NCBI RefSeq assembly: GCF_019931215.1
Contig: NZ_JAIOUB010000001.1
Span: 620,001 to 684,000 of the forward strand
Direction: 5' to 3'
DNA: 64,000 bases
From: Alcanivorax limicola
GTDB lineage: Bacteria; Pseudomonadota; Gammaproteobacteria; Pseudomonadales; Alcanivoracaceae
Below the pieces are notes generated by a model. That model had not been told where the DNA came from. It searched no databases and saw nothing but the letters and a program-made list of their open reading frames with translations. Position numbers and translations under genes: made by a program. Below, one piece after another: positions 1 to 64,000 of this stretch. How positions within the stretch are numbered: position 1 is the stretch's first letter; every line of letters starts with the position of its first letter.

Positions 1-281
1 ACCGCCACCGAAAGCACCTTCTTCGCACGCTCCTGGCCGATAACGAAATCGTCCAGTGTCCCTTTTATTTCATGAGGCTTGGGCAGGCGCCGCGACTCGT
101 CCTCCGCGGCATCCTCGCTGACTTCTTCACGAATGATATCGTTGCAGAGGTCCACGCATTCGTCACAGATAAATACCGAAGGGCCGGCAATCAGTTTGCG
201 CACCTCGTGCTGGCTTTTGCCGCAAAACGAGCAGTACAGCAACTTGCCGTCTTCGCTCTTTCCGCCGGTGTGATCGGTCAT
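1..281 (-). CDS. clpX: ClpX, ATP-dependent Clp protease unfoldase subunit (N-terminal part)
   Basis: This is the amino-terminal 93 codons of ClpX, the AAA+ unfoldase that feeds substrates to ClpP in the cytoplasm. The start ATG at 281 is preceded by a GAGAGG ribosome site. The zinc-binding domain is complete: Cys17, Cys20, Cys39 and Cys42, spaced as in E. coli ClpX and offset by two residues. The AAA+ domain begins with the LDDFVIGQ motif, and the gene then runs off the left edge of the window before Walker A. It lies 153 bp downstream of clpP on the same strand, the usual order. Identity is secure; the rest of the protein cannot be assessed. Confidence 0.96.
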
Positions 282-434
282 CAGGGTCGCCTCTCGCTGT
301 GTTGACTCACGGCAACCGCCGCTTTCAACCTCTCTTTGTCCTCAAGATGCAGGCAACGCAGGGCTTTTTCAAGCCTGCCGCTGCCTGTGCCGCACAGAGA
401 GCGGCCTGCAGCGCGGGCCACTCTTTCAGGGGCG

Positions 435-1097
435 TTATACTGACCGGCTACTAAGTACCTGATCTATAAGACCATACTTGAGGGCATCTGCCGGATCCAT
501 GAAGTTATCCCGGTCCGTATCGCGCTCGAGTATTTCTATCGACTGGCCGGTGTGGTGCGCCAGCAGATCATTCAGGCGGGCCTTGATCTTCAGGATCTCC
601 CGGGCGTGGATCTCGATGTCCGACGCCTGCCCCTGGAAGCCGCCCAACGGCTGGTGAATCATGATGCGTGAGTTCGGCAACGCAAAACGCTTGCCCTTCT
701 CACCGGCCGTGAGCAGGAAAGAGCCCATGCTGGCAGCCTGGCCGATACACATGGTGGACACTGCCGGCTTGATGAACTGCATGGTGTCGTAAATGGCCAT
801 GCCGGCCGTCACGGAACCGCCCGGGCTATTGATATACAGATGTATATCCTTGTCCGGGTTCTCGGATTCCAGGAAGAGCATCTGCGCCACGATCAGATTG
901 GCCATCTGATCTTCGACCTGGCCCACCAGAAAGATCACCCGCTCCTTGAGAAGCCGGGAATAGATGTCGAAGGAGCGTTCACCCCGAGCGGTCTGCTCGA
1001 TCACCATCGGCACCAGACCCAGCGCAGAGGGATCCTGACCACCATGGGATGCTGCTTGAGAGGTAAGCTGTGACATGCTGCCGCTGATATCTATCAT
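435..1097 (-). CDS. clpP: ClpP, ATP-dependent Clp protease proteolytic subunit
   Basis: ClpP is the tetradecameric serine peptidase that degrades proteins unfolded by ClpX or ClpA. The protein has 220 residues. The catalytic triad is visible as Ser123 in GQAASMGS, His148 in MIHQPLGG and Asp197 in TDRDNF, each 12 positions later than in the E. coli precursor. A pro-peptide of about 26 residues probably precedes the conserved [11 protein letters not shown] chose ATG 1097 because AGGA lies 8 nt upstream; ATG 1076 has no comparable site. The gene sits between tig (upstream) and clpX (downstream), the standard proteobacterial order, and a possible promoter lies at 1144-1172. Confidence 0.97.
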
Positions 1098-1143
1098 TCA
1101 CTGGTCCTGTTTAGTGCGGGTATTGTTACCGGGTATTCACAGC

Positions 1144-1172
1144 ATCTTATGACGCACCCGGAACAACGTCTA
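1144..1172 (-). promoter_or_regulatory. possible sigma70-type promoter of clpP
   Basis: Read leftward, TAGACG (1172-1167) is followed by a 17-nt spacer and TAAGAT (1149-1144), about 45 nt ahead of the clpP start codon. Both boxes match consensus at four or five of six positions. No convincing sigma32 heat-shock motif was seen, although clpP is heat-inducible in E. coli. This is a motif call only. Confidence 0.35.
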
Positions 1173-1230
1173 TAAAGCGGGCGTGAATCTCCCTGCGGTT
1201 GCGCAAATCTTGCACAAAGCGGCGATAAAA

Positions 1231-1261
1231 AACGCAAAACGGGGCCCGAAGGCCCCGTTTT
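1231..1261 (-). terminator. Rho-independent terminator of tig
   Basis: Arms 1236-1246 and 1251-1261 form a perfect 11-bp stem with a UUCG tetraloop when read leftward, followed by GCGTTTTTT. It lies just past the tig stop codon at 1282 and separates tig from clpP. Confidence 0.9.
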
Positions 1262-1281
1262 CTGTGCGGGTATAGCGCAGA

Positions 1282-2586
1282 TCAGCCCTGCTGACGCGCC
1301 ACCGCTTCCTCATAAGGCAGTACTTTTTCGGTCACTTTGGCCTGCCCGAGCACCAGTTCGACGACCTGCTCTTCCAGCACGGCGCCCTCGATCTGCTGCA
1401 GCTGCTGCGGATTGCTGTAGACCCAGTTCACCACCTCTTCCGGCGACTCGTACTGGGATGCAATTTCCTCAACCTGGGCGCGTACCTTGTCGGCATCCGC
1501 CTTCACTTCATGCTGCTCCAGGATCTGACGCACGATCAGGCCCAGGCGTACGCTGCGCTCCGCCTGCTCCTTGAACAGCTCTTCCGGCAACATGCTGGCA
1601 TCAAACTGCTGGCCGCCACCGAACTGCTGCATCATCTGCTGACGCATCCGCTGGATTTCACCGGTGACCAGGGCTGCGGGTACGTCGAAGCTGTGCGCTT
1701 CCACCAGACCGCCCATGATCTGTTCCTTGACCTTGCCCTTCACGGCGTTGCGCAGTTCGCGCTCCATGTTGCCGCGCACTTCCTTGCGGAAGGCGTCCAT
1801 GCCGCCGTCCTTGACGCCGAACAATGCCATGAACTCGTCATCCACCTCGGGCAGCTTCTGTGCTTCGACCTTGTTGACGGTGATGGCGAACTTGACCGCC
1901 TGACCTTTCAGGTCTTCGGCCTGATAATCTTCCGGGAAAGTCACATCAATGGATTTCTCGTCACCGGCTTTCATGCCGACGATGCCGTCTTCGAAGCCCG
2001 GGATCATCTGGCCGGAGCCCAGGACCAGCGCCTGGCCGTCGGCGGTGCCGCCCTCGAACGCTTCACCATCGCGGGTGCCGACATAGTTGATGTTGACCCG
2101 ATCGCCCTGCTCTGCCGCGCGCTCTACCACTTCATGGGTGGCACGCTGGCTGCGCAGTTGCTCGATCATCTTGTCCACATCAGCGTCGCTGATTTCTGCA
2201 GCCGGTTTCTCCACTTCAATAGTGTCGAACGCGGCCAGCGCCACCTCCGGGTACACTTCGAAGGTCGCCACGAACTCCAGATCCTTGCCCGGCTCGTTCA
2301 CGGTGGCTTCGAACTGCGGCATGCCGGCAGGCTCGATCTTTTCCTTGCTCACGGCGTCGATGAAGGACTCACGCATCACTTCGCTGAGCACCTCGTCGCG
2401 TACGGCCTTGCCGAAGCGACGCTTCACTTCACCCATGGGCACCTTGCCGGGTCGGAAGCCGTCCACACGCAGGTTCTTCTGAGCATCCGCCAGGCGAGTC
2501 TGTACCGCGCTGTCCAGCTTGTCGGCCGGCACACCTACGGTTACGCGCCGCTCAAGACCTGAAGTTGTTTCTACGGAAACCTGCAT
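1282..2586 (-). CDS. tig: trigger factor, ribosome-associated chaperone
   Basis: Trigger factor docks at the ribosomal exit tunnel and shields nascent chains; its middle domain is an FKBP-type prolyl isomerase. The 434-residue length matches the family. The ribosome-docking signature GFRPGKVP occupies residues 43-50, the position of GFRKGKVP in E. coli. The FKBP-like domain (GDRVNINYVGTRDGEAFEGG onward) spans roughly residues 160-245, and the rest is the helical chaperone arm. The start ATG has AAGAGGAAG upstream. A strong terminator follows at 1236-1261. The gene lies between the tRNA cluster and clpP as in Pseudomonas. Confidence 0.97.
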   Translation of the reverse strand: MQVSVETTSGLERRVTVGVPADKLDSAVQTRLADAQKNLRVDGFRPGKVPMGEVKRRFGKAVRDEVLSEVMRESFIDAVSKEKIEPAGMPQFEATVNEPGKDLEFVATFEVYPEVALAAFDTIEVEKPAAEISDADVDKMIEQLRSQRATHEVVERAAEQGDRVNINYVGTRDGEAFEGGTADGQALVLGSGQMIPGFEDGIVGMKAGDEKSIDVTFPEDYQAEDLKGQAVKFAITVNKVEAQKLPEVDDEFMALFGVKDGGMDAFRKEVRGNMERELRNAVKGKVKEQIMGGLVEAHSFDVPAALVTGEIQRMRQQMMQQFGGGQQFDASMLPEELFKEQAERSVRLGLIVRQILEQHEVKADADKVRAQVEEIASQYESPEEVVNWVYSNPQQLQQIEGAVLEEQVVELVLGQAKVTEKVLPYEEAVARQQG

Positions 2587-2752
2587 AACTTCCTCTTTTA
2601 TAAAGACGTAATCTGATTTGGAATTCCTGCCTGAACGTCTGTCTCAGCAGGCAGCATCCGAGAAGGGCCGGGATTATAGCTGATGCTGCCCCGCCCACGC
2701 CACCAGCACCGCCGCCGGGTACAACTCCCCAAACCACAACGCCAGACCACAA

Positions 2753-2781
2753 CGAAAAACGGCGCCCGCTAAGGGGCGCCG
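2753..2781 (-). terminator. Rho-independent terminator of the tRNA operon
   Basis: Arms 2760-2767 and 2774-2781 give an 8-bp GC-rich stem (CGGCGCCC with its complement, loop of six). Read leftward the stem is followed by a five-T run at 2759-2755. It lies 13 nt beyond the encoded CCA of tRNA-His. Confidence 0.85.
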
Positions 2782-2794
2782 CATTTCTGGCAGA

Positions 2795-2871
2795 TGGGGT
2801 GGCTGATGGGACTTGAACCCACGACCACCGGAGTCACAATCCGGGGCTCTACCAACTGAGCTACAGCCACC
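2795..2871 (-). tRNA. tRNA-His (GTG)
   Basis: A 77-nt cloverleaf with encoded CCA. Its sequence closely follows E. coli tRNA-His, including the extra 5-prime G (position 2871) that pairs opposite the discriminator base. The anticodon GTG corresponds to cac at 2835-2837. It is the last gene of the Pro-Arg-His cluster, with the operon terminator just downstream. Confidence 0.96.
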
Positions 2872-2932
2872 ATTTAAACGGGTTGAACCTTTCTCTGGAT
2901 CCGCTCCCTGCTGCGTGGCACCCATTGGAAAA

Positions 2933-3009
2933 TGGTACGCCTGGCAGGGCTCGAACCTGCAACCTACGGCTTAGAAGGCCGTTGCTCTATCCAATTGAGC
3001 TACAGGCGC
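2933..3009 (-). tRNA. tRNA-Arg (TCT)
   Basis: A 77-nt cloverleaf with encoded CCA. The anticodon loop CTTCTAA gives anticodon TCT, reading AGA and AGG. The acceptor stem closes with a G-T pair. It is the middle gene of the cluster, with 61 nt to tRNA-His and 74 nt to tRNA-Pro. Confidence 0.95.
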
Positions 3010-3083
3010 ATGATTCTGTGTCATGACCAGCTCGATGGACTTGCCAGCAATGCTGATTCGCACTGCGGGTTGACCAAACGAAT

Positions 3084-3160
3084 TGGTCGGGGAGGAGGGA
3101 TTTGAACCCCCGACATCCTGCTCCCAAAGCAGGCGCGCTACCAGGCTGCGCTACACCCCG
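3084..3160 (-). tRNA. tRNA-Pro (TGG)
   Basis: A 77-nt cloverleaf with encoded CCA. Stem CCTGC, loop TTTGGGA and stem GCAGG give anticodon TGG. It is the first gene of the cluster, about 25 nt downstream of the strong promoter at 3186-3214. The Pro-Arg-His order is like the E. coli argX-hisR-leuT-proM set without the leucine gene. Confidence 0.95.
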
Positions 3161-3185
3161 AAACATGCAACTCGAGCGAGGCGGC

Positions 3186-3214
3186 ATAATACGCGGGCCC
3201 CAGTGGAGCGTCAA
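3186..3214 (-). promoter_or_regulatory. strong sigma70 promoter of the tRNA operon
   Basis: Read leftward: TTGACG (3214-3209), a 17-nt spacer, TATTAT (3191-3186), then a GC-only stretch GCCGCC where transcription would begin. Near-consensus boxes with a GC-rich discriminator are typical of stable-RNA promoters under stringent (ppGpp) control. The predicted start lies about 20 nt before tRNA-Pro. Confidence 0.85.
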
Positions 3215-3397
3215 CGCACAAGTCTCTGTTTCTGATGCATTGGCGCTCGAGTGCTCAGTTAGTGTACAGCACACGCGACGAAACCTCCCGATCAAACCGC
3301 CACACGACGCGCCGCATACGGGCTGCACCCGCCGGTGATCCGTGCGAGAATGCGCCGCTCAGCAGAGACACCCTTTATACAACCGCTTCCAGGAGAT

Positions 3398-4252
3398 ATG
3401 ACGCCGATGAGTGCGCTGGTTCTTGATGGCAAGGCCCTGGCCCAGAAGTTTGAGGCCGAAATGCGCGAGCGCGTCACCGCGCTGCGCGAGAGCGCGGATG
3501 GCCGCACCCCTATTCTGGCCACCCTGCTGGTCGGCGCCGACCCGGCCTCGGCCACCTATGTGCGCATGAAAGGCAACGCCTGCGAGCGCGTGGGCATGAA
3601 ATCCCTGGCGATCGAACTGCCCGAGGACACCAGCACCGAAACGCTGCTGGCCCGCATCGCTGAATTGAATGCCGATCCCGATGTACACGGCATCCTGCTG
3701 CAACACCCGGTGCCGCCGCAGATCGACGAACGCGCCTGCTTTGATGCCATTGCACTGGAGAAGGATGTGGACGGCGTTACCTGCCTCGGCTTTGGCCGCA
3801 TGAGCATGGGCGAAGCGGCCTACGGCTGCGCCACACCGAAGGGCATCATGCGCCTGCTGGAACACTACGACGTCCAGCTGGAAGGCAAGCACGCGGTGGT
3901 GGTCGGGCGCAGCGCCATTCTCGGCAAACCCATGGCCATGATGCTGCTGGGCGCCAATGCCACAGTGACCATCTGCCACTCACGCACGCAGGATCTGGCG
4001 AGCCATATCCGTCAGGCCGATGTGCTGATCGGCGCCGTCGGCAAGCCGGAGTTCATCAAGGCGGCGTGGATCAAGGATGGTGCGGTAGTGGTGGATGCCG
4101 GTTATCACCCCGGTGGCGTAGGCGATATCGAGCTGGACCCGCTGACAGAACGGGTCAGCGCCTGGACACCGGTGCCGGGCGGCGTGGGGCCGATGACCAT
4201 CAATACGTTGATTTTTCAGACGTTGGAGGCTGGGGAGAAGGCGTTTGCCTAG
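3398..4252 (+). CDS. folD: FolD, methylenetetrahydrofolate dehydrogenase / cyclohydrolase
   Basis: FolD is the cytosolic bifunctional enzyme that oxidises 5,10-methylene-THF with NADP+ and hydrolyses the product to 10-formyl-THF. The protein has about 284 residues, normal for the family. Visible motifs are [15 protein letters not shown] with the catalytic Lys, [22 protein letters not shown], the nucleotide-binding [14 protein letters not shown] and the C-terminal [12 protein letters not shown]. An AGGAG at 3391-3395 is 2 nt from ATG 3398 and 11 nt from ATG 3407, so 3407 is an equally good start. The open frame extends to 3335, but that extension is not conserved. It converges with glnS across a large inverted repeat. 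Confidence 0.95.
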
Positions 4253-4280
4253 GGTGTTTCAGGCACACAGTGCAAACATC

Positions 4281-4353
4281 CGGTGCGCTTCGCTGCGCTC
4301 AGCACACCCTACGACGCTCCAGTAGGGTGTGCTGAGCGCAGCGAAGCGCACCG
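4281..4353. repeat. perfect 32-bp inverted repeat between convergent folD and glnS
   Basis: The left arm 4281-4312 (CGGTGCGCTTCGCT... to ...CACCCTAC) is the exact reverse complement of the right arm 4322-4353, with a 9-nt spacer. The element fills almost the whole gap between two convergent genes and could act as a bidirectional transcription barrier, although there is no T-run. A diverged copy of one arm occurs at 16349-16381, so it belongs to a dispersed repeat family rather than being a private terminator. Confidence 0.9.
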
Positions 4354-4357
4354 AGGT

Positions 4358-6046
4358 CTAGAACGACTCCCGCAACCCCACCGTCAGATTGAATACCGGC
4401 CGCTCCGGCTGACTATCCCGGTCAACACAGAAATACCCCTCCCGCTCGAACTGGAAGCGGCTCTCCGCCGGCGCAACAGCCAGCGACGGTTCGGCAACGG
4501 CACCCTCGAGCACTTGCAGGGATGAGGGGTTCATGCAGCTCAGGAAGCCCGCCTCCTCCCGATCCGGGTTGGCCGCCGTAAACAGACGGTCATACAGGCG
4601 CACCTCACAAGGCACACCCTGCGCCGCCGAGACCCAATGGATCACACCGCGCAGCTTGCCCTGCCCTTCGTCGTTCTCGGGGTTCTTGCCCAAGGTGTCC
4701 GGATCATAGGTACAGCGCACCTCGACAATCTCACCCTGGTCGTCCCTGATCACGTCCGTCGCACGCACCACATAGCCGTAGCGCAACCGCACCCGGTCGC
4801 CCAGCACCAGGCGCTTGAACTTCTTGTTCGCCTCTTCCTGGAAATCCTCACGATCAATAAAGACCTCCCCGGACATCGGGATCTCTCGCGTCCCCATGGC
4901 CTCGTTCTGCGGGTGCATCGGGGCTTCCAGTTCGGCAACCTCCCCCGCAGGCCAGTTCTCGATCACCAGCTTCAGCGGCCGCAGCACACACATGGCGCGC
5001 GGGGCATGCTGGTTCAGGTCATCACGGATGGCCGACTCCAGCATACCCATATCCACCACCGAATCCGCCCGCGCCACACCGACCATGTCGCAGAAGCGGC
5101 GGATCGCCGCCGGCGTATAGCCGCGACGGCGCAGACCGCTGATGGTGGGCATGCGGGGATCATCCCAGCCCTGTACGTGCCCCTCGTCCACCAGCAGCTT
5201 GAGCTTGCGCTTGCTGGTCACGGTGTAGTTGAGGTTCAGCCGGGCAAACTCATACTGCCGGGGGCGTGACGGGAACGACTGCAGGCCCTCGAGCTTGTCC
5301 AGCACCCAGTCATACAGCGGGCGATGCGCCTCGAATTCCAGCGTGCACAGGCTGTGGGTGATGCCCTCGATGGCGTCAGAGATCGGATGTGTAAAGTCGT
5401 ACATGGGGTAAATGCACCAGGTGTCACCGGTCTGGTGATGGCGCACTTTACGGATACGGTACAGCACCGGATCACGCATGTTCATGTTCGGCGCGCGCAT
5501 ATCGATCTTCGCCCGCAATACCGCCGTGCCCTCGTCCAACTCGCCCTGGCGCATGGCCTCGAACAGCGCCAGATTCTCCTCGGCACTGCGCTCGCGGAAC
5601 GGGCTGTCCGTGCCGGGGTGGGTAAAATCGCCCCGGTTGGCGGCAATCTGCTCTGGCGTCTGGCTGTCCACATAGGCCTGCCCGGCACGGATCAGGCTCA
5701 CTGCACAGGCATGAATGACATCGAAATAATCCGAGGCATAGCGCACCTCACCGGCCCACTGGCAGCCCAGCCAGCTGACATCGGCCTTGATGGAAGCGAC
5801 GTACTCCTCAGACTCTTTGGCCGGGTTGGTATCGTCGAATCGCAGCGTGCAGGCGCCGCGATACTGCTCCGCCAGGCCAAAGTTCAGAAAAATGGATTTC
5901 GCGTGGCCAATGTGCAGATAGCCATTGGGCTCCGGCGGAAACCGGGTGACAATATGCTCACCTTTGCCGCCGTGCTTGCCTTCAGCCAGGTCCTTGTCGA
6001 TGATCTGACGGATAAAATGAGTCGGAGTATCGGTATGCTCAGTCAT
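4358..6046 (-). CDS. glnS: glutaminyl-tRNA synthetase
   Basis: GlnRS charges tRNA-Gln with glutamine. It is a 562-residue class I synthetase. The HIGH motif is at residues 45-48 within [15 protein letters not shown], and the KMSKS-equivalent loop reads TVTSKRKL (E. coli has VMSKRKL). The C-terminal two-barrel anticodon-binding domain is full length. The start ATG 6046 gives [15 protein letters not shown]. The gene is divergent from ppiB and convergent with folD. In P. aeruginosa cysS lies between folD and glnS; it is absent here. Confidence 0.97.
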
Positions 6047-6113
6047 GCTGTCTGCAGCTTCCTGTGGCAGGATGCATCATTCTGAAACCGGAGCTGAAAA
6101 GGTTCCGGTCACC

Positions 6114-6140
6114 GGGGGCGCTAGTGTACAGTGCGCCCCC
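6114..6140. promoter_or_regulatory. GC hairpin in the glnS/ppiB divergent region
   Basis: GGGGGCGC (6114-6121) and GCGCCCCC (6133-6140) form a perfect 8-bp stem with an 11-nt loop, 28 nt upstream of the ppiB start and 67 nt upstream of glnS. It could be a leader hairpin of ppiB or an operator for the divergent pair. There is no T-run, so a terminator is unlikely. Confidence 0.4.
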
Positions 6141-6168
6141 TGTCAGTCAAAGCTTGGAGGACCTCCAG

Positions 6169-6666
6169 ATGAAAGCGGCGCTCACCACCACTTACGGTAA
6201 AATTGTCATCCGCCTCGACGCCGACAAGGCACCGGAAACCGTGGCCAACTTCGTGCAGTACGTCAAAGATGGCTTTTACAATGGCACCATCTTCCACCGG
6301 GTCATCAGCAACTTCATGATCCAGGGTGGCGGTTTCACCGAAAAGATGGAACAGAAGCCGACCCGGGCGCCGGTCAAGAACGAGGCCGACAACGGTCTGT
6401 CCAACAACACCGGCACCGTGGCCATGGCCCGCACCGCTGATCCGCACTCTGCCACCGCTCAGTTTTTCATCAATGTCGGTGACAACCACTTTCTCGACAA
6501 GGCGCGCAGCCAGGATGGCTGGGGCTATGCCGTGTTCGGCGAAGTCGTCGAAGGCGACGAAGTGGTCGAGCGCATCCGCAATGTCGCCACCGGTTCACGC
6601 GGCGGCCATCAGGATGTCCCCAGCGAAACCGTGCTGATCGAAAGCGCAGAGATCGTTGAAGACTGA
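6169..6666 (+). CDS. ppiB: cytoplasmic cyclophilin-type peptidyl-prolyl isomerase
   Basis: A 165-residue cyclophilin that interconverts cis and trans prolyl bonds during folding. Core motifs are [14 protein letters not shown] (catalytic Arg in FHRV), [12 protein letters not shown] and WGYAVFGEV. There is no signal peptide, so a cytosolic location is expected. ATG 6169 has GGAGG 9 nt upstream; the in-frame extension back to 6064 overlaps the glnS promoter area and is not conserved. It is followed 39 bp later by a paralogue with a signal peptide, then lpxH, forming a rightward operon. Confidence 0.95.
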
Positions 6667-6705
6667 GATTGAAGACTGACCCTGCGAGCCCTGAGGACAC
6701 CTGCC

Positions 6706-7323
6706 ATGCACCGACTGCTGATCATCCTGGCTGCCCTGCTGCCTCTGGCAGCCGGTGCCGGCCCGGCCACACAAAGCGACACTGCCGCCGACCCTGAACG
6801 TCCCCGGGTCGTCCTGGAAACCAGCAAAGGCACGATCGTCATTGCCCTGTTCCCGGACAAGGCGCCCCTGTCTGTGGCCAACTTTCTCCAGTACGTGGAT
6901 CACCAGTGGTATGACGATACGGTGTTTCACCGGGTCATCCCCGGGTTCATGATTCAGGGCGGTGGCTTTACCTCGGTGCACGCCAGCAAGGAAACCGCTG
7001 AACCGATCCGCAATGAGGCCGACAACGGCCTGCGCAACAGTCGTGGCACCGTCGCCTACGCCCGCACTGGCGACCCGCACTCAGCCACCAGCCAGTTCTT
7101 CATCAACACCGTGAATAACACCAGTCTGGATCACCGGAACAAGACACCGGCCGGCTGGGGTTACACCGTGTTTGGTGAAGTGATTGAAGGCATGGAAGAG
7201 GTCGTGGACGAGATCAGTGCCGTCCCCACAGGTGGCGCCATGCTGGGCGGCAGACCTGCGCCCAACGTGCCGAAAGAACGCGTCATCATCAAGAGCGCCC
7301 GCCGCCTGACGGACGCCCCATGA
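6706..7323 (+). CDS. periplasmic cyclophilin-type peptidyl-prolyl isomerase
   Basis: A 205-residue cyclophilin with an N-terminal signal sequence (MHRLLIILAALLPLAAGAGP) followed by a short acidic linker, so it is probably a periplasmic PpiA-type isomerase. The same signature blocks as in the preceding gene are present: FHRVIPGFMIQGGG, SATSQFFINT and WGYTVFGEV. The close match over the domain suggests the two arose by tandem duplication with gain of an export signal in one. The stop codon overlaps the lpxH start by 4 bp (ATGA), indicating translational coupling. Confidence 0.9.
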   Translation: MHRLLIILAALLPLAAGAGPATQSDTAADPERPRVVLETSKGTIVIALFPDKAPLSVANFLQYVDHQWYDDTVFHRVIPGFMIQGGGFTSVHASKETAEPIRNEADNGLRNSRGTVAYARTGDPHSATSQFFINTVNNTSLDHRNKTPAGWGYTVFGEVIEGMEEVVDEISAVPTGGAMLGGRPAPNVPKERVIIKSARRLTDAP

Positions 7324-8051
7324 GCTATACGTTATTCATTTCCGACCTGCATCTGGATGAGGGGCGCCCACAACACCTGGACGCCCTGGAAGCACTGCTG
7401 GCAGAGCACGCGGGCAAATGCGACGCGCTTTATGTGCTCGGCGATCTGTTCGAAACCTGGATCGGCGACGATGACGACAACCCGTTTCATCTTCGCGCCA
7501 TTGCGGCCTTTCGCCAGTTCAGCGACAGCGGCAGCGCACTCTGGTTCATGCATGGCAATCGCGACTTCCTGCTCGGCACCACCTTTGCAGATCAGTGCGG
7601 CGGCACCCTGCTCGACGACGGCACCGTCATCAATCTGTATGGCCGCCCGGTGCTGCTGATGCATGGCGACAGCCTGTGTACCGCCGACGAGAAATACATG
7701 GCCTTTCGCAAGCAGACCCGTGATCCGGCCTGGCAGGCAGACATGCTGTCCAAACCTCTTGCTGAGCGGCGCATGATTGCGCAGATGATTCGCATGAAAA
7801 GCGCCCATGAGAATGCCAACAAGGCCAGCAACATCATGGATGTCACGCCGGAAGAAGTGGTGCGGGAAATGCAAGACGCAGGCGTGATGGACCTGATTCA
7901 TGGCCACACCCATCGCCCGGCTGTACACGACGTGTCGTTGCCCGACGGCACAGGCAAGCGCTGGGTGCTGGGCGACTGGGGAGACACAGGCTGGTGGATC
8001 GTCGCCGACAGCGAGCAAGGCATGGCACTGGAAGCCTTTCCTCTGGCCTGA
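7320..8051 (+). CDS. lpxH: UDP-2,3-diacylglucosamine diphosphatase
   Basis: LpxH hydrolyses UDP-2,3-diacylglucosamine to lipid X, the fourth step of lipid A synthesis, at the inner face of the cytoplasmic membrane. The 243-residue metallophosphoesterase shows the metal-binding set FISDLHLDEG (Asp9, His11), LGDLFETWIGDD, MHGNRDFLLG, LMHGDSLC and HGHTHRP. It overlaps the upstream cyclophilin by 4 bp. The ppiB-lpxH neighbourhood is conserved in Pseudomonas. A bidirectional terminator follows at 8121-8150. Confidence 0.95.
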   Translation: MSYTLFISDLHLDEGRPQHLDALEALLAEHAGKCDALYVLGDLFETWIGDDDDNPFHLRAIAAFRQFSDSGSALWFMHGNRDFLLGTTFADQCGGTLLDDGTVINLYGRPVLLMHGDSLCTADEKYMAFRKQTRDPAWQADMLSKPLAERRMIAQMIRMKSAHENANKASNIMDVTPEEVVREMQDAGVMDLIHGHTHRPAVHDVSLPDGTGKRWVLGDWGDTGWWIVADSEQGMALEAFPLA

Positions 8052-8120
8052 TCGCTCCTGATCACTGTTGATCACCCCCAATCGATTCCCTTCAGCTAAT
8101 CTCTGACAGCAAGACATAAA

Positions 8121-8150
8121 AAAAACCGCCGTATGAACGGCGGTTTTTTG
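8121..8150. terminator. bidirectional Rho-independent terminator between lpxH and the lipase gene
   Basis: Arms 8124-8132 and 8137-8145 form a 9-bp stem (AACCGCCGT) with loop ATGA. An A-run lies on the left and a T-run on the right, so it works in both directions between the two convergent genes. Confidence 0.92.
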
Positions 8151-8164
8151 TGGAGCATGTTGCC

Positions 8165-10720
8165 TTAGCGCACGACATCGTCCGCATGATCAGCGGCAGG
8201 CGTGCCCGGCGCGCTGTTGCCGCTACCCGCTACCAGTGCACCACCAGAAGCGATGAAGGTCGCCAGCTGTTGCTGCATGACACCGGTGACCCGTGCATCA
8301 GGTGTCGGACGTAGCAGGGAGCCATGATCCCCTGAAGCAAAGCGCACAATCGCATTGCCCGTGGTGCCCTCGGAGGGCGCCTGCGGCAAGCTCAGACCGT
8401 AGAATGCATTGACGCCCATCGGGCCCAACTGACCGCCGGCCTGACTCAGTGGATCGCCAAGCAGCGGCACGCCAGACAGTGCCAGGAAGGCAGTACCCTG
8501 TGCCAGAGGATCAGTCCCTGCCAGCCCCACCGGCTGCGTCAGAACGTTCTGACCCGGCAACCAACCGATCTGTCCGAGCTGGGAAACAGCACCCCATGCA
8601 CCACCCAGCGCACTGCCGTAGGCATTGTTGGGCACTACCAGATCAGGACACCCGTTCGGGCTCGCACCCGGAGTCAAATCGCAGGCCAGGAAATCACCGG
8701 CACCGACCACCGACTGCATCAGGATATTGCGGCCATCCATTTGCGCGGTGTAGTTGATCGGATCTGTGTTATCCACCAGCGTCTGGGCAATGATCATGAA
8801 GCCTTCATAATCGCCAGACGGCTTGGCAATACCGGCAGCCGCTTGCAGGCCTGCGCGAATCTGCGGCTCGAATGTGGCCGAACCATCCAGAATCTTCGCA
8901 ACACCACCACCAGACACATTGATGACTGCGGTTTCGATTTCGTCTTCCAGGGCCACGAAGGGTACACCGACGATGCCGCCGAGCGAGACACCCGCGAAGC
9001 TGATGTTATCCAGATCAACGTCAGCACCTGCTGGCAGAATGGTACCCGCCGCAAAGCCCTCACTGATCGCAGAGTAGAGTGCATGCAGATCCACGACGCC
9101 CTGACGCAGGCCGTCGCGTGAGTTTGCCAGGTTCGTCAGGTTGATGAAGCCATCACCGGAAGGACAAACCGTCCCGCCAGTCGGCGTTGCCACCGCTTCG
9201 CCAGCCTGACAGCCGCCTGCCGCCTCACCGGGGACCAGACGCTCGGGAGCACCACCGAAGCCGACGTTGGCGGTAAACAGCGCGCCGAAGGTCGGATCGT
9301 TCGGCACAATGCCGTGCTTGGGCAGATCAATACCTACCGCCACAACACAGGCGCGTGCCAGTGAATCAGCCAGCGCCATCAGTGAGGCACGGTTGGAAGT
9401 GATACCGTGCTGGTAGATCACGACCGGCAATGCAGACGCCTGCGCAGAGCAATCAATCGTACCGTAACCGGGCACATTCACACCGCCAGGCTCGAACGCA
9501 TCGGGACGCGGCGCAGAAATAATCGCCGGAATGGAATGCGATGCCGCTTTCGGTGCTGCTGTGAACTGGTTACAGGGCAGCAGGTTGGTCGACGGGGTCA
9601 GGGCATTACAGGCAGGAATCGGTACCCAGCTTGCCGTGTCCGCTTCCCAGATCGTGGTGTTCGGGTTTGCCGGATCAATAAACTGCACGGTATCTTCCAG
9701 CGTTGCCAGATAGATATGAGCCGCATGATCGTTGCTGTTATCCGGTACCCCGTTGACGCCAGGAGACACAATGCCCAGTTGCGGGTTGGCCTGCCACTGG
9801 CTGAGCGGATTCAGCACGGTCAGGGCAGCGTCAGTCACCTGTGCTTTTGCGGCCATCAATGCAGAACCCACATCCTGTGTCGAAACGCCGTAGCTCAGGA
9901 TGATGTTCTCCGGATCAACAGCAACCTGATCGGGCGCAACAGCAAAGTTTTCTATCGCAGACTCATGCGCATTGACCTGCTGACGCAGCGGCTCGAGCTG
10001 CAGCGCCTGAGGCAAGGTCAGCGTGATGCCAAACCCTGCAAGCGCCGGGTTGACGATGCAGGTCGATGGGTCAGACGAGACACAGGGACCATTATCGGGA
10101 TCATCGGCGGTCAACGGCAGCGGCAATTTCGCGAGTTGGTATTCCTGATCCGCACCGACCGGCCCGGCAGCAGAGGCCAGATCATCCGTCAGCGTAATCA
10201 GATAGGTGCTTGAGGGAGCAAGAGGCCGCAAAGGCACGACGAACACGTTGGTCTGCAGCGGGAACGCAAAGTAATCCACACCGAAGCGCAGCTTGCGATC
10301 GATAGCCACCACGGTCTTGGTGGCAGGATCAACAGTGCCGCCTTCATAAACATGCAAACCGGCGGCCAGTGATGCCTGGGTTACCGGTGTGGAAAAACGC
10401 ACCACCATGGATGCGGTCGTGCCAAAGCCATCCATGGTGTTGAGTGCGGTCTGAGGATCGGCCAGCGCCGCAGCGGGTGGTGTTGTTGCCGCGCCGCTAT
10501 TGGGCTTGCCAGGAATATTGATCGACCCGTCCACGGTGCCGCTGAAGAACAGATCCATGGGGAACGGGACGCGGGCAGCGTTACCGGACCCCGGACTGAA
10601 CAACGCCACCGGCGCTGGGGCTTGTGGTGGCTCGAACGTCACCTTGGAATCGCTACCGCAGCCGGCCAGCACAAGGGCTAGTGGCAACACAGGCAGCATG
10701 GCCTTGGTCATCTTTCTCAT
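8165..10720 (-). CDS. Pla-1/cef-type extracellular lipase, predicted lipoprotein
   Basis: A large predicted surface lipase or lysophospholipase of 851 residues. The N-terminus is a lipoprotein signal peptide ending in a lipobox (LVLAGC, Cys21), so it is probably anchored in the outer membrane. The C-terminal half is an alpha/beta hydrolase: an oxyanion-type VVIYQHGITSN near residue 438 and the nucleophile elbow GVSLG with Ser579. The N-terminal half looks like the beta-rich domain of the Pla-1/cef lipase family. ATG 10720 has GGAGAG 7 nt upstream; the frame extends 26 codons further but would hide the signal. It stands alone between a shared terminator and miaE. Substrate is inferred. Confidence 0.82.
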   Translation of the reverse strand: MRKMTKAMLPVLPLALVLAGCGSDSKVTFEPPQAPAPVALFSPGSGNAARVPFPMDLFFSGTVDGSINIPGKPNSGAATTPPAAALADPQTALNTMDGFGTTASMVVRFSTPVTQASLAAGLHVYEGGTVDPATKTVVAIDRKLRFGVDYFAFPLQTNVFVVPLRPLAPSSTYLITLTDDLASAAGPVGADQEYQLAKLPLPLTADDPDNGPCVSSDPSTCIVNPALAGFGITLTLPQALQLEPLRQQVNAHESAIENFAVAPDQVAVDPENIILSYGVSTQDVGSALMAAKAQVTDAALTVLNPLSQWQANPQLGIVSPGVNGVPDNSNDHAAHIYLATLEDTVQFIDPANPNTTIWEADTASWVPIPACNALTPSTNLLPCNQFTAAPKAASHSIPAIISAPRPDAFEPGGVNVPGYGTIDCSAQASALPVVIYQHGITSNRASLMALADSLARACVVAVGIDLPKHGIVPNDPTFGALFTANVGFGGAPERLVPGEAAGGCQAGEAVATPTGGTVCPSGDGFINLTNLANSRDGLRQGVVDLHALYSAISEGFAAGTILPAGADVDLDNISFAGVSLGGIVGVPFVALEDEIETAVINVSGGGVAKILDGSATFEPQIRAGLQAAAGIAKPSGDYEGFMIIAQTLVDNTDPINYTAQMDGRNILMQSVVGAGDFLACDLTPGASPNGCPDLVVPNNAYGSALGGAWGAVSQLGQIGWLPGQNVLTQPVGLAGTDPLAQGTAFLALSGVPLLGDPLSQAGGQLGPMGVNAFYGLSLPQAPSEGTTGNAIVRFASGDHGSLLRPTPDARVTGVMQQQLATFIASGGALVAGSGNSAPGTPAADHADDVVR

Positions 10721-10922
10721 TGGTACTCTCCCGGGAGTATCGTGTTGTTGTCCTGTTTTTCTTCGAGTCGAGCAGTCGTAATAAAGTTGTAGACGCACTA
10801 CTTACCCGAGAATAGCCCAGCGTTCCATTGCTAACAAGTAAAGATGTTCGACTGCGAAGTCACCCCGAGGCAGGCACAGCACAGGCCACCACTGTGAAGG
10901 CCCCGCCACGCCGGGCAACGCC

Positions 10923-11552
10923 TCAGCCTGCGGATTGACGGGCAAACTCTTCACCCGGCGGCCCGGAATGGAAGCGGAATTCCCGGTCTGGCAGGGTCAC
11001 CAGATCAGCCTCCAGATCGCGGAAGACGGCAACGCGGGGGGCGATATCCTCCTCTGCATAAAGCGTAGCCAGATGCAGGTAATCCTCGAAATGCCGGGAT
11101 TCACTCTTCAGCAGAAAGTAGTAGTAGCGCCCCAACTCCTCATCCACCCGCGGCGCCAGCGCGGCGAAGCGCTCACAGGAGCGGGCCTCGATCAGGGCGC
11201 CGATGATCAGCAGATCCACCAACCGCCCGGGCTCGCTGGTGCGCGCATGCTGGCGCAGTCCCTGGGCATAGCGGGACGAGGACAGCGCGCGATAATTCAC
11301 TCCGCGCCGCCGCAGCATCGCCAGCACCTGCTCGAAATGCAGCAGTTCTTCCCGGGCCAGCCGACTCAGCGCATCCAGCAGTTCCGGCCGGTTCATATAG
11401 CGAAACATCATGTTCACCGCGGTCGCCGCCGCTTTCTTCTCGCAATGGGCGTGATCGATCAGCAGGATATCGGGGTGCTGGTCCGCCCAGTCCAGCCAGG
11501 CCGGCGGTGTCGGGCAAGGCAGAAAATCGCGAACGGCAGAGATGTCGTGCAT
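10923..11552 (-). CDS. miaE: tRNA-(ms2io6A)-hydroxylase
   Basis: MiaE is a non-haem diiron monooxygenase that hydroxylates the isopentenyl group of ms2i6A at position 37 of tRNAs. The 209-residue protein is a four-helix ferritin-like fold with ligand motifs in order: CEKKAAATA, REELLHFEQV (ExxH), IEARSCERF and ESRHFEDYL (ExxH). I placed the start at ATG 11552 (MHDISAVRDF). A longer in-frame version to 12044 would overlap the divergent acyltransferase gene and has no family support. The miaA/miaB partners are not in the window. Confidence 0.88.
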   Translation of the reverse strand: MHDISAVRDFLPCPTPPAWLDWADQHPDILLIDHAHCEKKAAATAVNMMFRYMNRPELLDALSRLAREELLHFEQVLAMLRRRGVNYRALSSSRYAQGLRQHARTSEPGRLVDLLIIGALIEARSCERFAALAPRVDEELGRYYYFLLKSESRHFEDYLHLATLYAEEDIAPRVAVFRDLEADLVTLPDREFRFHSGPPGEEFARQSAG

Positions 11553-11754
11553 AACAGGCAGGGTCCAGCGTGACAGGGGCCGGGCAGTATACCGTCTCAG
11601 TAGCGTCTGAGTAGCGTCTGAAAACCTGCCGGGCACCGCACGGGGCGGCCGGCGCCCTATGCGCAACCGCCCGGTCACTTCTATAATGCCGACCCCATAA
11701 GCTGCTCCCCGGCAGTCACGCGTCCGACAGCACCGCTCACAGCAGAGATACGGC

Positions 11755-12669
11755 ATGGCAAAATCCCGCTCACCTCGCAGGCAACGACTTAAAGGCAGGC
11801 TGGCCCTGCTCGCCCTGCGGCTGGTGGGCTCCCTGCCCTTGTCACTCAACCGGGCGCTGGGCACCCTGCTCGGCTGGCTCGGCGCGTGGCTGCCCAGCGA
11901 GGCGCTGACGATCTCACGCATCAACATCGGCCTGTGTTTTCCCGAACTGGCGCCGGCGGCCCAGGCAAAACTGGCCCGTGCTGCCATGATCGAGTCCGGC
12001 AAGGCCAGCGCCGAGATTGCCTTCCTGTGGCAACAGCCAGACAAGGCACTGCCACTGGTGCGCGCCGTCGAAGGCGATCAGGCGTTGCGGGAGACGCTGG
12101 AGGACAAGCGCCCGGCCATTATCCTGGTGCCCCATCTGGGCTGCTGGGAAGTGCTCAACTTCTGGCTCAGCAACCACTTTTCCCTGCACGCCATGTTCAA
12201 GCCCTCGGGGCTGGACGAGGTAGATGCGCTGGTAAAACGCGGGCGCGAGCATTTCGGCACCACCATGTACCCGGCCACGGCCCGCGGCGTGGTGGGCCTG
12301 GTCCGCGTGCTGAAACGGGAGCCCGTCCTCACTGCCATCCTGCCCGATCAGGTGGCAGACAAAGGCAGCGGCCGTTTTGCCCCGTTCTTTGGCCACACCG
12401 CCTACACCGGCACCCTGAGCAGCAAATTGATCCAGCAGACCGGCGCCCGCGTGTTCATGGCCTGCGCATTTCGCCTGCCCGGCACGCGCGGCTTCGAGAT
12501 CCGCTTCCGCGACCCTGACCCGGCCATCTACGACGAGGATATCGATCAGGCGCTACAGGGGCTCAACCGCTCGGTGGAGTCACTGGTCCGCGAAGCCCCC
12601 GCTCAGTACCTGTGGAGCTACAAGCGCTTCCGGCGCAGCGATGGCGTGCACCGCAATCCCTATAAATAA
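11755..12669 (+). CDS. LpxL/HtrB-type lipid A biosynthesis acyltransferase
   Basis: A 304-residue member of the lysophospholipid acyltransferase family that adds secondary acyl chains to lipid A. The catalytic HX4E motif is visible in [12 protein letters not shown]. The N-terminus has a basic stretch and then a hydrophobic segment (residues 17-47) that would anchor it to the inner membrane. The C-terminal [10 protein letters not shown] is characteristic. It is shorter in the N-terminus than E. coli LpxL and could be an LpxL or LpxM equivalent; the acyl donor cannot be told from sequence. Divergent from miaE; a TATAAT at 11682-11687 may be its -10 box. Confidence 0.85.
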
Positions 12670-12679
12670 AAGCGCCCCT

Positions 12680-12707
12680 TTCGATCAGAGCAGAGAAAGG
12701 CTATAAT
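12680..12707 (+). promoter_or_regulatory. probable promoter of acnB
   Basis: A consensus -10 box TATAAT lies at 12702-12707, with a weak -35 candidate TTCGAT at 12680-12685 (16-nt spacer). It is about 90 nt before the acnB start, leaving room for a long leader. The -10 is convincing; the -35 is not. Confidence 0.45.
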
Positions 12708-12803
12708 CCGCGCGCCGTAACACACCTCACATATACCCCAAATACACCCCAAGCGTTTGATTTCCAAAAGAAATCCAAACCAAGACGAGACGAGGGATGC
12801 GCT

Positions 12804-15410
12804 GTGCTTGAAGCCTATCGCAAACATGTGGAAGAGCGCGCTGCCGAAGGCGTGCCAGCTAAACCATTGAACGAACAGCAGGTTGCTGCTCTGGTGGAAC
12901 TGCTGAAAAACCCGCCCAAGGGCGAGGAAGAATTCATTCTGGACCTGCTCACCAACCGTGTTCCGCCCGGTGTTGACCAGGCCGCTTATGTGAAGGCCGC
13001 CTTTCTGGCTGCCGTCGCCAAAGGCGAAGCCAGCTCCCCGCTGATCGACCGCAAACACGCCACCCGCCTGCTCGGCACCATGCAGGGCGGCTACAACGTC
13101 CAGCCGCTGATCGACCAGCTGGATGACGCGGAAACCGCAGAAATCGCCGCCGAAGCACTCAAGCACACCCTGCTCGTATTCGACGCCTTCCACGACGTGG
13201 AAGAAAAAGCCAAAGACGGCAATGCGCACGCCAAAAGCGTGCTGCAGTCCTGGGCTGACGGCGAATGGTTCACCAGCAAACCGGCTGTGGCCGAGAAAAT
13301 CACCGTCGCCGTCTTCAAGGTGACCGGCGAAACCAATACCGATGACCTGTCCCCCGCCCAGGACGCCTGGAGCCGCCCGGACATCCCGGTTCACGCCAAC
13401 GCCATGCTCAAGAACGAACGTGACGGCATCACCCCGGACAAGCCCGGTGATATCGGCCCGCTCAAGCAGATGGAAGCGCTCAAGGCCCAGGGCCACGCCG
13501 TGGCCTACGTCGGCGATGTTGTCGGCACCGGCTCCTCGCGTAAATCCGCCACCAACTCCGTGCTGTGGCACTTCGGCGACGACATGCCGTTCGTGCCCAA
13601 CAAGCGCGCTGGCGGCGTCTGCATCGGCACCAAGATTGCCCCGATCTTCTTCAACACCATGGAAGATTCCGGCGCCCTGCCCTTTGAGGCTGACGTCAAC
13701 AACCTGAACATGGGCGACGTGGTCGACATCTTCCCCTACGAGGGCAAGATCACCAAAAGCGGCACCGACGACGTACTCAGCACCTTTGAACTGAAATCCC
13801 CGGTAATTCTGGATGAAGTCCGCGCCGGCGGCCGGATCAACCTGATCATCGGTCGCGGCCTGACCAGCAAGGCACGGGAATCCCTCGGCCTGCCGGAAAC
13901 CGACCTGTTCAAGAAACCGCAACAGCCCGTCGACACCGGCAAAGGCTTCACCCTGGCCCAGAAAATGGTCGGAAAGGCCTGCGGCCTGCCGGGCGTGCGC
14001 CCGGGCATGTACTGCGAACCGAAGATGTCCACCGTCGGCTCCCAGGACACCACCGGCCCGATGACCCGCGACGAGCTGAAAGATCTGGCCTGCCTGGGCT
14101 TCCAGGCCGACCTGACCATGCAGTCCTTCTGCCATACCGCCGCTTACCCGAAGCCGGTCGACGTGGAAACCCACCACACCCTGCCCGACTTCATCATGAA
14201 CCGTGGCGGCGTGTCCCTGCGCCCGGGCGACGGCATCATCCACAGCTGGCTGAACCGCATGCTGCTGCCTGACACCGTCGGCACCGGTGGTGATTCCCAC
14301 ACCCGCTTCCCGCTGGGCATCTCCTTCCCCGCCGGCTCCGGCCTGGTGGCCTTTGCCGCCGCCACCGGCGTCATGCCGCTGGACATGCCGGAATCCGTAG
14401 TCGTGCGCTTCAAGGGCAAGCGTCAGCCGGGCATCACCCTGCGTGACCTGGTACACGCGATCCCGCTGCAAGCGATCAAGGAAGGCCTGCTGACCGTCGA
14501 GAAGAAAGGCAAGAAGAACGTCTTCAACGGCCGCATTCTCGAAATCGAAGGCCTGGAAGACCTGACCGTGGAACAGGCATTCGAACTCTCTGATGCCTCC
14601 GCCGAACGGTCCGCCGCCGGTTGCACCATCACCCTGTCCGAAGACAGCGTGACCGAGTACCTGAAGTCCAACATCACGCTGCTGAAGTGGATGATTGCCA
14701 ACGGTTACGGCGACGCCCGCACCATCGAGCGCCGCATCAACAAGATGAACGACTGGCTGGCCAACCCGACCCTGATGCGCGCCGACAAAGACGCCGAGTA
14801 CGCCCAGGTGATCGAGATCGACATGGACCAGATCAAAGAGCCGATCCTGTGCTGCCCGAACGACCCGGACGATGCCAAGACCCTGTCCGACGTCGCCGGC
14901 GACAAGATCGATGAAGTGTTCATCGGCTCCTGCATGACCAACATCGGCCACTTCCGCGCCGCTGGCAAACTGCTGGAGCAAATCCCCAGCGGCTCGCTGA
15001 CCACGCGCCTGTGGATTGCCCCGCCGACCAAAATGGACCAGCACCAGCTGTCCGACGAGGGCTACTACAACATCTACGGCCGTGCTGGCGCACGTACCGA
15101 AATGCCGGGCTGCTCCCTGTGCATGGGCAACCAGGCCCGTGTCGCACCGAACAGCACTGTGGTGTCCACATCTACCCGTAACTTCCCGAACCGACTCGGT
15201 CAGGGCGCCAATGTGTATCTGGCCTCCGCTGAGCTGGCTTCAGTCGCTGCGGTCATCGGCAAGCTGCCCACGACAGAGGAATACATGGTGTACGCCAACA
15301 CCATCGATTCCATGTCTGCGGAAATCTACCGTTACCTGAACTTCGATCAGATCGCCGAGTACCAGAAGGTGGCTGACGGAGTGAAGATTCCGGTGGCGCA
15401 GGCCAGCTGA
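12804..15410 (+). CDS. acnB: aconitate hydratase B / 2-methylisocitrate dehydratase
   Basis: AcnB interconverts citrate and isocitrate in the TCA cycle and can dehydrate 2-methylisocitrate. The protein has 868 residues and AcnB domain order: an N-terminal HEAT-like domain, the swivelling domain (about 170-380), then the cluster domain. The [4Fe-4S] cysteines are Cys710 (GSCMTNIGH), Cys770 and Cys773 (CSLCMGNQ). Translation starts at GTG 12804 with GAGGGA upstream. A bidirectional terminator follows. A 794-codon open frame antisense to this gene is a base-composition artefact. Confidence 0.97.
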
Positions 15411-15445
15411 TCAGAAAGATTGCTTATCGGCAATAAAACTCGGCA

Positions 15446-15480
15446 ATAAAACAAGGCCCGCGAAAGCGGGCTTTGTTTTT
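15446..15480. terminator. terminator downstream of acnB
   Basis: The stem ACAAGGCCCGC (15451-15461) pairs with GCGGGCTTTGT (15466-15476) around a GAAA loop, with one G-T pair, and is followed by TTTT. An A-rich left flank means it may also serve the convergent leftward gene pair. Confidence 0.88.
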
Positions 15481-15481
15481 A

Positions 15482-15832
15482 TCAAGCCGCAATAATGCGA
15501 AACGCTGTCGCCTTTGCGACGGGACGCACCTGATTTCTTTCTCGCTTCAAATCCACGATGCCATAGTTCGACATGGTTTTAAGCGTGCGGGACAAGTTGC
15601 CCGGCGCACGTCCGGTGGCAGCGGCCAGCGCCGAGATGGATTCAGGATTGGTTTCCGTCATCACGCGCAGCAGTGCACGATTATCGTCGCTGAGCACTTC
15701 GGCCAGCGATTTCATGGAAGTAAACCATATCTTGGGCTCGCCCGCTTTGGGCTTGTACTCGCCACGCGCAATCGCCAGCGCGCGGCTTCGAATCTGCTCC
15801 TGCGGCATGATACCAATCACCAGCGTACGCAT
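15482..15832 (-). CDS. HTH regulator, HVO_A0114-type, probable antitoxin
   Basis: A 116-residue protein with a MarR-like winged helix-turn-helix: VLSDDNRALLRVMTE followed by ISALAAATGRAPGNLSRTLKTMSNYGIVDL, residues about 47-95. This resembles the HVO_A0114 / COG4190 group of putative DNA-binding proteins. It follows, on the same strand and 21 nt downstream, a gene resembling the TumE toxin family; such pairs are annotated as type II toxin-antitoxin systems. I infer that it neutralises the toxin and autorepresses the pair. It converges with acnB. It could also be a plain regulator. Confidence 0.7.
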   Translation of the reverse strand: MRTLVIGIMPQEQIRSRALAIARGEYKPKAGEPKIWFTSMKSLAEVLSDDNRALLRVMTETNPESISALAAATGRAPGNLSRTLKTMSNYGIVDLKRERNQVRPVAKATAFRIIAA

Positions 15833-15853
15833 GATTATTTCACCTCTGACACT

Positions 15854-16228
15854 TCACCCTTGGCTCTTCACCTTTAACAACACGCGATCCACTTCATCAA
15901 AGAAGTCGATCAGCAGCTGTTGTGCATCCTTGAACGCATAAGGCACGCCCTTGTCCGACGCATGACGATGCCTGTGGTCATAGGCGCATATTCGGCCCGC
16001 GTATCCGGTTCTGCGGGGCGGCTTCACCGCATGCGCATTGTCATACCCCAGGATACGTTTGCCATAAGGCTCATGCAGCGTCAGCGAATATCGAATGCCG
16101 TGCGGCATTTCCTTGCTGACACTCACCCGCCACGCGTCAATCTTTATCCAATACCCTTTACCCTGATCGAAAATAGACCCATGAAGGTCAAGCAGGGTAT
16201 CCATACCCGTATCGCGATCCATGCTCAC
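15854..16228 (-). CDS. TumE-family (DUF6516) putative toxin
   Basis: A 124-residue protein with the layout I associate with TumE / DUF6516: a hydrophobic-aromatic strand KGYWIKIDAWRVSVS, then GIRYSLTLHEPYGKRILGYDNAH, a basic histidine cluster YDHRHRHAS, and a C-terminal VPYAFKDAQQLLIDFFDEV helix. The HRHRH cluster and the GYDN motif are the most telling parts. The toxin gene precedes the HTH gene, as in this family. The pair lies alone between acnB and an unrelated hydrolase, near a dispersed-repeat arm. Toxicity is inferred. Confidence 0.65.
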   Translation of the reverse strand: MSMDRDTGMDTLLDLHGSIFDQGKGYWIKIDAWRVSVSKEMPHGIRYSLTLHEPYGKRILGYDNAHAVKPPRRTGYAGRICAYDHRHRHASDKGVPYAFKDAQQLLIDFFDEVDRVLLKVKSQG

Positions 16229-16348
16229 TATATCACCTGATGATAAACAAGGCCATCCATGGCAGCACCACCCTCCTATGGCCGTGCCGCCCCTTCTGCC
16301 ACCGGATCACATCACGGCACCCCAATACGGTCAATATGCAGCCCAGAC

Positions 16349-16381
16349 GTAGGGTGTGCTGAGCGATAGCGAAGCGCACCG
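16349..16381. repeat. single arm of the dispersed repeat seen at 4281-4353
   Basis: GTAGGGTGTGCTGAGCG... at 16349-16381 matches the right arm of the folD/glnS inverted repeat at all positions except a C replaced by AT in the middle. No intact second arm follows. It lies in the 261-bp gap (16229-16489) between the toxin gene and the hydrolase; I see nothing else certain in that gap. Confidence 0.8.
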
Positions 16382-16489
16382 GGAGCGAACAGCAGCGACC
16401 ATATTCGGCAGACCCATACGTTTGTCGCAGCGCATGGTGCGCCTTGTGCTGCTACAGTTTGCTCACTACTCACTACAAGGCCCCCTCCC

Positions 16490-17020
16490 ATGCTCGCCAA
16501 CGCCGAAACCAGCACGCTGATACTGATCGACTACCAGGGGCGCCTGATGCCTGCCATCGCCAATACTGCGGAGGTACTGACACGTGCGGTACGGCTGGGC
16601 AAGGCAGCACAATTGCTGGGGGTGCCGGTCATCGGCACCGAGCAGCGCCCGGAGAAGATCGGGCATAACGTGGCGGAGATCGCGGGGCTGTGTGATCAGA
16701 CGCTGCTCAAGACAACGTTCGGCACGGCGGCGCGGGAGATCGAGACGGTGTTGGCGCAGGGGCGGCACGAACTGGTGCTGGCCGGGTGCGAGACGCATGT
16801 GTGTCTGTTGCAGACAGCCATGAATCTGCTGGAGGCGGGTTATCGGGTGCGGGTTGTGGCGGACGCCTGTGGCTCGCGATTTGCGGCGGATCGGGAACTG
16901 GCGTTGGCGCGGTTGCGGCAGGCGGGTGCAGATATCGTGACCACGGAAATGGTGTTGTTCGAGTGGTTGCACGACAGCCTGCATCCGCAGTTCAAGGCGG
17001 TGCAGGGGTTGTTGAAGTAA
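16490..17020 (+). CDS. isochorismatase-family cysteine hydrolase
   Basis: A 176-residue cytosolic hydrolase of the isochorismatase/nicotinamidase superfamily. The catalytic triad can be read directly: Asp14 (LILIDYQ), Lys74 (TLLKTTFG) and Cys105 (GCETHVCLLQTA), with the family cis-peptide region before the Cys. The metal-binding histidine set of true nicotinamidases is not evident, so the substrate is open; YcaC-like proteins of unknown substrate are the nearest type. It stands alone and converges with the flavin monooxygenase gene 18 nt away. Confidence 0.85.
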   Translation: MLANAETSTLILIDYQGRLMPAIANTAEVLTRAVRLGKAAQLLGVPVIGTEQRPEKIGHNVAEIAGLCDQTLLKTTFGTAAREIETVLAQGRHELVLAGCETHVCLLQTAMNLLEAGYRVRVVADACGSRFAADRELALARLRQAGADIVTTEMVLFEWLHDSLHPQFKAVQGLLK

Positions 17021-17038
17021 ATTAAAAAAGACCAGCTT

Positions 17039-18235
17039 TCAGAGCAATCCTGTCTTCAATCCCGCCACAGTCAATGCCATCTGTTTTCTCAGCCAAGGCA
17101 CCGCATACATCAGGGGAAAGGCCATATCCCGTGCGGCGGCCAGGCTGCGGCTGTGTGACTGGAATACGGGGGTCAGGCCGCGGCTCATGCGTTGGTAGAA
17201 GCGGATCGGGCCGGTGCGCAGGCGGTGGTAGGTGGCCCAGGCGTCGGGCCAGGCGGTGGCGTTGCTGAGGGCCTGGGCCAGTGCCAGGGCATCGGCGAGG
17301 GCCATGTTGGCGCCCTGCCCCAGTTGCGGGCTCATGGCGTGGGCGGCGTCGCCGATGACGCCGATGCGGCCCTGGGCCCAGCGGCGCATGATTACGTCAC
17401 GGTAGGTGGCGGGGATCAGTTCGCGGCTGCTGCGCAGGGGCGCCAGTAGCGGGGCCAGATCGGGCCAGGTGCGCTCGGCGCCGACGCGCCAGGTGTTCAG
17501 GTCGATGCGGCCGTCACGCCAGGCGGGCATGTCTGCCACCGGCAGGCTCCAGAAAACGCTGACCAGCGGGGTATCGGGCCGGGCCGGGGTGATGCCGGTA
17601 GGCAGGATACCGGCCATGGTGTGGCAGCCGTCGTAGCGTTGGCGCAGGGCCGTGCTCGCCTCGGAGCACGGTTGCATGGTCCACAGGGCGCCCCAGGGGT
17701 ATTGGCGGTCGTAGCGCACCAGGGCGGGTGGGCGCAGTTGGCTGTTGCTGCCGTTGGCGATCAGCACGGCATCGGCCTCGAGTGTGTCGGTGGCGCCGTC
17801 ACGGCTCAGGGTCAGGCGGACGCCCCTGCCCTGTTCGGCCACGCTGTCGACGCGGGTGTGCATCAGGCGTTTGTGTGGCAGGGGCGCCAGGGCCTGATCA
17901 AGGATATGGCAGAGGCTGGCGCGGTGGATGCCGACGCCATGGGAACTGTCTGGCAGCCCGAGGTCAGCATAGCGGGTGTGCATGATGGTGCGGCCGCTCA
18001 GGGTGTCGCCGACCAGGGCGTCGACGCGGGCGCCATAGTGCAGGGCCTTGTCGCGCAGGCCGAGCAGGTCGAGGACGACCAGGCCGGCGGGCTGTAACAG
18101 GATGCCGGCGCCGACGGGTGTCAAGGCCGGGGCCTGTTCGATCAGGGTGATGTGGTGTCCTTGCCGGGCCAGAAAAATGGCCGTCGCCAGGCCGGCGGTG
18201 CCCGCACCGATGATCGCAATGTGTTGCCGTTGCAT
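17039..18235 (-). CDS. FAD-dependent aromatic-ring-type monooxygenase
   Basis: A 398-residue group A flavoprotein monooxygenase. The FAD dinucleotide fold is GAGTAG at residues 10-15, and the second FAD motif reads GVIGDAAHAMSPQLGQGANMALADA near residue 295. Such enzymes hydroxylate aromatic or quinone-like substrates with NAD(P)H. The ubiquinone-pathway members have different flanks, and no catabolic genes surround this one, so a substrate cannot be given. It is divergent from the DMT transporter gene with 157 bp between them. Confidence 0.8.
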   Translation of the reverse strand: MQRQHIAIIGAGTAGLATAIFLARQGHHITLIEQAPALTPVGAGILLQPAGLVVLDLLGLRDKALHYGARVDALVGDTLSGRTIMHTRYADLGLPDSSHGVGIHRASLCHILDQALAPLPHKRLMHTRVDSVAEQGRGVRLTLSRDGATDTLEADAVLIANGSNSQLRPPALVRYDRQYPWGALWTMQPCSEASTALRQRYDGCHTMAGILPTGITPARPDTPLVSVFWSLPVADMPAWRDGRIDLNTWRVGAERTWPDLAPLLAPLRSSRELIPATYRDVIMRRWAQGRIGVIGDAAHAMSPQLGQGANMALADALALAQALSNATAWPDAWATYHRLRTGPIRFYQRMSRGLTPVFQSHSRSLAAARDMAFPLMYAVPWLRKQMALTVAGLKTGLL

Positions 18236-18392
18236 GCTGCCCCCGAGGTCCCGCCCCTGCGTGAATCGTTGACGACTTTAATCGGTGGTGTCACAGGATG
18301 CCAGTACGGACGTGCAATGCGGATGCTATACTGCCGCCTTTGTGCAGCCGCTGTTTTTGCTGTGCGCTGTTTACTTGCCCGCGAGCTGATTC

Positions 18393-19325
18393 ATGTCGAA
18401 TACCACCAAGGCCGACCTGCTGATGGTCCTGGTCACGTTGCTGGCCGCCGTCAGCTGGATATTCTCCAAGGAAGCGGTGATGCAGATGCCACCGCTGCTG
18501 TTCATGGGCATCCGCTTCTTGATGGCGGGCGCCCTGCTGGCGCTGGTGGGCTGGCGCATGATGCGGCGGCTGACGCTGGATCAGTGCAAGCGTGCGGTGA
18601 TGGTGGGCCTGGTATTCGGTATCGCCATGAGCTTCTGGGTGACCGGGCTGCATCGCGGCACGCATGTGGGCGAAGGGGCCTTTCTGACCAGTCTGGCGGT
18701 GGTGCTGGTGCCGGTGATCGGCACGCTGGTATTCCGGGAAACGCCCCCGTCCAGCACCTGGCTGGCCTTGCCGGTGGCCGTCGCCGGGCTGGCCCTGCTG
18801 TCGCTGGAGCACGGCTTCCGGCCGGAGGCCGGGCAGCTGTATTTCGTGCTGGCGGCGGCGATCTTTGCGCTCTACTTCAGCATGAACACGCAGGCGGCCA
18901 ATACCCAGACGCTGACCACCCGCGATGGCGCGGTGCAGCAGCGGGAAAAAGTGCCGGTGCTTGCGCTAACCGCCATGGTGCTGCTGACGGTGGGGGTCTT
19001 TACCGGCGCGCTGTCCCTGGTGCTGGAGCCTTGGGCACCCACCTTCGAGCGCGTCAGTCTCGAGCTGGCGGGCTGGGTGGTCGCCAGTGCGGTCATCGGT
19101 ACGGCGGCGCGGTTCTTTGTGCAGACCTGGGCGCAGAGTCTGTCCAATCACAGCCACGGCGTGGTGATTCTGGTGATCGAACCGATCTGGGTGGCGCTGT
19201 TCGCGGCGGCGTGGTTCGGGGAAACCATGAGCCTGCAGCAACTGGGCGGCTGTGCGCTGATCTTCACGGCGCTGCTGGTGAATCGCTGGGGCGCGGTGCG
19301 CAAGCTGCTCAAGACCTGGCTCTGA
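18393..19325 (+). CDS. DMT-superfamily (EamA) membrane transporter
   Basis: A 310-residue inner-membrane protein with about ten hydrophobic segments in two EamA halves, for example MVLVTLLAAVSWIFSKEAV, FGIAMSFWVTGL and the C-terminal VVILVIEPIWVALFAA. The signature EPIW/E near the end of each half is typical of drug/metabolite exporters. The substrate is unknown. A charged insertion (TLTTRDGAVQQREKV) lies between the halves. A TATACT at 18327-18332 may be its -10 box. The next gene begins 74 bp downstream. Confidence 0.85.
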   Translation: MSNTTKADLLMVLVTLLAAVSWIFSKEAVMQMPPLLFMGIRFLMAGALLALVGWRMMRRLTLDQCKRAVMVGLVFGIAMSFWVTGLHRGTHVGEGAFLTSLAVVLVPVIGTLVFRETPPSSTWLALPVAVAGLALLSLEHGFRPEAGQLYFVLAAAIFALYFSMNTQAANTQTLTTRDGAVQQREKVPVLALTAMVLLTVGVFTGALSLVLEPWAPTFERVSLELAGWVVASAVIGTAARFFVQTWAQSLSNHSHGVVILVIEPIWVALFAAAWFGETMSLQQLGGCALIFTALLVNRWGAVRKLLKTWL

Positions 19326-19399
19326 AACATTCTGCTCACAGAGCGTTGCTTCACGCTGCGGTATCGTAGAGATATGTGCATCGCGAGGAGTACGCAGCC

Positions 19400-19978
19400 A
19401 TGCTTGATCACCTGTCCCGCCGTCTTGTATTCACCCTGCCGTTTGCCCTGTTCGGGCTGCTGTCGAGCCTGCCCGCGCAGGCCATCGAGCCCTATCTGGG
19501 TATCAACGCCGCGGCGCTGCGCTATGAGTTGCCCAACGACACCAAGGACCTGCGGCCTTACGCCGTGCATGTCCGCACCGGCATCGAGTTCAACGAGTTT
19601 CTGGGGCTTGAAGGCCGCCTTGGCACCGGCATCTCATCTGATCGACGTAGCCGCAACGGGGTGCGCGAAAAGGTGCAGACCGAGTGGCTGGCCGCCGCCT
19701 TTGTCAAACTGTCAATACCGGTGAATCAGGGCATGGGCCGCCCCTATTTGCTGGGCGGCCACACGCATACCCAACAACGCATTACCCGTGACCAACCATT
19801 GTTGATCGGCAGCGTGCGCGAACGCCGCCGCGAAGATCTGCATGGCCTGTCATTCGGTGGCGGTGCGGACTTCATGCTAAGTGAAGCGGTGGCGCTGAAT
19901 ATGGAGTATGTGCGTTATACGGATGGCGGCCGGAGCCGCATTCATTCGCTGGCGCTGGGGTTGCGCACGGCTTTCTGA
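19400..19978 (+). CDS. small outer-membrane beta-barrel protein
   Basis: A 192-residue exported protein. The signal peptide (LVFTLPFALFGLLSSLPAQA) ends at AQA. The mature part alternates polar and hydrophobic residues in strands (IEPYLGINAAALRYEL, LGLEGRLGTGIS, VALNMEYVRYTDGG) and ends in Phe, the Omp C-terminal signal for BAM insertion. It fits an eight-stranded OmpA/OmpW-like barrel. ATG 19400 has GAGGAG 9 nt upstream; an earlier in-frame ATG at 19376 is less likely. The function is unknown. It converges with murB. Confidence 0.75.
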   Translation: MLDHLSRRLVFTLPFALFGLLSSLPAQAIEPYLGINAAALRYELPNDTKDLRPYAVHVRTGIEFNEFLGLEGRLGTGISSDRRSRNGVREKVQTEWLAAAFVKLSIPVNQGMGRPYLLGGHTHTQQRITRDQPLLIGSVRERRREDLHGLSFGGGADFMLSEAVALNMEYVRYTDGGRSRIHSLALGLRTAF

Positions 19979-19992
19979 AGTCCGTGATGAGG

Positions 19993-20020
19993 GCTCAGTG
20001 GTGTGAGCTCAGTGGTCTGA
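19993..20020. repeat. 14-bp tandem duplication over the murB stop codon
   Basis: GCTCAGTGGTGTGA (19993-20006) is followed directly by GCTCAGTGGTCTGA (20007-20020), 13 of 14 identical. The second unit contains the murB stop (20009-20011), so a spare stop context follows the real one. Confidence 0.75.
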
Positions 20021-21064
20021 GGTCGGCGCTGGCAGGATCACAGGTTCCTGCTCCAGAGTGACGCCGAAGCGCGCCTGCACGCTGTCGCGCACCTGGGCGG
20101 CAAAGGCCAGAACCTGGGCGCCAGTCACTGTCGCCCTGCCCTCGGCGGCACCGTGGTTCACCAGCACCAGCGCCTGTTGCGCATGCATCCCCAGGTCGCC
20201 GACACGACGGCCTTTCCAGCCCGCCTGTTCGATCAGCCAGCCTGCGGCCAGCTTGACCCGGCCATCCGCTTGCGGAAACGCCACCAGGTCAGGGAAGCGT
20301 TGTTGCAGAGCGGCGTGTTCATCGGCGCTCACGGTCGGGTTCTTGAAGAAGCTGCCCGCATTGGGCAGCGTGACCGGATCAGGCAGTTTGGCGCGGCGGA
20401 TGTTGCAGATCAGCGTGCGCAGGCCGTCGGGCGTCTGCTGCGCCTGCGGCAAATCAGCAAAGCGGGCTGCCAGATCCGCGTAGGTCAGTTGCAGGCGCGG
20501 CGTGCGGTTCAGCCGCACGCGCAGGCGCGTGATGACCCACTGGCCGCGCTCGGCGGATTTGAAGCGGCTGTCGCGGTAGGCGAAGCCGCATTCATCGCGA
20601 GTGAAAGTGCGCGCTGTGCCATCCCGCAGTGACAAGGCATCGACAGCATCCAGCACATCGCTGAGCTCAACGCCGTAGGCGCCGATATTCTGAAAAGGTG
20701 CGGCACCGCAGGCGCCGGGGATCAGTGACAGGTTCTCAAGGCCCTGCCAGCCCTGCGCCAGCGTCCAGGCCACAAAGCTGTCCCAGTGCTCGCCAGCGCC
20801 GACTTCCACCAGCACGTGCTCCGAATCCTCGGACACCACTGCCCTGCCCTGCAGCGCGGGTCGAATCACCAACCCGGGAATGTCCCCGGCCAGCACCAGG
20901 TTGCTGCCGTCGCCGATCACGGTGCGTGGCAACGCGGCCCAGGCCGGGTCGCGTAGCAGGGCTTGCAGCGCTGCCTCGTTGTCCGGCTGCGCCAGCCATT
21001 GGGCCTGCGCGGGCAGACCCAGTGTATTCATCTGCGCCAGGGAACAGTCGGCCTGCAGTGGCAT
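20009..21064 (-). CDS. murB: UDP-N-acetylenolpyruvoylglucosamine reductase
   Basis: MurB reduces UDP-GlcNAc-enolpyruvate to UDP-MurNAc with NADPH and FAD, an essential cytosolic step of peptidoglycan synthesis. The 351-residue length and motifs match type I MurB: IGDGSNLVLAGD, IPGACGAAPFQNIGAYGVE, ECGFAYRDSRFK, PNAGSFFKNP with the catalytic Ser, and the C-terminal HAQQALVLVNHG. The start ATG 21064 overlaps the upstream stop (TGATG); a TTG one codon earlier is possible. It is the last gene of the exbB-to-murB operon. Confidence 0.95.
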   Translation of the reverse strand: MPLQADCSLAQMNTLGLPAQAQWLAQPDNEAALQALLRDPAWAALPRTVIGDGSNLVLAGDIPGLVIRPALQGRAVVSEDSEHVLVEVGAGEHWDSFVAWTLAQGWQGLENLSLIPGACGAAPFQNIGAYGVELSDVLDAVDALSLRDGTARTFTRDECGFAYRDSRFKSAERGQWVITRLRVRLNRTPRLQLTYADLAARFADLPQAQQTPDGLRTLICNIRRAKLPDPVTLPNAGSFFKNPTVSADEHAALQQRFPDLVAFPQADGRVKLAAGWLIEQAGWKGRRVGDLGMHAQQALVLVNHGAAEGRATVTGAQVLAFAAQVRDSVQARFGVTLEQEPVILPAPTSDH

Positions 21065-21540
21065 CAACTGATCTGCTCCCTGACCGCTGCCAGCAGTCCG
21101 TCACAGGCGCTTTCCACCAGATCCAGCACCTGCTCGAAGCCAGCTTCACCGCCATAGTACGGATCAGGCACTTCAGCCAGGGGGCGCTGCGGATGGAAGT
21201 CGAGGAACAGCCCCAGATGGCCGCGCGGGGTGCCTTCCAGCATGGCTTGCAGGTCACGCAAATTGGCATGATCCATGGCCAGCACATAATCGAATTGCTG
21301 CATGTCAGCGGGTGTGACCAAGCGCGCGCGCAGCGGCGACAGGTCATAGCCGCGCTTTGCGGCAGCACGGGTCATACGCTGGTCCGGTGCTTTGCCCAGA
21401 TGCCAGTCGCCGGTGCCGGCGCTGTCGATCTGTATGACATCTTCCAGGCCCGCCGCCTGCACACGCTCACGAAAAACACCCTCGGCGGTGGGTGAGCGAC
21501 AGATATTGCCAAGGCACACAAACAGGACAGACAGGCTCAT
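21064..21540 (-). CDS. low-molecular-weight protein-tyrosine phosphatase
   Basis: A 158-residue cytosolic phosphatase. The P-loop [10 protein letters not shown] has nucleophile Cys9 and Arg15, and the general-acid Asp is in VPDPYYGG. Members of this family dephosphorylate bacterial tyrosine kinases or small phosphate esters. No tyrosine kinase or capsule gene is nearby, so a Wzb role is unlikely. The same kdsB-phosphatase-murB order occurs in Pseudomonas. It overlaps kdsB by 4 bp and murB by 1 bp, implying coupled translation. Confidence 0.92.
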
Positions 21541-22334
21541 CCGCGTTGCTCCTGAGACGTGTTGGGGGCGGACGCGATCAACGCGCGCATACGCAACAAG
21601 TCAGCTTCGGTGTCCACGCCGCCGGGCACGGCGGCACAGGCCGGTGCCACATGAATGGCCACGCCGTGATACATGGCGCGCAATTGCTCCAGCGACTCCG
21701 CCAGCTCCGGCGGTGCCGGTTGCCAGGTCACGTACTGATTCAGCAGGCTGACGCGGTAACCGTAAATGCCGATATGGCGCCACCAGTTTCCCGGCGGCAG
21801 TGCCGTATTCGGGTCGCTTGCGGCGGCAAAGGTATCGCGGTGCCATGGCATCGGTGCGCGGCTGAAATACAGCGCACGGCCATCGATGTCGAAAACGACT
21901 TTGACAATATCGGGGCTGAACACATCGCTGCGATGAGTGATCGGTTCGCACAAGGTGGCGATGCCCGCAGTGGGATTGGCCGCCAGATTGTCTGCCACCT
22001 GATTGATCACGGCGGGCGGAATCATCGGTTCGTCGCCTTGCACGTTAACCAGAATATCCCGGTCCGCCAGTTGCAGTTGCGCGGCCACTTCCTGCAAGCG
22101 GTCCGTGCCCGAAGGATGGTCACCACGCGTCATCAACACCTGTCCGCCATGATCACGCACGGCATCAGCAACCCGTGCATCATCGGTGGCCACCCACACA
22201 TCTGCTGCGGCGCTTTCCAGGCAACGCTCATAAACGCGCACCACCATCGGTTTACCGCCGATGTCTGCCAGCGGTTTGCCCGGCAAACGACTGGCGGCAT
22301 AGCGAGCGGGAATCACCACCTTGAATTGCGTCAT
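21537..22334 (-). CDS. kdsB: 3-deoxy-manno-octulosonate cytidylyltransferase
   Basis: KdsB activates Kdo as CMP-Kdo for addition to lipid A in the cytoplasm. The 265-residue nucleotidyltransferase has the N-terminal [25 protein letters not shown] loop, the central [10 protein letters not shown], and the NVQGDEPMI metal site. Length matches the family. The gene overlaps both lpxK and the phosphatase gene by 4 bp. Confidence 0.97.
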
Positions 22335-23350
22335 GTCTGATCCTGAAACAGCAGTGTAAAGACCTCATCAAAAAAACCGGGCGGCAATGCCGCCGTCACG
22401 GGGAGCACCCAGACCCGGTCAGTGACGAAGGCCTGGCATTTTACCAGATCCTTTTCTGTCATCACGATGGGCGCCTCGCCGGGCAGCGCCAGGTCATCCG
22501 GCGTATAGGCATGATGATCGGCGAAGGCATGGCCGGTCACGGTGAGCCCAAAGGTGTCCAGTGTGTGGAAAAAACGCGCCGGGTTACCGATGCCGGCTAC
22601 CGCGTTGACCGCTGGATAGCGGGCCAGAAATGCCGCCGGGGACAGTTGCTCATCGCTCACGGCATTGGTCAGCAGGCCCGGCGTCAGCGTCATGGTGATG
22701 CCCTGCTCCGCGATGCCCGCTGGCAGGTTGCTGCCGGCACCTGGCGCGCCATTGCATACCACCCAGTTGCTGTGTTGCAGCCGCAGTGCAGGCTCCCGCA
22801 ACGGCCCGGCGGGCAGGCAACGGCCATTACCCAGACCACGGGCCGCATCAATCACCACGATTTCCGCAGTGCGCGGCAAAGCGTAATGCTGCAGGCCATC
22901 GTCGCTGATCACCAGATCCGGCGACAACGCCAATGCGGCGTCCAGCGCGCGGCGGCGTTGCGGATCAATGATCACCGGGACGCCCGTGGCGGCCGCCACC
23001 ATCAGGGGCTCGTCGCCGGCTTCTGCGGGACGCTGATCCGGCGTCACCCGCCAGGGCAACGACGGTGGGCACGCGCCGTAGCCACGGGAAATCACCACCG
23101 GATTCAGGCCCCGGGCGCTGGCTTCGCGACACAAGGCAATCACAAGGGGGGTTTTGCCGGTGCCGCCAACGGTAATGTTGCCGACGACCAGCACCGGCAC
23201 CGGGGGCTTTTCTGCCCGTGCGCGAAAGCGCTGCAGTCGTCGCCCGGCCACCGAGGCGGTCAATCGCCCCAATGGCGCCAGCGGCAACAGCCACGGGCTG
23301 CCGGCATACCAGGCACGGGTTAACGCGGCTGAAAACCTGCCGCCGGCCAT
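22331..23350 (-). CDS. lpxK: tetraacyldisaccharide 4'-kinase
   Basis: LpxK phosphorylates the 4-prime position of the tetraacyldisaccharide precursor to give lipid IVA at the inner face of the membrane. The 339-residue P-loop kinase shows an N-terminal hydrophobic anchor ([16 protein letters not shown]), Walker [22 protein letters not shown], the conserved [11 protein letters not shown] and a C-terminal MTEKDLVKC. Its start lies 2 bp after the msbA stop and its end overlaps kdsB, so all are one transcript. Confidence 0.96.
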
Positions 23351-23352
23351 AC

Positions 23353-25131
23353 TCAGATTTCCTCGAAATTCATCTGATGCATCTGGGCGTAAACGCCGCC
23401 TTTGGCCAGCAGCTCCTGGTGGTTGCCGCTTTCAATCAACTCGCCCTCATCCAGCACCAGAATGCGGTCTGCGTTTTCGATGGTCGACAGGCGATGCGCA
23501 ATCACCAGCGTCGTGCGCCCTTTCATGACACGATCAAGCGCCAGCTGGATAAAGTGCTCAGACTCGTTATCGAGCGCAGACGTGGCCTCATCCAGAATCA
23601 GAATGGGCGCGTCCTTGAGCAGGGCCCGGGCAATGGCCAGGCGCTGCCGCTGGCCGCCAGAGAGCTGTGTACCATCCTGCCCCACCTCGGTGTCCAGACC
23701 TGCCGACATGCGCTCAATGAATTCCCAGGCGTAGGCGTCTTTGGCTGCACTGATGATGTCGTCGTCCGGCGTGCCGCGTAATTCGCCGTAGGCGATGTTG
23801 TTGCGGATATTGTCATTAAACAGCACAACTTTCTGGGTCACCATTGCGATCTGATGCCGCAGACTTTGCAGCTGATATTCAGGCAGCGGTATGCCATCCA
23901 GCAGGATCATGCCTTCTTCAGGGTCGTAGAACCGGGGCAGCAATGTGGCGATGGTGCTCTTGCCGGCGCCGGAGCGCCCGACCAGTGCCACGGTTTGCCC
24001 GGCGCGCACGGTAAACGACAGGTTCTTTACCACCGGGGTGTTCGGGTTGTAGCCAAACGACACATTGCGAAACTCGATATCTCCCCGAGCGCGCCCGAGC
24101 GGCTGTTTTCCTGTGTCCGGTTCTGCCGGCCGGTCCATCAGTTCGAATACGGACGCCGCACCGGTGACGCCACGTTGAATCTTGACGTTCACTTCCGTGA
24201 GTTTCTTGATCGGTTTCTGGATCAGACCCACTGCGGCGATAAAGGCCAGGAACTCCCCCAGGGAGATATCGGTGCCCATGATACGAATATACAAATAAGT
24301 GATGATGCCGACACCAATGGAAATCACCAGCTGCACCGCCACTGTGCCAGCGATCTTGCTGATCTCCATCTTCACATTCTGCTGGCGGAAGTTGCGGCTG
24401 ACTTTCTCGAAGCGCTGCTCCTCCAGCTCTTGACCGGAAAAAATCTTGACCGCCTGATTGCCCTCAATCGCCTCACCGAGAAACTGGGTAATATTCCCCA
24501 TGCTGGCTTGCAAACGGCGGCTGATCATACGGAAACGGCGACTCATGTAACCGACCACCAGGCCAATAATCGGCCCGACGGTAAACAGAATCAGGGTCAA
24601 CTGCCAATTGCGGTAGAACAGATAGATCAGCAGGCCAAGCACCGTAAACCCTTCGCGGAAGATGACCGTCACGGCATCCGTGCCCGCAGCCGTCACCTGC
24701 TGTGCATCATAAATAACCTTGGACATGATGCGCCCGGAGGCATTCTGCTGATATTCCCGGGTAGGCAGGCGCAACACATGCTGAAAGGTTTCATTGCGCA
24801 TGTCGTACACAATGCGTTGCCCCACCCAGGTAATGGAGTAGTTGCCAATAAAATGGCCAATCCCCTGAATGAAGGAGATAGTGAAAGGCGCCAGGCATAT
24901 CACCAGCACCATAAAAGGAGTGGGGTTCTCGATTGTCTCCGCAATGATGCGCATCATTTCGGCGATCACCGGCTGCATCGAGGAATAGATGATATAGCCG
25001 AAAATACTGGCCGCCATCATCAACCAGTGACGGCGGGTGTAACCCAGCAAGCGTTTGTAGACGACCCAGTTGCTGTCTGGCGCAACGGGAGAGACCGGTG
25101 CCTGCCCGGGGTTACCTTTCCATGCCTTCAT
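23353..25131 (-). CDS. msbA: MsbA, lipid A export ATP-binding/permease
   Basis: MsbA is the homodimeric ABC exporter that flips core-lipid A across the inner membrane. The 592-residue half-transporter has six transmembrane segments in roughly the first 330 residues and then an ATPase domain with Walker A GRSGAGKST near residue 385, signature LSGGQRQRLAIARA, Walker B ILILDEATSALD and the H-loop IAHRLST. Position between exbD (4-bp overlap) and lpxK supports the lipid A role over a multidrug exporter. Confidence 0.95.
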   Translation of the reverse strand: MKAWKGNPGQAPVSPVAPDSNWVVYKRLLGYTRRHWLMMAASIFGYIIYSSMQPVIAEMMRIIAETIENPTPFMVLVICLAPFTISFIQGIGHFIGNYSITWVGQRIVYDMRNETFQHVLRLPTREYQQNASGRIMSKVIYDAQQVTAAGTDAVTVIFREGFTVLGLLIYLFYRNWQLTLILFTVGPIIGLVVGYMSRRFRMISRRLQASMGNITQFLGEAIEGNQAVKIFSGQELEEQRFEKVSRNFRQQNVKMEISKIAGTVAVQLVISIGVGIITYLYIRIMGTDISLGEFLAFIAAVGLIQKPIKKLTEVNVKIQRGVTGAASVFELMDRPAEPDTGKQPLGRARGDIEFRNVSFGYNPNTPVVKNLSFTVRAGQTVALVGRSGAGKSTIATLLPRFYDPEEGMILLDGIPLPEYQLQSLRHQIAMVTQKVVLFNDNIRNNIAYGELRGTPDDDIISAAKDAYAWEFIERMSAGLDTEVGQDGTQLSGGQRQRLAIARALLKDAPILILDEATSALDNESEHFIQLALDRVMKGRTTLVIAHRLSTIENADRILVLDEGELIESGNHQELLAKGGVYAQMHQMNFEEI

Positions 25132-25553
25132 TGCGACTCCCCGCCCGGTTCACGGGTGGTGATACTGATATTGACGAAACCCAACTGACCCGCGACATCC
25201 ATGACCCGCACCACCGATTGGTGGGTCGCGTTGGCATCGGCGGTAATCATCACTGGCGTCTCCGCGGCGTCCGGCGACAAACGCAGCAGCACCGAACGCA
25301 GTGTGTCGGTGTCATTGCGCACCAGTTGCTCGCCGTTGATACGGTACTCGCCGCCAGCACCAATGATCACATCGACCCGCTCCGGCATTTCTACCTGGGG
25401 CATGCCGGTGGCTTCCGGCAGCGTGATTGACAGGCGTGTCTCCCGCGTGAAGGTGGTGGACACCATGAAAAAGATCAGCAGCAGAAACACCACGTCGATC
25501 AGCGGTGTCAGATTCACCGCCACATCATCGGTGCGTTGACGACGAAACTTCAC
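25128..25553 (-). CDS. exbD: ExbD/TolR-family biopolymer transport protein
   Basis: A 141-residue inner-membrane protein with a short basic cytoplasmic end, a single membrane helix carrying the family Asp (LTPLIDVVFLLLIFFMV), and a periplasmic TolR-like domain. It pairs with the ExbB-type protein encoded just upstream (4-bp overlap) to use the proton gradient. No TonB gene lies here. As in Pseudomonas, this exbBD pair heads the lipid A gene group, so a link to envelope energetics is plausible but unproven. Confidence 0.9.
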   Translation of the reverse strand: MKFRRQRTDDVAVNLTPLIDVVFLLLIFFMVSTTFTRETRLSITLPEATGMPQVEMPERVDVIIGAGGEYRINGEQLVRNDTDTLRSVLLRLSPDAAETPVMITADANATHQSVVRVMDVAGQLGFVNISITTREPGGESQ

Positions 25554-26269
25554 GATGCCGCTCCGTCCTGCGCCACGTCAGACTTCGGTGTGCGCGCTTT
25601 GGCAGCACGGCGACGCGGCGACGCGGCGGCGCGGGGTGCATCTTGCGGTGCGCCGGGGCTGGCACTGCCCTCACCATGCACCCAATCCAGCAACTGCACT
25701 GCGGCCTGCTCCATGCCGATGGTAATTTCATCAACCCGGCGCACAAAGAAGCGGTGAAAGAAAATTGCCGGAATCGCCACGGTCAGGCCAGCGGCCGTCG
25801 TAATCAGCGCTTGAGAAATACCGCCAGCCAGCCGCGCGGCATCGCCGGTGCCATGAATCATGATGGCGGAAAACACGTCAATCATACCGATCACGGTACC
25901 CAACAGACCCAACAGGGGCGTGATGGCAGCAATGGTGCCCAGGGTATTCAGGAAGCGCTCCATATCATGGATTTCCTGAGAGGCGGCTTCCTCAATGCGT
26001 TCTTTCATGATGTCGCGCTCGGCATCACCACTGGCCAGCCCGGCGGCCAGCACGCGGCCCAGCGCGGAGGTCTCACGCAGGGCAGCGAGATACTGCCGGT
26101 CTACCTTGCCTTTCTGCCAGCTGCCGCGCACCTGGGATGACAACTCAGGCGGCGCCAGCCGTGCCGGGCGCAGGGTCCAGAAGCGCTCCACCACAATGGC
26201 CAGCGCCACGCCTGAACATACAAGAATCGGAAGCATCATCCAGCCCCCGGAAAGTACGATTTCCTGCAC
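25550..26269 (-). CDS. exbB: ExbB/TolQ/MotA-family proton channel
   Basis: An inner-membrane proton-channel subunit of about 240 residues with three helices: the first at SGGWMMLPILVCSGVALAIVV, then a central pair including TLGTIAAITPLLGLLGTVIGMI and ALITTAAGLTVAIPAIFFHRFF. The GLLGTVIGMI segment is the ExbB/TolQ signature. ATG 26284 has no ribosome site, whereas GTG 26269 has AAGGGG 6 nt upstream, so I chose 26269. The C-terminus is an Ala/Arg-rich tail. It is the first gene of the operon that runs to murB. Confidence 0.88.
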   Translation of the reverse strand: MQEIVLSGGWMMLPILVCSGVALAIVVERFWTLRPARLAPPELSSQVRGSWQKGKVDRQYLAALRETSALGRVLAAGLASGDAERDIMKERIEEAASQEIHDMERFLNTLGTIAAITPLLGLLGTVIGMIDVFSAIMIHGTGDAARLAGGISQALITTAAGLTVAIPAIFFHRFFVRRVDEITIGMEQAAVQLLDWVHGEGSASPGAPQDAPRAAASPRRRAAKARTPKSDVAQDGAAS

Positions 26270-26354
26270 GGCATTCCCCTTCATGGATCTAAATTAACAG
26301 CGTATCGCTCTGTGTCAGCGGATGACGATCCGGGCCAACCCGGCGGCCATGAGG

Positions 26355-28769
26355 TTACCATCTGGTCGACGTCGGCCGCCACGCTACCGGAAAGCGTTCC
26401 CGCCACAACAATGGCGCAGGATTATGGGAGCCACGCATGGGAAAGACAATCATACCCGTCTCATAACTGACCTTGAACGCGATCCCCAGTTCAGCATAGC
26501 GCTGACGAATCTGCGCAGCAGGATGCCCATGGCGATTTGCGTAGCCCGCGCTTGCCAGCGCCCAGCGCGGCCCGACAGCACGCAAAAACGCGTAGCTGGA
26601 GCTGGTGGCGCTGCCATGGTGCGGCACCAGCAGCAGATCCGCACGCAGCGCCCCGCTGTGCGCTTCGCGCTCCAGCAACGCGAACTCTACCGCGTGATAT
26701 ATATCTCCGGTCAGCAAGGCGGCACCGTGTCGCCCGCTGATACGCACCACGCAGCTGCGATTATTGGGTGAGCGCAGAGGGATCTGCGCCGCCGGCCACA
26801 AGACCTCGATGCGCACCCCATCCCGATCCCAGTGCTGGCCGTTCACGCACGGCACTGTCCCCGGAGAGCGAAACGGTTCACCACTGAGCACCGGTGCGCG
26901 CCCCAACCAGGGCATCAGACTCGCCAGCCCGCCGGCGTGATCCAGATCGCCATGGCTGACAAACGCCAGCGTGACGGGCAGCCGCTGCCGCCGCAACCAG
27001 GGCGTTACGACAGCACGCCCTGCATCGCCCCCGCCCCAACCCGGCCCCATGTCGTACAGGATCAGCTGATGTCGTGTGCGCACCGCCACGGCCTGGCCCT
27101 GTCCCACATCAAACACCACCAGATCGAAATCGCCGTAATCCGGGCGGTCCGCCGCCGGCCACAGCCAGGGCAACAGCAACACCAGGGCTGCGGCGCGAGG
27201 CCAGGGCAAGCGCGGCATGACCAGCAGCAGACTGGCCACCAGCACCAACGCCACTGCCAGCAACCCCGCCGGGGGCGGCAGCATGGCATTGACCTGCTCC
27301 AGCCCGCTCAGGAACACCCAGCAGCCCTGCAAGAGCCAGCCACTCAGCGCCAGCAGCAGCTCACCCAGCGGCGCAGTCAGCGGCACAGTCAGCGGCTCTG
27401 GCGATCCGGTTGGCGACCCTGCCCCTGGCAACAAGGCGCCGCACAACAGCAATGGCACCAGCAAGAGCGAGAACACCGGCACCAGCACCAGATTCGCGAT
27501 GGGCCCGACCCAGCCCCAGGCGCCGAACAACCAGGCACTGAATGCGCCCAGTCCCAGTGACAAGACCCATTGCGCGCGCAACAACCCGAGCAGGCCGCTA
27601 CCTGCTCGACAAAGACAAAGCAGGCCCACCGCGCCGAAGGACAGCCAGAAGCCGTTATCCAGCGCTGCCAGCGGGTCGTACCAGAGCACCGCGGTCAATG
27701 CGATCAGCAACACGCGCGGCAAAGATACCGCGTGGCGCGTGGCCAGCGCCGCCAGCCCCACCACCGTCATGATCAACGCGCGCCGGGCCGGCAGGCCGAA
27801 CCCGGCCAGCACCGCATACCCCAACGCCACCGTCATCGCCGGCAGCACCGCCCAACGCGCGGCAGACACTCCCCGAGGCGACAACAACGGCGTCAGCAGC
27901 CAGCGCGCGACAGACCACACCAGGCCAGCAACGAGGGTGATGTGCAGGCCGGAAATCGCCATCAGATGCGCCGTCCCCGTGCGCTGCAGCAGTGCCCAGT
28001 CGGTATCCGTCAGGCCGCGCCGGTCAGCGGTGACCAGCGCTGGCAGAATACGTTGTGCCAGGGGCTGCTGCGCCAGGCGCTGATGTAATCGCTGGCTCAG
28101 ACGCTCCCGCCATGCCGCCACAGTGCGAGGTTGTCGCTGCTGCGCCATCAGCGTCTGCACGGTGCCGCGTGCCGCAATCCCCCGCGCCAGATCCAGACGC
28201 GCCCGGTCGAAGGACCCGGCGTTGACCCAGCCTCGAGGCGGATACAGGCGCACCGTCAATCGCAGTTCATCTCCGGCACGTATCTGCGTCAGCGCATCCG
28301 GATGCGCACCGTCGGGATAATTGAACGTCAACGCCACACGGTGGCGCCCCGGCCAGGCCTGGCCGTCGGGCAGCGCCCCTGTCACACGCGCATCAGTGAG
28401 ATGAAAGCGGCTGCGCGCCGCGCCGCCGGGGCCGAGCGTATCGGTAGCCGGGAGATCCGCCACCCGCCCTGCCATTTCGAGGGTGATGCCGGCCAGCGAG
28501 GGCGGCAACCAGCCCGCCAGCGCCCGGTTCACGTGATACTGCCCCCAGCCCATGCCGGCGATAACCAGGAGCACAGATGCCACCCTTGCAGCGCTCTGCG
28601 GCGCCGACTGCGGCAACAAGGCACCCGGCCAGCGGTCCAGGCGTCGCGCGTGCGCCCTGCATAGCAGCCAAAAAAGCCCTGCCAGTGTCACCAGCACCGT
28701 CAACGCCATTCCCCCGGGCCCCGCCCCGGTCAATGACGCAACGACAACTCCTGCCGTGCTATACCACAT
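26355..28769 (-). CDS. comEC: ComEC/Rec2-family DNA uptake channel
   Basis: ComEC forms the inner-membrane channel for single-stranded DNA in natural transformation. The 804-residue protein has the full three-part layout: an N-terminal DUF4131 region (about 1-200), the multi-helix competence domain with HLMAISGLHITLVAG near residue 270, and a C-terminal metallo-beta-lactamase-like domain with FVSHGDLDHAGG and LVPHHGS. An AGGGAAG lies upstream of ATG 28769. The gene is intact, so DNA uptake is possible, but no other competence gene is in the window. It is divergent from the DUF2062 gene. Confidence 0.93.
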   Translation of the reverse strand: MWYSTAGVVVASLTGAGPGGMALTVLVTLAGLFWLLCRAHARRLDRWPGALLPQSAPQSAARVASVLLVIAGMGWGQYHVNRALAGWLPPSLAGITLEMAGRVADLPATDTLGPGGAARSRFHLTDARVTGALPDGQAWPGRHRVALTFNYPDGAHPDALTQIRAGDELRLTVRLYPPRGWVNAGSFDRARLDLARGIAARGTVQTLMAQQRQPRTVAAWRERLSQRLHQRLAQQPLAQRILPALVTADRRGLTDTDWALLQRTGTAHLMAISGLHITLVAGLVWSVARWLLTPLLSPRGVSAARWAVLPAMTVALGYAVLAGFGLPARRALIMTVVGLAALATRHAVSLPRVLLIALTAVLWYDPLAALDNGFWLSFGAVGLLCLCRAGSGLLGLLRAQWVLSLGLGAFSAWLFGAWGWVGPIANLVLVPVFSLLLVPLLLCGALLPGAGSPTGSPEPLTVPLTAPLGELLLALSGWLLQGCWVFLSGLEQVNAMLPPPAGLLAVALVLVASLLLVMPRLPWPRAAALVLLLPWLWPAADRPDYGDFDLVVFDVGQGQAVAVRTRHQLILYDMGPGWGGGDAGRAVVTPWLRRQRLPVTLAFVSHGDLDHAGGLASLMPWLGRAPVLSGEPFRSPGTVPCVNGQHWDRDGVRIEVLWPAAQIPLRSPNNRSCVVRISGRHGAALLTGDIYHAVEFALLEREAHSGALRADLLLVPHHGSATSSSYAFLRAVGPRWALASAGYANRHGHPAAQIRQRYAELGIAFKVSYETGMIVFPMRGSHNPAPLLWRERFPVAWRPTSTRW

Positions 28770-28895
28770 CCTGTATGCTTCCCTGCAATCCGGATTGAAG
28801 GTGGCATTTTAACGAACCCGGAGCGGGATGGCTGTCAGTCAGAGATGACAGCGGGCATAATGTCGCCCGCCTGAGAGTGTTCGCACAGGATTCAC

Positions 28896-29417
28896 ATGCC
28901 AAGAAAGTGGTTTCGGAAATATCTGCCCTCCGCCGAGCGCCTGCGCAAGCAACGCGCTATCGGGGGCATAAGTCAGCTGTTCGCCGACCCCAATCTGTGG
29001 CATCTGAATCGACGCTCGCTGTCCGGCGCCGCCTTCATCGGCATTTTTTCGGCCTTCATGCCGATACCGCTGCAAATGCTGCTGGCTGCCGGGCTGGCGC
29101 TGCGCTTCAAGTGCAACCTGCCGATGTCCATCGTGCTGGTGTGGGTCAGCAACCCGCTGACTTATGTGCCGATCTTCTATTTCACCTACCGGGTTGGCGC
29201 CGGCATGCTGGGCATGTCCCGCGCTATCCCGGAACAGGTGACCATTGCCTGGTTCGTGGAACAGCTTATTCCGTTATGGGTCGGGTCGCTGGTGTGCGGG
29301 CTGGTATTTGGCGGGATCGCATTTGTCACTGTGCGGCTTTTGTGGCGGCTGGCAATCGTGCGCAGCTGGAAACGCAGAAACCAATCTGTCCCGTCAACAC
29401 AGGACAAAGAAGAGTAG
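28896..29417 (+). CDS. DUF2062 inner-membrane protein
   Basis: A 173-residue membrane protein of the DUF2062 family, function unknown. The N-terminal 30 residues are basic (MPRKWFRKYLP, ERLRKQR). Hydrophobic segments follow: FIGIFSAFMPIPLQMLLAAG, SIVLVWVSNPLTYVPIFYF and WVGSLVCGLVFGGIAFVTV. The FMPIPLQM and SNPLTYVP motifs are the conserved core. The C-terminus is charged. It lies alone between comEC (divergent) and lolD (convergent), matching the Pseudomonas arrangement. Confidence 0.85.
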   Translation: MPRKWFRKYLPSAERLRKQRAIGGISQLFADPNLWHLNRRSLSGAAFIGIFSAFMPIPLQMLLAAGLALRFKCNLPMSIVLVWVSNPLTYVPIFYFTYRVGAGMLGMSRAIPEQVTIAWFVEQLIPLWVGSLVCGLVFGGIAFVTVRLLWRLAIVRSWKRRNQSVPSTQDKEE

Positions 29418-29443
29418 GCGTTGGTGGTGTAGACGCGGGCCGC

Positions 29444-30142
29444 TTACCGGAGCGGGGTTGACGCCGCCGGCGCAAGCCGACCGTCATGCAACTCACGCTG
29501 CATGGCACAGCGTGCCGCAAACCCGGGATCATGGGTGACAATCAGCAGCGCCACCCCGTAACGACGATTCAGCTCCAGCATCAGATCCTGCACCTGGGTA
29601 GCTGTGCGCTCATCCAGGTTACCTGTGGGCTCATCGGCAAACACAATGCTGGGCCGAGTGACCAGCGCCCGGGCAATGGCCACGCGCTGACGCTCACCGC
29701 CGCTGAGGGTCGCAGGCCTGTGGCTCAGACGCGCGCTCAGCCCCACCGCATCCAGCATCTCCTCAGCCCTGGCAGTCGCCACCTTCGGCGCTTCATCCCG
29801 GATCAACAGCGGCATGGCCACGTTTTCCAGGGCGGAGAACTCCGGCAGCAGATGATGAAACTGATAGATGAAGCCCATATGGCGATTACGCTGAATGCCG
29901 CGCTCTTTCTCGGACAGGCTGGTCAGCAACTGCCCCGCCACCGACACGACACCCGCTGAGGGGGTATCCAGGCCGCCCAGCAGGTTCAGCAATGTCGATT
30001 TGCCACAGCCCGAGGCACCGACGATCGCCAGGGTGTCTCCCGCGTGCAGGCGCAGATTGATACCGCTGAGAACTTCCAGCTCACCCACACCTTCGCTGTA
30101 GCGTTTGACCAGCCCTGCGGCGTCAAGCACGACATTACTCAT
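29444..30142 (-). CDS. lolD: LolD, lipoprotein-releasing system ATPase
   Basis: LolD powers release of outer-membrane lipoproteins from the inner membrane to the carrier LolA. The 232-residue ATPase has Walker A GASGCGKST, Q-loop YQFHHLLPEFSALENVAMPL, signature LSGGERQRVAIARAL and Walker B IVFADEPTGNLDE. ATG 30142 gives MSNVVLDAAG and overlaps the permease gene by 8 bp; an in-frame upstream extension lies inside that gene and is rejected. Only one permease gene accompanies it. Confidence 0.95.
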   Translation of the reverse strand: MSNVVLDAAGLVKRYSEGVGELEVLSGINLRLHAGDTLAIVGASGCGKSTLLNLLGGLDTPSAGVVSVAGQLLTSLSEKERGIQRNRHMGFIYQFHHLLPEFSALENVAMPLLIRDEAPKVATARAEEMLDAVGLSARLSHRPATLSGGERQRVAIARALVTRPSIVFADEPTGNLDERTATQVQDLMLELNRRYGVALLIVTHDPGFAARCAMQRELHDGRLAPAASTPLR

Positions 30143-31379
30143 AACGCAGCGCCTCCGCAGGTTCGACCTGGCTGGCACGCCAGGAAGGATAGATAGTGGC
30201 CGAGAAGCTGATCAGCATGGCAACGGTGGCGATCATGCCGACATCACCCCACTGCAGTTCGGATGGCAGATAATTGACGAAATACGCATCAAACATGCTG
30301 GCATTGAAGGTGCTTTCGATCCATGCGCCGAGATCCGGCACAAACGTCGCCATCAGCACACCGAGCAGCACCCCCAACCCGGTACCGACGAAGCCGATCA
30401 CCGTACCCTGGACCATGAATATCCGCATGATGGTGCCCGGTGTGGCGCCCAGCGTGCGCAGCACAGCGATATTGGCGCGCTTTTCATTCACCAGCATCAC
30501 CTGGCTGGAAATGATATTGAAGGCCGCCACCGCCACGATGAAGGACAGCAGCAGCGTCATCATGGTCTTTTCCATGCGGATCGCCTGAAACAGGCTGCCA
30601 TGGCTGCGGGTCCAGTCGGTCATGTAATAGTCGCTGCCCAGCCGCTGCTGCAGATCCCAGGCCACCTGTCGGGAGGCAAACAGGTCATGAATGCGCAAGC
30701 GCACGCCTTCTACGGCGCCGCCCTGCCGTGCCATCCGCGCCGCGTCCTCGACGTGGACATAGGCCAGCAGGGAATCCACCTCGGCCCGCACCCGGAATAT
30801 CCCGGTGACGTCGAAACGGCGAAACCGTGGCGTCACGCCAGCCGGTGACAGGCTCGCCTCCGGCAACACCAGTACCACCTTGTCACCAACGCCAACGCCC
30901 AGCTGCCGTGCCAGACCGTAGCCGATCACCATGTTGAAACTGCCCGGGGTCAGGCTTGCCATGTCGCCATCCCACATGTGCTCGCCGACGATGGACACCG
31001 CCTTTTCAGGCTCGGGATCGACCCCGTTGACCATCAGACCGGCCACTTCGCCACCGTGACTGAGCATGCCCTGCAGCTCCACAAAGGGGGCGGCAGCAAT
31101 GACCTGGGGATGGCGGGATACCTCGTCGGCCAGCGCCGGCCAGTCCTGCACCGGCTCACGGCCATGCACGGACACATGGGTGACCATACCGAGAATACGG
31201 GTCTGCAATTCACGCTCGAAGCCATTCATCACCGACAATACGGTGATCAGCACGGCAACGCCCAGCATCAGTCCCGCGGCCGAAATGACCGTGATCACGG
31301 AGACAAAGCTGCTGCGCGACCGGGCGCCGGTGTAACGCAAACCAACAAAGAGAGAGAGGGGTCTGAACATGGCGCGCAT
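30135..31379 (-). CDS. LolC/LolE-type lipoprotein-releasing permease
   Basis: A 414-residue inner-membrane permease with one helix at the N-terminus (VSVITVISAAGLMLGVAVLITVLSVMNGFERELQ), a long periplasmic domain (about residues 50-265) and three C-terminal helices (for example MTLLLSFIVAVAAFNIISSQVML). It forms the export complex with LolD, whose gene overlaps by 8 bp. Pseudomonas and E. coli carry both LolC and LolE; here no second permease gene flanks lolD, so this may be the hybrid LolF type that works as a homodimer. ATG 31370 is an alternative start. Confidence 0.9.
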   Translation of the reverse strand: MRAMFRPLSLFVGLRYTGARSRSSFVSVITVISAAGLMLGVAVLITVLSVMNGFERELQTRILGMVTHVSVHGREPVQDWPALADEVSRHPQVIAAAPFVELQGMLSHGGEVAGLMVNGVDPEPEKAVSIVGEHMWDGDMASLTPGSFNMVIGYGLARQLGVGVGDKVVLVLPEASLSPAGVTPRFRRFDVTGIFRVRAEVDSLLAYVHVEDAARMARQGGAVEGVRLRIHDLFASRQVAWDLQQRLGSDYYMTDWTRSHGSLFQAIRMEKTMMTLLLSFIVAVAAFNIISSQVMLVNEKRANIAVLRTLGATPGTIMRIFMVQGTVIGFVGTGLGVLLGVLMATFVPDLGAWIESTFNASMFDAYFVNYLPSELQWGDVGMIATVAMLISFSATIYPSWRASQVEPAEALRYE

Positions 31380-31586
31380 TTAAGCATCATTCCCGGGGCT
31401 GGGGCCAGTGGAATAAGCGCCGGCGATTACCGCTACCGGGGCCATTCTGCTGACAAGAGAGATCGCAGGGGAAATAGATTGTGTCTTTGTGAACGGCGTC
31501 CACGCACTGTTTGGCCAAAATGGTTGAATAACGCCATCTAACTTTCTAATATCACAAGACTTTACACATCCGACGGGGGAACCGGG

Positions 31587-32312
31587 ATGCAGATAAGAAT
31601 AAGTACTGCAATCAGTACGGTACTGGTCGGCCTTGTTTGCGCGCTGCCATGGGCGAGCGTTGCAGCCACGAACATGCCCGAGCGCGGCATGACCAAAACC
31701 CAGGTCGAGCGCAATTTCGGCAAGCCGGAACAAACGCGCCCTGCGGTCGGGCAGCCGCCCATCAGCCGTTGGGTGTATGGTGATTTCACCGTGTACTTTG
31801 AAGGTGACTACACCCTGCATGCTGTCTCCCATCACGCACCGAAACCTGCTCCGGCGGTGGTATCCGGGAGCACGGTTGTCACCGAGCTCCCCCCCATCGA
31901 AGAGATCGACCGCGCTGACGGAGCTGTGACCCCGGATGCCCGGCCCAGGTTCCACTTCGATCCGGCCAGCGGCAAGATGGTGGAACTGGATGCCAACGGT
32001 CAGCCGACAGCGGACGCTACGCCAGCGCCAGAACCGGCCCCCGAACAGGCCGCTCAAACGGCTCCGGAACCGGCCGCACCCGAAACACCGGCTGCAGCCG
32101 AGGCGGACGAGCCACGCTTCCGGTTCGATCCTGCCACCGGGCGCATCGTGGTTGACCAGGCGCCGGCGGATGAAGCCGCGCAGCCCGCTGCGGAGGATAC
32201 TGCCCCGGCCGCACCGGATCAGCCCGCCCCGCAGTCAACGCCTGAGACGACTGACACGACTGAAGCGCCCGAAGAGGGCGACAGTGACGGCGGCTTCTTC
32301 ATGCAGTGGTAA
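31587..32312 (+). CDS. secreted protein with BamE-like N-terminal motif and duplicated FDPA repeat
   Basis: I do not recognise a named family. The 241-residue protein has a Sec signal peptide (cleavage near ASVA, residue 26). Next comes a compact segment, MTKTQVERNFGKPEQ then ISRWVYGDFTVYFE, reminiscent of BamE/SmpA-like folds. After it a motif is duplicated: PRFHFDPASGKMVEL (residues 120-134) and PRFRFDPATGRIVVD (176-190). The remainder is Ala/Pro/Glu-rich low complexity and the end is Gly-Phe-Phe. The start has GGGAACCGGG upstream. It lies between divergent lol genes and the agmatine genes with no clear partner. Confidence 0.75.
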   Translation: MQIRISTAISTVLVGLVCALPWASVAATNMPERGMTKTQVERNFGKPEQTRPAVGQPPISRWVYGDFTVYFEGDYTLHAVSHHAPKPAPAVVSGSTVVTELPPIEEIDRADGAVTPDARPRFHFDPASGKMVELDANGQPTADATPAPEPAPEQAAQTAPEPAAPETPAAAEADEPRFRFDPATGRIVVDQAPADEAAQPAAEDTAPAAPDQPAPQSTPETTDTTEAPEEGDSDGGFFMQW

Positions 32313-32461
32313 ACCTCTCCGCCCGCCCCCTGCCCGGCTGAACCCGTCGCAGGGGGCTGATCTGGCAAGAGAGAATATCGCAAACCCTCGACTTCATTTA
32401 TCCTGACGCCCTCACGCTCGCGGCCCGCTCGGGTCGCTGTTTTGACACTTCCGAGGTCGTT

Positions 32462-33493
32462 ATGTCTCATCTGCTTCCCGAGTGGCACCCACAATGGGGT
32501 GTGCTGTTGGCCTGGCCGCACGCCGACACCGACTGGGCTCACATTCTTGATGACGCCGAGGCGACGTATTGCCGCATCGCCGAAGCGGTGCTGGCGCGCG
32601 AACACCTGCTGGTACTGTGTCGCGACGCCACCCACGGCGCGCACATCCGCCAGTTGCTGGACGCCGCTGGCGCCCGTACCGATCGGCTGCACCTGCACCC
32701 GCTGCCCTACAACGATACCTGGGCACGGGATTTCGGCCCCATCGCGATTACCGAGGACGGTGCACTGCAGTTGCTGGATTTCCGCTTCAACGGCTGGGGC
32801 GGCAAGTTCGCTGCCGACGATGACAACGCGGTCTCTTCGCGCATCGACTGGGCCGTGCCCCTGGTTACTGATGCCCTGGTGCTGGAGGGCGGCTCCATCG
32901 ACACGGACGGTGCCGGGCGCCTGCTGACCACGCGTCATTGCCTGCTCAACCCGAACCGCAACCCGGGCATGAGCCAGGACGACATCGAAGCGCATCTGCG
33001 TCAGCGCCTGGGGATCAGTGAGTTTCTGTGGCTGACCCAGGGACACCTTGAAGGGGATGACACCGACGCCCATGTGGACACCCTGGCGCGCTTCTGCGGG
33101 CCGCACACCATTGCCTACGTGCAGTGCGAGGACCCGGATGACAGCCATTTCACTGCGCTGCAAGCAATGCAGGCCGAACTGCAGGCTCTAGCCCGGGCGC
33201 ACCGGATTGACCTGGTGCCGCTGCCCATGGCGCCCGCGCAGCATGACAGCGAGGGCCAGCGGCTGCCCGCCACTTACGCCAATTTCCTGATCATCAACGG
33301 CGCCGTGCTGGTGCCGACCTACGCCTGCGACACCGACGCGGTGGCGCTGGAACGTCTGCGCGGCGCCTTGCCTGATCATGACGTCATCGGCATCGATTGC
33401 CGCAGCCTGATCATTCAGCATGGCAGCCTGCACTGCGTTACCATGCAACTGCCCGCCGGCACCTTCAACGCCATCGACCAGGGAGCCCGATAA
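32462..33493 (+). CDS. aguA: agmatine deiminase
   Basis: AguA hydrolyses agmatine to N-carbamoylputrescine and ammonia in the cytosol. The 343-residue guanidine-modifying enzyme shows DTWARDFGPI, FRFNGWGGK, LEGGSIDTDG, GHLEGDDTDAHVD and the C-terminal catalytic cysteine Cys325 in GSLHCVTMQLP. It is slightly shorter than characterised enzymes. The stop overlaps the next gene, an N-carbamoylputrescine amidase, by 1 bp, which supports agmatine rather than peptidyl-arginine as substrate. Together the pair makes putrescine. Confidence 0.93.
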   Translation: MSHLLPEWHPQWGVLLAWPHADTDWAHILDDAEATYCRIAEAVLAREHLLVLCRDATHGAHIRQLLDAAGARTDRLHLHPLPYNDTWARDFGPIAITEDGALQLLDFRFNGWGGKFAADDDNAVSSRIDWAVPLVTDALVLEGGSIDTDGAGRLLTTRHCLLNPNRNPGMSQDDIEAHLRQRLGISEFLWLTQGHLEGDDTDAHVDTLARFCGPHTIAYVQCEDPDDSHFTALQAMQAELQALARAHRIDLVPLPMAPAQHDSEGQRLPATYANFLIINGAVLVPTYACDTDAVALERLRGALPDHDVIGIDCRSLIIQHGSLHCVTMQLPAGTFNAIDQGAR

Positions 33494-34407
33494 TGCGCGT
33501 CGCCGTAATCCAGCAAGCCAATACGGATGATATCCAGGCCAATCTGGCCCTCTCAGAGCGCCTGGTACGCGAGGCAGCCGCCGCCGGCGCCGAGTTGGTG
33601 ATGCTGCAGGAGCTTCATTGCAGTCTTTACTTTTGCCAGACCGAAGCCACCGAGCAGTTTGATCTGGCCGAAAGCATCCCCGGCCCGTCCACCGAACGCC
33701 TCGGCAAGCTGGCCCGGGAACTGAATATCGTGCTGGTGGGCAGCCTGTTCGAGAAACGCGCCACCGGCCTGTACCACAACACGGCTGTGGTGCTGGAGCG
33801 CGACGGCAGTCTGGCCGGCATCTATCGCAAAATGCATATCCCCGATGACCCGGGCTTCTACGAGAAATTCTACTTCACGCCCGGCGACGCCACCTTCAAC
33901 AACGGCGCCAGCGGCTTTACCCCCATCGACACCTCCGTCGGACGACTGGGGCTCCTGGTATGCTGGGATCAGTGGTACCCGGAAGCGGCACGCCTGATGG
34001 CGCTGGCTGGCGCAGAGCTGTTGCTCTACCCCACCGCCATCGGCTGGGCACCCGCCGACCCGGACGACGAAAAGTCCCGGCAGCTGGATGCCTGGATCAC
34101 GGTTCAGCGGGCCCACGCCATCGCCAATGGCATACCGGCTCTGGTTGCCAATCGCACCGGGTTCGAGGCCGCGCCACATACCTCAGACAATACTACGCAT
34201 CCCGATGACGGCATCCAGTTCTGGGGCAACAGCTTCATTGCTGGCCCGCAAGGAGAGTTTCTCGCCCGGGCAGACGCCTCAACCGAACAGGTATTGATGG
34301 CCGACATCGACATGCAGCGCAGCGAAGCCGTGCGACGCATGTGGCCTTATCTGCGCGACCGGCGCATCGACGCCTACGGCGACATCACGTGCCGATACAG
34401 GGACTGA
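33493..34407 (+). CDS. aguB: N-carbamoylputrescine amidase
   Basis: AguB hydrolyses N-carbamoylputrescine to putrescine, CO2 and ammonia. The 304-residue nitrilase-superfamily enzyme has the Glu-Lys-Cys triad at Glu40 (MLQELH), Lys113 (YRKMHIPDD) and Cys157 (LLVCWDQWYPEA). The start ATG 33493 overlaps the aguA stop (TAATG); the longer in-frame extension lies inside aguA and is rejected. A terminator follows at 34425-34464. The pair forms the two-step agmatine to putrescine route. Confidence 0.95.
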   Translation: MRVAVIQQANTDDIQANLALSERLVREAAAAGAELVMLQELHCSLYFCQTEATEQFDLAESIPGPSTERLGKLARELNIVLVGSLFEKRATGLYHNTAVVLERDGSLAGIYRKMHIPDDPGFYEKFYFTPGDATFNNGASGFTPIDTSVGRLGLLVCWDQWYPEAARLMALAGAELLLYPTAIGWAPADPDDEKSRQLDAWITVQRAHAIANGIPALVANRTGFEAAPHTSDNTTHPDDGIQFWGNSFIAGPQGEFLARADASTEQVLMADIDMQRSEAVRRMWPYLRDRRIDAYGDITCRYRD

Positions 34408-34424
34408 AGCGGGCACATTATTCC

Positions 34425-34464
34425 GGGCCGTGGATCCACATCATGGATCCCGGCCTTTTCTTTT
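34425..34464 (+). terminator. terminator of the aguAB operon
   Basis: GGGCCGTGGATCC pairs with GGATCCCGGCC across a short loop, with one bulged T, and is followed by TTTTCTTTTC. It lies 20-60 nt past the aguB stop codon. Confidence 0.75.
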
Positions 34465-34720
34465 CGTGATGTCATCATGCCACATCTATTTTCGGATATT
34501 TTTTGCTTTTCCTTATTATCCGGCGTTACTATTCCGGAAACTTGTTCGAAAGATCAAGTAATATGAGACCCGGCAAGGCTCATCGATCCCTCCCCTCTTT
34601 CATGCTCATGCGCCATGCGCACTGCATGCGCACCCCGTAGCATGATTCTGGCGTAAGCCTAATCACTCGCTACTGCAGCGGAAACAGAAACTGGGTAAAA
34701 GCTGCTTTTCAAAAAAGGGC
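34465..34720. other. AT-rich intergenic region upstream of the lysR gene
   Basis: The gap between aguB and the LysR gene is 313 bp. After the terminator it is clearly more AT-rich than the surrounding DNA and has no open frame of note. It contains TTCCGGAA near 34530, a near-repeat of CATGCGCAC near 34610-34635, and the palindrome AAAAGCTGCTTTT at 34697-34709 directly before the start. No promoter could be assigned with confidence. Confidence 0.5.
34697..34709. promoter_or_regulatory. palindrome AAAAGCTGCTTTT before the lysR gene
   Basis: A 13-nt near-perfect palindrome 11 nt before the start of the LysR-type gene. Its reverse complement, AAAAGCAGCTTTT, recurs at 35748-35760 just behind the same gene. 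The pair brackets the regulator gene and could be operator sites, but AT-rich palindromes can also be chance. Confidence 0.3.
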
Positions 34721-35662
34721 ATGGTTGCGATGAACTTATCTATAGCTGACCTCACGACATTTGTACTGGTTGTCCGGGCAGGAACCATCACCGAGGCCGG
34801 GCGCCGTCTGGGCCTCTCCACCGCATCCATCAGCAAGCGTATGACCCGGCTGGAACAGGAGCTGGGAATTCGTGTACTCAACCGCAGTTCGCGGGCCATG
34901 AGTCTCACCGAAGAAGGCAAGGAGCTCTACCATCGCCTGGTGGTCATCCTTGATGATCTGGACGACAGCCTCTCGCTGGCGGCGAAGTCCGGTGACAATG
35001 CCAAGGGCGTGCTACGCCTGATCTCCACATCGGGCCTCGGCCGCAGCCGCATCGCCCCGCTGGTGGCCCAGTTCACCGTGGAAAATCCGGAGCTGGCGGT
35101 GCAGTTGCACCTTGCAGACAAGCATATCGACTTCATTCGCGACGGTTATGACATTGCTATTACGGTGGGCCAGCCGGCAGATTCCACACTGATCGCCAAA
35201 CGGCTGTTACGCAATCGCTGCTACATCTGTGCCTCACCAAAGTACCTGGCAAAAGCACCACCGTTACGCAGCCCGGACGATCTGAAACGTCACCGTTGTC
35301 TGGTGCTGGATTGCTACGGATCGTATCGCGACCTGTGGCCCATCAATGGTCCCAGCCACAGGGAAATGATCCGTGTCTCAGGCAATCTGATTACCGACAG
35401 CAGTGAAACACTGCGGGACTGGCTGCTGGACGGGCTCGGCATCGCGCTGAAAAGCGAATGGGATATCCAGGACGAACTCAAAGCGGGTACTTTGGTAACG
35501 TTACTCGAGGGTTACACTGTTCCGAATCTGGATTTCTATATTGTGTACGCCAGCCGGAAACATCTTCCCGCCAAGACAAAGGAGTTTGTCGAGTTTCTGG
35601 AGCGCTATACCGATCGCATCGCGGCAAGCTCTGTGGCGCCGAATGCACCGGATGACGACTGA
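34721..35662 (+). CDS. LysR-family transcriptional regulator
   Basis: A 313-residue LysR-type regulator of the CrgA/DsdC-like class. The winged helix is at residues 7-65 (LTTFVLVVRAGTITEAGRRLGLSTASISKRMTRLE), followed by the linker helix and a two-lobe substrate-binding domain from about residue 90. No gene is divergent from it; aguAB lies upstream on the same strand behind a terminator, so its target is not obvious. ATG 34730 is an alternative start; neither has a strong ribosome site. A strong terminator follows. Confidence 0.88.
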   Translation: MVAMNLSIADLTTFVLVVRAGTITEAGRRLGLSTASISKRMTRLEQELGIRVLNRSSRAMSLTEEGKELYHRLVVILDDLDDSLSLAAKSGDNAKGVLRLISTSGLGRSRIAPLVAQFTVENPELAVQLHLADKHIDFIRDGYDIAITVGQPADSTLIAKRLLRNRCYICASPKYLAKAPPLRSPDDLKRHRCLVLDCYGSYRDLWPINGPSHREMIRVSGNLITDSSETLRDWLLDGLGIALKSEWDIQDELKAGTLVTLLEGYTVPNLDFYIVYASRKHLPAKTKEFVEFLERYTDRIAASSVAPNAPDDD

Positions 35663-35689
35663 TATTTCATACACTTCTGCCGCCAACTG

Positions 35690-35724
35690 AAAACCATGAT
35701 GGCACTTTGCCATCATGGTTTTTT
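35690..35724 (+). terminator. strong terminator of the lysR gene
   Basis: A perfect 14-bp stem, AAAACCATGATGGC (35690-35703) with its complement (35709-35722), loop ACTTT, ending in a six-T run. It lies 28 nt past the stop codon. Confidence 0.92.
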
Positions 35725-35742
35725 ATTGCCTCGACTTTTTGT

Positions 35743-35832
35743 ATGAGAAAAGCAGCTTTTCTTTTACTTATATTTTCAACGCACCCTGCATTGGCTAATC
35801 TGACGCCAGTGTTACAGCCCTCCAAGAATTGA
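35743..35832 (+). CDS. possible 29-residue micro-protein with signal-peptide character
   Basis: An ATG at 35743 opens 29 codons. The product starts MRKAAFLLLIFSTHPALA and then has 11 residues. This has a basic n-region, a hydrophobic core and an AxA-type c-region, the profile of a Sec signal peptide. It lies between the lysR terminator and a second, orphan terminator, so a separate short transcript is plausible. There is no Shine-Dalgarno site, and it could be the remnant of a degraded exported protein gene or a chance frame. Confidence 0.3.
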   Translation: MRKAAFLLLIFSTHPALANLTPVLQPSKN

Positions 35833-35871
35833 AGGCACTGTTCCTGATATTTGATGAGATATTGCATCAGA

Positions 35872-35897
35872 CCCGCCCCCCGGCGGGCTTTTTTTTG
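35872..35897 (+). terminator. orphan Rho-independent terminator
   Basis: CCCGCC (35872-35877), loop CCCC, GGCGGG (35882-35887), then C and a run of eight T. It is rightward-facing and 148 nt beyond the lysR terminator, with no recognised gene between them. It therefore marks the end of a small RNA or of the micro-frame at 35743-35832. The whole lysR-to-GDPD gap is 324 bp; I see nothing else in it. Confidence 0.8.
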
Positions 35898-35986
35898 CTG
35901 CCATGATCAGCCTCTCCAGCGTTGCGCCCCAGCCTCTCTGCCCCTAAAGTACCGACGAATGACATCACCTTGGCATGCAGGGCCTT

Positions 35987-36757
35987 ATGTCCGACTACAC
36001 CTATCCGGCCATCGTTGGCCACCGGGGCGCACGGGGAGAGGCGCCCGAGAATACGCTGGCCAGCTTTCAGGTTGCTGTTGCCGCCGGCGTCAAGGCCATC
36101 GAGCTGGATGTGCGCATGTCCGCCGATGGCGAGTTGATTGTGGTCCACGACCACCGGGTGGACCGCACCACCTGGTCCACGGGCCTGGTCCGCGGCTTCA
36201 CCCAGGCAGAGCTGGGTCTGCTGGATGCCCGTCGTAACACCCCAGGCTGGCACAGTGCCATCGGCATCCCTACCCTGGCCGAAGTCATTGACGCCTGCCC
36301 CCCGGATACCGGGTTCCAGTTTGAAGTAAAAGGGGAATCCGACCGCCGCTACCTGACCCGGCTGGCCCATAACCTGAGGGTGCTGATTGTCGACAGACGC
36401 ATGCACGATCGGGTCGTGGTGACATCCAGTCACACCGGGTTCCTGCGCATGATGGGCATGCAGGCGCCCAACGTAATGCGAGGCTACGTCTGTGAGCACC
36501 GTTATCTTCAGCCAACCCGGCGCACCGCCTCGCTTGGCTGTCGCTGGCTGATCGCCCACTACAGCCTGGCCACACAGGATCTGATGGCCCGGGCTCGCAA
36601 ACGCGGGTTGAGGGTTTCGGTCTGGACGGTGAACGACCTGCGAGAAGCCGAACGCCTGGCGGCGCTGGGGGTGGACAGCATCATTACCGACTACCCCACC
36701 AGCTTTATCGCCCATTTCGAGGCACTCGCACGGCGGCGCCAAATCAGGCCCCAGTGA
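35987..36757 (+). CDS. glycerophosphodiester phosphodiesterase
   Basis: A 256-residue GDPD-family enzyme that hydrolyses glycerophosphodiesters to glycerol-3-phosphate and an alcohol. Motifs: VGHRGARGEAPENTLASF (His and Glu metal ligands), IELDVRMSADGELIVVHDHRVDRTT (catalytic His, Asp), FEVKGES, and VWTVNDLREAERLAALGVDSIITDYP. There is no signal peptide, so it is a cytosolic UgpQ-like form. I chose ATG 35987, 5 nt after AGGG; ATG 35975 is in frame. It converges with the patatin gene 48 bp away. Confidence 0.9.
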   Translation: MSDYTYPAIVGHRGARGEAPENTLASFQVAVAAGVKAIELDVRMSADGELIVVHDHRVDRTTWSTGLVRGFTQAELGLLDARRNTPGWHSAIGIPTLAEVIDACPPDTGFQFEVKGESDRRYLTRLAHNLRVLIVDRRMHDRVVVTSSHTGFLRMMGMQAPNVMRGYVCEHRYLQPTRRTASLGCRWLIAHYSLATQDLMARARKRGLRVSVWTVNDLREAERLAALGVDSIITDYPTSFIAHFEALARRRQIRPQ

Positions 36758-36780
36758 CAGTGAGTCAGGCGGTGCGCCCG

Positions 36781-36813
36781 GGATTACGTTGGGATTACCT
36801 TGAGATTACGTTG
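36781..36813. repeat. three 11-bp tandem units at the patatin 3-prime end
   Basis: GGATTACGTTG, GGATTACCTTG and AGATTACGTTG follow one another without gaps (36781-36813). The third unit contains the stop codon of the patatin gene (36806-36808), and the other two lie just beyond it. Confidence 0.8.
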
Positions 36814-37972
36814 AGAGAGTCAGGAAGGCCCTGATCTCCTGCTCGCGGCGCATGGCATCCTGGTATCCCAGTGACATCAACCGGCGACAGAAGCCCGGCT
36901 CGAACAGCAGGTAGCTGACCGCCGCCGCGCCTGCGGCACTGGTGCCGCCAGACCCCCGCAGGAAGAAGCGCAGGCTGCGTGGCAGCTCGCCGATGTGCTC
37001 TGCAGCGATCTCGTCTATCGGTTGTGAGGGGTAGATCTTCAGCACGTCCACTTCACGCAGGCCAATGCCCTGCTTGTCCCGCACCCCCTGGGGGATGGCG
37101 TGCAGCGTGCCGTTAATGCGCTCCAGACGCTCTACATCGCCCTCCAGCGTATCGACGAAGACGCTGTTGAGCACATGCCCGAGCACCTGCGCCATGGACG
37201 GATAATTGTGCAGCGGCCGCTGCGGGTGGGCGCTGATATTCCCGGAAACCCCCACCACGAGCACCTTACTGGCCCCCAGATGCAGCGCCGGGCTGATGGG
37301 CGCCAGCTGCCGCACAGCGCCATCGCCGTAATAGGTGCCCTCCACGGCCTGGGCCGGGAATAGCAACGGGATGGCTGATGAGGCCAGCAAATGCGGCATG
37401 CCAATGTGCGCGCGCCGCCCGAGCCGGCGAGCGCGGGACCACTCCTGCACCTCCGGCAGCGCCTGAAAGAAGGCGACAGACTCCCCGGTGGCATAGGAAG
37501 ACGCGGTGATCGAGAGTGCGTGCAGATCACCGCGCTGAAGAGAGCGCTCGATATGCTGGAAGTTGATCACCAGCGACAGCAAGCGTCGCAGCGGACGGCT
37601 GTCCAGCAAGGCGCTGTTAACCGGTGTATTGCCGGTCATGTAGGTCGGCAAGGCCCAGCGCAGCAGTGATTTGACGAACGCCAGCAGATCGGTGCGATAC
37701 ACCTGCTCTGCGGTCAGATTGGACCAGACCCGCTCCAGACCCCGCACCGCGAGGCGGTAATTGCCGGCATTGGCGGCAAGGCTGGCCGCATTGATCGCTC
37801 CTGCGGAGGTGCCGCAGATTACAGGAAAGGGGTTTCGGGTACCGCGTGGAAGCAGATCCGCAATCGCGGTGAGCACACCGACCTGATAGGCCGCCCTGGC
37901 GCCACCGCCGGAGAGGATGAGGCCGGCCCGCTCGGGCAGCGGCGGCCGGGCACGCAACATGTCAAAAGCCAA
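36806..37972 (-). CDS. patatin-like phospholipase
   Basis: A 388-residue patatin-family lipid acyl hydrolase. The glycine-rich oxyanion motif LSGGGARAAYQVG (residues 20-32), nucleophile Ser56 in CGTSAGAIN and the dyad Asp217 in YYGDGAV are all intact. No signal peptide is present, so it is probably cytosolic or membrane-associated. Its start lies 8 bp downstream of nqrM on the same strand, so it may be the last gene of the nqr transcript; whether the link is functional is unknown. The stop lies in an 11-bp tandem repeat. Confidence 0.88.
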   Translation of the reverse strand: MAFDMLRARPPLPERAGLILSGGGARAAYQVGVLTAIADLLPRGTRNPFPVICGTSAGAINAASLAANAGNYRLAVRGLERVWSNLTAEQVYRTDLLAFVKSLLRWALPTYMTGNTPVNSALLDSRPLRRLLSLVINFQHIERSLQRGDLHALSITASSYATGESVAFFQALPEVQEWSRARRLGRRAHIGMPHLLASSAIPLLFPAQAVEGTYYGDGAVRQLAPISPALHLGASKVLVVGVSGNISAHPQRPLHNYPSMAQVLGHVLNSVFVDTLEGDVERLERINGTLHAIPQGVRDKQGIGLREVDVLKIYPSQPIDEIAAEHIGELPRSLRFFLRGSGGTSAAGAAAVSYLLFEPGFCRRLMSLGYQDAMRREQEIRAFLTLST

Positions 37973-37980
37973 TCGGTGCG

Positions 37981-38241
37981 TTACTCCCTGCCGGTGTCAA
38001 CGTCACCCAGCGCATTCGTTGACAGATTCGCCGCGCGTGCGCGGGTCACTTCATCGCGCACATCGGGATTATCACAGTCCACCGGATCACGACCGCAGAT
38101 ATCACAGGAGCCTTGCAACCCGACTGCACTCAGGCCGCCACAGGAACCCTTGACCGGCTTGTTCGAGACGATGACGCCGATTGCCATACCGGCAAACAGA
38201 ATCCCGACCACGACAATCGCTGCCAGAAACGTTGTCAACAT
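37981..38241 (-). CDS. nqrM: NqrM, Na+-NQR maturation protein
   Basis: NqrM (formerly DUF539) is needed to deliver iron for the Cys4-[Fe] centre between NqrD and NqrE. The 86-residue protein has one N-terminal membrane helix (TTFLAAIVVVGILFAGMAIGVIV) and the conserved cysteines Cys34 (KGSCGGL), Cys46 and Cys49 (GSCDICG), plus Cys56. Position directly after apbE matches other nqr operons. The C-terminal 25 residues are hydrophilic and not conserved. Confidence 0.92.
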   Translation of the reverse strand: MLTTFLAAIVVVGILFAGMAIGVIVSNKPVKGSCGGLSAVGLQGSCDICGRDPVDCDNPDVRDEVTRARAANLSTNALGDVDTGRE

Positions 38242-38298
38242 GGGTTGCTCCTTTGGCGTTCAGCCAGTTTCATCCGAATCCGCACGTTACGCAGCGGG

Positions 38299-39372
38299 TT
38301 ATTGCGCCAGATACTGCCGGAACGCATCTGTCATCTGCTCACTAAACCCATCACCTGATGCTGCGCGGGTGATGAAGAGCGCGGCCAGGTCATTCTCTGT
38401 CGCAAATGCCAGACCCTCCTCCGGGCCCAACACCGTCAACAGCGTGGCATAGCCATCAGCCTCCATGCAATTATCATGGATTACGGTAACCGACGCCAAT
38501 TGATGCGCCACAGGCTCCCCGGTGCGCGGGTCGATGGTGTGCGAGAACTGCCGCCCGCCATCACGGAAATAGTTGCGATAGTCACCTGATGTGGCGATCG
38601 CCATATCACCCGGTTTCACGACGCTGTGTATCTGCTGTGGGCCCGTGCTCGGGCGCTCTACGGCGATCCGCCACGGGCTACCGTCAGGCTTGACGCCCCG
38701 GGCGCGCAGATCACCGCCGATATCCACCAACCAGGCGGCGACACCCCGGGCATCCAGGTACTCACCAAGACGATCCACGGCGTAACCTTTGGCGATGGCG
38801 GAAAAGTCGAGGTACAGGGCACCCGGTTGCAGTATCTCGCGCCCCGTATCGCGGGTTTCCAGGCGCTGCCAGCCCGAACGACGGCGCGCTTCAGCAATGG
38901 CCTCCGCATCAGGCGCCTGCTGTCGGCGCCCCTCAGGCCCGAAGCCCCAGAGATTGACCAGCGGCCCCACCGTCGGGTCAAACGCACCCTCGCTGATTTC
39001 AGCAAGGCGCAGGGAGGTCGACAACACGGTGGCGAAGTCCGGCGGAATACGCTGCCAGGTCCCCGCCTCTGCCTGGTTGTAACGGGACAGATCCGAGTCC
39101 TCGATATAGGTGCTCATTTGCCGATTGACCAGATCCAGCAAGGCTTCGATATCTTCCTGCAGCTGCGCCACCGATGTCCCGGAGGGGACGCCGGCGATCT
39201 GCACCTGCCAGGTGGTGCCCATGGTCGCGCCACCCAACTTGTGGATCGGCTTGCTGCACCCGGTGACCAGGAGCAGGCAGACCAGTGCCACAAGGCCCGG
39301 GATAACGAAGAAAGGCAGGGCCCGCGGGCCCTGCCTCCTGATGGTGCTCACTGATGACAGCACGTACGCCAT
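38299..39372 (-). CDS. apbE: ApbE, FAD:protein FMN transferase
   Basis: ApbE moves FMN from FAD to a threonine of NqrB and NqrC on the periplasmic side. The 357-residue protein has a lipoprotein signal with lipobox LVTGC (Cys39), a GGATMGTTWQVQ start of the fold, the WLVDIGGDLRARG core and the Mg-binding ATSGDYRNYFRDGGRQFSHTIDPRTG region. It begins 3 bp after the nqrF stop, so co-expression with its targets is expected. Confidence 0.95.
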   Translation of the reverse strand: MAYVLSSVSTIRRQGPRALPFFVIPGLVALVCLLLVTGCSKPIHKLGGATMGTTWQVQIAGVPSGTSVAQLQEDIEALLDLVNRQMSTYIEDSDLSRYNQAEAGTWQRIPPDFATVLSTSLRLAEISEGAFDPTVGPLVNLWGFGPEGRRQQAPDAEAIAEARRRSGWQRLETRDTGREILQPGALYLDFSAIAKGYAVDRLGEYLDARGVAAWLVDIGGDLRARGVKPDGSPWRIAVERPSTGPQQIHSVVKPGDMAIATSGDYRNYFRDGGRQFSHTIDPRTGEPVAHQLASVTVIHDNCMEADGYATLLTVLGPEEGLAFATENDLAALFITRAASGDGFSEQMTDAFRQYLAQ

Positions 39373-39375
39373 CCG

Positions 39376-40608
39376 TCAGCCGCCAAAGTCATCGAGCAGG
39401 ATATTCTCTTTCTCGACGCCCAGGTCTTCCAGCAGCTTGATCACCGCCGCGTTCATCATCGGCGGACCGCACATGTAGAACTCGCAGTCTTCCGGCGCAG
39501 GGTGATTCTTCAGGTACTCCTCGAACAGCACCAGATGGATAAAGCCGGTCAGCCCCGTCCAGTTGTCTTCGGGCTGCGGATCAGACAGCGCCAGGTGCCA
39601 CTCGAAGTTATCATTCTCCTCAGCCAGCTTGTCATACTCTTCGACATAAAAGGCTTCGCGCATGGAGCGTGCGCCATACCAGAAGCTGATCTTGCGTTTG
39701 GAATTGAGGCGCTTGAGCTGGTCGAAGATGTGCGAGCGCATGGGCGCCATACCCGCACCACCACCAACAAAGATCATCTCGGCATCGGTGTCCTTGGCAA
39801 AGAATTCGCCGAAGGGCCCGAACACGGTCAGCTTGTCACCCGGCTTCAGGTTGAAGACATAGCTGGACATGATGCCCGGCGGAATATCCTTGGCACCCGG
39901 AGGGGGTGTCGCAATACGGATATTGAACTTCAGCAGGCCACGCTCATCGGGATAGTTCGCCATGGAGTAGGCGCGAATCACGTCTTCCTTGTTCACCGCA
40001 CGCAGATCAAAGAACTTGAAGCGTTCCCAATCGCCCCGGTACTCCTCGCCGATATCAAACTCGGAGAACTTGATATCGTAAGGCGGGCATTCCAGCTGCA
40101 CATAACCACCCGCGCGAAAATCGACTTCCTCGCCTTCCGGCAGCTTCAGCACGAGCTCCTTGATGAAGGTCGCCACGTTGTCGTTGGAAATGACTTCGCA
40201 TTCCCATTTCTTCACGCCGAAGAATTCTTCCGGGACTTCGATCTTCATGTCCTGCTTGACAGTCACCTGGCAAGACAGGCGGTAGCCCTCGCGAATCTGC
40301 GCCTTGGTGAAGTAGCCTTCTTCTGTGGGCAGGATATCCCCGCCGCCGTCGACCACCTTGCACTTGCACTGCGCGCAGGTGCCGCCGCCGCCACAGGCGG
40401 AAGACAGAAAGATGCCCTGGTCTGCCAGTGTGTTCAGCAACTTGCCGCCGGCAGGTGCATCAATGCTGACCGACTCGTCTTCATTGATATTGATGTGCAC
40501 GTTGCCGCTGCTGACCAGCCTGGAACGGGCCGCCAGAATCACCGCAACCAGCAGCAGTACGATGGTGGTGAACATCACCACCCCGAACACGATTTCGATA
40601 TTCATCAT
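39376..40608 (-). CDS. nqrF: Na+-translocating NADH-quinone reductase subunit F
   Basis: NqrF is the electron input module of the sodium pump: it oxidises NADH through FAD and a [2Fe-2S] cluster. The 410 residues comprise an N-terminal helix ([20 protein letters not shown]), a ferredoxin domain with cluster cysteines in [17 protein letters not shown], an FAD domain with RAYSMANYP and an NADH domain with [20 protein letters not shown] precedes a double ATG start. It follows nqrE by 20 bp. Confidence 0.97.
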
Positions 40609-40628
40609 CGCTCTCCTCTACTCCGCGG

Positions 40629-41249
40629 TTACAGCTGTACGCCGGAGAATGACATGAAGCCCAGTGACATCAGGCCTACCACAATGAAGGTGATACCCAG
40701 GCCCTTGAGGCCGTCGGGCACGTCACTGTATTTCAGCTTCTCACGAATGGCCGCCAGCAGCGTGATGGCAAGTGCCCAGCCAATACCTGCGCCCAGACCG
40801 AACACCACACTTTCGTTGAAAGTGTAGTCACGCTCGACCATGAACAGGCTGGCACCGAGGATCGCACAGTTCACTGTGATCAGAGGGAGAAAGATACCCA
40901 GCGCGTTGTAGAGCGACGGGACATATTTATCCAGGGTCATTTCGAGGATCTGCACCAGTGCTGCAATCACACCGATGTAACTCAGCAACCCGAGGAAACG
41001 CAGGTCCAGGGTGCTCAGTGCCTCGATACCCGTCCATTCCAGTGCATTCTCGGAGAGCAGATGACTGAGGATGAGGTTGTTCACGGGAACCGTGATGGCA
41101 AGCACCACAACCACCGCGATGCCCAGGCCGATCGCAGTCTGCACTTTCTTGGAGACAGCCAGGAAAGTACACATGCCCAGGAAGAAGGCCAACGCCATGT
41201 TCTCAACGAAGATGGCGCGGACAAACAGACTCAGATAATGTTCAAACAC
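40629..41249 (-). CDS. nqrE: Na+-translocating NADH-quinone reductase subunit E
   Basis: NqrE is a six-helix membrane subunit that shares the Cys4-[Fe] centre with NqrD. The 206-residue protein begins [36 protein letters not shown], the family signature. The start is GTG 41249 with AGGGG 8 nt upstream. Subunits D and E are inverted-topology paralogues. Confidence 0.97.
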
Positions 41250-41260
41250 GTCTCATCCCC

Positions 41261-41929
41261 TCAGAATACGTCGCTGGTGCGTGAGTTTGGCGCCATCTTG
41301 AACTGCTCTTCTTCCACCTGCTCAGGCTTCCAGGCGCGCAGCGCCCAGATGAACAGGCCAATCAGGAAGAATGCGCTCGGTGGCAGCAGCATCAGGCCAT
41401 TACTGTAGTACCAGCCCCCTTCGGTGATCAGCGGCATGATTTCCACGCCGAACAGTGAGCCGGAGCCCAGCAGCTCGCGGGCAAAACCCACCGCCAGAAG
41501 CACCACACTGTAGCCCAGCGCATTGCCCAGGCCGTCAATGAAGGACACGCCAGGCGGGTTCTTCATGGCGAAAGCTTCAGCCCGGCCCATGACGATACAG
41601 TTGGTAATGATCAGGCCCACAAACACCGACAGCTGCCGACTGATGTCGTAGGCGTAGGCGCGCAGGAACTGGTCTACCACAATTACCAGCGAGGCAATGA
41701 TGGTCATCTGCACGATGATGCGGATGCTCGACGGGATCTGGGTGCGGATCACACTAACGAAGAAGTTCGAGAACACCAATACCACAGTGAGGGCGACACA
41801 CATCGTCAGCGTCGTCGACATCTGTGTGGTAACCGCCAGTGCAGAACAGATACCCAGGATCTGTAACGCAATGGGGTTATTGTCGAAGATCGGCTGGAAC
41901 AGGATGTCCTTTTTCTTTGCATCGGCCAT
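41261..41929 (-). CDS. nqrD: Na+-translocating NADH-quinone reductase subunit D
   Basis: NqrD is the six-helix partner of NqrE. The 222-residue protein starts [20 protein letters not shown] and carries [11 protein letters not shown] with the iron-centre cysteine and [17 protein letters not shown]. An AAGGAG ribosome site precedes ATG 41929. It follows nqrC by 10 bp. Confidence 0.97.
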
Positions 41930-41939
41930 GTCTGTCTCC

Positions 41940-42722
41940 TTAATTCAGCTGCGCGCTGTCAGATCTGAGACGATCGAGGTAGGGGCCGAAGCCGTTCTCC
42001 CCCATCCAGAAGCGCACCGCGTTGGTCACGCCATTTGCTGTCAATGTGGCACCGGACAGGCCGTCGACTTTATGTTCAGCGTCTGGCGTGTTGCTGTCCA
42101 CATTGCCTTTGATGATCTGGAAGGCCACATTGCCGTTGTCATCAAACAGCTGTTTGCCTTCCCAGTTGGCGCGCCACCGGACATTCTCGATCTCGCCGCC
42201 CAGCCCCGGCGTCTCGCCATGTTCATAGAACACGACACCGGCAATGGTATTGGCATCGGTTTCCAGGGACAGGAAACCGTACATGGTGGACCAGAGCCCG
42301 TAGCCGTGCATCGGCAGGATCAGGCGGGTCACCTCGCCTTCCTCGTTCTGGACCAGGTACACCTCTGCCACCTTCGCCTGGCGGCGAATGGAAGCGATAT
42401 CCTGATCGCCGGTCAGGCGACGGCTCATGTCATCATCACGGGAAGCACGACGCTGATCGTAGTCTTCCGGCATCTCGACGTATTCACCGGTTGTGATATC
42501 AACAAAGCGACGCTCGATCTTGTCGAATTCTTCCTGCACATTGATGCCCGGCTCGTACCGGTCCGCAGCGCGCAGAATGTTGATCTGGCGATCCAGTATG
42601 CGGTTTGCCTCCTGGGTGGGTCGCAGTGTTACGGCGGCGGTGGAAACCACCACCGCGCACACCAGACACACCAGGAAGGCAACCAGCAGGGTTCTGCCTA
42701 CACTTTCTTTGTTCGCTGCCAT
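41940..42722 (-). CDS. nqrC: Na+-translocating NADH-quinone reductase subunit C
   Basis: NqrC carries a covalent FMN on the periplasmic side. The 260-residue protein has one N-terminal membrane helix ([20 protein letters not shown]) and an FMN-binding domain with the flavinylation motif DGLSGATLT, modified residue Thr226 by comparison with Vibrio. The start overlaps the nqrB stop (TAATG). Confidence 0.97.
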
Positions 42723-43972
42723 TACACCACCTCTGCCGTACGCCGCTGGCGACGCTTGATATTCGCCTGAACCACAAAGTAATCAATCAGCGGAGCGCAC
42801 AGATTACCGAACAGGATTGCCAACATCACACCTTCCGGGAAGGCGGGATTGATGACCCGGATCATGATGATCATCAAGCCGATCAATATGCCGAATACCC
42901 ACTTGCCCGTGTTGGTCATCGCGGCAGACACCGGGTCGGTCGCCATGAACACCAGACCAAACGCGGCTGAGCCGACGGTCAGATGCCAGTACCAGGGCAT
43001 GGCAAACATTGCATTGCTGTCACTGCCGACCGCGTTGAGCAACGAGGCCAGCGCCACCATGCCGATCACAACGCCCGCCATGATGCGCCAGGAGGCAATC
43101 TTGGTGAACAGCAGTAGCGCCGCGCCGAGCATGATGGCCAGCGTCGAGGTCTCACCAATCGAGCCCTGAATGCCCCCCAGGAAGGTCTGCATCCAGGTAA
43201 TGTCCACGGACTGCCCTGCGGCAACCGCGTTCTGTGTCAGGCCTGCGGCAAAGTTCAGGTCACCACTGGCTGCCAGCGACAGCGGCGTAGCGCCACTGAA
43301 GTTGTCAACAGCCGTCCAGACAGCGTCGCCGGACATCTGCGCCGGGTACGCGAAGAACAGGAACGCCCGACCGACCAGCGCAGGGTTAAGGAAGTTCTTG
43401 CCGGTGCCGCCGAATACTTCCTTGCCGATCACGATACCGAAGGACACCCCGAGGAACACTTGCCACAGCGGAATCGCCGGCGGCAGGATCAGGGTGAAGA
43501 GAATACCGGTCACAAAGAAGCCTTCGTTCACTTCATGCCCGCGTTTCCACGCGAACAGGCCTTCCCAGAGGAAACCGGTGCCGTAGACCACAATCACAAT
43601 CGGCACGTAGTACACCAGACCGTGCAGGAAGTTGGCGAAGAAACTGGTGTGATCAAAACCGGTCAGCCCGGCAACCAGCGCAGTACGCCAGCCTTCAATG
43701 GCGCTGAATCCGAACTCGGAGATCTGCAGGTTGGCCTGATAGCCGGTGTTGTAGATACCGAACAGAATCGCCGGAAACGTGGCGAAGAACACCGTCATCA
43801 TCACGCGCTTGAGGTCGATACCGTCACGCACGTGGGAGGTGGAGCGCGTGGTATCGGAGGGGCTGTACAGCATGGTATCGAACATCTCGTAAAAGACGTA
43901 ATACTTCTGCAGCTTGCCGCCCTCATGGAAGTGAGGTGCGATATTCTTGTCGATCGTTGCGCGTAAGCCCAT
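42722..43972 (-). CDS. nqrB: Na+-translocating NADH-quinone reductase subunit B
   Basis: NqrB is the large ten-helix subunit that holds covalent FMN, riboflavin and the sodium path. The 416-residue protein has the flavinylation motif NFSGATPLS, with Thr229 as the expected FMN residue, and GKNFLNPALVGRAFLFFAYPAQMSG. It begins 2 bp after nqrA and overlaps nqrC by 1 bp. Confidence 0.97.
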   Translation of the reverse strand: MGLRATIDKNIAPHFHEGGKLQKYYVFYEMFDTMLYSPSDTTRSTSHVRDGIDLKRVMMTVFFATFPAILFGIYNTGYQANLQISEFGFSAIEGWRTALVAGLTGFDHTSFFANFLHGLVYYVPIVIVVYGTGFLWEGLFAWKRGHEVNEGFFVTGILFTLILPPAIPLWQVFLGVSFGIVIGKEVFGGTGKNFLNPALVGRAFLFFAYPAQMSGDAVWTAVDNFSGATPLSLAASGDLNFAAGLTQNAVAAGQSVDITWMQTFLGGIQGSIGETSTLAIMLGAALLLFTKIASWRIMAGVVIGMVALASLLNAVGSDSNAMFAMPWYWHLTVGSAAFGLVFMATDPVSAAMTNTGKWVFGILIGLMIIMIRVINPAFPEGVMLAILFGNLCAPLIDYFVVQANIKRRQRRTAEVV

Positions 43973-43974
43973 GG

Positions 43975-45321
43975 TCAGCCCTCCAGCTCAATGCGAGTGA
44001 GGTTGTCACGAAGAATCGGACCGTACTCGTACTTGCCTACGCAAACGTAGGTGCACAGGGCCAGGTCTTCTTCCACCAGTTCCAGCGCACCCAGAGCCTG
44101 AGCGGTATCCGTATCGCTGACGATCAGGGAACGCAAAAGCTGAGTGGGGAGTACGTCCAGCGGCATGACCTGCTCATAGTTGCCGATCGGCACCATGGCA
44201 CGCTCACTCCCGTTGGTCGTCGTAGTGAAGTTGAACAACTTGCCCCGCATCAGCTTGGACACGTAGATGTTCATAACAGAATGGCGGTTAATGCCCGGTG
44301 AAATATAACCGAACAGCGCGCGCTCGCGCCCTTCCAGCAGCACCGTGACCTGATTGGCCAGGCGTCCCAGGTAGGCCAGCGGACCGCGGGCATTGTGGCC
44401 ATTGAACACCGAGCCGGACACGATGCGGTTTTCGCCGGCTTTCAACTGACCCTCGGTCAGATCTTCCAGGTTGGCGCCAACACGGGTGCGCAGCAAGCGG
44501 GGATTCTGAACCTGGGGACCGGCCAGTGCTACCACACGATCCATGTACAGGCGCCCGGTGGTGAACAGCTTGCCGATGGCGATCACGTCCTGATAGCCCA
44601 CGGACCAGACCGTCTTCTTCATGCCCACCGGATCAAGGAAGTGAATATGCGTCCCGGTGTTGCCGGCAGGGTGCGGCCCGGCAAAGGTCTCTTCACGCAC
44701 CTGACCGCCAGCGAAGGACGGCAGGTCGGTAGACGGTGCGCGGCAAACCCAGACAGGGCCGTCCGTCAGGCGGGACAGCACTGTCAGGCCATTGCGAAAG
44801 GCCTGCAGCTGCTCGGTAATCACCTGCTCCGGGCTTGCTGCCAGCGGATTGGTATCCATCACCGAGACGAAAATCGAGTTGGGTGCGGTGCCGGGGGCAG
44901 GCACCTTGCCGAACGGGCGAGTGCGCAGCGCCGTCCACTGACCGGACTCGATCAGTTGTTCCTGCACCGAAGCGCGGTCCAGGCTGGCCAGCGCGCCTTC
45001 GTTGTGAGCGGCGAAGGTGACGGCGTCATCATCGCCTTCCACCTCAATGACCACGGATTGCAGCACGCGCTTCTGACCACGGTTGACGGCCAGGATGGTG
45101 CCTGACGCCGGTGCGGTATACTTCACGCCCTCGGTTTTCTTGTCCGTAAAGATCACCTGGCCCTGTCGCACCCGGTCGCCTTCACGTACTTCCATGGTGG
45201 GTTTCATACCCATGTAGTCGCCGCCAAGCACGGCCACGGTGCGTACGCGCGGCCCATCCTCGATCACCTGGCGCGGTGCCCCGGTGATTGGCAGGTCAAG
45301 CCCCCGTTTGATTTTGATCAT
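43975..45321 (-). CDS. nqrA: Na+-translocating NADH-quinone reductase subunit A
   Basis: NqrA is the peripheral cytoplasmic subunit of the pump and contributes to quinone binding. The protein has 448 residues starting [17 protein letters not shown] 45321 has GAGAGG 5 nt upstream. A 17-codon in-frame extension has no ribosome site and is not conserved. It is the first gene of nqrABCDEF-apbE-nqrM. A TATAAT lies about 150 nt upstream. Confidence 0.96.
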
Positions 45322-45472
45322 AGCCTCTCGCCCACGTTCTGACACTGGAGATTGGTATTGCCCGGCTGGCATTCAGTCTGACGCCACGCCGTTGCGCACA
45401 AAGCCCTGCAAATACCTTTGAAAACGGCCACTTGCGTCGTGATGCTGGTCCGGCAGAACACCGGCGCGCGCC

Positions 45473-45501
45473 ATTATAGGGACAGCGTCGCGCCAATGCC
45501 A
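45473..45501 (-). promoter_or_regulatory. possible promoter of the nqr operon
   Basis: A perfect -10 box TATAAT reads leftward at 45478-45473, about 150 nt before nqrA, in the 273-bp gap between gap and nqrA. The -35 candidate TGGCAT (45501-45496, 17-nt spacer) is weak. This is the best promoter-like signal in that gap. Confidence 0.4.
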
Positions 45502-45561
45502 GTCGACCATTTGCTACTCGCGCCGGCCGCCAATACCTGCAAATCGCACCCACCGATAACG

Positions 45562-45586
45562 AAAGGCCTGCATAGCGCAGGCCTTT
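45562..45586 (-). terminator. probable terminator of gap
   Basis: AAAGGCCTGC (45562-45571) and its complement (45577-45586) form a 10-bp stem with a 5-nt loop, 9 nt past the gap stop codon. The T-run read leftward is short (TTTCGTT), so termination may be partial. Confidence 0.65.
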
Positions 45587-45594
45587 GTCACCGA

Positions 45595-47034
45595 TCAGTC
45601 TTTCGGGTACGCCGGATATTCCACACCGGAGATCTGCTGCAGGATACGTACCACCTGGCAGCTATAGCCAAACTCATTGTCGTACCAGACGTACAGTACG
45701 CAATGCTTGCCGTTGACGATGGTCGCCTCGGCATCGATCACTGAGGCATGCCGGGCACCCACGAAGTCGGTGGATACCGCATCCGGCGAGCTGATGAAGT
45801 CGATCTGGCGCTGCAGCGGTGAATGCAGGGAGACCCAGCGCAGATACTCGTTCAGCTCTTCCAGACTGGTCTCTTTCTCAAGGGTGAGATTGAGAATTGC
45901 CAGCGATACGTTCGGTGTCGGCACCCGGATGGAGTTGCCGGACAACTTGCCCGCCAGTTCCGGCAGCGCCTTGGCTGCCGCTGTGGCAGCGCCGGTTTCG
46001 GTGATGACCATGTTCAGCGGCGCAGCACGGCCACGGCGCGGCCCTTTGTGGAAGTTATCCAGCAGGTTCTGGTCATTGGTGTAGGAGTGCACGGTTTCCA
46101 CGTGCCCGACAACGATGCCGAACTTGTCGTTGAGCGCTTTCAGCGGCGGCACAATGGCGTTGGTCGTGCAGCTGGCCGCAGAAATGATGCTGTCGCTGTC
46201 GTCGATCAGAGCGTTGTTGACGCCATGCACGATATTCTTGAGGTCACCCTTGCCAGGTGCAGTCAGAATCACGCGGCTGATGCCCTTGCAGCCCAGGTGC
46301 TGGCTCAGACCCTCACGGTCACGCCACATACCGGTGTTGTCGATCAGGACCGCATTGCGAATGCCGTAGGCCGAATAATCGATGGTCTTGGGGTCGTTGG
46401 CATAGATGATCTTGATGAAGTTGCCGTTGGCGATGATGGCATTCTCTTCTTCATCCACCGCAATGGTGCCGGAGAAAGGCCCGTGCACCGAGTCACGACG
46501 CAGCAGGCTGGCGCGCTTCTGCAGGTCGCCCTTGCCGGATTCGCGCACCACAATCGCTTTCAGGCGCAGGCCATCGCCACTGCCGACTTTCTCGATCAGC
46601 AAACGGGCCAGAATACGACCGATACGACCGAAGCCATACAGCACGACATCCTTGTGCTCCGGACGATCGAGCTTGTTCTCCGTGGCATCAGACAACTGGT
46701 TGCGGACATATTCCTCAATGGACTGCCCCTGATTATCCTGTTTCCAGTTGACGGCCAGTTTGCCCACATCAATGCGGCAGGGGCCCAGATCCAGCTTGTT
46801 CACTTCCTGCAGGATCGGGAAGGTGTCCACGACAGACAGCTCAGCGTCCTCGATCTGCTTCACGAAGCGATGGGCCTTGAGAATCTGAATAACGGAGCGG
46901 TTAACGAGTGAACGGCTGTACACCGTAGTCGTGACGTTGCGCTCACGATACAGCTTGCCGACCATCGGGATCATGGCTTCAGCGATTTCTTCCCGGTTCT
47001 TCCAGCGTCCGAAGTGGTCTTCCAGTTTATTCAC
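45595..47034 (-). CDS. gap: long-form glyceraldehyde-3-phosphate dehydrogenase
   Basis: A 479-residue GAPDH with the catalytic SAASCTTNAIVPPLKALND motif and the NAD fold VVLYGFGRIGRILARLL beginning near residue 130. It is about 130 residues longer than classical GapA because of an N-terminal extension (MNKLEDHFGRWKNREEIAEAMIPMVGKLY) that also occurs in the homologue next to mfd and nqr in Pseudomonas. Glycolytic or gluconeogenic use cannot be told from sequence; the cofactor is probably NAD or NADP. The start is GTG 47034, and the extension is conserved, so it is real. Confidence 0.92.
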   Translation of the reverse strand: MNKLEDHFGRWKNREEIAEAMIPMVGKLYRERNVTTTVYSRSLVNRSVIQILKAHRFVKQIEDAELSVVDTFPILQEVNKLDLGPCRIDVGKLAVNWKQDNQGQSIEEYVRNQLSDATENKLDRPEHKDVVLYGFGRIGRILARLLIEKVGSGDGLRLKAIVVRESGKGDLQKRASLLRRDSVHGPFSGTIAVDEEENAIIANGNFIKIIYANDPKTIDYSAYGIRNAVLIDNTGMWRDREGLSQHLGCKGISRVILTAPGKGDLKNIVHGVNNALIDDSDSIISAASCTTNAIVPPLKALNDKFGIVVGHVETVHSYTNDQNLLDNFHKGPRRGRAAPLNMVITETGAATAAAKALPELAGKLSGNSIRVPTPNVSLAILNLTLEKETSLEELNEYLRWVSLHSPLQRQIDFISSPDAVSTDFVGARHASVIDAEATIVNGKHCVLYVWYDNEFGYSCQVVRILQQISGVEYPAYPKD

Positions 47035-47135
47035 GAGATCTGGCCCTCTGGTGACAGGTGTTTCGGGGCGCGCATTCTAGCGCTTTGGCGCCCGCTTATC
47101 CACCGGGAAAGCAAGGCTATTGCCCCGGCACACCC

Positions 47136-47720
47136 CTATCCCAACACACTCCGCAATCGCTGCCGCAACACGGGCACCACCTGCGCCTCGAACCAGGGGC
47201 GCTGCCGCAGCCAACGCGTATTCCGCGGGCTCGGATGCGGCAATGGAAACCAGCGCTGCTCTCTGGCTATCGCCGGGTCCAGGAAGGGCCTGACGTTCTC
47301 AGTCAGCGACGCTTGGCAACCGGGCAAATAGCGCTTCTGGGCATACTGCCCCACCAGCAGCACCAGCTCCACCCCCGGCATCGCGGCCAGCAACGGCGGA
47401 TGCCACAGGGGGGCACACTCGGGCCGTGGTGGCATGTCGCCACCCCGCCCTCGCCCCGGATAGCAGAACCCCATGGGCATGATGGCGATACGACCAACGT
47501 CGTAGAAGACGTCAGGGGGGATGGCCAGCCAATGGCGCAGCCGCTCACCGGACGGGTCATTCCAGGGGATACCTGTGGCGTGCACCCGCGTTCCGGGCGC
47601 TTGCCCGATGATCAACACGCGCGCTGTGGCGCTGGCCCGGACGACGGGCCGGGGCCCGAGTGGCAGCGCCGCCTCGCATACCCGGCAACTGCGCACCTCG
47701 TGCAGCAGTTCGTCCAGCAC
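47136..47720 (-). CDS. uracil-DNA glycosylase-family protein
   Basis: A protein of about 194 residues in the UDG superfamily (COG1573 type). Motif A reads IIGQAPGTRVHATGIPWNDPSGERLR and the C-terminal loop is PLPHPSPRNTRW. Four cysteines, SCRVC near the start and FCYPG...RPEC in the middle, could hold an iron-sulfur cluster as in family 4 enzymes. DNA repair activity is inferred. I chose GTG 47720, 6 nt after the tesB stop; the frame runs open inside tesB to 47873, so the exact start is unsure. Probably co-transcribed with tesB. Confidence 0.75.
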   Translation of the reverse strand: MLDELLHEVRSCRVCEAALPLGPRPVVRASATARVLIIGQAPGTRVHATGIPWNDPSGERLRHWLAIPPDVFYDVGRIAIMPMGFCYPGRGRGGDMPPRPECAPLWHPPLLAAMPGVELVLLVGQYAQKRYLPGCQASLTENVRPFLDPAIAREQRWFPLPHPSPRNTRWLRQRPWFEAQVVPVLRQRLRSVLG

Positions 47721-47725
47721 AGGGA

Positions 47726-48616
47726 TCAGGCGCGCGGCTCCTGAGGCCGCAGGCGCATCAACCCTTCCTGCGCCACCGTGGCCGCCAGCACGCCATCTGC
47801 ACGGTAGATGTAGCCCAGATTCATGCCACGGGCCCCGGAGGCCGAGGGGCTGAAGGTGCTGTAGAGCAGCCATTCATCAACCCGGAAAGGCCGATGAAAC
47901 CACATCGCGTGATCGATACTGGCAGACTGCACATGGGGCTGGAAGAAGTTCATGCCGTGGGGCAGCATCGAGGTCCCCAGCAGACCGAAGTCAGAGCAAA
48001 AAGCCAGCAGCGCCCGGTGAGTCGCCACATCCACGTCCAGCGTATCCGCAATGCGGAACCAGACCATGCGCGACGGGTCCTGGGGCTCGGCCTCGAAGGA
48101 GTTTTCCGGCTTGACCGGTCGAAATTCCACCGGTCGCTCGGCCAGAAACGCCTCACGGAAGTTCTCCGGTATCCGGTGCGCAATGCGCTCCCGCAACACA
48201 CGATCGGTTTCCAGTGTCTCCGGGGCCGGCACATCCGGCATGTCTGCCTGATGCTCGACACCGCCCTCTTCCAGCTGAAACGACGCTTCGAGGCTGAAGA
48301 TCGCCCGGCCGTGCTGAATCGCGGTAACGCGGCGGGTGGTAAAGCTCTTGCCATCCCGAATCCTGTCCACGTCATAGATGATCGGAATGTTGAAATCACC
48401 CGGACGCAGGAAATAGGAATGCAGGGAGTGGACTGGCCGGTCTTCTGGCACAGTGCGTGCCGCCGCCATCAGCGCCTGGCCCGCTACCAGTCCGCCAAAG
48501 ATGCTGCGCTGGCCGGTATTGCGGCTCTGCCCGCGGAACAGATTCTCTTCGAGCTGTTCCAGCCGGATGACTTCCAGCAGATCGCTGACTGTTTCTTTCG
48601 TAGCACGTTCTTTCAT
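47726..48616 (-). CDS. tesB: acyl-CoA thioesterase II
   Basis: TesB hydrolyses medium- and long-chain acyl-CoA in the cytosol. The 296-residue double-hotdog protein has the family start FRGQSRNTGQRSIFGGLVAGQAL, HSLHSYFLRPGD and the C-terminal active-site elements ASIDHAMWFHRPF, YSTFSPSASGARG and AATVAQEGLMR, corresponding to the Asp, Ser/Thr and Gln of E. coli TesB. ATG 48616 was chosen over an upstream TTG at 48643. It follows the papain-like gene by 65 bp on the same strand. Acyl-CoA turnover suits a lipid-degrading host. Confidence 0.93.
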   Translation of the reverse strand: MKERATKETVSDLLEVIRLEQLEENLFRGQSRNTGQRSIFGGLVAGQALMAAARTVPEDRPVHSLHSYFLRPGDFNIPIIYDVDRIRDGKSFTTRRVTAIQHGRAIFSLEASFQLEEGGVEHQADMPDVPAPETLETDRVLRERIAHRIPENFREAFLAERPVEFRPVKPENSFEAEPQDPSRMVWFRIADTLDVDVATHRALLAFCSDFGLLGTSMLPHGMNFFQPHVQSASIDHAMWFHRPFRVDEWLLYSTFSPSASGARGMNLGYIYRADGVLAATVAQEGLMRLRPQEPRA

Positions 48617-48681
48617 GACACGTTTCCCGGCATTCGCGCGCAATCAACAAGCCGCGCATCATACCATCTTTCCTGACGTCG

Positions 48682-50742
48682 TCATTGCGGTGTCGGCACA
48701 CCGTCCTCCGCCTGCAACGCCCCGGCGGGCAGTCTCGTCGCCCCCCAGCTGCGATGTACGTAGCCGATCACCCGATCCAGTTCCTCCTGGGAAACCTGGG
48801 CAGGTTCACCATACTCCAACGGATCGTAGTGAAAGATGTACAAGCGAGAAGCAAATTGCTCGAAGGGCAATGATGCCTCACCAAAGTGCTCGCCATTCCC
48901 GGCCGTCTTGACCACCACACCATCACCCCAGTCCTGCCCGCTGTCATTGTTGGGGTTGTAGAAATACGCACGCATATTGCCCGACGGATCCAGCGTGACG
49001 CGCAACAACGTAATAGCATGCCAACCGATAAAGCGCGCCGCGCTGTCGGTCACGGCAATACCGGCCGGCTGGGGATGAATCAACGGCTGGTTACCGTTGT
49101 AATAAGGGTGATACGCGGCATAGAAATGCCGCAGAAAGTCTTCCAGCTCGTGCAGCAGACCGGTAGCAACGTCAACATTGATACGAAAACCCCTGCCTGA
49201 CCACCAGCCATGGAACTCCGGATTGACCCAGCGATGCGGATCGCCCTCCCGGCCCAGGCAACGGCGCCCCATTTCTGCATAAATGCGGTCCAGGTGCGGC
49301 ACCACCAATAGCGATACGGGGTCCAGGTCCACGGGCACTTCCGTCGCCACGCCCCCCGCACTTTCCCGGGAAGAGATCGACTGCCCTTCGAAGTGCATGA
49401 TGATCTCGTCATCCCGCGCCGCCCAGGCCACCATTTGCAGCAGATAGTCGGGATCATTGCAGGCCCACATGGACAAGGCCCGGGCAGACTGGCAGGTCGG
49501 GTTGTTGCCCTGCCCCACCCCCAGCGGCAAGCCCATCATGCACAACACGCCCTCCAGCAAGCGGGAGGCCGGCGGCACGGCATCACCAAAGGTCCGCACC
49601 AGCCGCTGCTCGGCCGCCGCAGACAAGGGCAGTCGCAGCTGGCGCCACAGCGCTGGCGCGACCGGCGCCTGGTACAGAATGCCGCGTTCCAGCATCAACG
49701 CCAGGCCATATACTGCCTGCGCAGTATCCGGGTGAACCGCCGCATCGATCAGGGCATGCACCAGCTCCCGATAGCACAACAGACAGTCGCGACCGGTGGC
49801 CGACAAACCCAGACACTCAGCCAGCAAATGGTCGCTCTGTTCGGGCAAGTGACGCAGCATCATCGCGTGGTAAGGCGATACCAGACCGGTATCGTGCATC
49901 GCGCGCGCGAAGCCTGAGGCTTCATACTGCAACGCCGTGACATCCATGCTGTCCAGTCGGCGCTGGTACTCCTCCAGCCCTGGATCTTCCCGTGTCGCCT
50001 GGGTCGGGCCGTACAGGCTGCTGACCAGACGATCCGCCCCCTGGCCGCTGCCGCCCCAATTGATATCGCCGCTGCCCCGACAGACCGCAATCTGCGTGAT
50101 CATGTGCTTGACCATATCGACCTGAATCGGCCGCTGCTGCTGAATGCGCCAGATCTCGTCAATCAGTTGATCAATCACATGCTCATAGCCAATGGTCTCG
50201 GCCAGATAGCGAAACAGATTGCGCGGCACCTGGGCCAAGCGCCCCTGCTGGGCACGTTCAGCCTCGCCCGGCGGAGAGAACAGCATCTCCAGATTCAGCG
50301 CCAGAACCTGCGTCAGATAGTGGTGCGCCTGTTCGGAGGACATCAGCGGATGCAGAAACCAGGCCTGTGATACGGCAAGCAGGCGCAGCTCGCTGAGCGC
50401 TTCAATGACCACCAGATCCGCCTCGGCACTGCGCAAGGCGATACGACTCAGCGACGGGATCAGGATTTGCGGCGTTGCCCAATCAGATCCGGCAAACACA
50501 CCGGCCTGCTCTATGGCCTCGGCACGCGCGGCCACGGCAGCGCAGCCGCCATCCTGAAGCATCACCCGCCGGGCAGTGTCCAGCACGCGAGGCACCTTGC
50601 CCGGCTTGGCAAACGCCGGTGCACGGGCCATCACCGCCAGTGCCTCATCCAGCCTGACCAGCAGTGCATCCAGCTTCTGCGCTGCCTGCTCTGCTGCGTC
50701 GCGCGTCACGTCTGCGTCATCGGAATCCGTCACACCATTCAC
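48682..50742 (-). CDS. uncharacterised protein with papain-like Gln-Cys-His-Asn set
   Basis: I do not recognise a named family. The 686-residue protein has no signal peptide. Residues 1-400 look helical (for example 90-220). In the C-terminal part I see an arrangement like papain-fold cysteine hydrolases: Gln411 and Cys417 in GVGQGNNPTCQSARAL (papain has the same Q-x5-C spacing), His575 in FIGWHAITLLRV, and Asn596 in RAYFYNPNNDSG on the next strand. It could be a peptidase, a transglutaminase-like enzyme or an amidase. The upstream gene, 24 bp away, encodes an ATP-grasp ligase. The start is GTG 50742 or GTG 50733. Confidence 0.6.
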   Translation of the reverse strand: MNGVTDSDDADVTRDAAEQAAQKLDALLVRLDEALAVMARAPAFAKPGKVPRVLDTARRVMLQDGGCAAVAARAEAIEQAGVFAGSDWATPQILIPSLSRIALRSAEADLVVIEALSELRLLAVSQAWFLHPLMSSEQAHHYLTQVLALNLEMLFSPPGEAERAQQGRLAQVPRNLFRYLAETIGYEHVIDQLIDEIWRIQQQRPIQVDMVKHMITQIAVCRGSGDINWGGSGQGADRLVSSLYGPTQATREDPGLEEYQRRLDSMDVTALQYEASGFARAMHDTGLVSPYHAMMLRHLPEQSDHLLAECLGLSATGRDCLLCYRELVHALIDAAVHPDTAQAVYGLALMLERGILYQAPVAPALWRQLRLPLSAAAEQRLVRTFGDAVPPASRLLEGVLCMMGLPLGVGQGNNPTCQSARALSMWACNDPDYLLQMVAWAARDDEIIMHFEGQSISSRESAGGVATEVPVDLDPVSLLVVPHLDRIYAEMGRRCLGREGDPHRWVNPEFHGWWSGRGFRINVDVATGLLHELEDFLRHFYAAYHPYYNGNQPLIHPQPAGIAVTDSAARFIGWHAITLLRVTLDPSGNMRAYFYNPNNDSGQDWGDGVVVKTAGNGEHFGEASLPFEQFASRLYIFHYDPLEYGEPAQVSQEELDRVIGYVHRSWGATRLPAGALQAEDGVPTPQ

Positions 50743-50766
50743 CCTGGCTTTTCACACACTGAATTG

Positions 50767-51990
50767 TCACACATAGAAATCGAGATCTTCCTGATGCTTG
50801 AGCAACGTCTTCAGCGTATCGGAATCTTCACCGCGGAAATACATCAGGCCCCAATGGGTCCCGAATGCCGTGCGCTTGGTCACCGTTTCCTGTTGCGGCG
50901 GTGTCAGCTCATGGGATTCGAAATAGGGATGATCTTCCGTTTCAGCCGGAATCTCGAGACGGCTGACCACACGGCGGCGCGGGTACACACCAAAACAACC
51001 CGCATAGCCGTCAGCGTCCTCCACCTCTTTCGGGAAGAAACCGGTAATCTCTTCTTCCGTGGTCTTCGGATCGAATGACAGGATCAGTGCATGGTAGGCG
51101 TTAAAGCCATAGACCCGTTCCAGCAACTCGAACACCTTGAAGCCGGGCGGTCGGTAAGCCACTTCACCGAAATACATCTCGCTGTCACTGGTCACGAAAT
51201 ACTCGGGATGAATAAAGCCGAACTCGATATCAAAGGTTTTAACAAGTTTTTCAATCTGAGAGCGAATTTGCGGCCGATAACTCTCCAGTTCCGGCGACGC
51301 GGGTACAAAAACGGAATAGCCCAGCGACACATACTCGGAAATATTCAGAAAGCGAATCTTGCCATCATGGATCCAGGCCTCGACGGCAAACTCCCAACCA
51401 TCCAGATGTGACTCCATCAATGACGGGAATTCTTCATCGGGAATCGCGTCCACTTCGTCCGGTGTGCGAATCACGCGATGACCGAGGCAACCGGCTTTAT
51501 CAAACGCCTTGAGATGGATCGGATCGTTGGGATCGCCATCCAGCTTCAGCAGGGTCTGATTGACGCGCTTGAGAAAACGGATGACATCATCACGATCATG
51601 CGCTTCTTCGAAGATACCGACACGAATACCGCCCAGTTGTGCGCGGCGTTTCATCAGGGATTTGTCGCGCATCAGCATCGCCTGGCCCAGCAGACGCGGG
51701 TTATTCAGCAATGCCGAGTTGATTGCGCCAGCCCACTCCACCGTTTCCTCGAACAGCGGAATAGCAACATCAACGCCCATATCCTTGAGCGTCTGGGCAA
51801 TTTCCATGGAGCGATCATTGAGTCGCTCGAAATTCCAGGGGACATAGGGGATGTCGTGTTGCTGGCAATACTCTTCGGCCCAGTCGGGCGCGACGACGAC
51901 ATAGCGACGGTCGAAGGATTCGGCGGCTTCCACCGCATTGAGGCTCCAGCCCAGTAACGCGACAAAGCCCTTGTTCGGATCTTTCTTCAT
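50767..51990 (-). CDS. ATP-grasp domain ligase
   Basis: A 407-residue ATP-grasp enzyme, a fold that joins a carboxylate to an amine or thiol through an acyl-phosphate. Visible elements: N-terminal GFVALLGWSLNAVEA Rossmann-like start, the ATP loop IHLKAFDKAGCLGHRVI, EFAVEAWIHDGKIRFLNISEYV and the metal site FGFIHPEYFVTSDSEMYFGEVAYRPPG. The pattern resembles amino-acid ligase-like ATP-grasp proteins. ATG 51990 has GGAGG 8 nt upstream. The substrate is unknown. It is divergent from mfd and heads a leftward group with the papain-like gene, tesB and the glycosylase gene. Confidence 0.8.
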   Translation of the reverse strand: MKKDPNKGFVALLGWSLNAVEAAESFDRRYVVVAPDWAEEYCQQHDIPYVPWNFERLNDRSMEIAQTLKDMGVDVAIPLFEETVEWAGAINSALLNNPRLLGQAMLMRDKSLMKRRAQLGGIRVGIFEEAHDRDDVIRFLKRVNQTLLKLDGDPNDPIHLKAFDKAGCLGHRVIRTPDEVDAIPDEEFPSLMESHLDGWEFAVEAWIHDGKIRFLNISEYVSLGYSVFVPASPELESYRPQIRSQIEKLVKTFDIEFGFIHPEYFVTSDSEMYFGEVAYRPPGFKVFELLERVYGFNAYHALILSFDPKTTEEEITGFFPKEVEDADGYAGCFGVYPRRRVVSRLEIPAETEDHPYFESHELTPPQQETVTKRTAFGTHWGLMYFRGEDSDTLKTLLKHQEDLDFYV

Positions 51991-52187
51991 AATGCTGCCT
52001 CCATTACGTTGGCAGTGCATTGCTCGCCAGCGTTGAGACCAGCGAGGCCGTCAAGAGCGTAGACACCATACACTAGTCACGCAGTGACCACACCCCGCCC
52101 CCCAATCTGACAACCCACAAACTGGCGCTTTCACGGCTGGTTTCCGCTACAATGCGGCTCCCTTGATTCAGATAATTTCATCAGCCA

Positions 52188-55100
52188 ATGACGCTTCTTC
52201 CCTCCGCAGAGATGTTCCCCACCGGACCGGACCGGTTCCGTAACTGGCCAGGCCTGGACAGCGGCAGTCTGGCGGTTACGCTTGCGGCACTGGCGCAGCG
52301 CGAAACACAGCTTCTGCTGGTCATCACGCCGGACAGCAGTGCCGCGCAACAACTGGCGGACAGCCTCGCGTTCTATCTCGACGGCAGCGATGTGCCGGTG
52401 ATGCTGTTCCCGGACTGGGAGACCCTGCCCTATGACCTGTTCTCGCCCCACCAGGACATCATCAGCGAGCGGATAGAAGTGCTGCATCGGCTGCCTGAAA
52501 GTCGTCGCGGCGTGCTCATCGCCCCGGTCAATACCGTCATGCAACGGCTGGCGCCGCGCATGCAGATCAGCGGCAGCAGCTTTGCCTTGCAAGTGGGTGA
52601 GCGCTTTGACATGGACGCCACCCGTTCACGCCTGGCGGCCTGCGGCTATCGCCAGCGCGACAGCGTTTATGAGCACGGTGAATTCGCCGTGCGCGGTGCC
52701 ATCATGGATATCTTTCCCATGGGCACTCGCCAACCGTTTCGCGTCGAGCTGTTCGACGACGACATCGAGTCATTGCGCCTGTTTGACGCAGAGACGCAGC
52801 GCTCGGTGGATCAGGTCCAACAGATCACCCTGCTGCCCGCCGCTGAATACCCGCTCAGCAGCGACGGGATCGCCCATTTCCGCAATCGCTTTCGCGAGCG
52901 CTTTGATGTGGATCACCGGCAGTGCAGCCTTTACCAGGATGTGTCCGACGGCATTGCCAGCCCGGGGCTCGAGTATTATCTGCCATTGTTTTTCGATGAG
53001 ATGGCTACGCTGTTTGATTATTTGCCCGCAGCGGTGCGCCTGGTCGAACTGTCGGGCTGCGACGCGGCAGCAGAGCATTTCTGGCAAGAGGTCAACACAC
53101 GCCATGAAGACCGGCGCCATGACATCCGTCGGCCGATTCTGGCGCCAGCGGAGCTGTTCCTGCCCGTGGACGAGCTCAACCGCCACTTGCGCAGCCATCC
53201 CCGGGCGCGCCTGACCCCCGGCACAGACACGCAGGACGGCGTCAGCTTCGGCTTTACCCCGCCACCACAGCCTCCGAGTGACCGCATCGCCAACCCGTTC
53301 GCCTCGCTGATCGCGCTGCCCGCGCAGCACCCCGGCTTGCGCGTGCTGATCTGCGCAGAGACGCCCGGGCGTCGAGAGGCTCTGCTGGAATTGATGCAGA
53401 AACAGGGCCTGCAGCCTGAACTGGTGGAGGGCTGGCAAGGGTTCCTCGATGGCAGTGCGCCCTGGTCACTGACCGTGGGCGAGCTGGATCAGGGTTTCTG
53501 GGCGCCCGAGGCCGGCTATCTGGTGATCGCGGAAAGCCAGCTCTATGGCGAGCGGATCATGCAGCGCCGACGCCGCAAAGGCGGTCAGGAGACGACCGCC
53601 GATCAGGCCTTCCGCTCACTCGGCGAGCTGGTATCCGGCTCACCGGTGGTGCATATCGACCATGGCGTCGGCCGCTATCGCGGGCTGACCCACATGACGG
53701 TGGACGGCCAGGCCCACGAATTTCTGCTGCTGGAATACGCAGGTGGCGACAAGATTTACCTGCCCGTGTCGAATCTTCATCTCATCAGCCGCTACGGCGG
53801 CGGAGACCCGGAACACGCGCCACTGACGCGCCTGGGCTCGGATCAATGGGGCCGGGCCCGCCAGCGGGCCGCCGAGAAGATTCATGACGTGGCCGCCGAG
53901 CTGCTGAATACCTACGCCCGCCGCGAGGCACGTGAAGGACGCGCCTTCACCGTGCCGGAAGACGACTACAATCGCTTCGCCAGCGGCTTCCCGTTCGAGG
54001 AAACCGCCGACCAGCAGGCGGCGATCAATGCCGTGCTCAGCGATATGCAGGCGAACCGCCCCACCGACCGGCTGGTGTGCGGCGATGTCGGCTTCGGCAA
54101 GACCGAAGTGGCCATGCGCGCAGCGTTTGTCGCCGTGCAGAACAATACTCAGGTCGCCATTCTGGTGCCCACTACCCTGCTCGCCCAGCAGCACTATGAG
54201 TCCTTCAGTGACCGCTTTGCCGACTGGCCCGTGCACATCGAAGTGCTGAGCCGCTTCCGCAGCCAGAAGGAAAAGACCGACGTCCTGCGACGCCTGGAGG
54301 CCGGCACCGTGGATATCGTGGTCGGCACGCATCAATTGCTGCAGGAGTCAGTCACATTCCGTGATCTGGGTCTGGTGATCGTCGATGAGGAGCACCGCTT
54401 CGGGGTGCGCCACAAGGAGCGCCTGAAAGAGCTGCGCGCCGAGGCCGATATTCTCACCCTCACCGCCACGCCGATTCCACGCACCCTGAACATGGCCATG
54501 TCCGGCATGCGCGACATCTCCATCATCGCCACGCCGCCGGAAAAGCGCCTGTCGGTCAAAACCTTTGTGCAGCAGAAAAATCCCATTGCCATCAAGGAAG
54601 CGATCCTGCGCGAGCTGCTGCGCGGCGGTCAGGTCTACTTCCTGCACAACGACATCGACAGCATGGCGCGCTCGGCCGAGGAGATTCGTGAGCTGGTCCC
54701 CGATGCCCGGGTCGGCATTGCTCACGGGCAGATGCGCGAGCGGGATCTCGAGCAGATCATGTCCGACTTTTACCACCGGCGCTTCAACGTGCTGTTGTGT
54801 ACCACCATTATCGAAACCGGTATCGACGTGCCCTCCGCCAATACCATTATCATCGAGCGGGCCGACAAATTCGGCCTGGCGCAGCTGCACCAGCTGCGCG
54901 GCCGCGTCGGCCGTTCCCATCACCAGGCCTATGCCTTCCTGCTGACGCCCCACCCGAAGGCCATGACGCGGGATGCGGTGAAACGCCTGGAAGCCATCGA
55001 GCAAGCCTCGGATCTGGGCGCCGGCTTCATGCTCGCGAGTCACGATCTGGAGATTCGCGGTGCCGGTGCCTTGCTGGGCGACGAGCAGCACGGGCATATC

Positions 55101-55631
55101 GAGTCCATCGGCTTTTCCCTGTACATGGAGATGCTCGAACAGGCCGTGGAGGCGCTCAAGCGCGGCGAACAACCCGATACCGCCAAACCGCTTTCCGGCG
55201 GCCCGGACATCAACCTGCGTGTTCCGGCGCTGATCCCCGAGGATTACCTGCCGGACGTCTTTACCCGGCTTGGTCTGTACAAGCGCATTGCCAGCTGCCG
55301 CACCGGTGAACAACTGGATGAACTCAAGGTCGAAATGATCGACCGCTTCGGCATGCTGCCCCGGCAGGTCAAGAACCTGTTCCGGGTTACCGCCTTGCGG
55401 CAGCGCGCCGAGGCGCTGGGCATCAGCCGTGTGGATGCCGGCAGCGAAAGCGGTCGGCTGGAATTCTCCGAGCGCACGGCGATTGATCCGCTGCGCCTCG
55501 TGAAGCTGGTACAATCAGGCCCGAACCGCTACCGCCTGCAGGGCGCCAGCATGCTGCGCTTTACCCTGGAAGCCGATACCGAGGAAGAACGCTTCGTCGC
55601 AGTGGAAAGCCTGCTGGATAACTTGACCTGA
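52188..55631 (+). CDS. mfd: transcription-repair coupling factor
   Basis: Mfd removes stalled RNA polymerase at DNA lesions and recruits UvrA. The 1147-residue protein is full length: UvrB-homology region (about 1-340), RNA-polymerase interaction domain (about 490-570), translocase domains with Walker A GDVGFGKT at 632-639 and the DEEH box at 733-736, VVGTHQLLQ, the TRG-like GRVGRSHHQAYAFLLTP and the C-terminal regulatory domain. A TACAAT at 52148-52153 may be its -10 box. csiV starts 13 bp after its stop. Confidence 0.98.
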   Translation: MTLLPSAEMFPTGPDRFRNWPGLDSGSLAVTLAALAQRETQLLLVITPDSSAAQQLADSLAFYLDGSDVPVMLFPDWETLPYDLFSPHQDIISERIEVLHRLPESRRGVLIAPVNTVMQRLAPRMQISGSSFALQVGERFDMDATRSRLAACGYRQRDSVYEHGEFAVRGAIMDIFPMGTRQPFRVELFDDDIESLRLFDAETQRSVDQVQQITLLPAAEYPLSSDGIAHFRNRFRERFDVDHRQCSLYQDVSDGIASPGLEYYLPLFFDEMATLFDYLPAAVRLVELSGCDAAAEHFWQEVNTRHEDRRHDIRRPILAPAELFLPVDELNRHLRSHPRARLTPGTDTQDGVSFGFTPPPQPPSDRIANPFASLIALPAQHPGLRVLICAETPGRREALLELMQKQGLQPELVEGWQGFLDGSAPWSLTVGELDQGFWAPEAGYLVIAESQLYGERIMQRRRRKGGQETTADQAFRSLGELVSGSPVVHIDHGVGRYRGLTHMTVDGQAHEFLLLEYAGGDKIYLPVSNLHLISRYGGGDPEHAPLTRLGSDQWGRARQRAAEKIHDVAAELLNTYARREAREGRAFTVPEDDYNRFASGFPFEETADQQAAINAVLSDMQANRPTDRLVCGDVGFGKTEVAMRAAFVAVQNNTQVAILVPTTLLAQQHYESFSDRFADWPVHIEVLSRFRSQKEKTDVLRRLEAGTVDIVVGTHQLLQESVTFRDLGLVIVDEEHRFGVRHKERLKELRAEADILTLTATPIPRTLNMAMSGMRDISIIATPPEKRLSVKTFVQQKNPIAIKEAILRELLRGGQVYFLHNDIDSMARSAEEIRELVPDARVGIAHGQMRERDLEQIMSDFYHRRFNVLLCTTIIETGIDVPSANTIIIERADKFGLAQLHQLRGRVGRSHHQAYAFLLTPHPKAMTRDAVKRLEAIEQASDLGAGFMLASHDLEIRGAGALLGDEQHGHIESIGFSLYMEMLEQAVEALKRGEQPDTAKPLSGGPDINLRVPALIPEDYLPDVFTRLGLYKRIASCRTGEQLDELKVEMIDRFGMLPRQVKNLFRVTALRQRAEALGISRVDAGSESGRLEFSERTAIDPLRLVKLVQSGPNRYRLQGASMLRFTLEADTEEERFVAVESLLDNLT

Positions 55632-55644
55632 AAAGGAATACTTG

Positions 55645-56349
55645 ATGACACGTTGGATCATGCTGCTGGCGATACTGGCCCCTCTGGGCCTGATGCCCGC
55701 TCAGGCAAGCGCGGAAGAGCGCTGGTTCCAGGTGGAAGTGCTGGTCTTTGCCCGCACCCAGGCCAGCGGTGGCGAGCACTGGCGCCTGGATGTCCGCCCG
55801 GAATACCCGCGCGACCACGTGCGCTATCGCACCAGCGGCGCCTCGCTGCCCGACAACGCCAGCAACCCGGACCGTCAGGCCCTGCGCCAGGGCGCCTGGC
55901 AGGCACTGCCGGATGATCGCCTGTCGCTGACCGCCATGCGCCAGCAAATGGAACGCAGCGGCGAGTATCGCAGCCTGTTCCACAGCAGTTGGCGCCAGCC
56001 CATGCGCGAACGGGATCAGACCATACCGGTGCATATCCAGGGCGGCCGCGAGCTGTCACCGGACCCGGCGCTGTACCGCAGCAGCTTCAGCGACGTTGAG
56101 GGTGATGGCGATCAGGGCAGCCAGGACATGTCGGTGTTTGACAGCGCCCCCCAGTACGAACTGCAAGGCACCCTGCAACTCAGCGTATCGCGCTTCCTGC
56201 ATATCGACCCGAATCTGTGGTTCACCCGGGTCGACAGTGACGACCAGCGCTACTACGTCAATATCGACCAGAGCCGCCGCATGCGCAGCGATGAATTGCA
56301 CTACATCGACCATCCGCTGTTCGGCATTGTGGTCAAAGTGACACGCTAG
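55645..56349 (+). CDS. CsiV-family periplasmic protein
   Basis: A 234-residue exported protein with a Sec signal (WIMLLAILAPLGLMPAQASA) and the CsiV family start EERWFQVEVLVFART. The C-terminus reads RYYVNIDQSRRMRSDELHYIDHPLFGIVVKVT, the best conserved block. In Vibrio, CsiV binds peptidoglycan and supports the LpoA-PBP1a pair; a similar envelope role is inferred. ATG 55645 has AAGGA upstream and lies 13 bp after mfd, the usual mfd-csiV order in related bacteria. It converges with the next gene. Confidence 0.85.
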   Translation: MTRWIMLLAILAPLGLMPAQASAEERWFQVEVLVFARTQASGGEHWRLDVRPEYPRDHVRYRTSGASLPDNASNPDRQALRQGAWQALPDDRLSLTAMRQQMERSGEYRSLFHSSWRQPMRERDQTIPVHIQGGRELSPDPALYRSSFSDVEGDGDQGSQDMSVFDSAPQYELQGTLQLSVSRFLHIDPNLWFTRVDSDDQRYYVNIDQSRRMRSDELHYIDHPLFGIVVKVTR

Positions 56350-56357
56350 AAAAAAAT

Positions 56358-57539
56358 CTAGACAAACTGCCCCGCGCAATACCCGGATGACCAGGCCCAT
56401 TGGAAGTTGTGCCCTCCCAATTGGCCTGTGACATCCAGCACCTCGCCAATAAAAAACAACCCGGGTACGTCCCGGGCTTCGAACGTCCGCGAGGATACGG
56501 CCTGCGTATCCACGCCGCCCAATGTCACTTCCGCCGTGCGATACCCTTCCGTGCCCCCCGGCTTGACCTGCCAGTGTCGCAACTGCTCCGCCATCTGCTC
56601 GAGCGCGGCGTTGCTGAACTGTTGCCAGTCCTGCTGCCAGCCGTGCTGCTCAGTCAGCCACTGCCCGAAGCGACGCGGAAACAGGCGCGCAAACAACGCC
56701 TCGGTCTTCGCAGCAGGGGTCGCCTTGCGCTGGTCCGCAAGCACAGCCTGCACGTCCCGGGTGTCGGGCAGAAGATTGATTGCCAGCGTGTCACCGGGCT
56801 GCCAGTAGCTGGAAATCTGCAACATGGCGGGACCACTGAGGCCGCGATGGGTAATCAGCATGGGCTCGGTAAAGGTTTGCCCGTTGCACGCCACGCTGAC
56901 CGGCACGCTGATGCCGGACAAAGGCGCCAGCGCGGTCTTCAACGCCGGCTGTAATGTGAAGGGCACCAGCCCCGCCCGGACCGGCAACACCGGCAAACCG
57001 AACTGCCTGGCCACCTCGTAGCCAAAACCGGTTGCCCCCATGGTGGGAATCGACAGGCCCCCGCAGGCAATCACCAGGGCCTCACAGGTCAGCGGCCCCG
57101 CCGATGTGCGCAACAGAAACCCGCCCTCACGGCGCTCGATGGCGGCCACTGAGGTATTCAGTGCGATCTCGGCACCGGCCCAGTCGCATTCCGTGAGCAA
57201 CATATCGAGGATCGGGCGGCTGCTGTCGACGCAGAACAACTGGCCTGGCCCTTTCTCGCACCATGCAATACCGTGCCGCTCCACCAGCTCATGAAAATCC
57301 CGGGCGGTATAGCGCTTCAGCGCAGAAATACAGAAAGACGGATTGGCAGAAATGAAATGCGCGGCCGAGGTATTTAGATGGGTAAAATTACATCGCCCAC
57401 CGCCGGACATGAGAATCTTCTTGCCCGGTTTGTTGGCGTGATCAATCACCCGCACACTGCGGCCGCGATAGCCCGCCGTGGCGGCGCACATCAACCCCGC
57501 AGCGCCAGCCCCGATCACCACCACATCGCGGTGCGCCAT
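56358..57539 (-). CDS. HI0933-family NAD(P)/FAD-dependent oxidoreductase
   Basis: A 393-residue flavoprotein of the HI0933 / COG2081 (BaiN-like) family. FAD motif VVIGAGAAGLMCA is at residues 6-18, followed by KPGKKILMSGGGRCNFTHLN, which is diagnostic. The C-terminus has GLFFIGEVLDVTGQLGGHNFQWAWSSG. The cellular substrate is unknown; the family is often called an aminoacetone or flavin-linked reductase without proof. The start overlaps the next upstream gene by 1 bp. Confidence 0.88.
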   Translation of the reverse strand: MAHRDVVVIGAGAAGLMCAATAGYRGRSVRVIDHANKPGKKILMSGGGRCNFTHLNTSAAHFISANPSFCISALKRYTARDFHELVERHGIAWCEKGPGQLFCVDSSRPILDMLLTECDWAGAEIALNTSVAAIERREGGFLLRTSAGPLTCEALVIACGGLSIPTMGATGFGYEVARQFGLPVLPVRAGLVPFTLQPALKTALAPLSGISVPVSVACNGQTFTEPMLITHRGLSGPAMLQISSYWQPGDTLAINLLPDTRDVQAVLADQRKATPAAKTEALFARLFPRRFGQWLTEQHGWQQDWQQFSNAALEQMAEQLRHWQVKPGGTEGYRTAEVTLGGVDTQAVSSRTFEARDVPGLFFIGEVLDVTGQLGGHNFQWAWSSGYCAGQFV

Positions 57540-57967
57540 CAGGCCGCACCGCAGCGATGCAAGGCGACCACCAGCGCCTCACTCAAGGCCTGCTGATCCT
57601 GCCGGTACTGAAACTCGAGCGCCGCAATAATGATCGCCCGGTGCACCCCCGCCTGCCCTTCCCGGGCCAGCAGATCGTCGCGCCAGACGCGCATTTCCCG
57701 GTCGTACTTGTCGACCACCTGCTGGGCAAAAACACCGGCAAAGGTGGCCGCCAGCTCACCCACCCACACCGGATTATCCCGGTGGCGCGGGTAATCCTCG
57801 TTGGCGACACGGAAATCCCGCCACACATCCACCACCTGGTCACGGAATGTCTGCGCCAGATAATAAGCACCGGGAACACTTGATCCGGGGCGCCTGAGCC
57901 AAAACGGCAACGCCGCCAGTACCAGCACCAGAAATACTACTGTGCCGATCAGGATCTGCAGAATCAT
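57539..57967 (-). CDS. small membrane-anchored hypothetical protein
   Basis: I do not recognise a family. The 142-residue protein has one strongly hydrophobic N-terminal helix (ILQILIGTVVFLVLVLAALPFWL) and then a helical, charged soluble part with no cysteine pairs or catalytic motif. Topology rules place the soluble part in the cytoplasm or periplasm without a clear preference. It overlaps its neighbours by 1 bp (flavoprotein) and 4 bp (phosphorylase), so it is clearly translated as part of the operon. Confidence 0.7.
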   Translation of the reverse strand: MILQILIGTVVFLVLVLAALPFWLRRPGSSVPGAYYLAQTFRDQVVDVWRDFRVANEDYPRHRDNPVWVGELAATFAGVFAQQVVDKYDREMRVWRDDLLAREGQAGVHRAIIIAALEFQYRQDQQALSEALVVALHRCGAA

Positions 57968-58728
57968 TGGCGTAACATATCGGCGCAGGTCTCCGCCAGC
58001 ACCCGGCAGACACTGTCCATGCCGTGGTGCAGCACCGCCTCGATCTCGGCCATGGTGATCTCCCGCTCGCTTTTACCCGCCGCTGGATTCACCACCAGCG
58101 ACAGCATGGCATAGGGCAACTCCAGCTCCCGGGCCAGCACCGCTTCCGGCATGCCGGTCATCCCGACGATGTCACAGCCATCACGCTCCAGACGAAGCAC
58201 TTCGGCTGCCGTTTCCAGGCGAGGCCCCTGGGTCGCCGCGTAACAACCGCCGTTCAGCCAGGGCATACCGCTGCGCGCCAGCACCACCGCCAGACGTTCG
58301 CGCAGTGCGGCATCGAAAGGCCAGGAAAAATCCACATGCACCACCGGCGTCTGACCCTGATCAAAAAAGGTCATATCCCGGCCCCAGGTGTAATCGATGA
58401 TCTGATCTGGCAGCACCATGACACCGCTGGCTGCTTCGGCACTGATCCCCCCCACCGCATTGACCGCGATGATGGCGCTGGCACCCGCTTGCTTTAACGC
58501 GGCAATGTTGGCCCGATAGTTGACCTGATGTGGCAACAGGCGATGGGGATTGCCGTGCCGGGCCAGAAACAGCACCGGCAGCCCGTTGAGGCGACCCTGC
58601 AACACCGGCGCAGCGGACTCGCCCCACTCGGTGACGACGGCATTGGCGCCGGCATTAGCGTCTGCATTCTCGATCACCAGACCAGGCATCCGGCTCAAGC
58701 CAGTACCGCCAATCAGGGCCAGCGTCAT
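57964..58728 (-). CDS. S-methyl-5'-thioinosine phosphorylase
   Basis: A 254-residue MTAP-family phosphorylase. The N-terminus LALIGGTGLSRMPG, the phosphate loop ARHGNPHRLLPHQVNYRANI, IAVNAVGGI, ATQGPRLETAAE and DIVGMTGMPEAVLARELELPYA match the P. aeruginosa enzyme PA3004, which is specific for methylthioinosine and yields hypoxanthine and methylthioribose-1-phosphate. The neighbour hpt (4-bp overlap) salvages hypoxanthine. A methylthioadenosine phosphorylase is the alternative. Confidence 0.88.
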   Translation of the reverse strand: MTLALIGGTGLSRMPGLVIENADANAGANAVVTEWGESAAPVLQGRLNGLPVLFLARHGNPHRLLPHQVNYRANIAALKQAGASAIIAVNAVGGISAEAASGVMVLPDQIIDYTWGRDMTFFDQGQTPVVHVDFSWPFDAALRERLAVVLARSGMPWLNGGCYAATQGPRLETAAEVLRLERDGCDIVGMTGMPEAVLARELELPYAMLSLVVNPAAGKSEREITMAEIEAVLHHGMDSVCRVLAETCADMLRQ

Positions 58729-59306
58729 GACGCGTCTCCTGACGACGCCGTGTCCGCCACCGCATAGATCCCGGGAGCGTTACGCCAGAAGCCCTTGTAA
58801 TCCATGCCACAACCGAACAGGTAGGCATCCTCGGCGTACACCGCCGTGTAATCCGCCACCAGGCCCGGGCGCGCCTTGCGCTCGTGCTGCTTGTCTACCA
58901 GCACCGCCGTTGCCACAGAGGCCGCACCTTGCGCCTGACACGCGTCGATGATGGCCAGCAGTGTTGTGCCTACATCCAGAATGTCATCCATGATGATGAC
59001 GTGGCGCCCGGCCAGATTAACCCCGGGTGTGACCAGCCACTGAATATCGCCCCCGGCCGTATCACCGGTGTAGCGGGTGGCATGCAGGTAATCAATTTCC
59101 AGCGGAAAATCCAGCGCGGTGAGCAAACGCCCGGCGAACACGACGCCGCCATTCATTACCGTCAGCAGGAGCGGGTTACGGTCCTGATAATCCCGGCGTA
59201 ATGCCCGGGCAACCTGGTCGATACCGGCGTCCACTGCCGCCATGTCGTGCAGCTCGCGCGCTTGTTCGCGAACCTGCATCAGCTCTTTGCGTAACAACTC
59301 GTTCAT
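58725..59306 (-). CDS. hpt: hypoxanthine-guanine phosphoribosyltransferase
   Basis: A 193-residue type I PRTase that converts hypoxanthine or guanine and PRPP to IMP or GMP. The PRPP-binding motif HVIIMDDILDVGTTLLAI is clear, as are LLLTVMNGGVVFAGRL and the C-terminal ALIFGCGMDYKG-like YLFGCGMDYKGFWRN. Its position beside the thioinosine phosphorylase suggests that hypoxanthine released there is recycled. It overlaps both neighbours by 4 bp. Confidence 0.93.
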   Translation of the reverse strand: MNELLRKELMQVREQARELHDMAAVDAGIDQVARALRRDYQDRNPLLLTVMNGGVVFAGRLLTALDFPLEIDYLHATRYTGDTAGGDIQWLVTPGVNLAGRHVIIMDDILDVGTTLLAIIDACQAQGAASVATAVLVDKQHERKARPGLVADYTAVYAEDAYLFGCGMDYKGFWRNAPGIYAVADTASSGDAS

Positions 59307-60481
59307 TCCGGACTCTCTCCAGTTTGTGCAGGCGCCGCCTGGGCTGCCGGTGGCGTGCTGGTGACGCTCCGGGAAGACGCCTCCGCCGGCGTCGCAGGCT
59401 GGAAGTGCAGCGTGCGCGTGGGAAAGGCAAACTCAGCGCCATAAGACTCGACAATGGCCATGACTTTCAGCAGCACATCCTGCTTCACCTGATGGAACTT
59501 CACCCAGTTGGTGGTGCGCGTAAACGCGTAGATAAAGAACTCCAGCGATGACGCGCCGTAGCTGTTGAAGTTCACCATCAGGGTATGATCGCTCTCGATC
59601 TCCTCATGCGCCTGCAACATGCGCATCACCTCGTCGCAGATCACCTGCAACTTCGGACCATCCTGATAGCGCACACCGAGTGTTTCAAAAATACGACGGT
59701 TATGCATGCGCGACGGGTTTTCCACCACGATGCTGGAAAACATGGCGTTGGGAATATACAGCGGGCGTTTGTCAAAGGTACGAATCCGCGTCAACCGCCA
59801 GCCGATATCCTCCACCGTCCCTTCGATATCGCGATCCGGTGAGCGCACCCAGTCACCGACACGGAACGGCTTGTCCAGATACACCATCATGCCGCCAAAG
59901 AAGTTGGCCAGCAGATCCTTGGCCGCAAAACCGATGGCGATACCGCCGATGCCGCCGAACGCCAGCACCCCGGAAATGCTGTAACCCATATTCTGCAACA
60001 ACAGCAGGCCCGCCGTGATCACCACCGACAGCCGCAGCAGCTTGCCTACTGCCTTGGCGGTGGTCTGATCCATGGGCTTGTCCACCTTGCTGCCATCAAC
60101 CAGCACCTGTTCGGCATTGCGGATAAAGCGCGTCAGGAACAACGCCAGAATCACAATCAGCGACAGTCGGCGTATCTCCGGCAAGGATTCGAACACCGCC
60201 GCGGGCGCCACCTCCTGCATGATATTGATCGCAAAAGAAAGCCCGACCACCCAGATCACCAGCCTGACTGGCAGACGCGCCGCCTCCAGCAGGGCATCGT
60301 CCCACAAGGTCTCGGTATTTTTGACCAGCCGCTCGATCAGGTCGATAAGGCGCATCAGGATGAAGTTGAGTGTGACCGTTACCAGCACCACCACGAACAC
60401 CTGGAGCATCCAGATGCGCGGTTCAGCTGATGTTGCCAGCAACTGTTCAAACAGGTCGCCGTTGATGATTTCGCCGTTCAT
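59303..60481 (-). CDS. MscS-family mechanosensitive channel
   Basis: A 392-residue inner-membrane channel of the YbdG/YnaI-like MscS group that opens under membrane tension. Four or five helices lead to the pore helix VLAFGGIGGIAIGFAAKDLLANFFGG, followed by MVYLDKPFRVGDWVRSPDRDIEGTVEDIGW, the MscS beta domain. The C-terminus is an Ala/Pro/Ser-rich tail of about 25 residues. ATG 60481 has AGGAAG 5 nt upstream; the frame is open 17 codons further. It overlaps hpt by 4 bp. Confidence 0.93.
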   Translation of the reverse strand: MNGEIINGDLFEQLLATSAEPRIWMLQVFVVVLVTVTLNFILMRLIDLIERLVKNTETLWDDALLEAARLPVRLVIWVVGLSFAINIMQEVAPAAVFESLPEIRRLSLIVILALFLTRFIRNAEQVLVDGSKVDKPMDQTTAKAVGKLLRLSVVITAGLLLLQNMGYSISGVLAFGGIGGIAIGFAAKDLLANFFGGMMVYLDKPFRVGDWVRSPDRDIEGTVEDIGWRLTRIRTFDKRPLYIPNAMFSSIVVENPSRMHNRRIFETLGVRYQDGPKLQVICDEVMRMLQAHEEIESDHTLMVNFNSYGASSLEFFIYAFTRTTNWVKFHQVKQDVLLKVMAIVESYGAEFAFPTRTLHFQPATPAEASSRSVTSTPPAAQAAPAQTGESPE

Positions 60482-60528
60482 GAGTCTTCCTTCCGCGCTG
60501 TCTTCGGCCTTGTGTTCAGCAATTGCCT

Positions 60529-61596
60529 TCAAATGATGCCTGCTTCAGTACAAAGCGCCTCGGCCAGCGCTTCTGCATCCTCACGTTCGCTACCGGTCAT
60601 ACGCCGACCCTCGCCTGCCAGCAGACATCTGGCACTGACCGGCGCGGCCGGCAACGCCAGTGTTGATAGCTCGCTTTCCAGAAAACGCAGCACCTGTAAC
60701 GCACCGGGGCGATCATTACACACCAGCACCATATCGCACCCGGCTTCCAGCGCCGCACGGGCACGCTCGGGATAGCCACCCGCCATGGCCGCACCGGCCA
60801 TACTGAGATCGTCGCTGAAAATGACACCACTGAACCCCAGCTCCGCTCGCAGCACCTGCTGCAGCCAGAAACGGGAGAAACCGGCTGGCATATCATCCAT
60901 GGACTCGTAGACGATATGCGCCGGCATGATACCTGTGAGCTGCTGCGCCAGGCGCGCAAACGGAACCAGGTCTGCCTTGCGCAGGGCTGTCATGTCACGC
61001 TCGTCAACCGGCAGGGCCAGGTGGGAATCGGCCTCGGCATAACCGTGCCCGGGAAAATGCTTGCCCGTCGCCGCCATCCCCGCGTCCTGCATACCCGCCA
61101 CGAAAGCGCCCGCCAGCGCGCTGACACCCTCCGCATCGTGGTAAAAACAACGGTCCCCCATGATGTCGCTTCTGCCGTGGTCGATATCCAGCACCGGCGC
61201 GAAGCTGATATCCACATCGCAGGCGAGCACTTCTTCCGCCATCAGGCGGCCGAGCAAGCGACTGTCCACCAGCGCCTGCTCGGCGTCGTCCTCGTAGCGC
61301 TTACCGAGTGCCGCCATCGGCGGCAAACGCACGAACCCGTCACGAAAGCGCTGCACACGCCCGCCTTCCTGATCCACGGCAATCAGTATGTCGGGGCGCA
61401 GCGCGCGAATATCGGCTGTCAGGGCGCAAAGCTGCGCGCGATCATGAATGTTGCGGGCAAACAGAATCAACCCGCCGACCAGCGGGTTGGCAAGCAAGGT
61501 GCGATCGGTGTCGTCCAGCGCGGTGCCCGCGATATCCAGCATGAGCAGACCGGGATACGCAGGAATCTGCCGAGAAGTCGTGTGAGAGTCAGACAT
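60529..61596 (-). CDS. nagZ: beta-N-acetylhexosaminidase of muropeptide recycling
   Basis: NagZ is the cytosolic glycoside hydrolase family 3 enzyme that removes GlcNAc from anhydro-muropeptides. The 355-residue protein has AVDQEGGRVQRFRDGF, the KHFPGHGYAEADSHLALP block with the general acid-base His, and the nucleophile Asp in GVIFSDDLSMAGA. NagZ products feed AmpR signalling in relatives, but no ampC/ampR is in the window. An L,D-transpeptidase gene lies 27 bp upstream. Confidence 0.96.
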   Translation of the reverse strand: MSDSHTTSRQIPAYPGLLMLDIAGTALDDTDRTLLANPLVGGLILFARNIHDRAQLCALTADIRALRPDILIAVDQEGGRVQRFRDGFVRLPPMAALGKRYEDDAEQALVDSRLLGRLMAEEVLACDVDISFAPVLDIDHGRSDIMGDRCFYHDAEGVSALAGAFVAGMQDAGMAATGKHFPGHGYAEADSHLALPVDERDMTALRKADLVPFARLAQQLTGIMPAHIVYESMDDMPAGFSRFWLQQVLRAELGFSGVIFSDDLSMAGAAMAGGYPERARAALEAGCDMVLVCNDRPGALQVLRFLESELSTLALPAAPVSARCLLAGEGRRMTGSEREDAEALAEALCTEAGII

Positions 61597-61623
61597 GAAA
61601 TCGCCCAGTCAGGGGTTGCTTGA

Positions 61624-62097
61624 TCAGGATACGGTTACCGGGCAACCCGCTCGCACCTTGTCGAACAGGGCTGCCACCGCCTCGTTGCGCATACGCACAC
61701 AGCCGTGGGATGCGGGCACGCCCATGGGCTCGGTATCGGGTGTGCCGTGAATATAAATGAAGCGCCGCATGGAATCCACGGCGCCCAGGCGATTGCGACC
61801 CGGCTCACAACCGCTGAGCCACAGGATCCGGGTCAGTATCCAGTCGCGCTGCGGGAAAGCCGCCGCCAGCGCCGGGGACCAGATCTCACCGGTTGGTCTG
61901 CGCCCGACAAATACCGCGTTGAGCGGCTGCCCGGCACCAATGCAGGCGCGCACGATATGTCGGCCACGGGGTGTACAGCCACTGCCCTCCTGCTCCCCGG
62001 CGCCGTTTCGCGCGGTGGAAACCGGATAGGTCACCGTAGCGCCCTGCCCGTCATCAAAGGTCAGCGTCTGTTGCGAAAGGGAAATCTGGATGTGCAT
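61624..62097 (-). CDS. YkuD-type L,D-transpeptidase without signal peptide
   Basis: A 157-residue YkuD-domain protein. The active site is complete: FIYIHGTPDTEPMG and ASHGCVRM, with nucleophile Cys133. L,D-transpeptidases cross-link peptidoglycan or attach lipoproteins in the periplasm, yet no signal peptide is visible (start MHIQISLSQQ). Either export uses another route or the start is mis-set; the frame is blocked by psrA upstream, so a signal could not be hidden. A TTG two codons upstream is an alternative. It sits between psrA and nagZ. Confidence 0.85.
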   Translation of the reverse strand: MHIQISLSQQTLTFDDGQGATVTYPVSTARNGAGEQEGSGCTPRGRHIVRACIGAGQPLNAVFVGRRPTGEIWSPALAAAFPQRDWILTRILWLSGCEPGRNRLGAVDSMRRFIYIHGTPDTEPMGVPASHGCVRMRNEAVAALFDKVRAGCPVTVS

Positions 62098-62110
62098 TGG
62101 CAAATCAGTA

Positions 62111-62737
62111 TCAGGCCCGGATGCCGCCCACGATAAACGGCAACAGGCGCTGGGTCACGTCCGCCGCGCTCAACTCGGTGTCGAAATCGCTTTTACACAG
62201 CGCGCGCAGGGAATCCATGCTGGACATGGCAAATACGGTGGCACCGAGGCCAAAGTGTACTCGCCAGAACAGCTCCAGCGGTGGCACATCCGGCACCGCT
62301 TTGGCCAACAATGTCAGAAAGCGATTGAACACGTCACCGTATTGCTCACGGATAAAGCGTCGAAGATGTCCCTGGGCCTGGGTGTAGGCCAGGCCGGAGA
62401 GGCGAAAGAACAGCGCCAGGCGCTCGGGACTGCTGCCGTGAGCCCCCAGTGCGGTGCGCGACATCATGCGTAGCAGCCGCTCCAGGTCGGGAGTTTCCCC
62501 ATCTGCCGCAAGCTGCGCCATGCTGGCACCCAGCTCCGCGCAGAACGGCGCCAGAAAACGCTCGAAGATCGCCTGAATCAGGGCTTCTTTGGACCCGAAG
62601 TGGTAATTGACTGCGGCCAGATTGACACCGGCCTTGCTGGTGATGGCCCGAAGACTGGTTTCAGCGAAGCCCTTCTCGGCAAATAGCACCTCCGCCGTAT
62701 CCAGAATCCGTTCCACCGTACCCGACTGCGCCGCCAT
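62111..62737 (-). CDS. psrA: PsrA-like TetR regulator of fatty-acid metabolism
   Basis: A 208-residue TetR-family repressor. The N-terminal helix-turn-helix TVERILDTAEVLFAEKGFAETSLRAITSKAGVNLAAVNYHFGSKEALI is nearly identical to that of Pseudomonas PsrA, and the C-terminal ELFWRVHFGLGAT and QSQGHLR-like QAQGHLRRFIREQYG blocks also match. PsrA binds long-chain fatty acids and derepresses beta-oxidation and itself. A palindromic site at 62804-62817 upstream fits its operator. ATG 62737 was chosen; a TTG extension to 62806 has no family support. Gene order nagZ-psrA matches Pseudomonas. Confidence 0.9.
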   Translation of the reverse strand: MAAQSGTVERILDTAEVLFAEKGFAETSLRAITSKAGVNLAAVNYHFGSKEALIQAIFERFLAPFCAELGASMAQLAADGETPDLERLLRMMSRTALGAHGSSPERLALFFRLSGLAYTQAQGHLRRFIREQYGDVFNRFLTLLAKAVPDVPPLELFWRVHFGLGATVFAMSSMDSLRALCKSDFDTELSAADVTQRLLPFIVGGIRA

Positions 62738-62794
62738 GCCTGTGTCCCCGCCTCTCCGCACCATGACTGCCCGGCAGAGAATCACCGAGGCATA

Positions 62795-62817
62795 CAAACG
62801 TTTCAAACATATGTTTG
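62795..62817. promoter_or_regulatory. probable PsrA operator upstream of psrA
   Basis: CAAAC-ATAT-GTTTG at 62804-62817 is a perfect match to the PsrA box (G/C)AAAC-N4-GTTT(G/C). Directly before it CAAACGTTTC (62795-62804) gives a second, gapless half-site pair. The site lies about 70-80 bp upstream of the psrA start, consistent with autorepression relieved by fatty acids. Confidence 0.7.
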
Positions 62818-62852
62818 CAAGGCATCGCTGTCAAGGAAAGGGGCAACCAGGT

Positions 62853-63521
62853 CTAGACGCTGGGCGGCAGATTGTCCGAGCGCTCCGGCATTTTGCTGTG
62901 GGCGCGGAAGACGATATCAAACGCCTCGTCCACCGAATCAGTGATCGAGAACAGCTCGAGATCCGCCGCACTGATACAGCCCTCGTCCAGCATGCGCTCG
63001 CTCATCCAGTCCACCAGGCCCGCCCAGAAGGCACTGCCGAACAGGACGATGGGGAACGGCGCTGTCTTGCCGGTCTGCACCAGTGTCAGTGCCTCGAACA
63101 GCTCATCCATGGTACCAAAGCCGCCAGGAAAGACGACAAAGCCGACCGCATGTTTGACGAACATCAGTTTGCGCACGAAGAAGTAGCGGAAATTGATGCC
63201 CAGATCCTGATACAGATTGGCACTCTGTTCATGGGGCAGGGAAATATTCAGGCCGATAGAGCAGGAGGCCTTGCCAAACGCACCGCGGTTGGCCCCTTCC
63301 ATGATGCCGGGCCCGCCGCCGGTGAGCACGTTCAGGCCCTCTTCAGAAAAACGCGCCGCCAGCGTTTCCGCATCACGGTAATAAGGCGATTCCTCGCCCA
63401 GTCGCGCACTGCCGAAGATGGTGACTGACGGGCCTATGTCCGCCAGCTTGTCGATGCCATCCACCAGCTCCGACTGGATTCGCAGTACACGCCATGCTTC
63501 ACGTATCCGACTTTCTTCCAT
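62853..63521 (-). CDS. LOG-family (TIGR00730) nucleotide phosphoribohydrolase-like protein
   Basis: A 222-residue Rossmann-fold protein of the LOG family. The two signatures are clear: VLTGGGPGIMEGANRGA and FVVFPGGFGTMDELFEALT. Plant and bacterial members release free cytokinin-type bases from nucleoside monophosphates; others act on AMP. The substrate here is unknown. It follows the DUF6586 gene by 13 bp and precedes psrA by 115 bp on the same strand. Confidence 0.9.
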   Translation of the reverse strand: MEESRIREAWRVLRIQSELVDGIDKLADIGPSVTIFGSARLGEESPYYRDAETLAARFSEEGLNVLTGGGPGIMEGANRGAFGKASCSIGLNISLPHEQSANLYQDLGINFRYFFVRKLMFVKHAVGFVVFPGGFGTMDELFEALTLVQTGKTAPFPIVLFGSAFWAGLVDWMSERMLDEGCISAADLELFSITDSVDEAFDIVFRAHSKMPERSDNLPPSV

Positions 63522-63534
63522 GTTTGTTCAGCCT

Positions 63535-64000
63535 CTACCACTCGTCAGAATAAGGGGCACTCTCTTCCAGCACGACGGCCACACGGTCGATCGCTGCCGC
63601 CAGTCGAGACAGGTCGCCGTCCGCCAGTGGCGCATAGGGATCTTCCGCCGCAATCGCCAGACGCTGGCCCTGTTCGGCCTGGGGCTGCGGGCGCCGTGCC
63701 ATGCCGGCGGCACCGAAGGCCCCCATCACTTGCGCATCCAGCCACGCCAGCGGATCGCGCTGGTCAGCCCGCGCCCGCGCCACCAGATTCAGCTCCGGCG
63801 ACTCGACGTCGGCAGCACGAAACTGTGCCTCCAGCGCAGCCAGACTCAGCAACGGGTCACAACCGGCTACGCTGTAGCTTTTTGCTGCCTGGCGCACCAG
63901 CCCTACCAGCACACTGTAGGCATGAAAGATGACAGCGCCACGTAACGCCAGTTGCTGCCCCGGCGCGGCACCGTTCTGCTTCGCCTGCCGCAACAGCGTC
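63535..64000 (-). CDS. DUF6586-like protein (C-terminal part)
   Basis: An open frame of at least 155 codons that runs off the right edge of the window. The part seen is helical, with QQLALRGAVIFHAYSVLVGLVRQAAKSY and a charged Ala-rich body, and ends SAPYSDEW. It resembles DUF6586 proteins found near lexA-sulA-psrA in Pseudomonas. A TTG at 63993 could serve as a start, but the upstream in-frame codons (Thr, Leu) fit the family, so I treat it as 5-prime truncated. Function unknown. Confidence 0.65.
   Translation of the reverse strand, partial: TLLRQAKQNGAAPGQQLALRGAVIFHAYSVLVGLVRQAAKSYSVAGCDPLLSLAALEAQFRAADVESPELNLVARARADQRDPLAWLDAQVMGAFGAAGMARRPQPQAEQGQRLAIAAEDPYAPLADGDLSRLAAAIDRVAVVLEESAPYSDEW

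Follow-up and report, generated by a model that had tools for sequence, protein, structure and literature searches.

What role does a protein of 686 residues that is recognised by none of the family libraries searched play beside the gene of an ATP-grasp ligase? The question is raised by the window analysed here, a stretch of 64,000 nucleotides from Alcanivorax limicola, in which the original prediction had placed such a protein, with the ligase gene 24 bp upstream on the same strand. Both open reading frames proved to be real, and the gap is indeed 24 bp. According to our analysis, these neighbouring genes and a frequent HDAC-related gene, found in mostly marine or salt-loving bacteria, suggest a pathway, so far undescribed, in which an amide is formed and broken again. 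The features of the locus are as follows:

50767..52020, minus strand: candidate ATP-grasp carboxylate-amine ligase, 417 residues (open reading frame, weak Pfam and profile matches, invariant residues)
50743..50766, minus strand: gap of 24 bp between the two genes, consistent with a single transcript
48682..50742, minus strand: large protein, 686 residues, GTG start; orphan papain-like candidate (open reading frame, 121-copy alignment, structure model)
49510..49512, minus strand: codon of Gln411, candidate oxyanion-hole residue, invariant in 121/121 copies
49492..49494, minus strand: codon of Cys417, candidate nucleophile six residues after Gln411, invariant in 121/121 copies and followed by helix 418-429 of the model
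49018..49020, minus strand: codon of His575, candidate catalytic histidine, invariant in 121/121 copies, within strand 571-584 of the model
48955..48957, minus strand: codon of Asn596, candidate third catalytic residue, invariant in 121/121 copies, directly after strand 590-595 of the model

Conserved residues and predicted fold of the large protein

Relatives of the large protein are encoded by at least 586 stretches in GTDB, and its conservation rules out a chance reading frame. Gln411-x5-Cys417, His575 and Asn596 occupy the residues originally predicted and are invariant in all 29 copies from related genomes; they are likewise invariant, in this order, in all 121 distinct copies from related, GTDB and distant genomes, the most divergent of which are 40-49% identical. 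Loss of Cys417, named beforehand as evidence that would speak against a cysteine enzyme, was seen in none of these copies, and among the nine cysteines of the window's protein it is the only invariant one. Asp600 is equally invariant, as are several further His, Asp and Asn residues, and His503, His545, His638 and Asp501 are conserved. Some related matches contain stops, but only where the match ends, and we read these as ordinary gene ends.

The predicted structure shows the helical region of about 400 residues that had been expected to come first (residues ~1-404), mostly at high confidence, followed by a C-terminal part of mixed alpha/beta structure that holds the invariant Gln, Cys, His and Asn. 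Confidence falls to a pLDDT below 50 at residues 406-417 and 553-576, that is, around the candidate active site, near which the model places a helix from residue 418 after Cys417, His575 in a strand and Asn596 just behind the next one. Papain enzymes carry their cysteine at the start of a helix, followed by a histidine and an asparagine or aspartate on or beside later strands, and in papain itself Gln19 precedes Cys25 by six residues. Because the predicted order of elements (Cys-helix, His strand, Asn) equals that of papain enzymes, we infer with good reason that the large protein is papain-like.

Of the papain-type order and spacing that had been claimed, the conserved order of the four residues thus stands; a sequence or profile link to a known papain-like family was not obtained. 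As predicted, the protein is unrecognised by the family libraries searched (Pfam, NCBIfam, PHROGs, PADLOC and PDB profiles), and neither CHAP nor any other peptidase family of Pfam matched it. Profile-profile alignment with hhalign found no similarity to the papain-like families DUF3335, C39_2 and BtrH_N. In the controls, DUF3335 and C39_2 recognised each other at 99.8%, C39_2 and BtrH_N at 84.2%, and DUF3335 and BtrH_N at 4.0% only, so that this test overlooks some true relatives. A Foldseek search with the model, itself weak at the active site, returned nothing at E<=0.001 from PDB and viral models.

These empty fold and profile searches would also be expected if the protein were not of the papain type at all, with Cys417 serving as a structural residue or metal ligand and the conserved His503, His545, His638, Asp501 and Asp600 forming a different active site; several other His, Asp and Asn residues are indeed as invariant as the Gln/Cys/His/Asn set. 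We consider this unlikely, given that the sole invariant cysteine is preceded by an invariant glutamine at exactly the papain distance and that Cys, His and Asn occupy the expected secondary-structure positions in the model, albeit in its low-confidence part. A papain-like enzyme remains our preferred reading of the large protein.

The ATP-grasp ligase and its pairing with the large protein

The ligase gene had been given an end at 51990, which agrees with Met11 and lies near the start of many homologues, starts being set here by a script rule. It had been assigned as an ATP-grasp ligase with an intact ATP loop and metal site. Lys159, Glu273, Glu286 and Arg290, which we take, partly from the alignment with 3vot, to be the ATP and metal residues, are invariant in all 25 ligases aligned, a set that includes one distant relative, and the two glutamates and the arginine agree with 3vot. 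The match to Pfam ATP-grasp_4 (PF13535; E 6.8e-4, 19.7 bits) falls below the curated cut-off of 27, and the structure model reaches a mean pLDDT of 50.9. The solved sequences nearest to the ligase profile are the L-amino acid ligases 3vot (BL00235; E 0.0023) and 4wd3 (E 0.0028), a likeness that extends over about 120 residues.

The two genes occur together. Among 94 related genomes the same 24 carry each of them and the other 70 carry neither, one weak partial match per gene being set aside (G045, 105 residues with two stops, and G091, E 1.3e-4). Of the 80 GTDB loci kept, 72 have a ligase gene of full length immediately upstream of the large-protein gene on the same strand, at distances from a slight overlap to about 270 bp (starts set by rule); in one further locus (L109) it is cut by the contig end. 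Six loci have a missing or fragmentary ligase upstream, four of them with remnants directly upstream, and all six genomes encode an intact ligase elsewhere. Absence of co-occurrence had been named beforehand as evidence against a two-gene system; instead, the two genes co-occur almost without exception. The pair is kept despite changes of orientation, being convergent in L027, L267 and L269 and head to head in L031 and in L015-L019 and L021-L023, eight loci that all belong to a single genus.

In G767 a ligase is present, but no large protein is encoded in the ~16 kb to its left and right, and G140 carries an additional ligase gene that stands alone. Near the distant ligase relatives of G601, G559, G778, G589, G562 and G091, tblastn of the surrounding stretches did not find the large protein. 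In the class sample, nine of the 22 ligase matches, all weaker than 1e-25, were scored negative; in the broad samples, scoring was limited to the top 3 to 5 candidates of each genome, so that some members may have been missed.

Beside the pair, no third gene is common to most loci. Phage or plasmid cargo was rejected as an explanation: for neither protein did pattern scans confirm a relative in viral contigs, and the large protein is unmatched in phage records. Plasmid records held one 1.8-Mb Halomonas record with both genes, their remaining ligase matches being less than 60% identical. A defence system was likewise discarded, as the large protein has no counterpart in PADLOC. No paper recognisable from its title or abstract as describing the pair was found.

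An HDAC-like subfamily tied to the pair

Members of a single HDAC-like subfamily are statistically associated with the pair, although the window's genome has none. Among the relatives it occurs in 11/24 pair-positive versus 1/70 pair-negative genomes (Fisher 4e-7, not corrected for kinship), and in the class sample, at 320 bits or more, in 11/13 versus 0/356 (Fisher 2e-19, likewise uncorrected). Its gene adjoins the pair in eight genomes (G008, G024, G032, G038, G011, G664, G741 and G825); in G040 it adjoins the large-protein gene alone, the ligase being on a different contig. The subfamily is absent from 13 of the 24 pair-positive relatives as well as from the window's genome, and G043 carries it without having the pair, as does G697 with a member of lower score. 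The 80 GTDB loci, viewed to 10 kb from the pair, yielded one partial member only (L086) and weaker paralogues, 33-38% identical, in six. The original proposal of a two-gene system that makes and cuts or transfers an amide is thus partly supported: the pairing is strong, but the proposal lacked this third component.

The HDAC-like protein matches PF00850 in full (E 3.4e-90), and its His-His, Asp/His, Asp and Tyr motif positions, presumably the zinc and catalytic residues, are invariant in 20/20 sequences. Its best single-domain solved relatives are 5ji5 and HDAC-like amidohydrolases including 1zz0 (E 1e-61 to 2e-59). Single HDAC6 domains score lower (~1e-49), the value of 1e-99 for long HDAC6 chains being the sum of two domains, and polyamine deacetylases also match.

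Since HDAC-family proteins include protein lysine deacetylases, the three proteins might serve protein tagging: the ligase would place an amino acid or short peptide on protein lysines, the cysteine and HDAC-like enzymes would remove it, and the large predicted helical region could bind protein. The closer likeness to 5ji5 and the amidohydrolases than to single HDAC6 domains, the matches to polyamine deacetylases, the resemblance of the ligase to L-amino acid ligases, and the lack of a conserved candidate target protein beside the pair all make tagging quite improbable.

A putative amide-metabolism module

The reading that we prefer, at a probability of roughly 40%, is a cytosolic module of amide metabolism: the ligase would form an amide, which the cysteine enzyme would then cleave or transfer, and in genomes that have the deacylase this enzyme would unmask an amine. 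Judging from its family, the ATP-grasp protein would activate a carboxylate with ATP and couple it to an amine. The large protein, if its residues and element order are read as papain-type, would attack the same or a related amide and either hydrolyse it or hand the acyl group to another amine, while its helical region may bind the substrate or a partner. In many lineages the associated HDAC-like protein would then act as a zinc deacylase, freeing an amine within the same family of compounds from its acyl group. A conjugate of a small amine or diamino acid is a likelier substrate than a protein, and the window's genome would carry a two-gene form of the module.

Could that conjugate be an osmolyte? 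A module for the synthesis or recycling of an amide osmolyte, or of a diamino-acid conjugate related to ectoine, would suit the host genera of the 80 GTDB copies, which are mostly marine or halophilic. In two genomes the ectoine synthase gene ectC is the next gene downstream on the same strand, the order being ligase, large protein, ectC in G047 and large protein, HDAC-like, ligase, ectC in G741, and it occurs above the cut-off in 24/24 pair-positive relatives versus 44/70 negatives. It is, however, present in 46/46 sampled genomes of the window's family, so that the contrast is informative only outside the family (4/4 versus 18/44), and among the loci examined (flanks of 1.5 to 10 kb) only L119 adds an ectC, ~9.6 kb from the large-protein gene. 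We regard the osmolyte reading as unlikely and the link as a weak hint. As the contigs of G047 and G741 stop soon after ectC, an ectABC operon is possible there; ectC adjoins the module in two lineages, possibly as a solitary gene, and PMC5924519 treats the function of solitary ectC genes as an unresolved question.

Returning to the amide-metabolism module, we tentatively propose that the amide ligase, the orphan cysteine enzyme as founder of a new papain-like family and the HDAC-like deacylase form an undescribed three-enzyme pathway of marine and halophilic proteobacteria, in which a conjugate of an amine would be made, transferred and unmasked. To our knowledge, few cellular roles are known for bacterial HDAC homologues, and such a pathway, if true, would give one subfamily a role. 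With a tight tie to a ligase and a statistical tie to an HDAC-like protein, the function of a protein unmatched by the family models searched becomes testable.

Known systems resemble parts of this arrangement. In glutathionylspermidine synthetase/amidase, one amide is made by an ATP-grasp synthetase and cut by an amidase of the papain-like CHAP type, but these are fused in one protein, whereas here there are two genes and the large protein has no CHAP match. In butirosin biosynthesis the ATP-grasp ligase BtrJ works with the papain-like acyltransferase BtrH (BtrH_N, PF14399), to which the large protein shows no profile similarity; a further gene shared by most loci is also lacking here. The L-amino acid ligases share Glu, Glu and Arg with our ligase, yet only at the modest E values given above. 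HDAC-like amidohydrolases correspond to the third component only and share PF00850, but the subfamily found here is a separate one that tracks the pair. RimK-type ATP-grasp ligases pair with the papain-like peptidase DUF3335 (GNAT + C39-like peptidase, PF11814), and this combination of ATP-grasp ligase and papain-like protein is like the pair described here, although the large protein is not a DUF3335 member by profile similarity. DUF3335, which is treated in part of PMC10318531, is itself present in 58/94 related genomes, with a copy in the window's genome at G000:C1:1006572.

Co-occurrence of the ATP-grasp ligase and the large protein

The gene pair consists of two open reading frames on the same strand, separated by 24 bp as originally predicted, and it is flanked by two genes named by Pfam.

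50767-52020, minus strand: ATP-grasp gene (ligase, 417 residues), upstream member of the pair
48682-50742, minus strand: gene of the large protein (686 residues), 24 bp downstream of the ATP-grasp gene
52188-55631, plus strand: mfd, flanking the pair
47726-48643, minus strand: acyl-CoA thioesterase gene, flanking the pair

Downstream of the pair, a reading frame of the uracil-DNA glycosylase superfamily (PF03167, 47136-47873) overlaps the thioesterase gene, both frames being called from their first start codons.

The original observation proved correct and the proposed pairing of the two genes is well supported; their association was shown both in related genomes and in GTDB. Each gene was matched in 25 of 94 related genomes and, with one weak match per gene (G045, G091) set aside before counting, both were found in the identical 24. 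A GTDB pattern scan recovered at least 586 relatives of the large protein. Among the best 80 of these, mostly from Halomonas, Vreelandella and Billgrantia and otherwise from Marinobacter, Haliea, Guyparkeria, Marinimicrobium, Halopseudomonas and other genera, a full-length ligase gene lies immediately upstream on the same strand in 72. At locus L109 the ligase gene is cut by the contig end, and at L128 the first large-protein copy has no adjoining ligase, but another pair lies at a distance of about 7.5 kb. The adjoining ligase is missing or in fragments at L072, L113, L120, L122, L133 and L137; all six genomes carry an intact ligase gene elsewhere, and L120, L122, L133 and L137 retain ligase-gene remnants immediately upstream of the large-protein gene.

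Within a phylum-wide sample, 11 of 398 genomes encode the large protein, including one outside the window's class (G108), where the ligase adjoins it. No large protein was seen in a genome lacking any ligase gene among those checked, a set that included five of the 11 phylum-sample genomes. In the other direction the tie is less strict. G767 has a ligase, with no large protein found in the roughly 16 kb to each side of it; G140 carries a second ligase gene standing alone. In genome G064 the large protein is present in five full copies (L010, L273-L276; 52-74% identical to the window copy) and one fragment, together with two ligase genes. A stretch of 105 residues in G045 (L192, about 6803-7111) is about 30% identical to large-protein residues 217-321, and its matched frame contains two stops; it is possibly a remnant or a chance resemblance.

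The most frequent extra neighbour family occurs in 16 of 32 selected loci with flanks of 10 kb, chiefly those of Halomonas and close kin, and in 8 of 33 in a second comparison, so the pair has no constant third neighbour. Among 33 loci compared, no neighbour family common to at least three loci includes mfd.

Family relationships and candidate papain-type residues

The ligase matches Pfam ATP-grasp_4 with a score under the curated cut-off, and its profile leads to the L-amino acid ligases 3vot (E 0.0023) and 4wd3 (E 0.0028). It is better conserved than its partner, with a mean pairwise distance of 0.13 vs 0.22 across 73 GTDB loci with both genes. Structure prediction of the ligase gave no usable model. 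A distant relative in G778 lies close to a gene set that, on reading of the ORFs, resembles the Anbu cluster (both in L189, 4790-5938 and 6275-10610).

For the large protein, searches against Pfam, NCBIfam, PHROGs and PADLOC gave nothing at a meaningful level. A phmmer match of residues 329-410 to the serine acetyltransferase 4n69 in PDB (E 0.0011) was lost with a profile of 21 copies and was rejected as chance, and the C-terminal part, as a profile of 20 diverse copies, had no matches to PDB sequences even at E 10. Enzyme pairs that make and cut, or make and transfer, have precedents, and the original prediction had proposed such an amide system here. In pairwise profile comparison the large protein showed no similarity to the peptidase/transferase families of the precedent systems, DUF3335 (a partner of ATP-grasp ligases) and BtrH_N; both families and C39_2 gave probabilities below 1%, similar to unrelated controls. 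Positive controls reached 99.8% (DUF3335 vs C39_2) and 84.2% (C39_2 vs BtrH_N); DUF3335 vs BtrH_N scored only 4.0%, so that the comparison, built on shallow alignments (Neff about 2), may miss true relatives. DUF3335 is present in 58 of the 94 relatives, and the window's own genome encodes a DUF3335 (GNAT/C39-like) protein of this separate peptidase family outside the window (G000:C1:1006572-1007186).

According to our analysis, the large protein has papain-type chemistry with a probability of roughly 0.7 to 0.8. The candidate catalytic residues Gln411-x5-Cys417, His575 and Asn596 were shown by alignment to be invariant in all 121 copies, at identities as low as 40%, and Cys417 is the sole invariant one among nine cysteines. 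The Gln411-Cys417 spacing is that of papain Gln19 and Cys25. In the structural model, which also speaks for this reading, a helix begins directly after Cys417, a strand includes His575, and the strand after it is followed by Asn596. Against it, pLDDT is below 50 at residues 406-417 and 553-576, and further His, Asp and Asn residues are equally invariant. With the model weak at the candidate site, Foldseek against PDB and viral models returned nothing at E<=0.001, and the papain label is plausible, though unproven.

Association with an HDAC-like subfamily

The pair is statistically associated with one HDAC-like subfamily, which seems to be a third member of the system in many other lineages, not visible in the window. 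Among the 94 relatives, 12 genomes scored at least 326 bits (next score 219), comprising 11 of 24 pair-positive and 1 of 70 pair-negative genomes. A sample of 369 genomes from the class overlaps the former set by at least four. With pair status defined by the ligase, 11 of its genomes scored at least 320 bits, all among the 13 with ligase; in 12 of these 13 the large protein lies beside the ligase or one gene away. G697, not among the 13, scored 269 bits. Fisher P values, which ignore kinship, were 4e-7 and 2e-19, respectively.

The HDAC-like gene is a direct neighbour of the pair in G008, G024, G032, G038, G011, G664, G741 and G825, and in the last three it lies within the cluster in a different gene order each time. 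It adjoins the large-protein gene in G040, where the ligase is on a separate contig, and a partial copy stands next to the pair at the contig end of L086. In other genomes it is unlinked, with neighbours in common just among close relatives. Six further loci among the best 80 GTDB relatives encode, several kb off, an HDAC paralogue of weaker similarity (33-38% identity); these were not counted. The protein belongs to PF00850 (E 3.4e-90), with its motif residues conserved in 20 of 20. Among single-domain solved structures, 5ji5 and HDAC-like amidohydrolases come closest (E 1e-61 to 2e-59); HDAC6 chains reach E 1e-99 as a sum over two domains. It had no match in the window's own genome, and the module there therefore consists of two genes.

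We posit that the ligase would form an amide, that the large protein, as a cysteine enzyme, would cleave or transfer it, and that the HDAC-like deacylase may do the unmasking, the substrate perhaps being a small molecule.

Ectoine synthase beside the module

A weak hint to the module's chemistry is that ectC (ectoine synthase) directly follows the cluster on the same strand in G047 and G741 (L279 3851-4189; L268 4997-5437), on contigs that both end shortly after. Ectoine synthesis and breakdown go via acetylated diaminobutyrate, as described in PMC5924519. A compound of this kind might be deacylated by an HDAC-like enzyme. All 24 pair-positive relatives carry ectC, but within the window's family it is present in each of the 46 genomes sampled; in other families it occurs in 4 of 4 pair-positive vs 18 of 44 pair-negative genomes.
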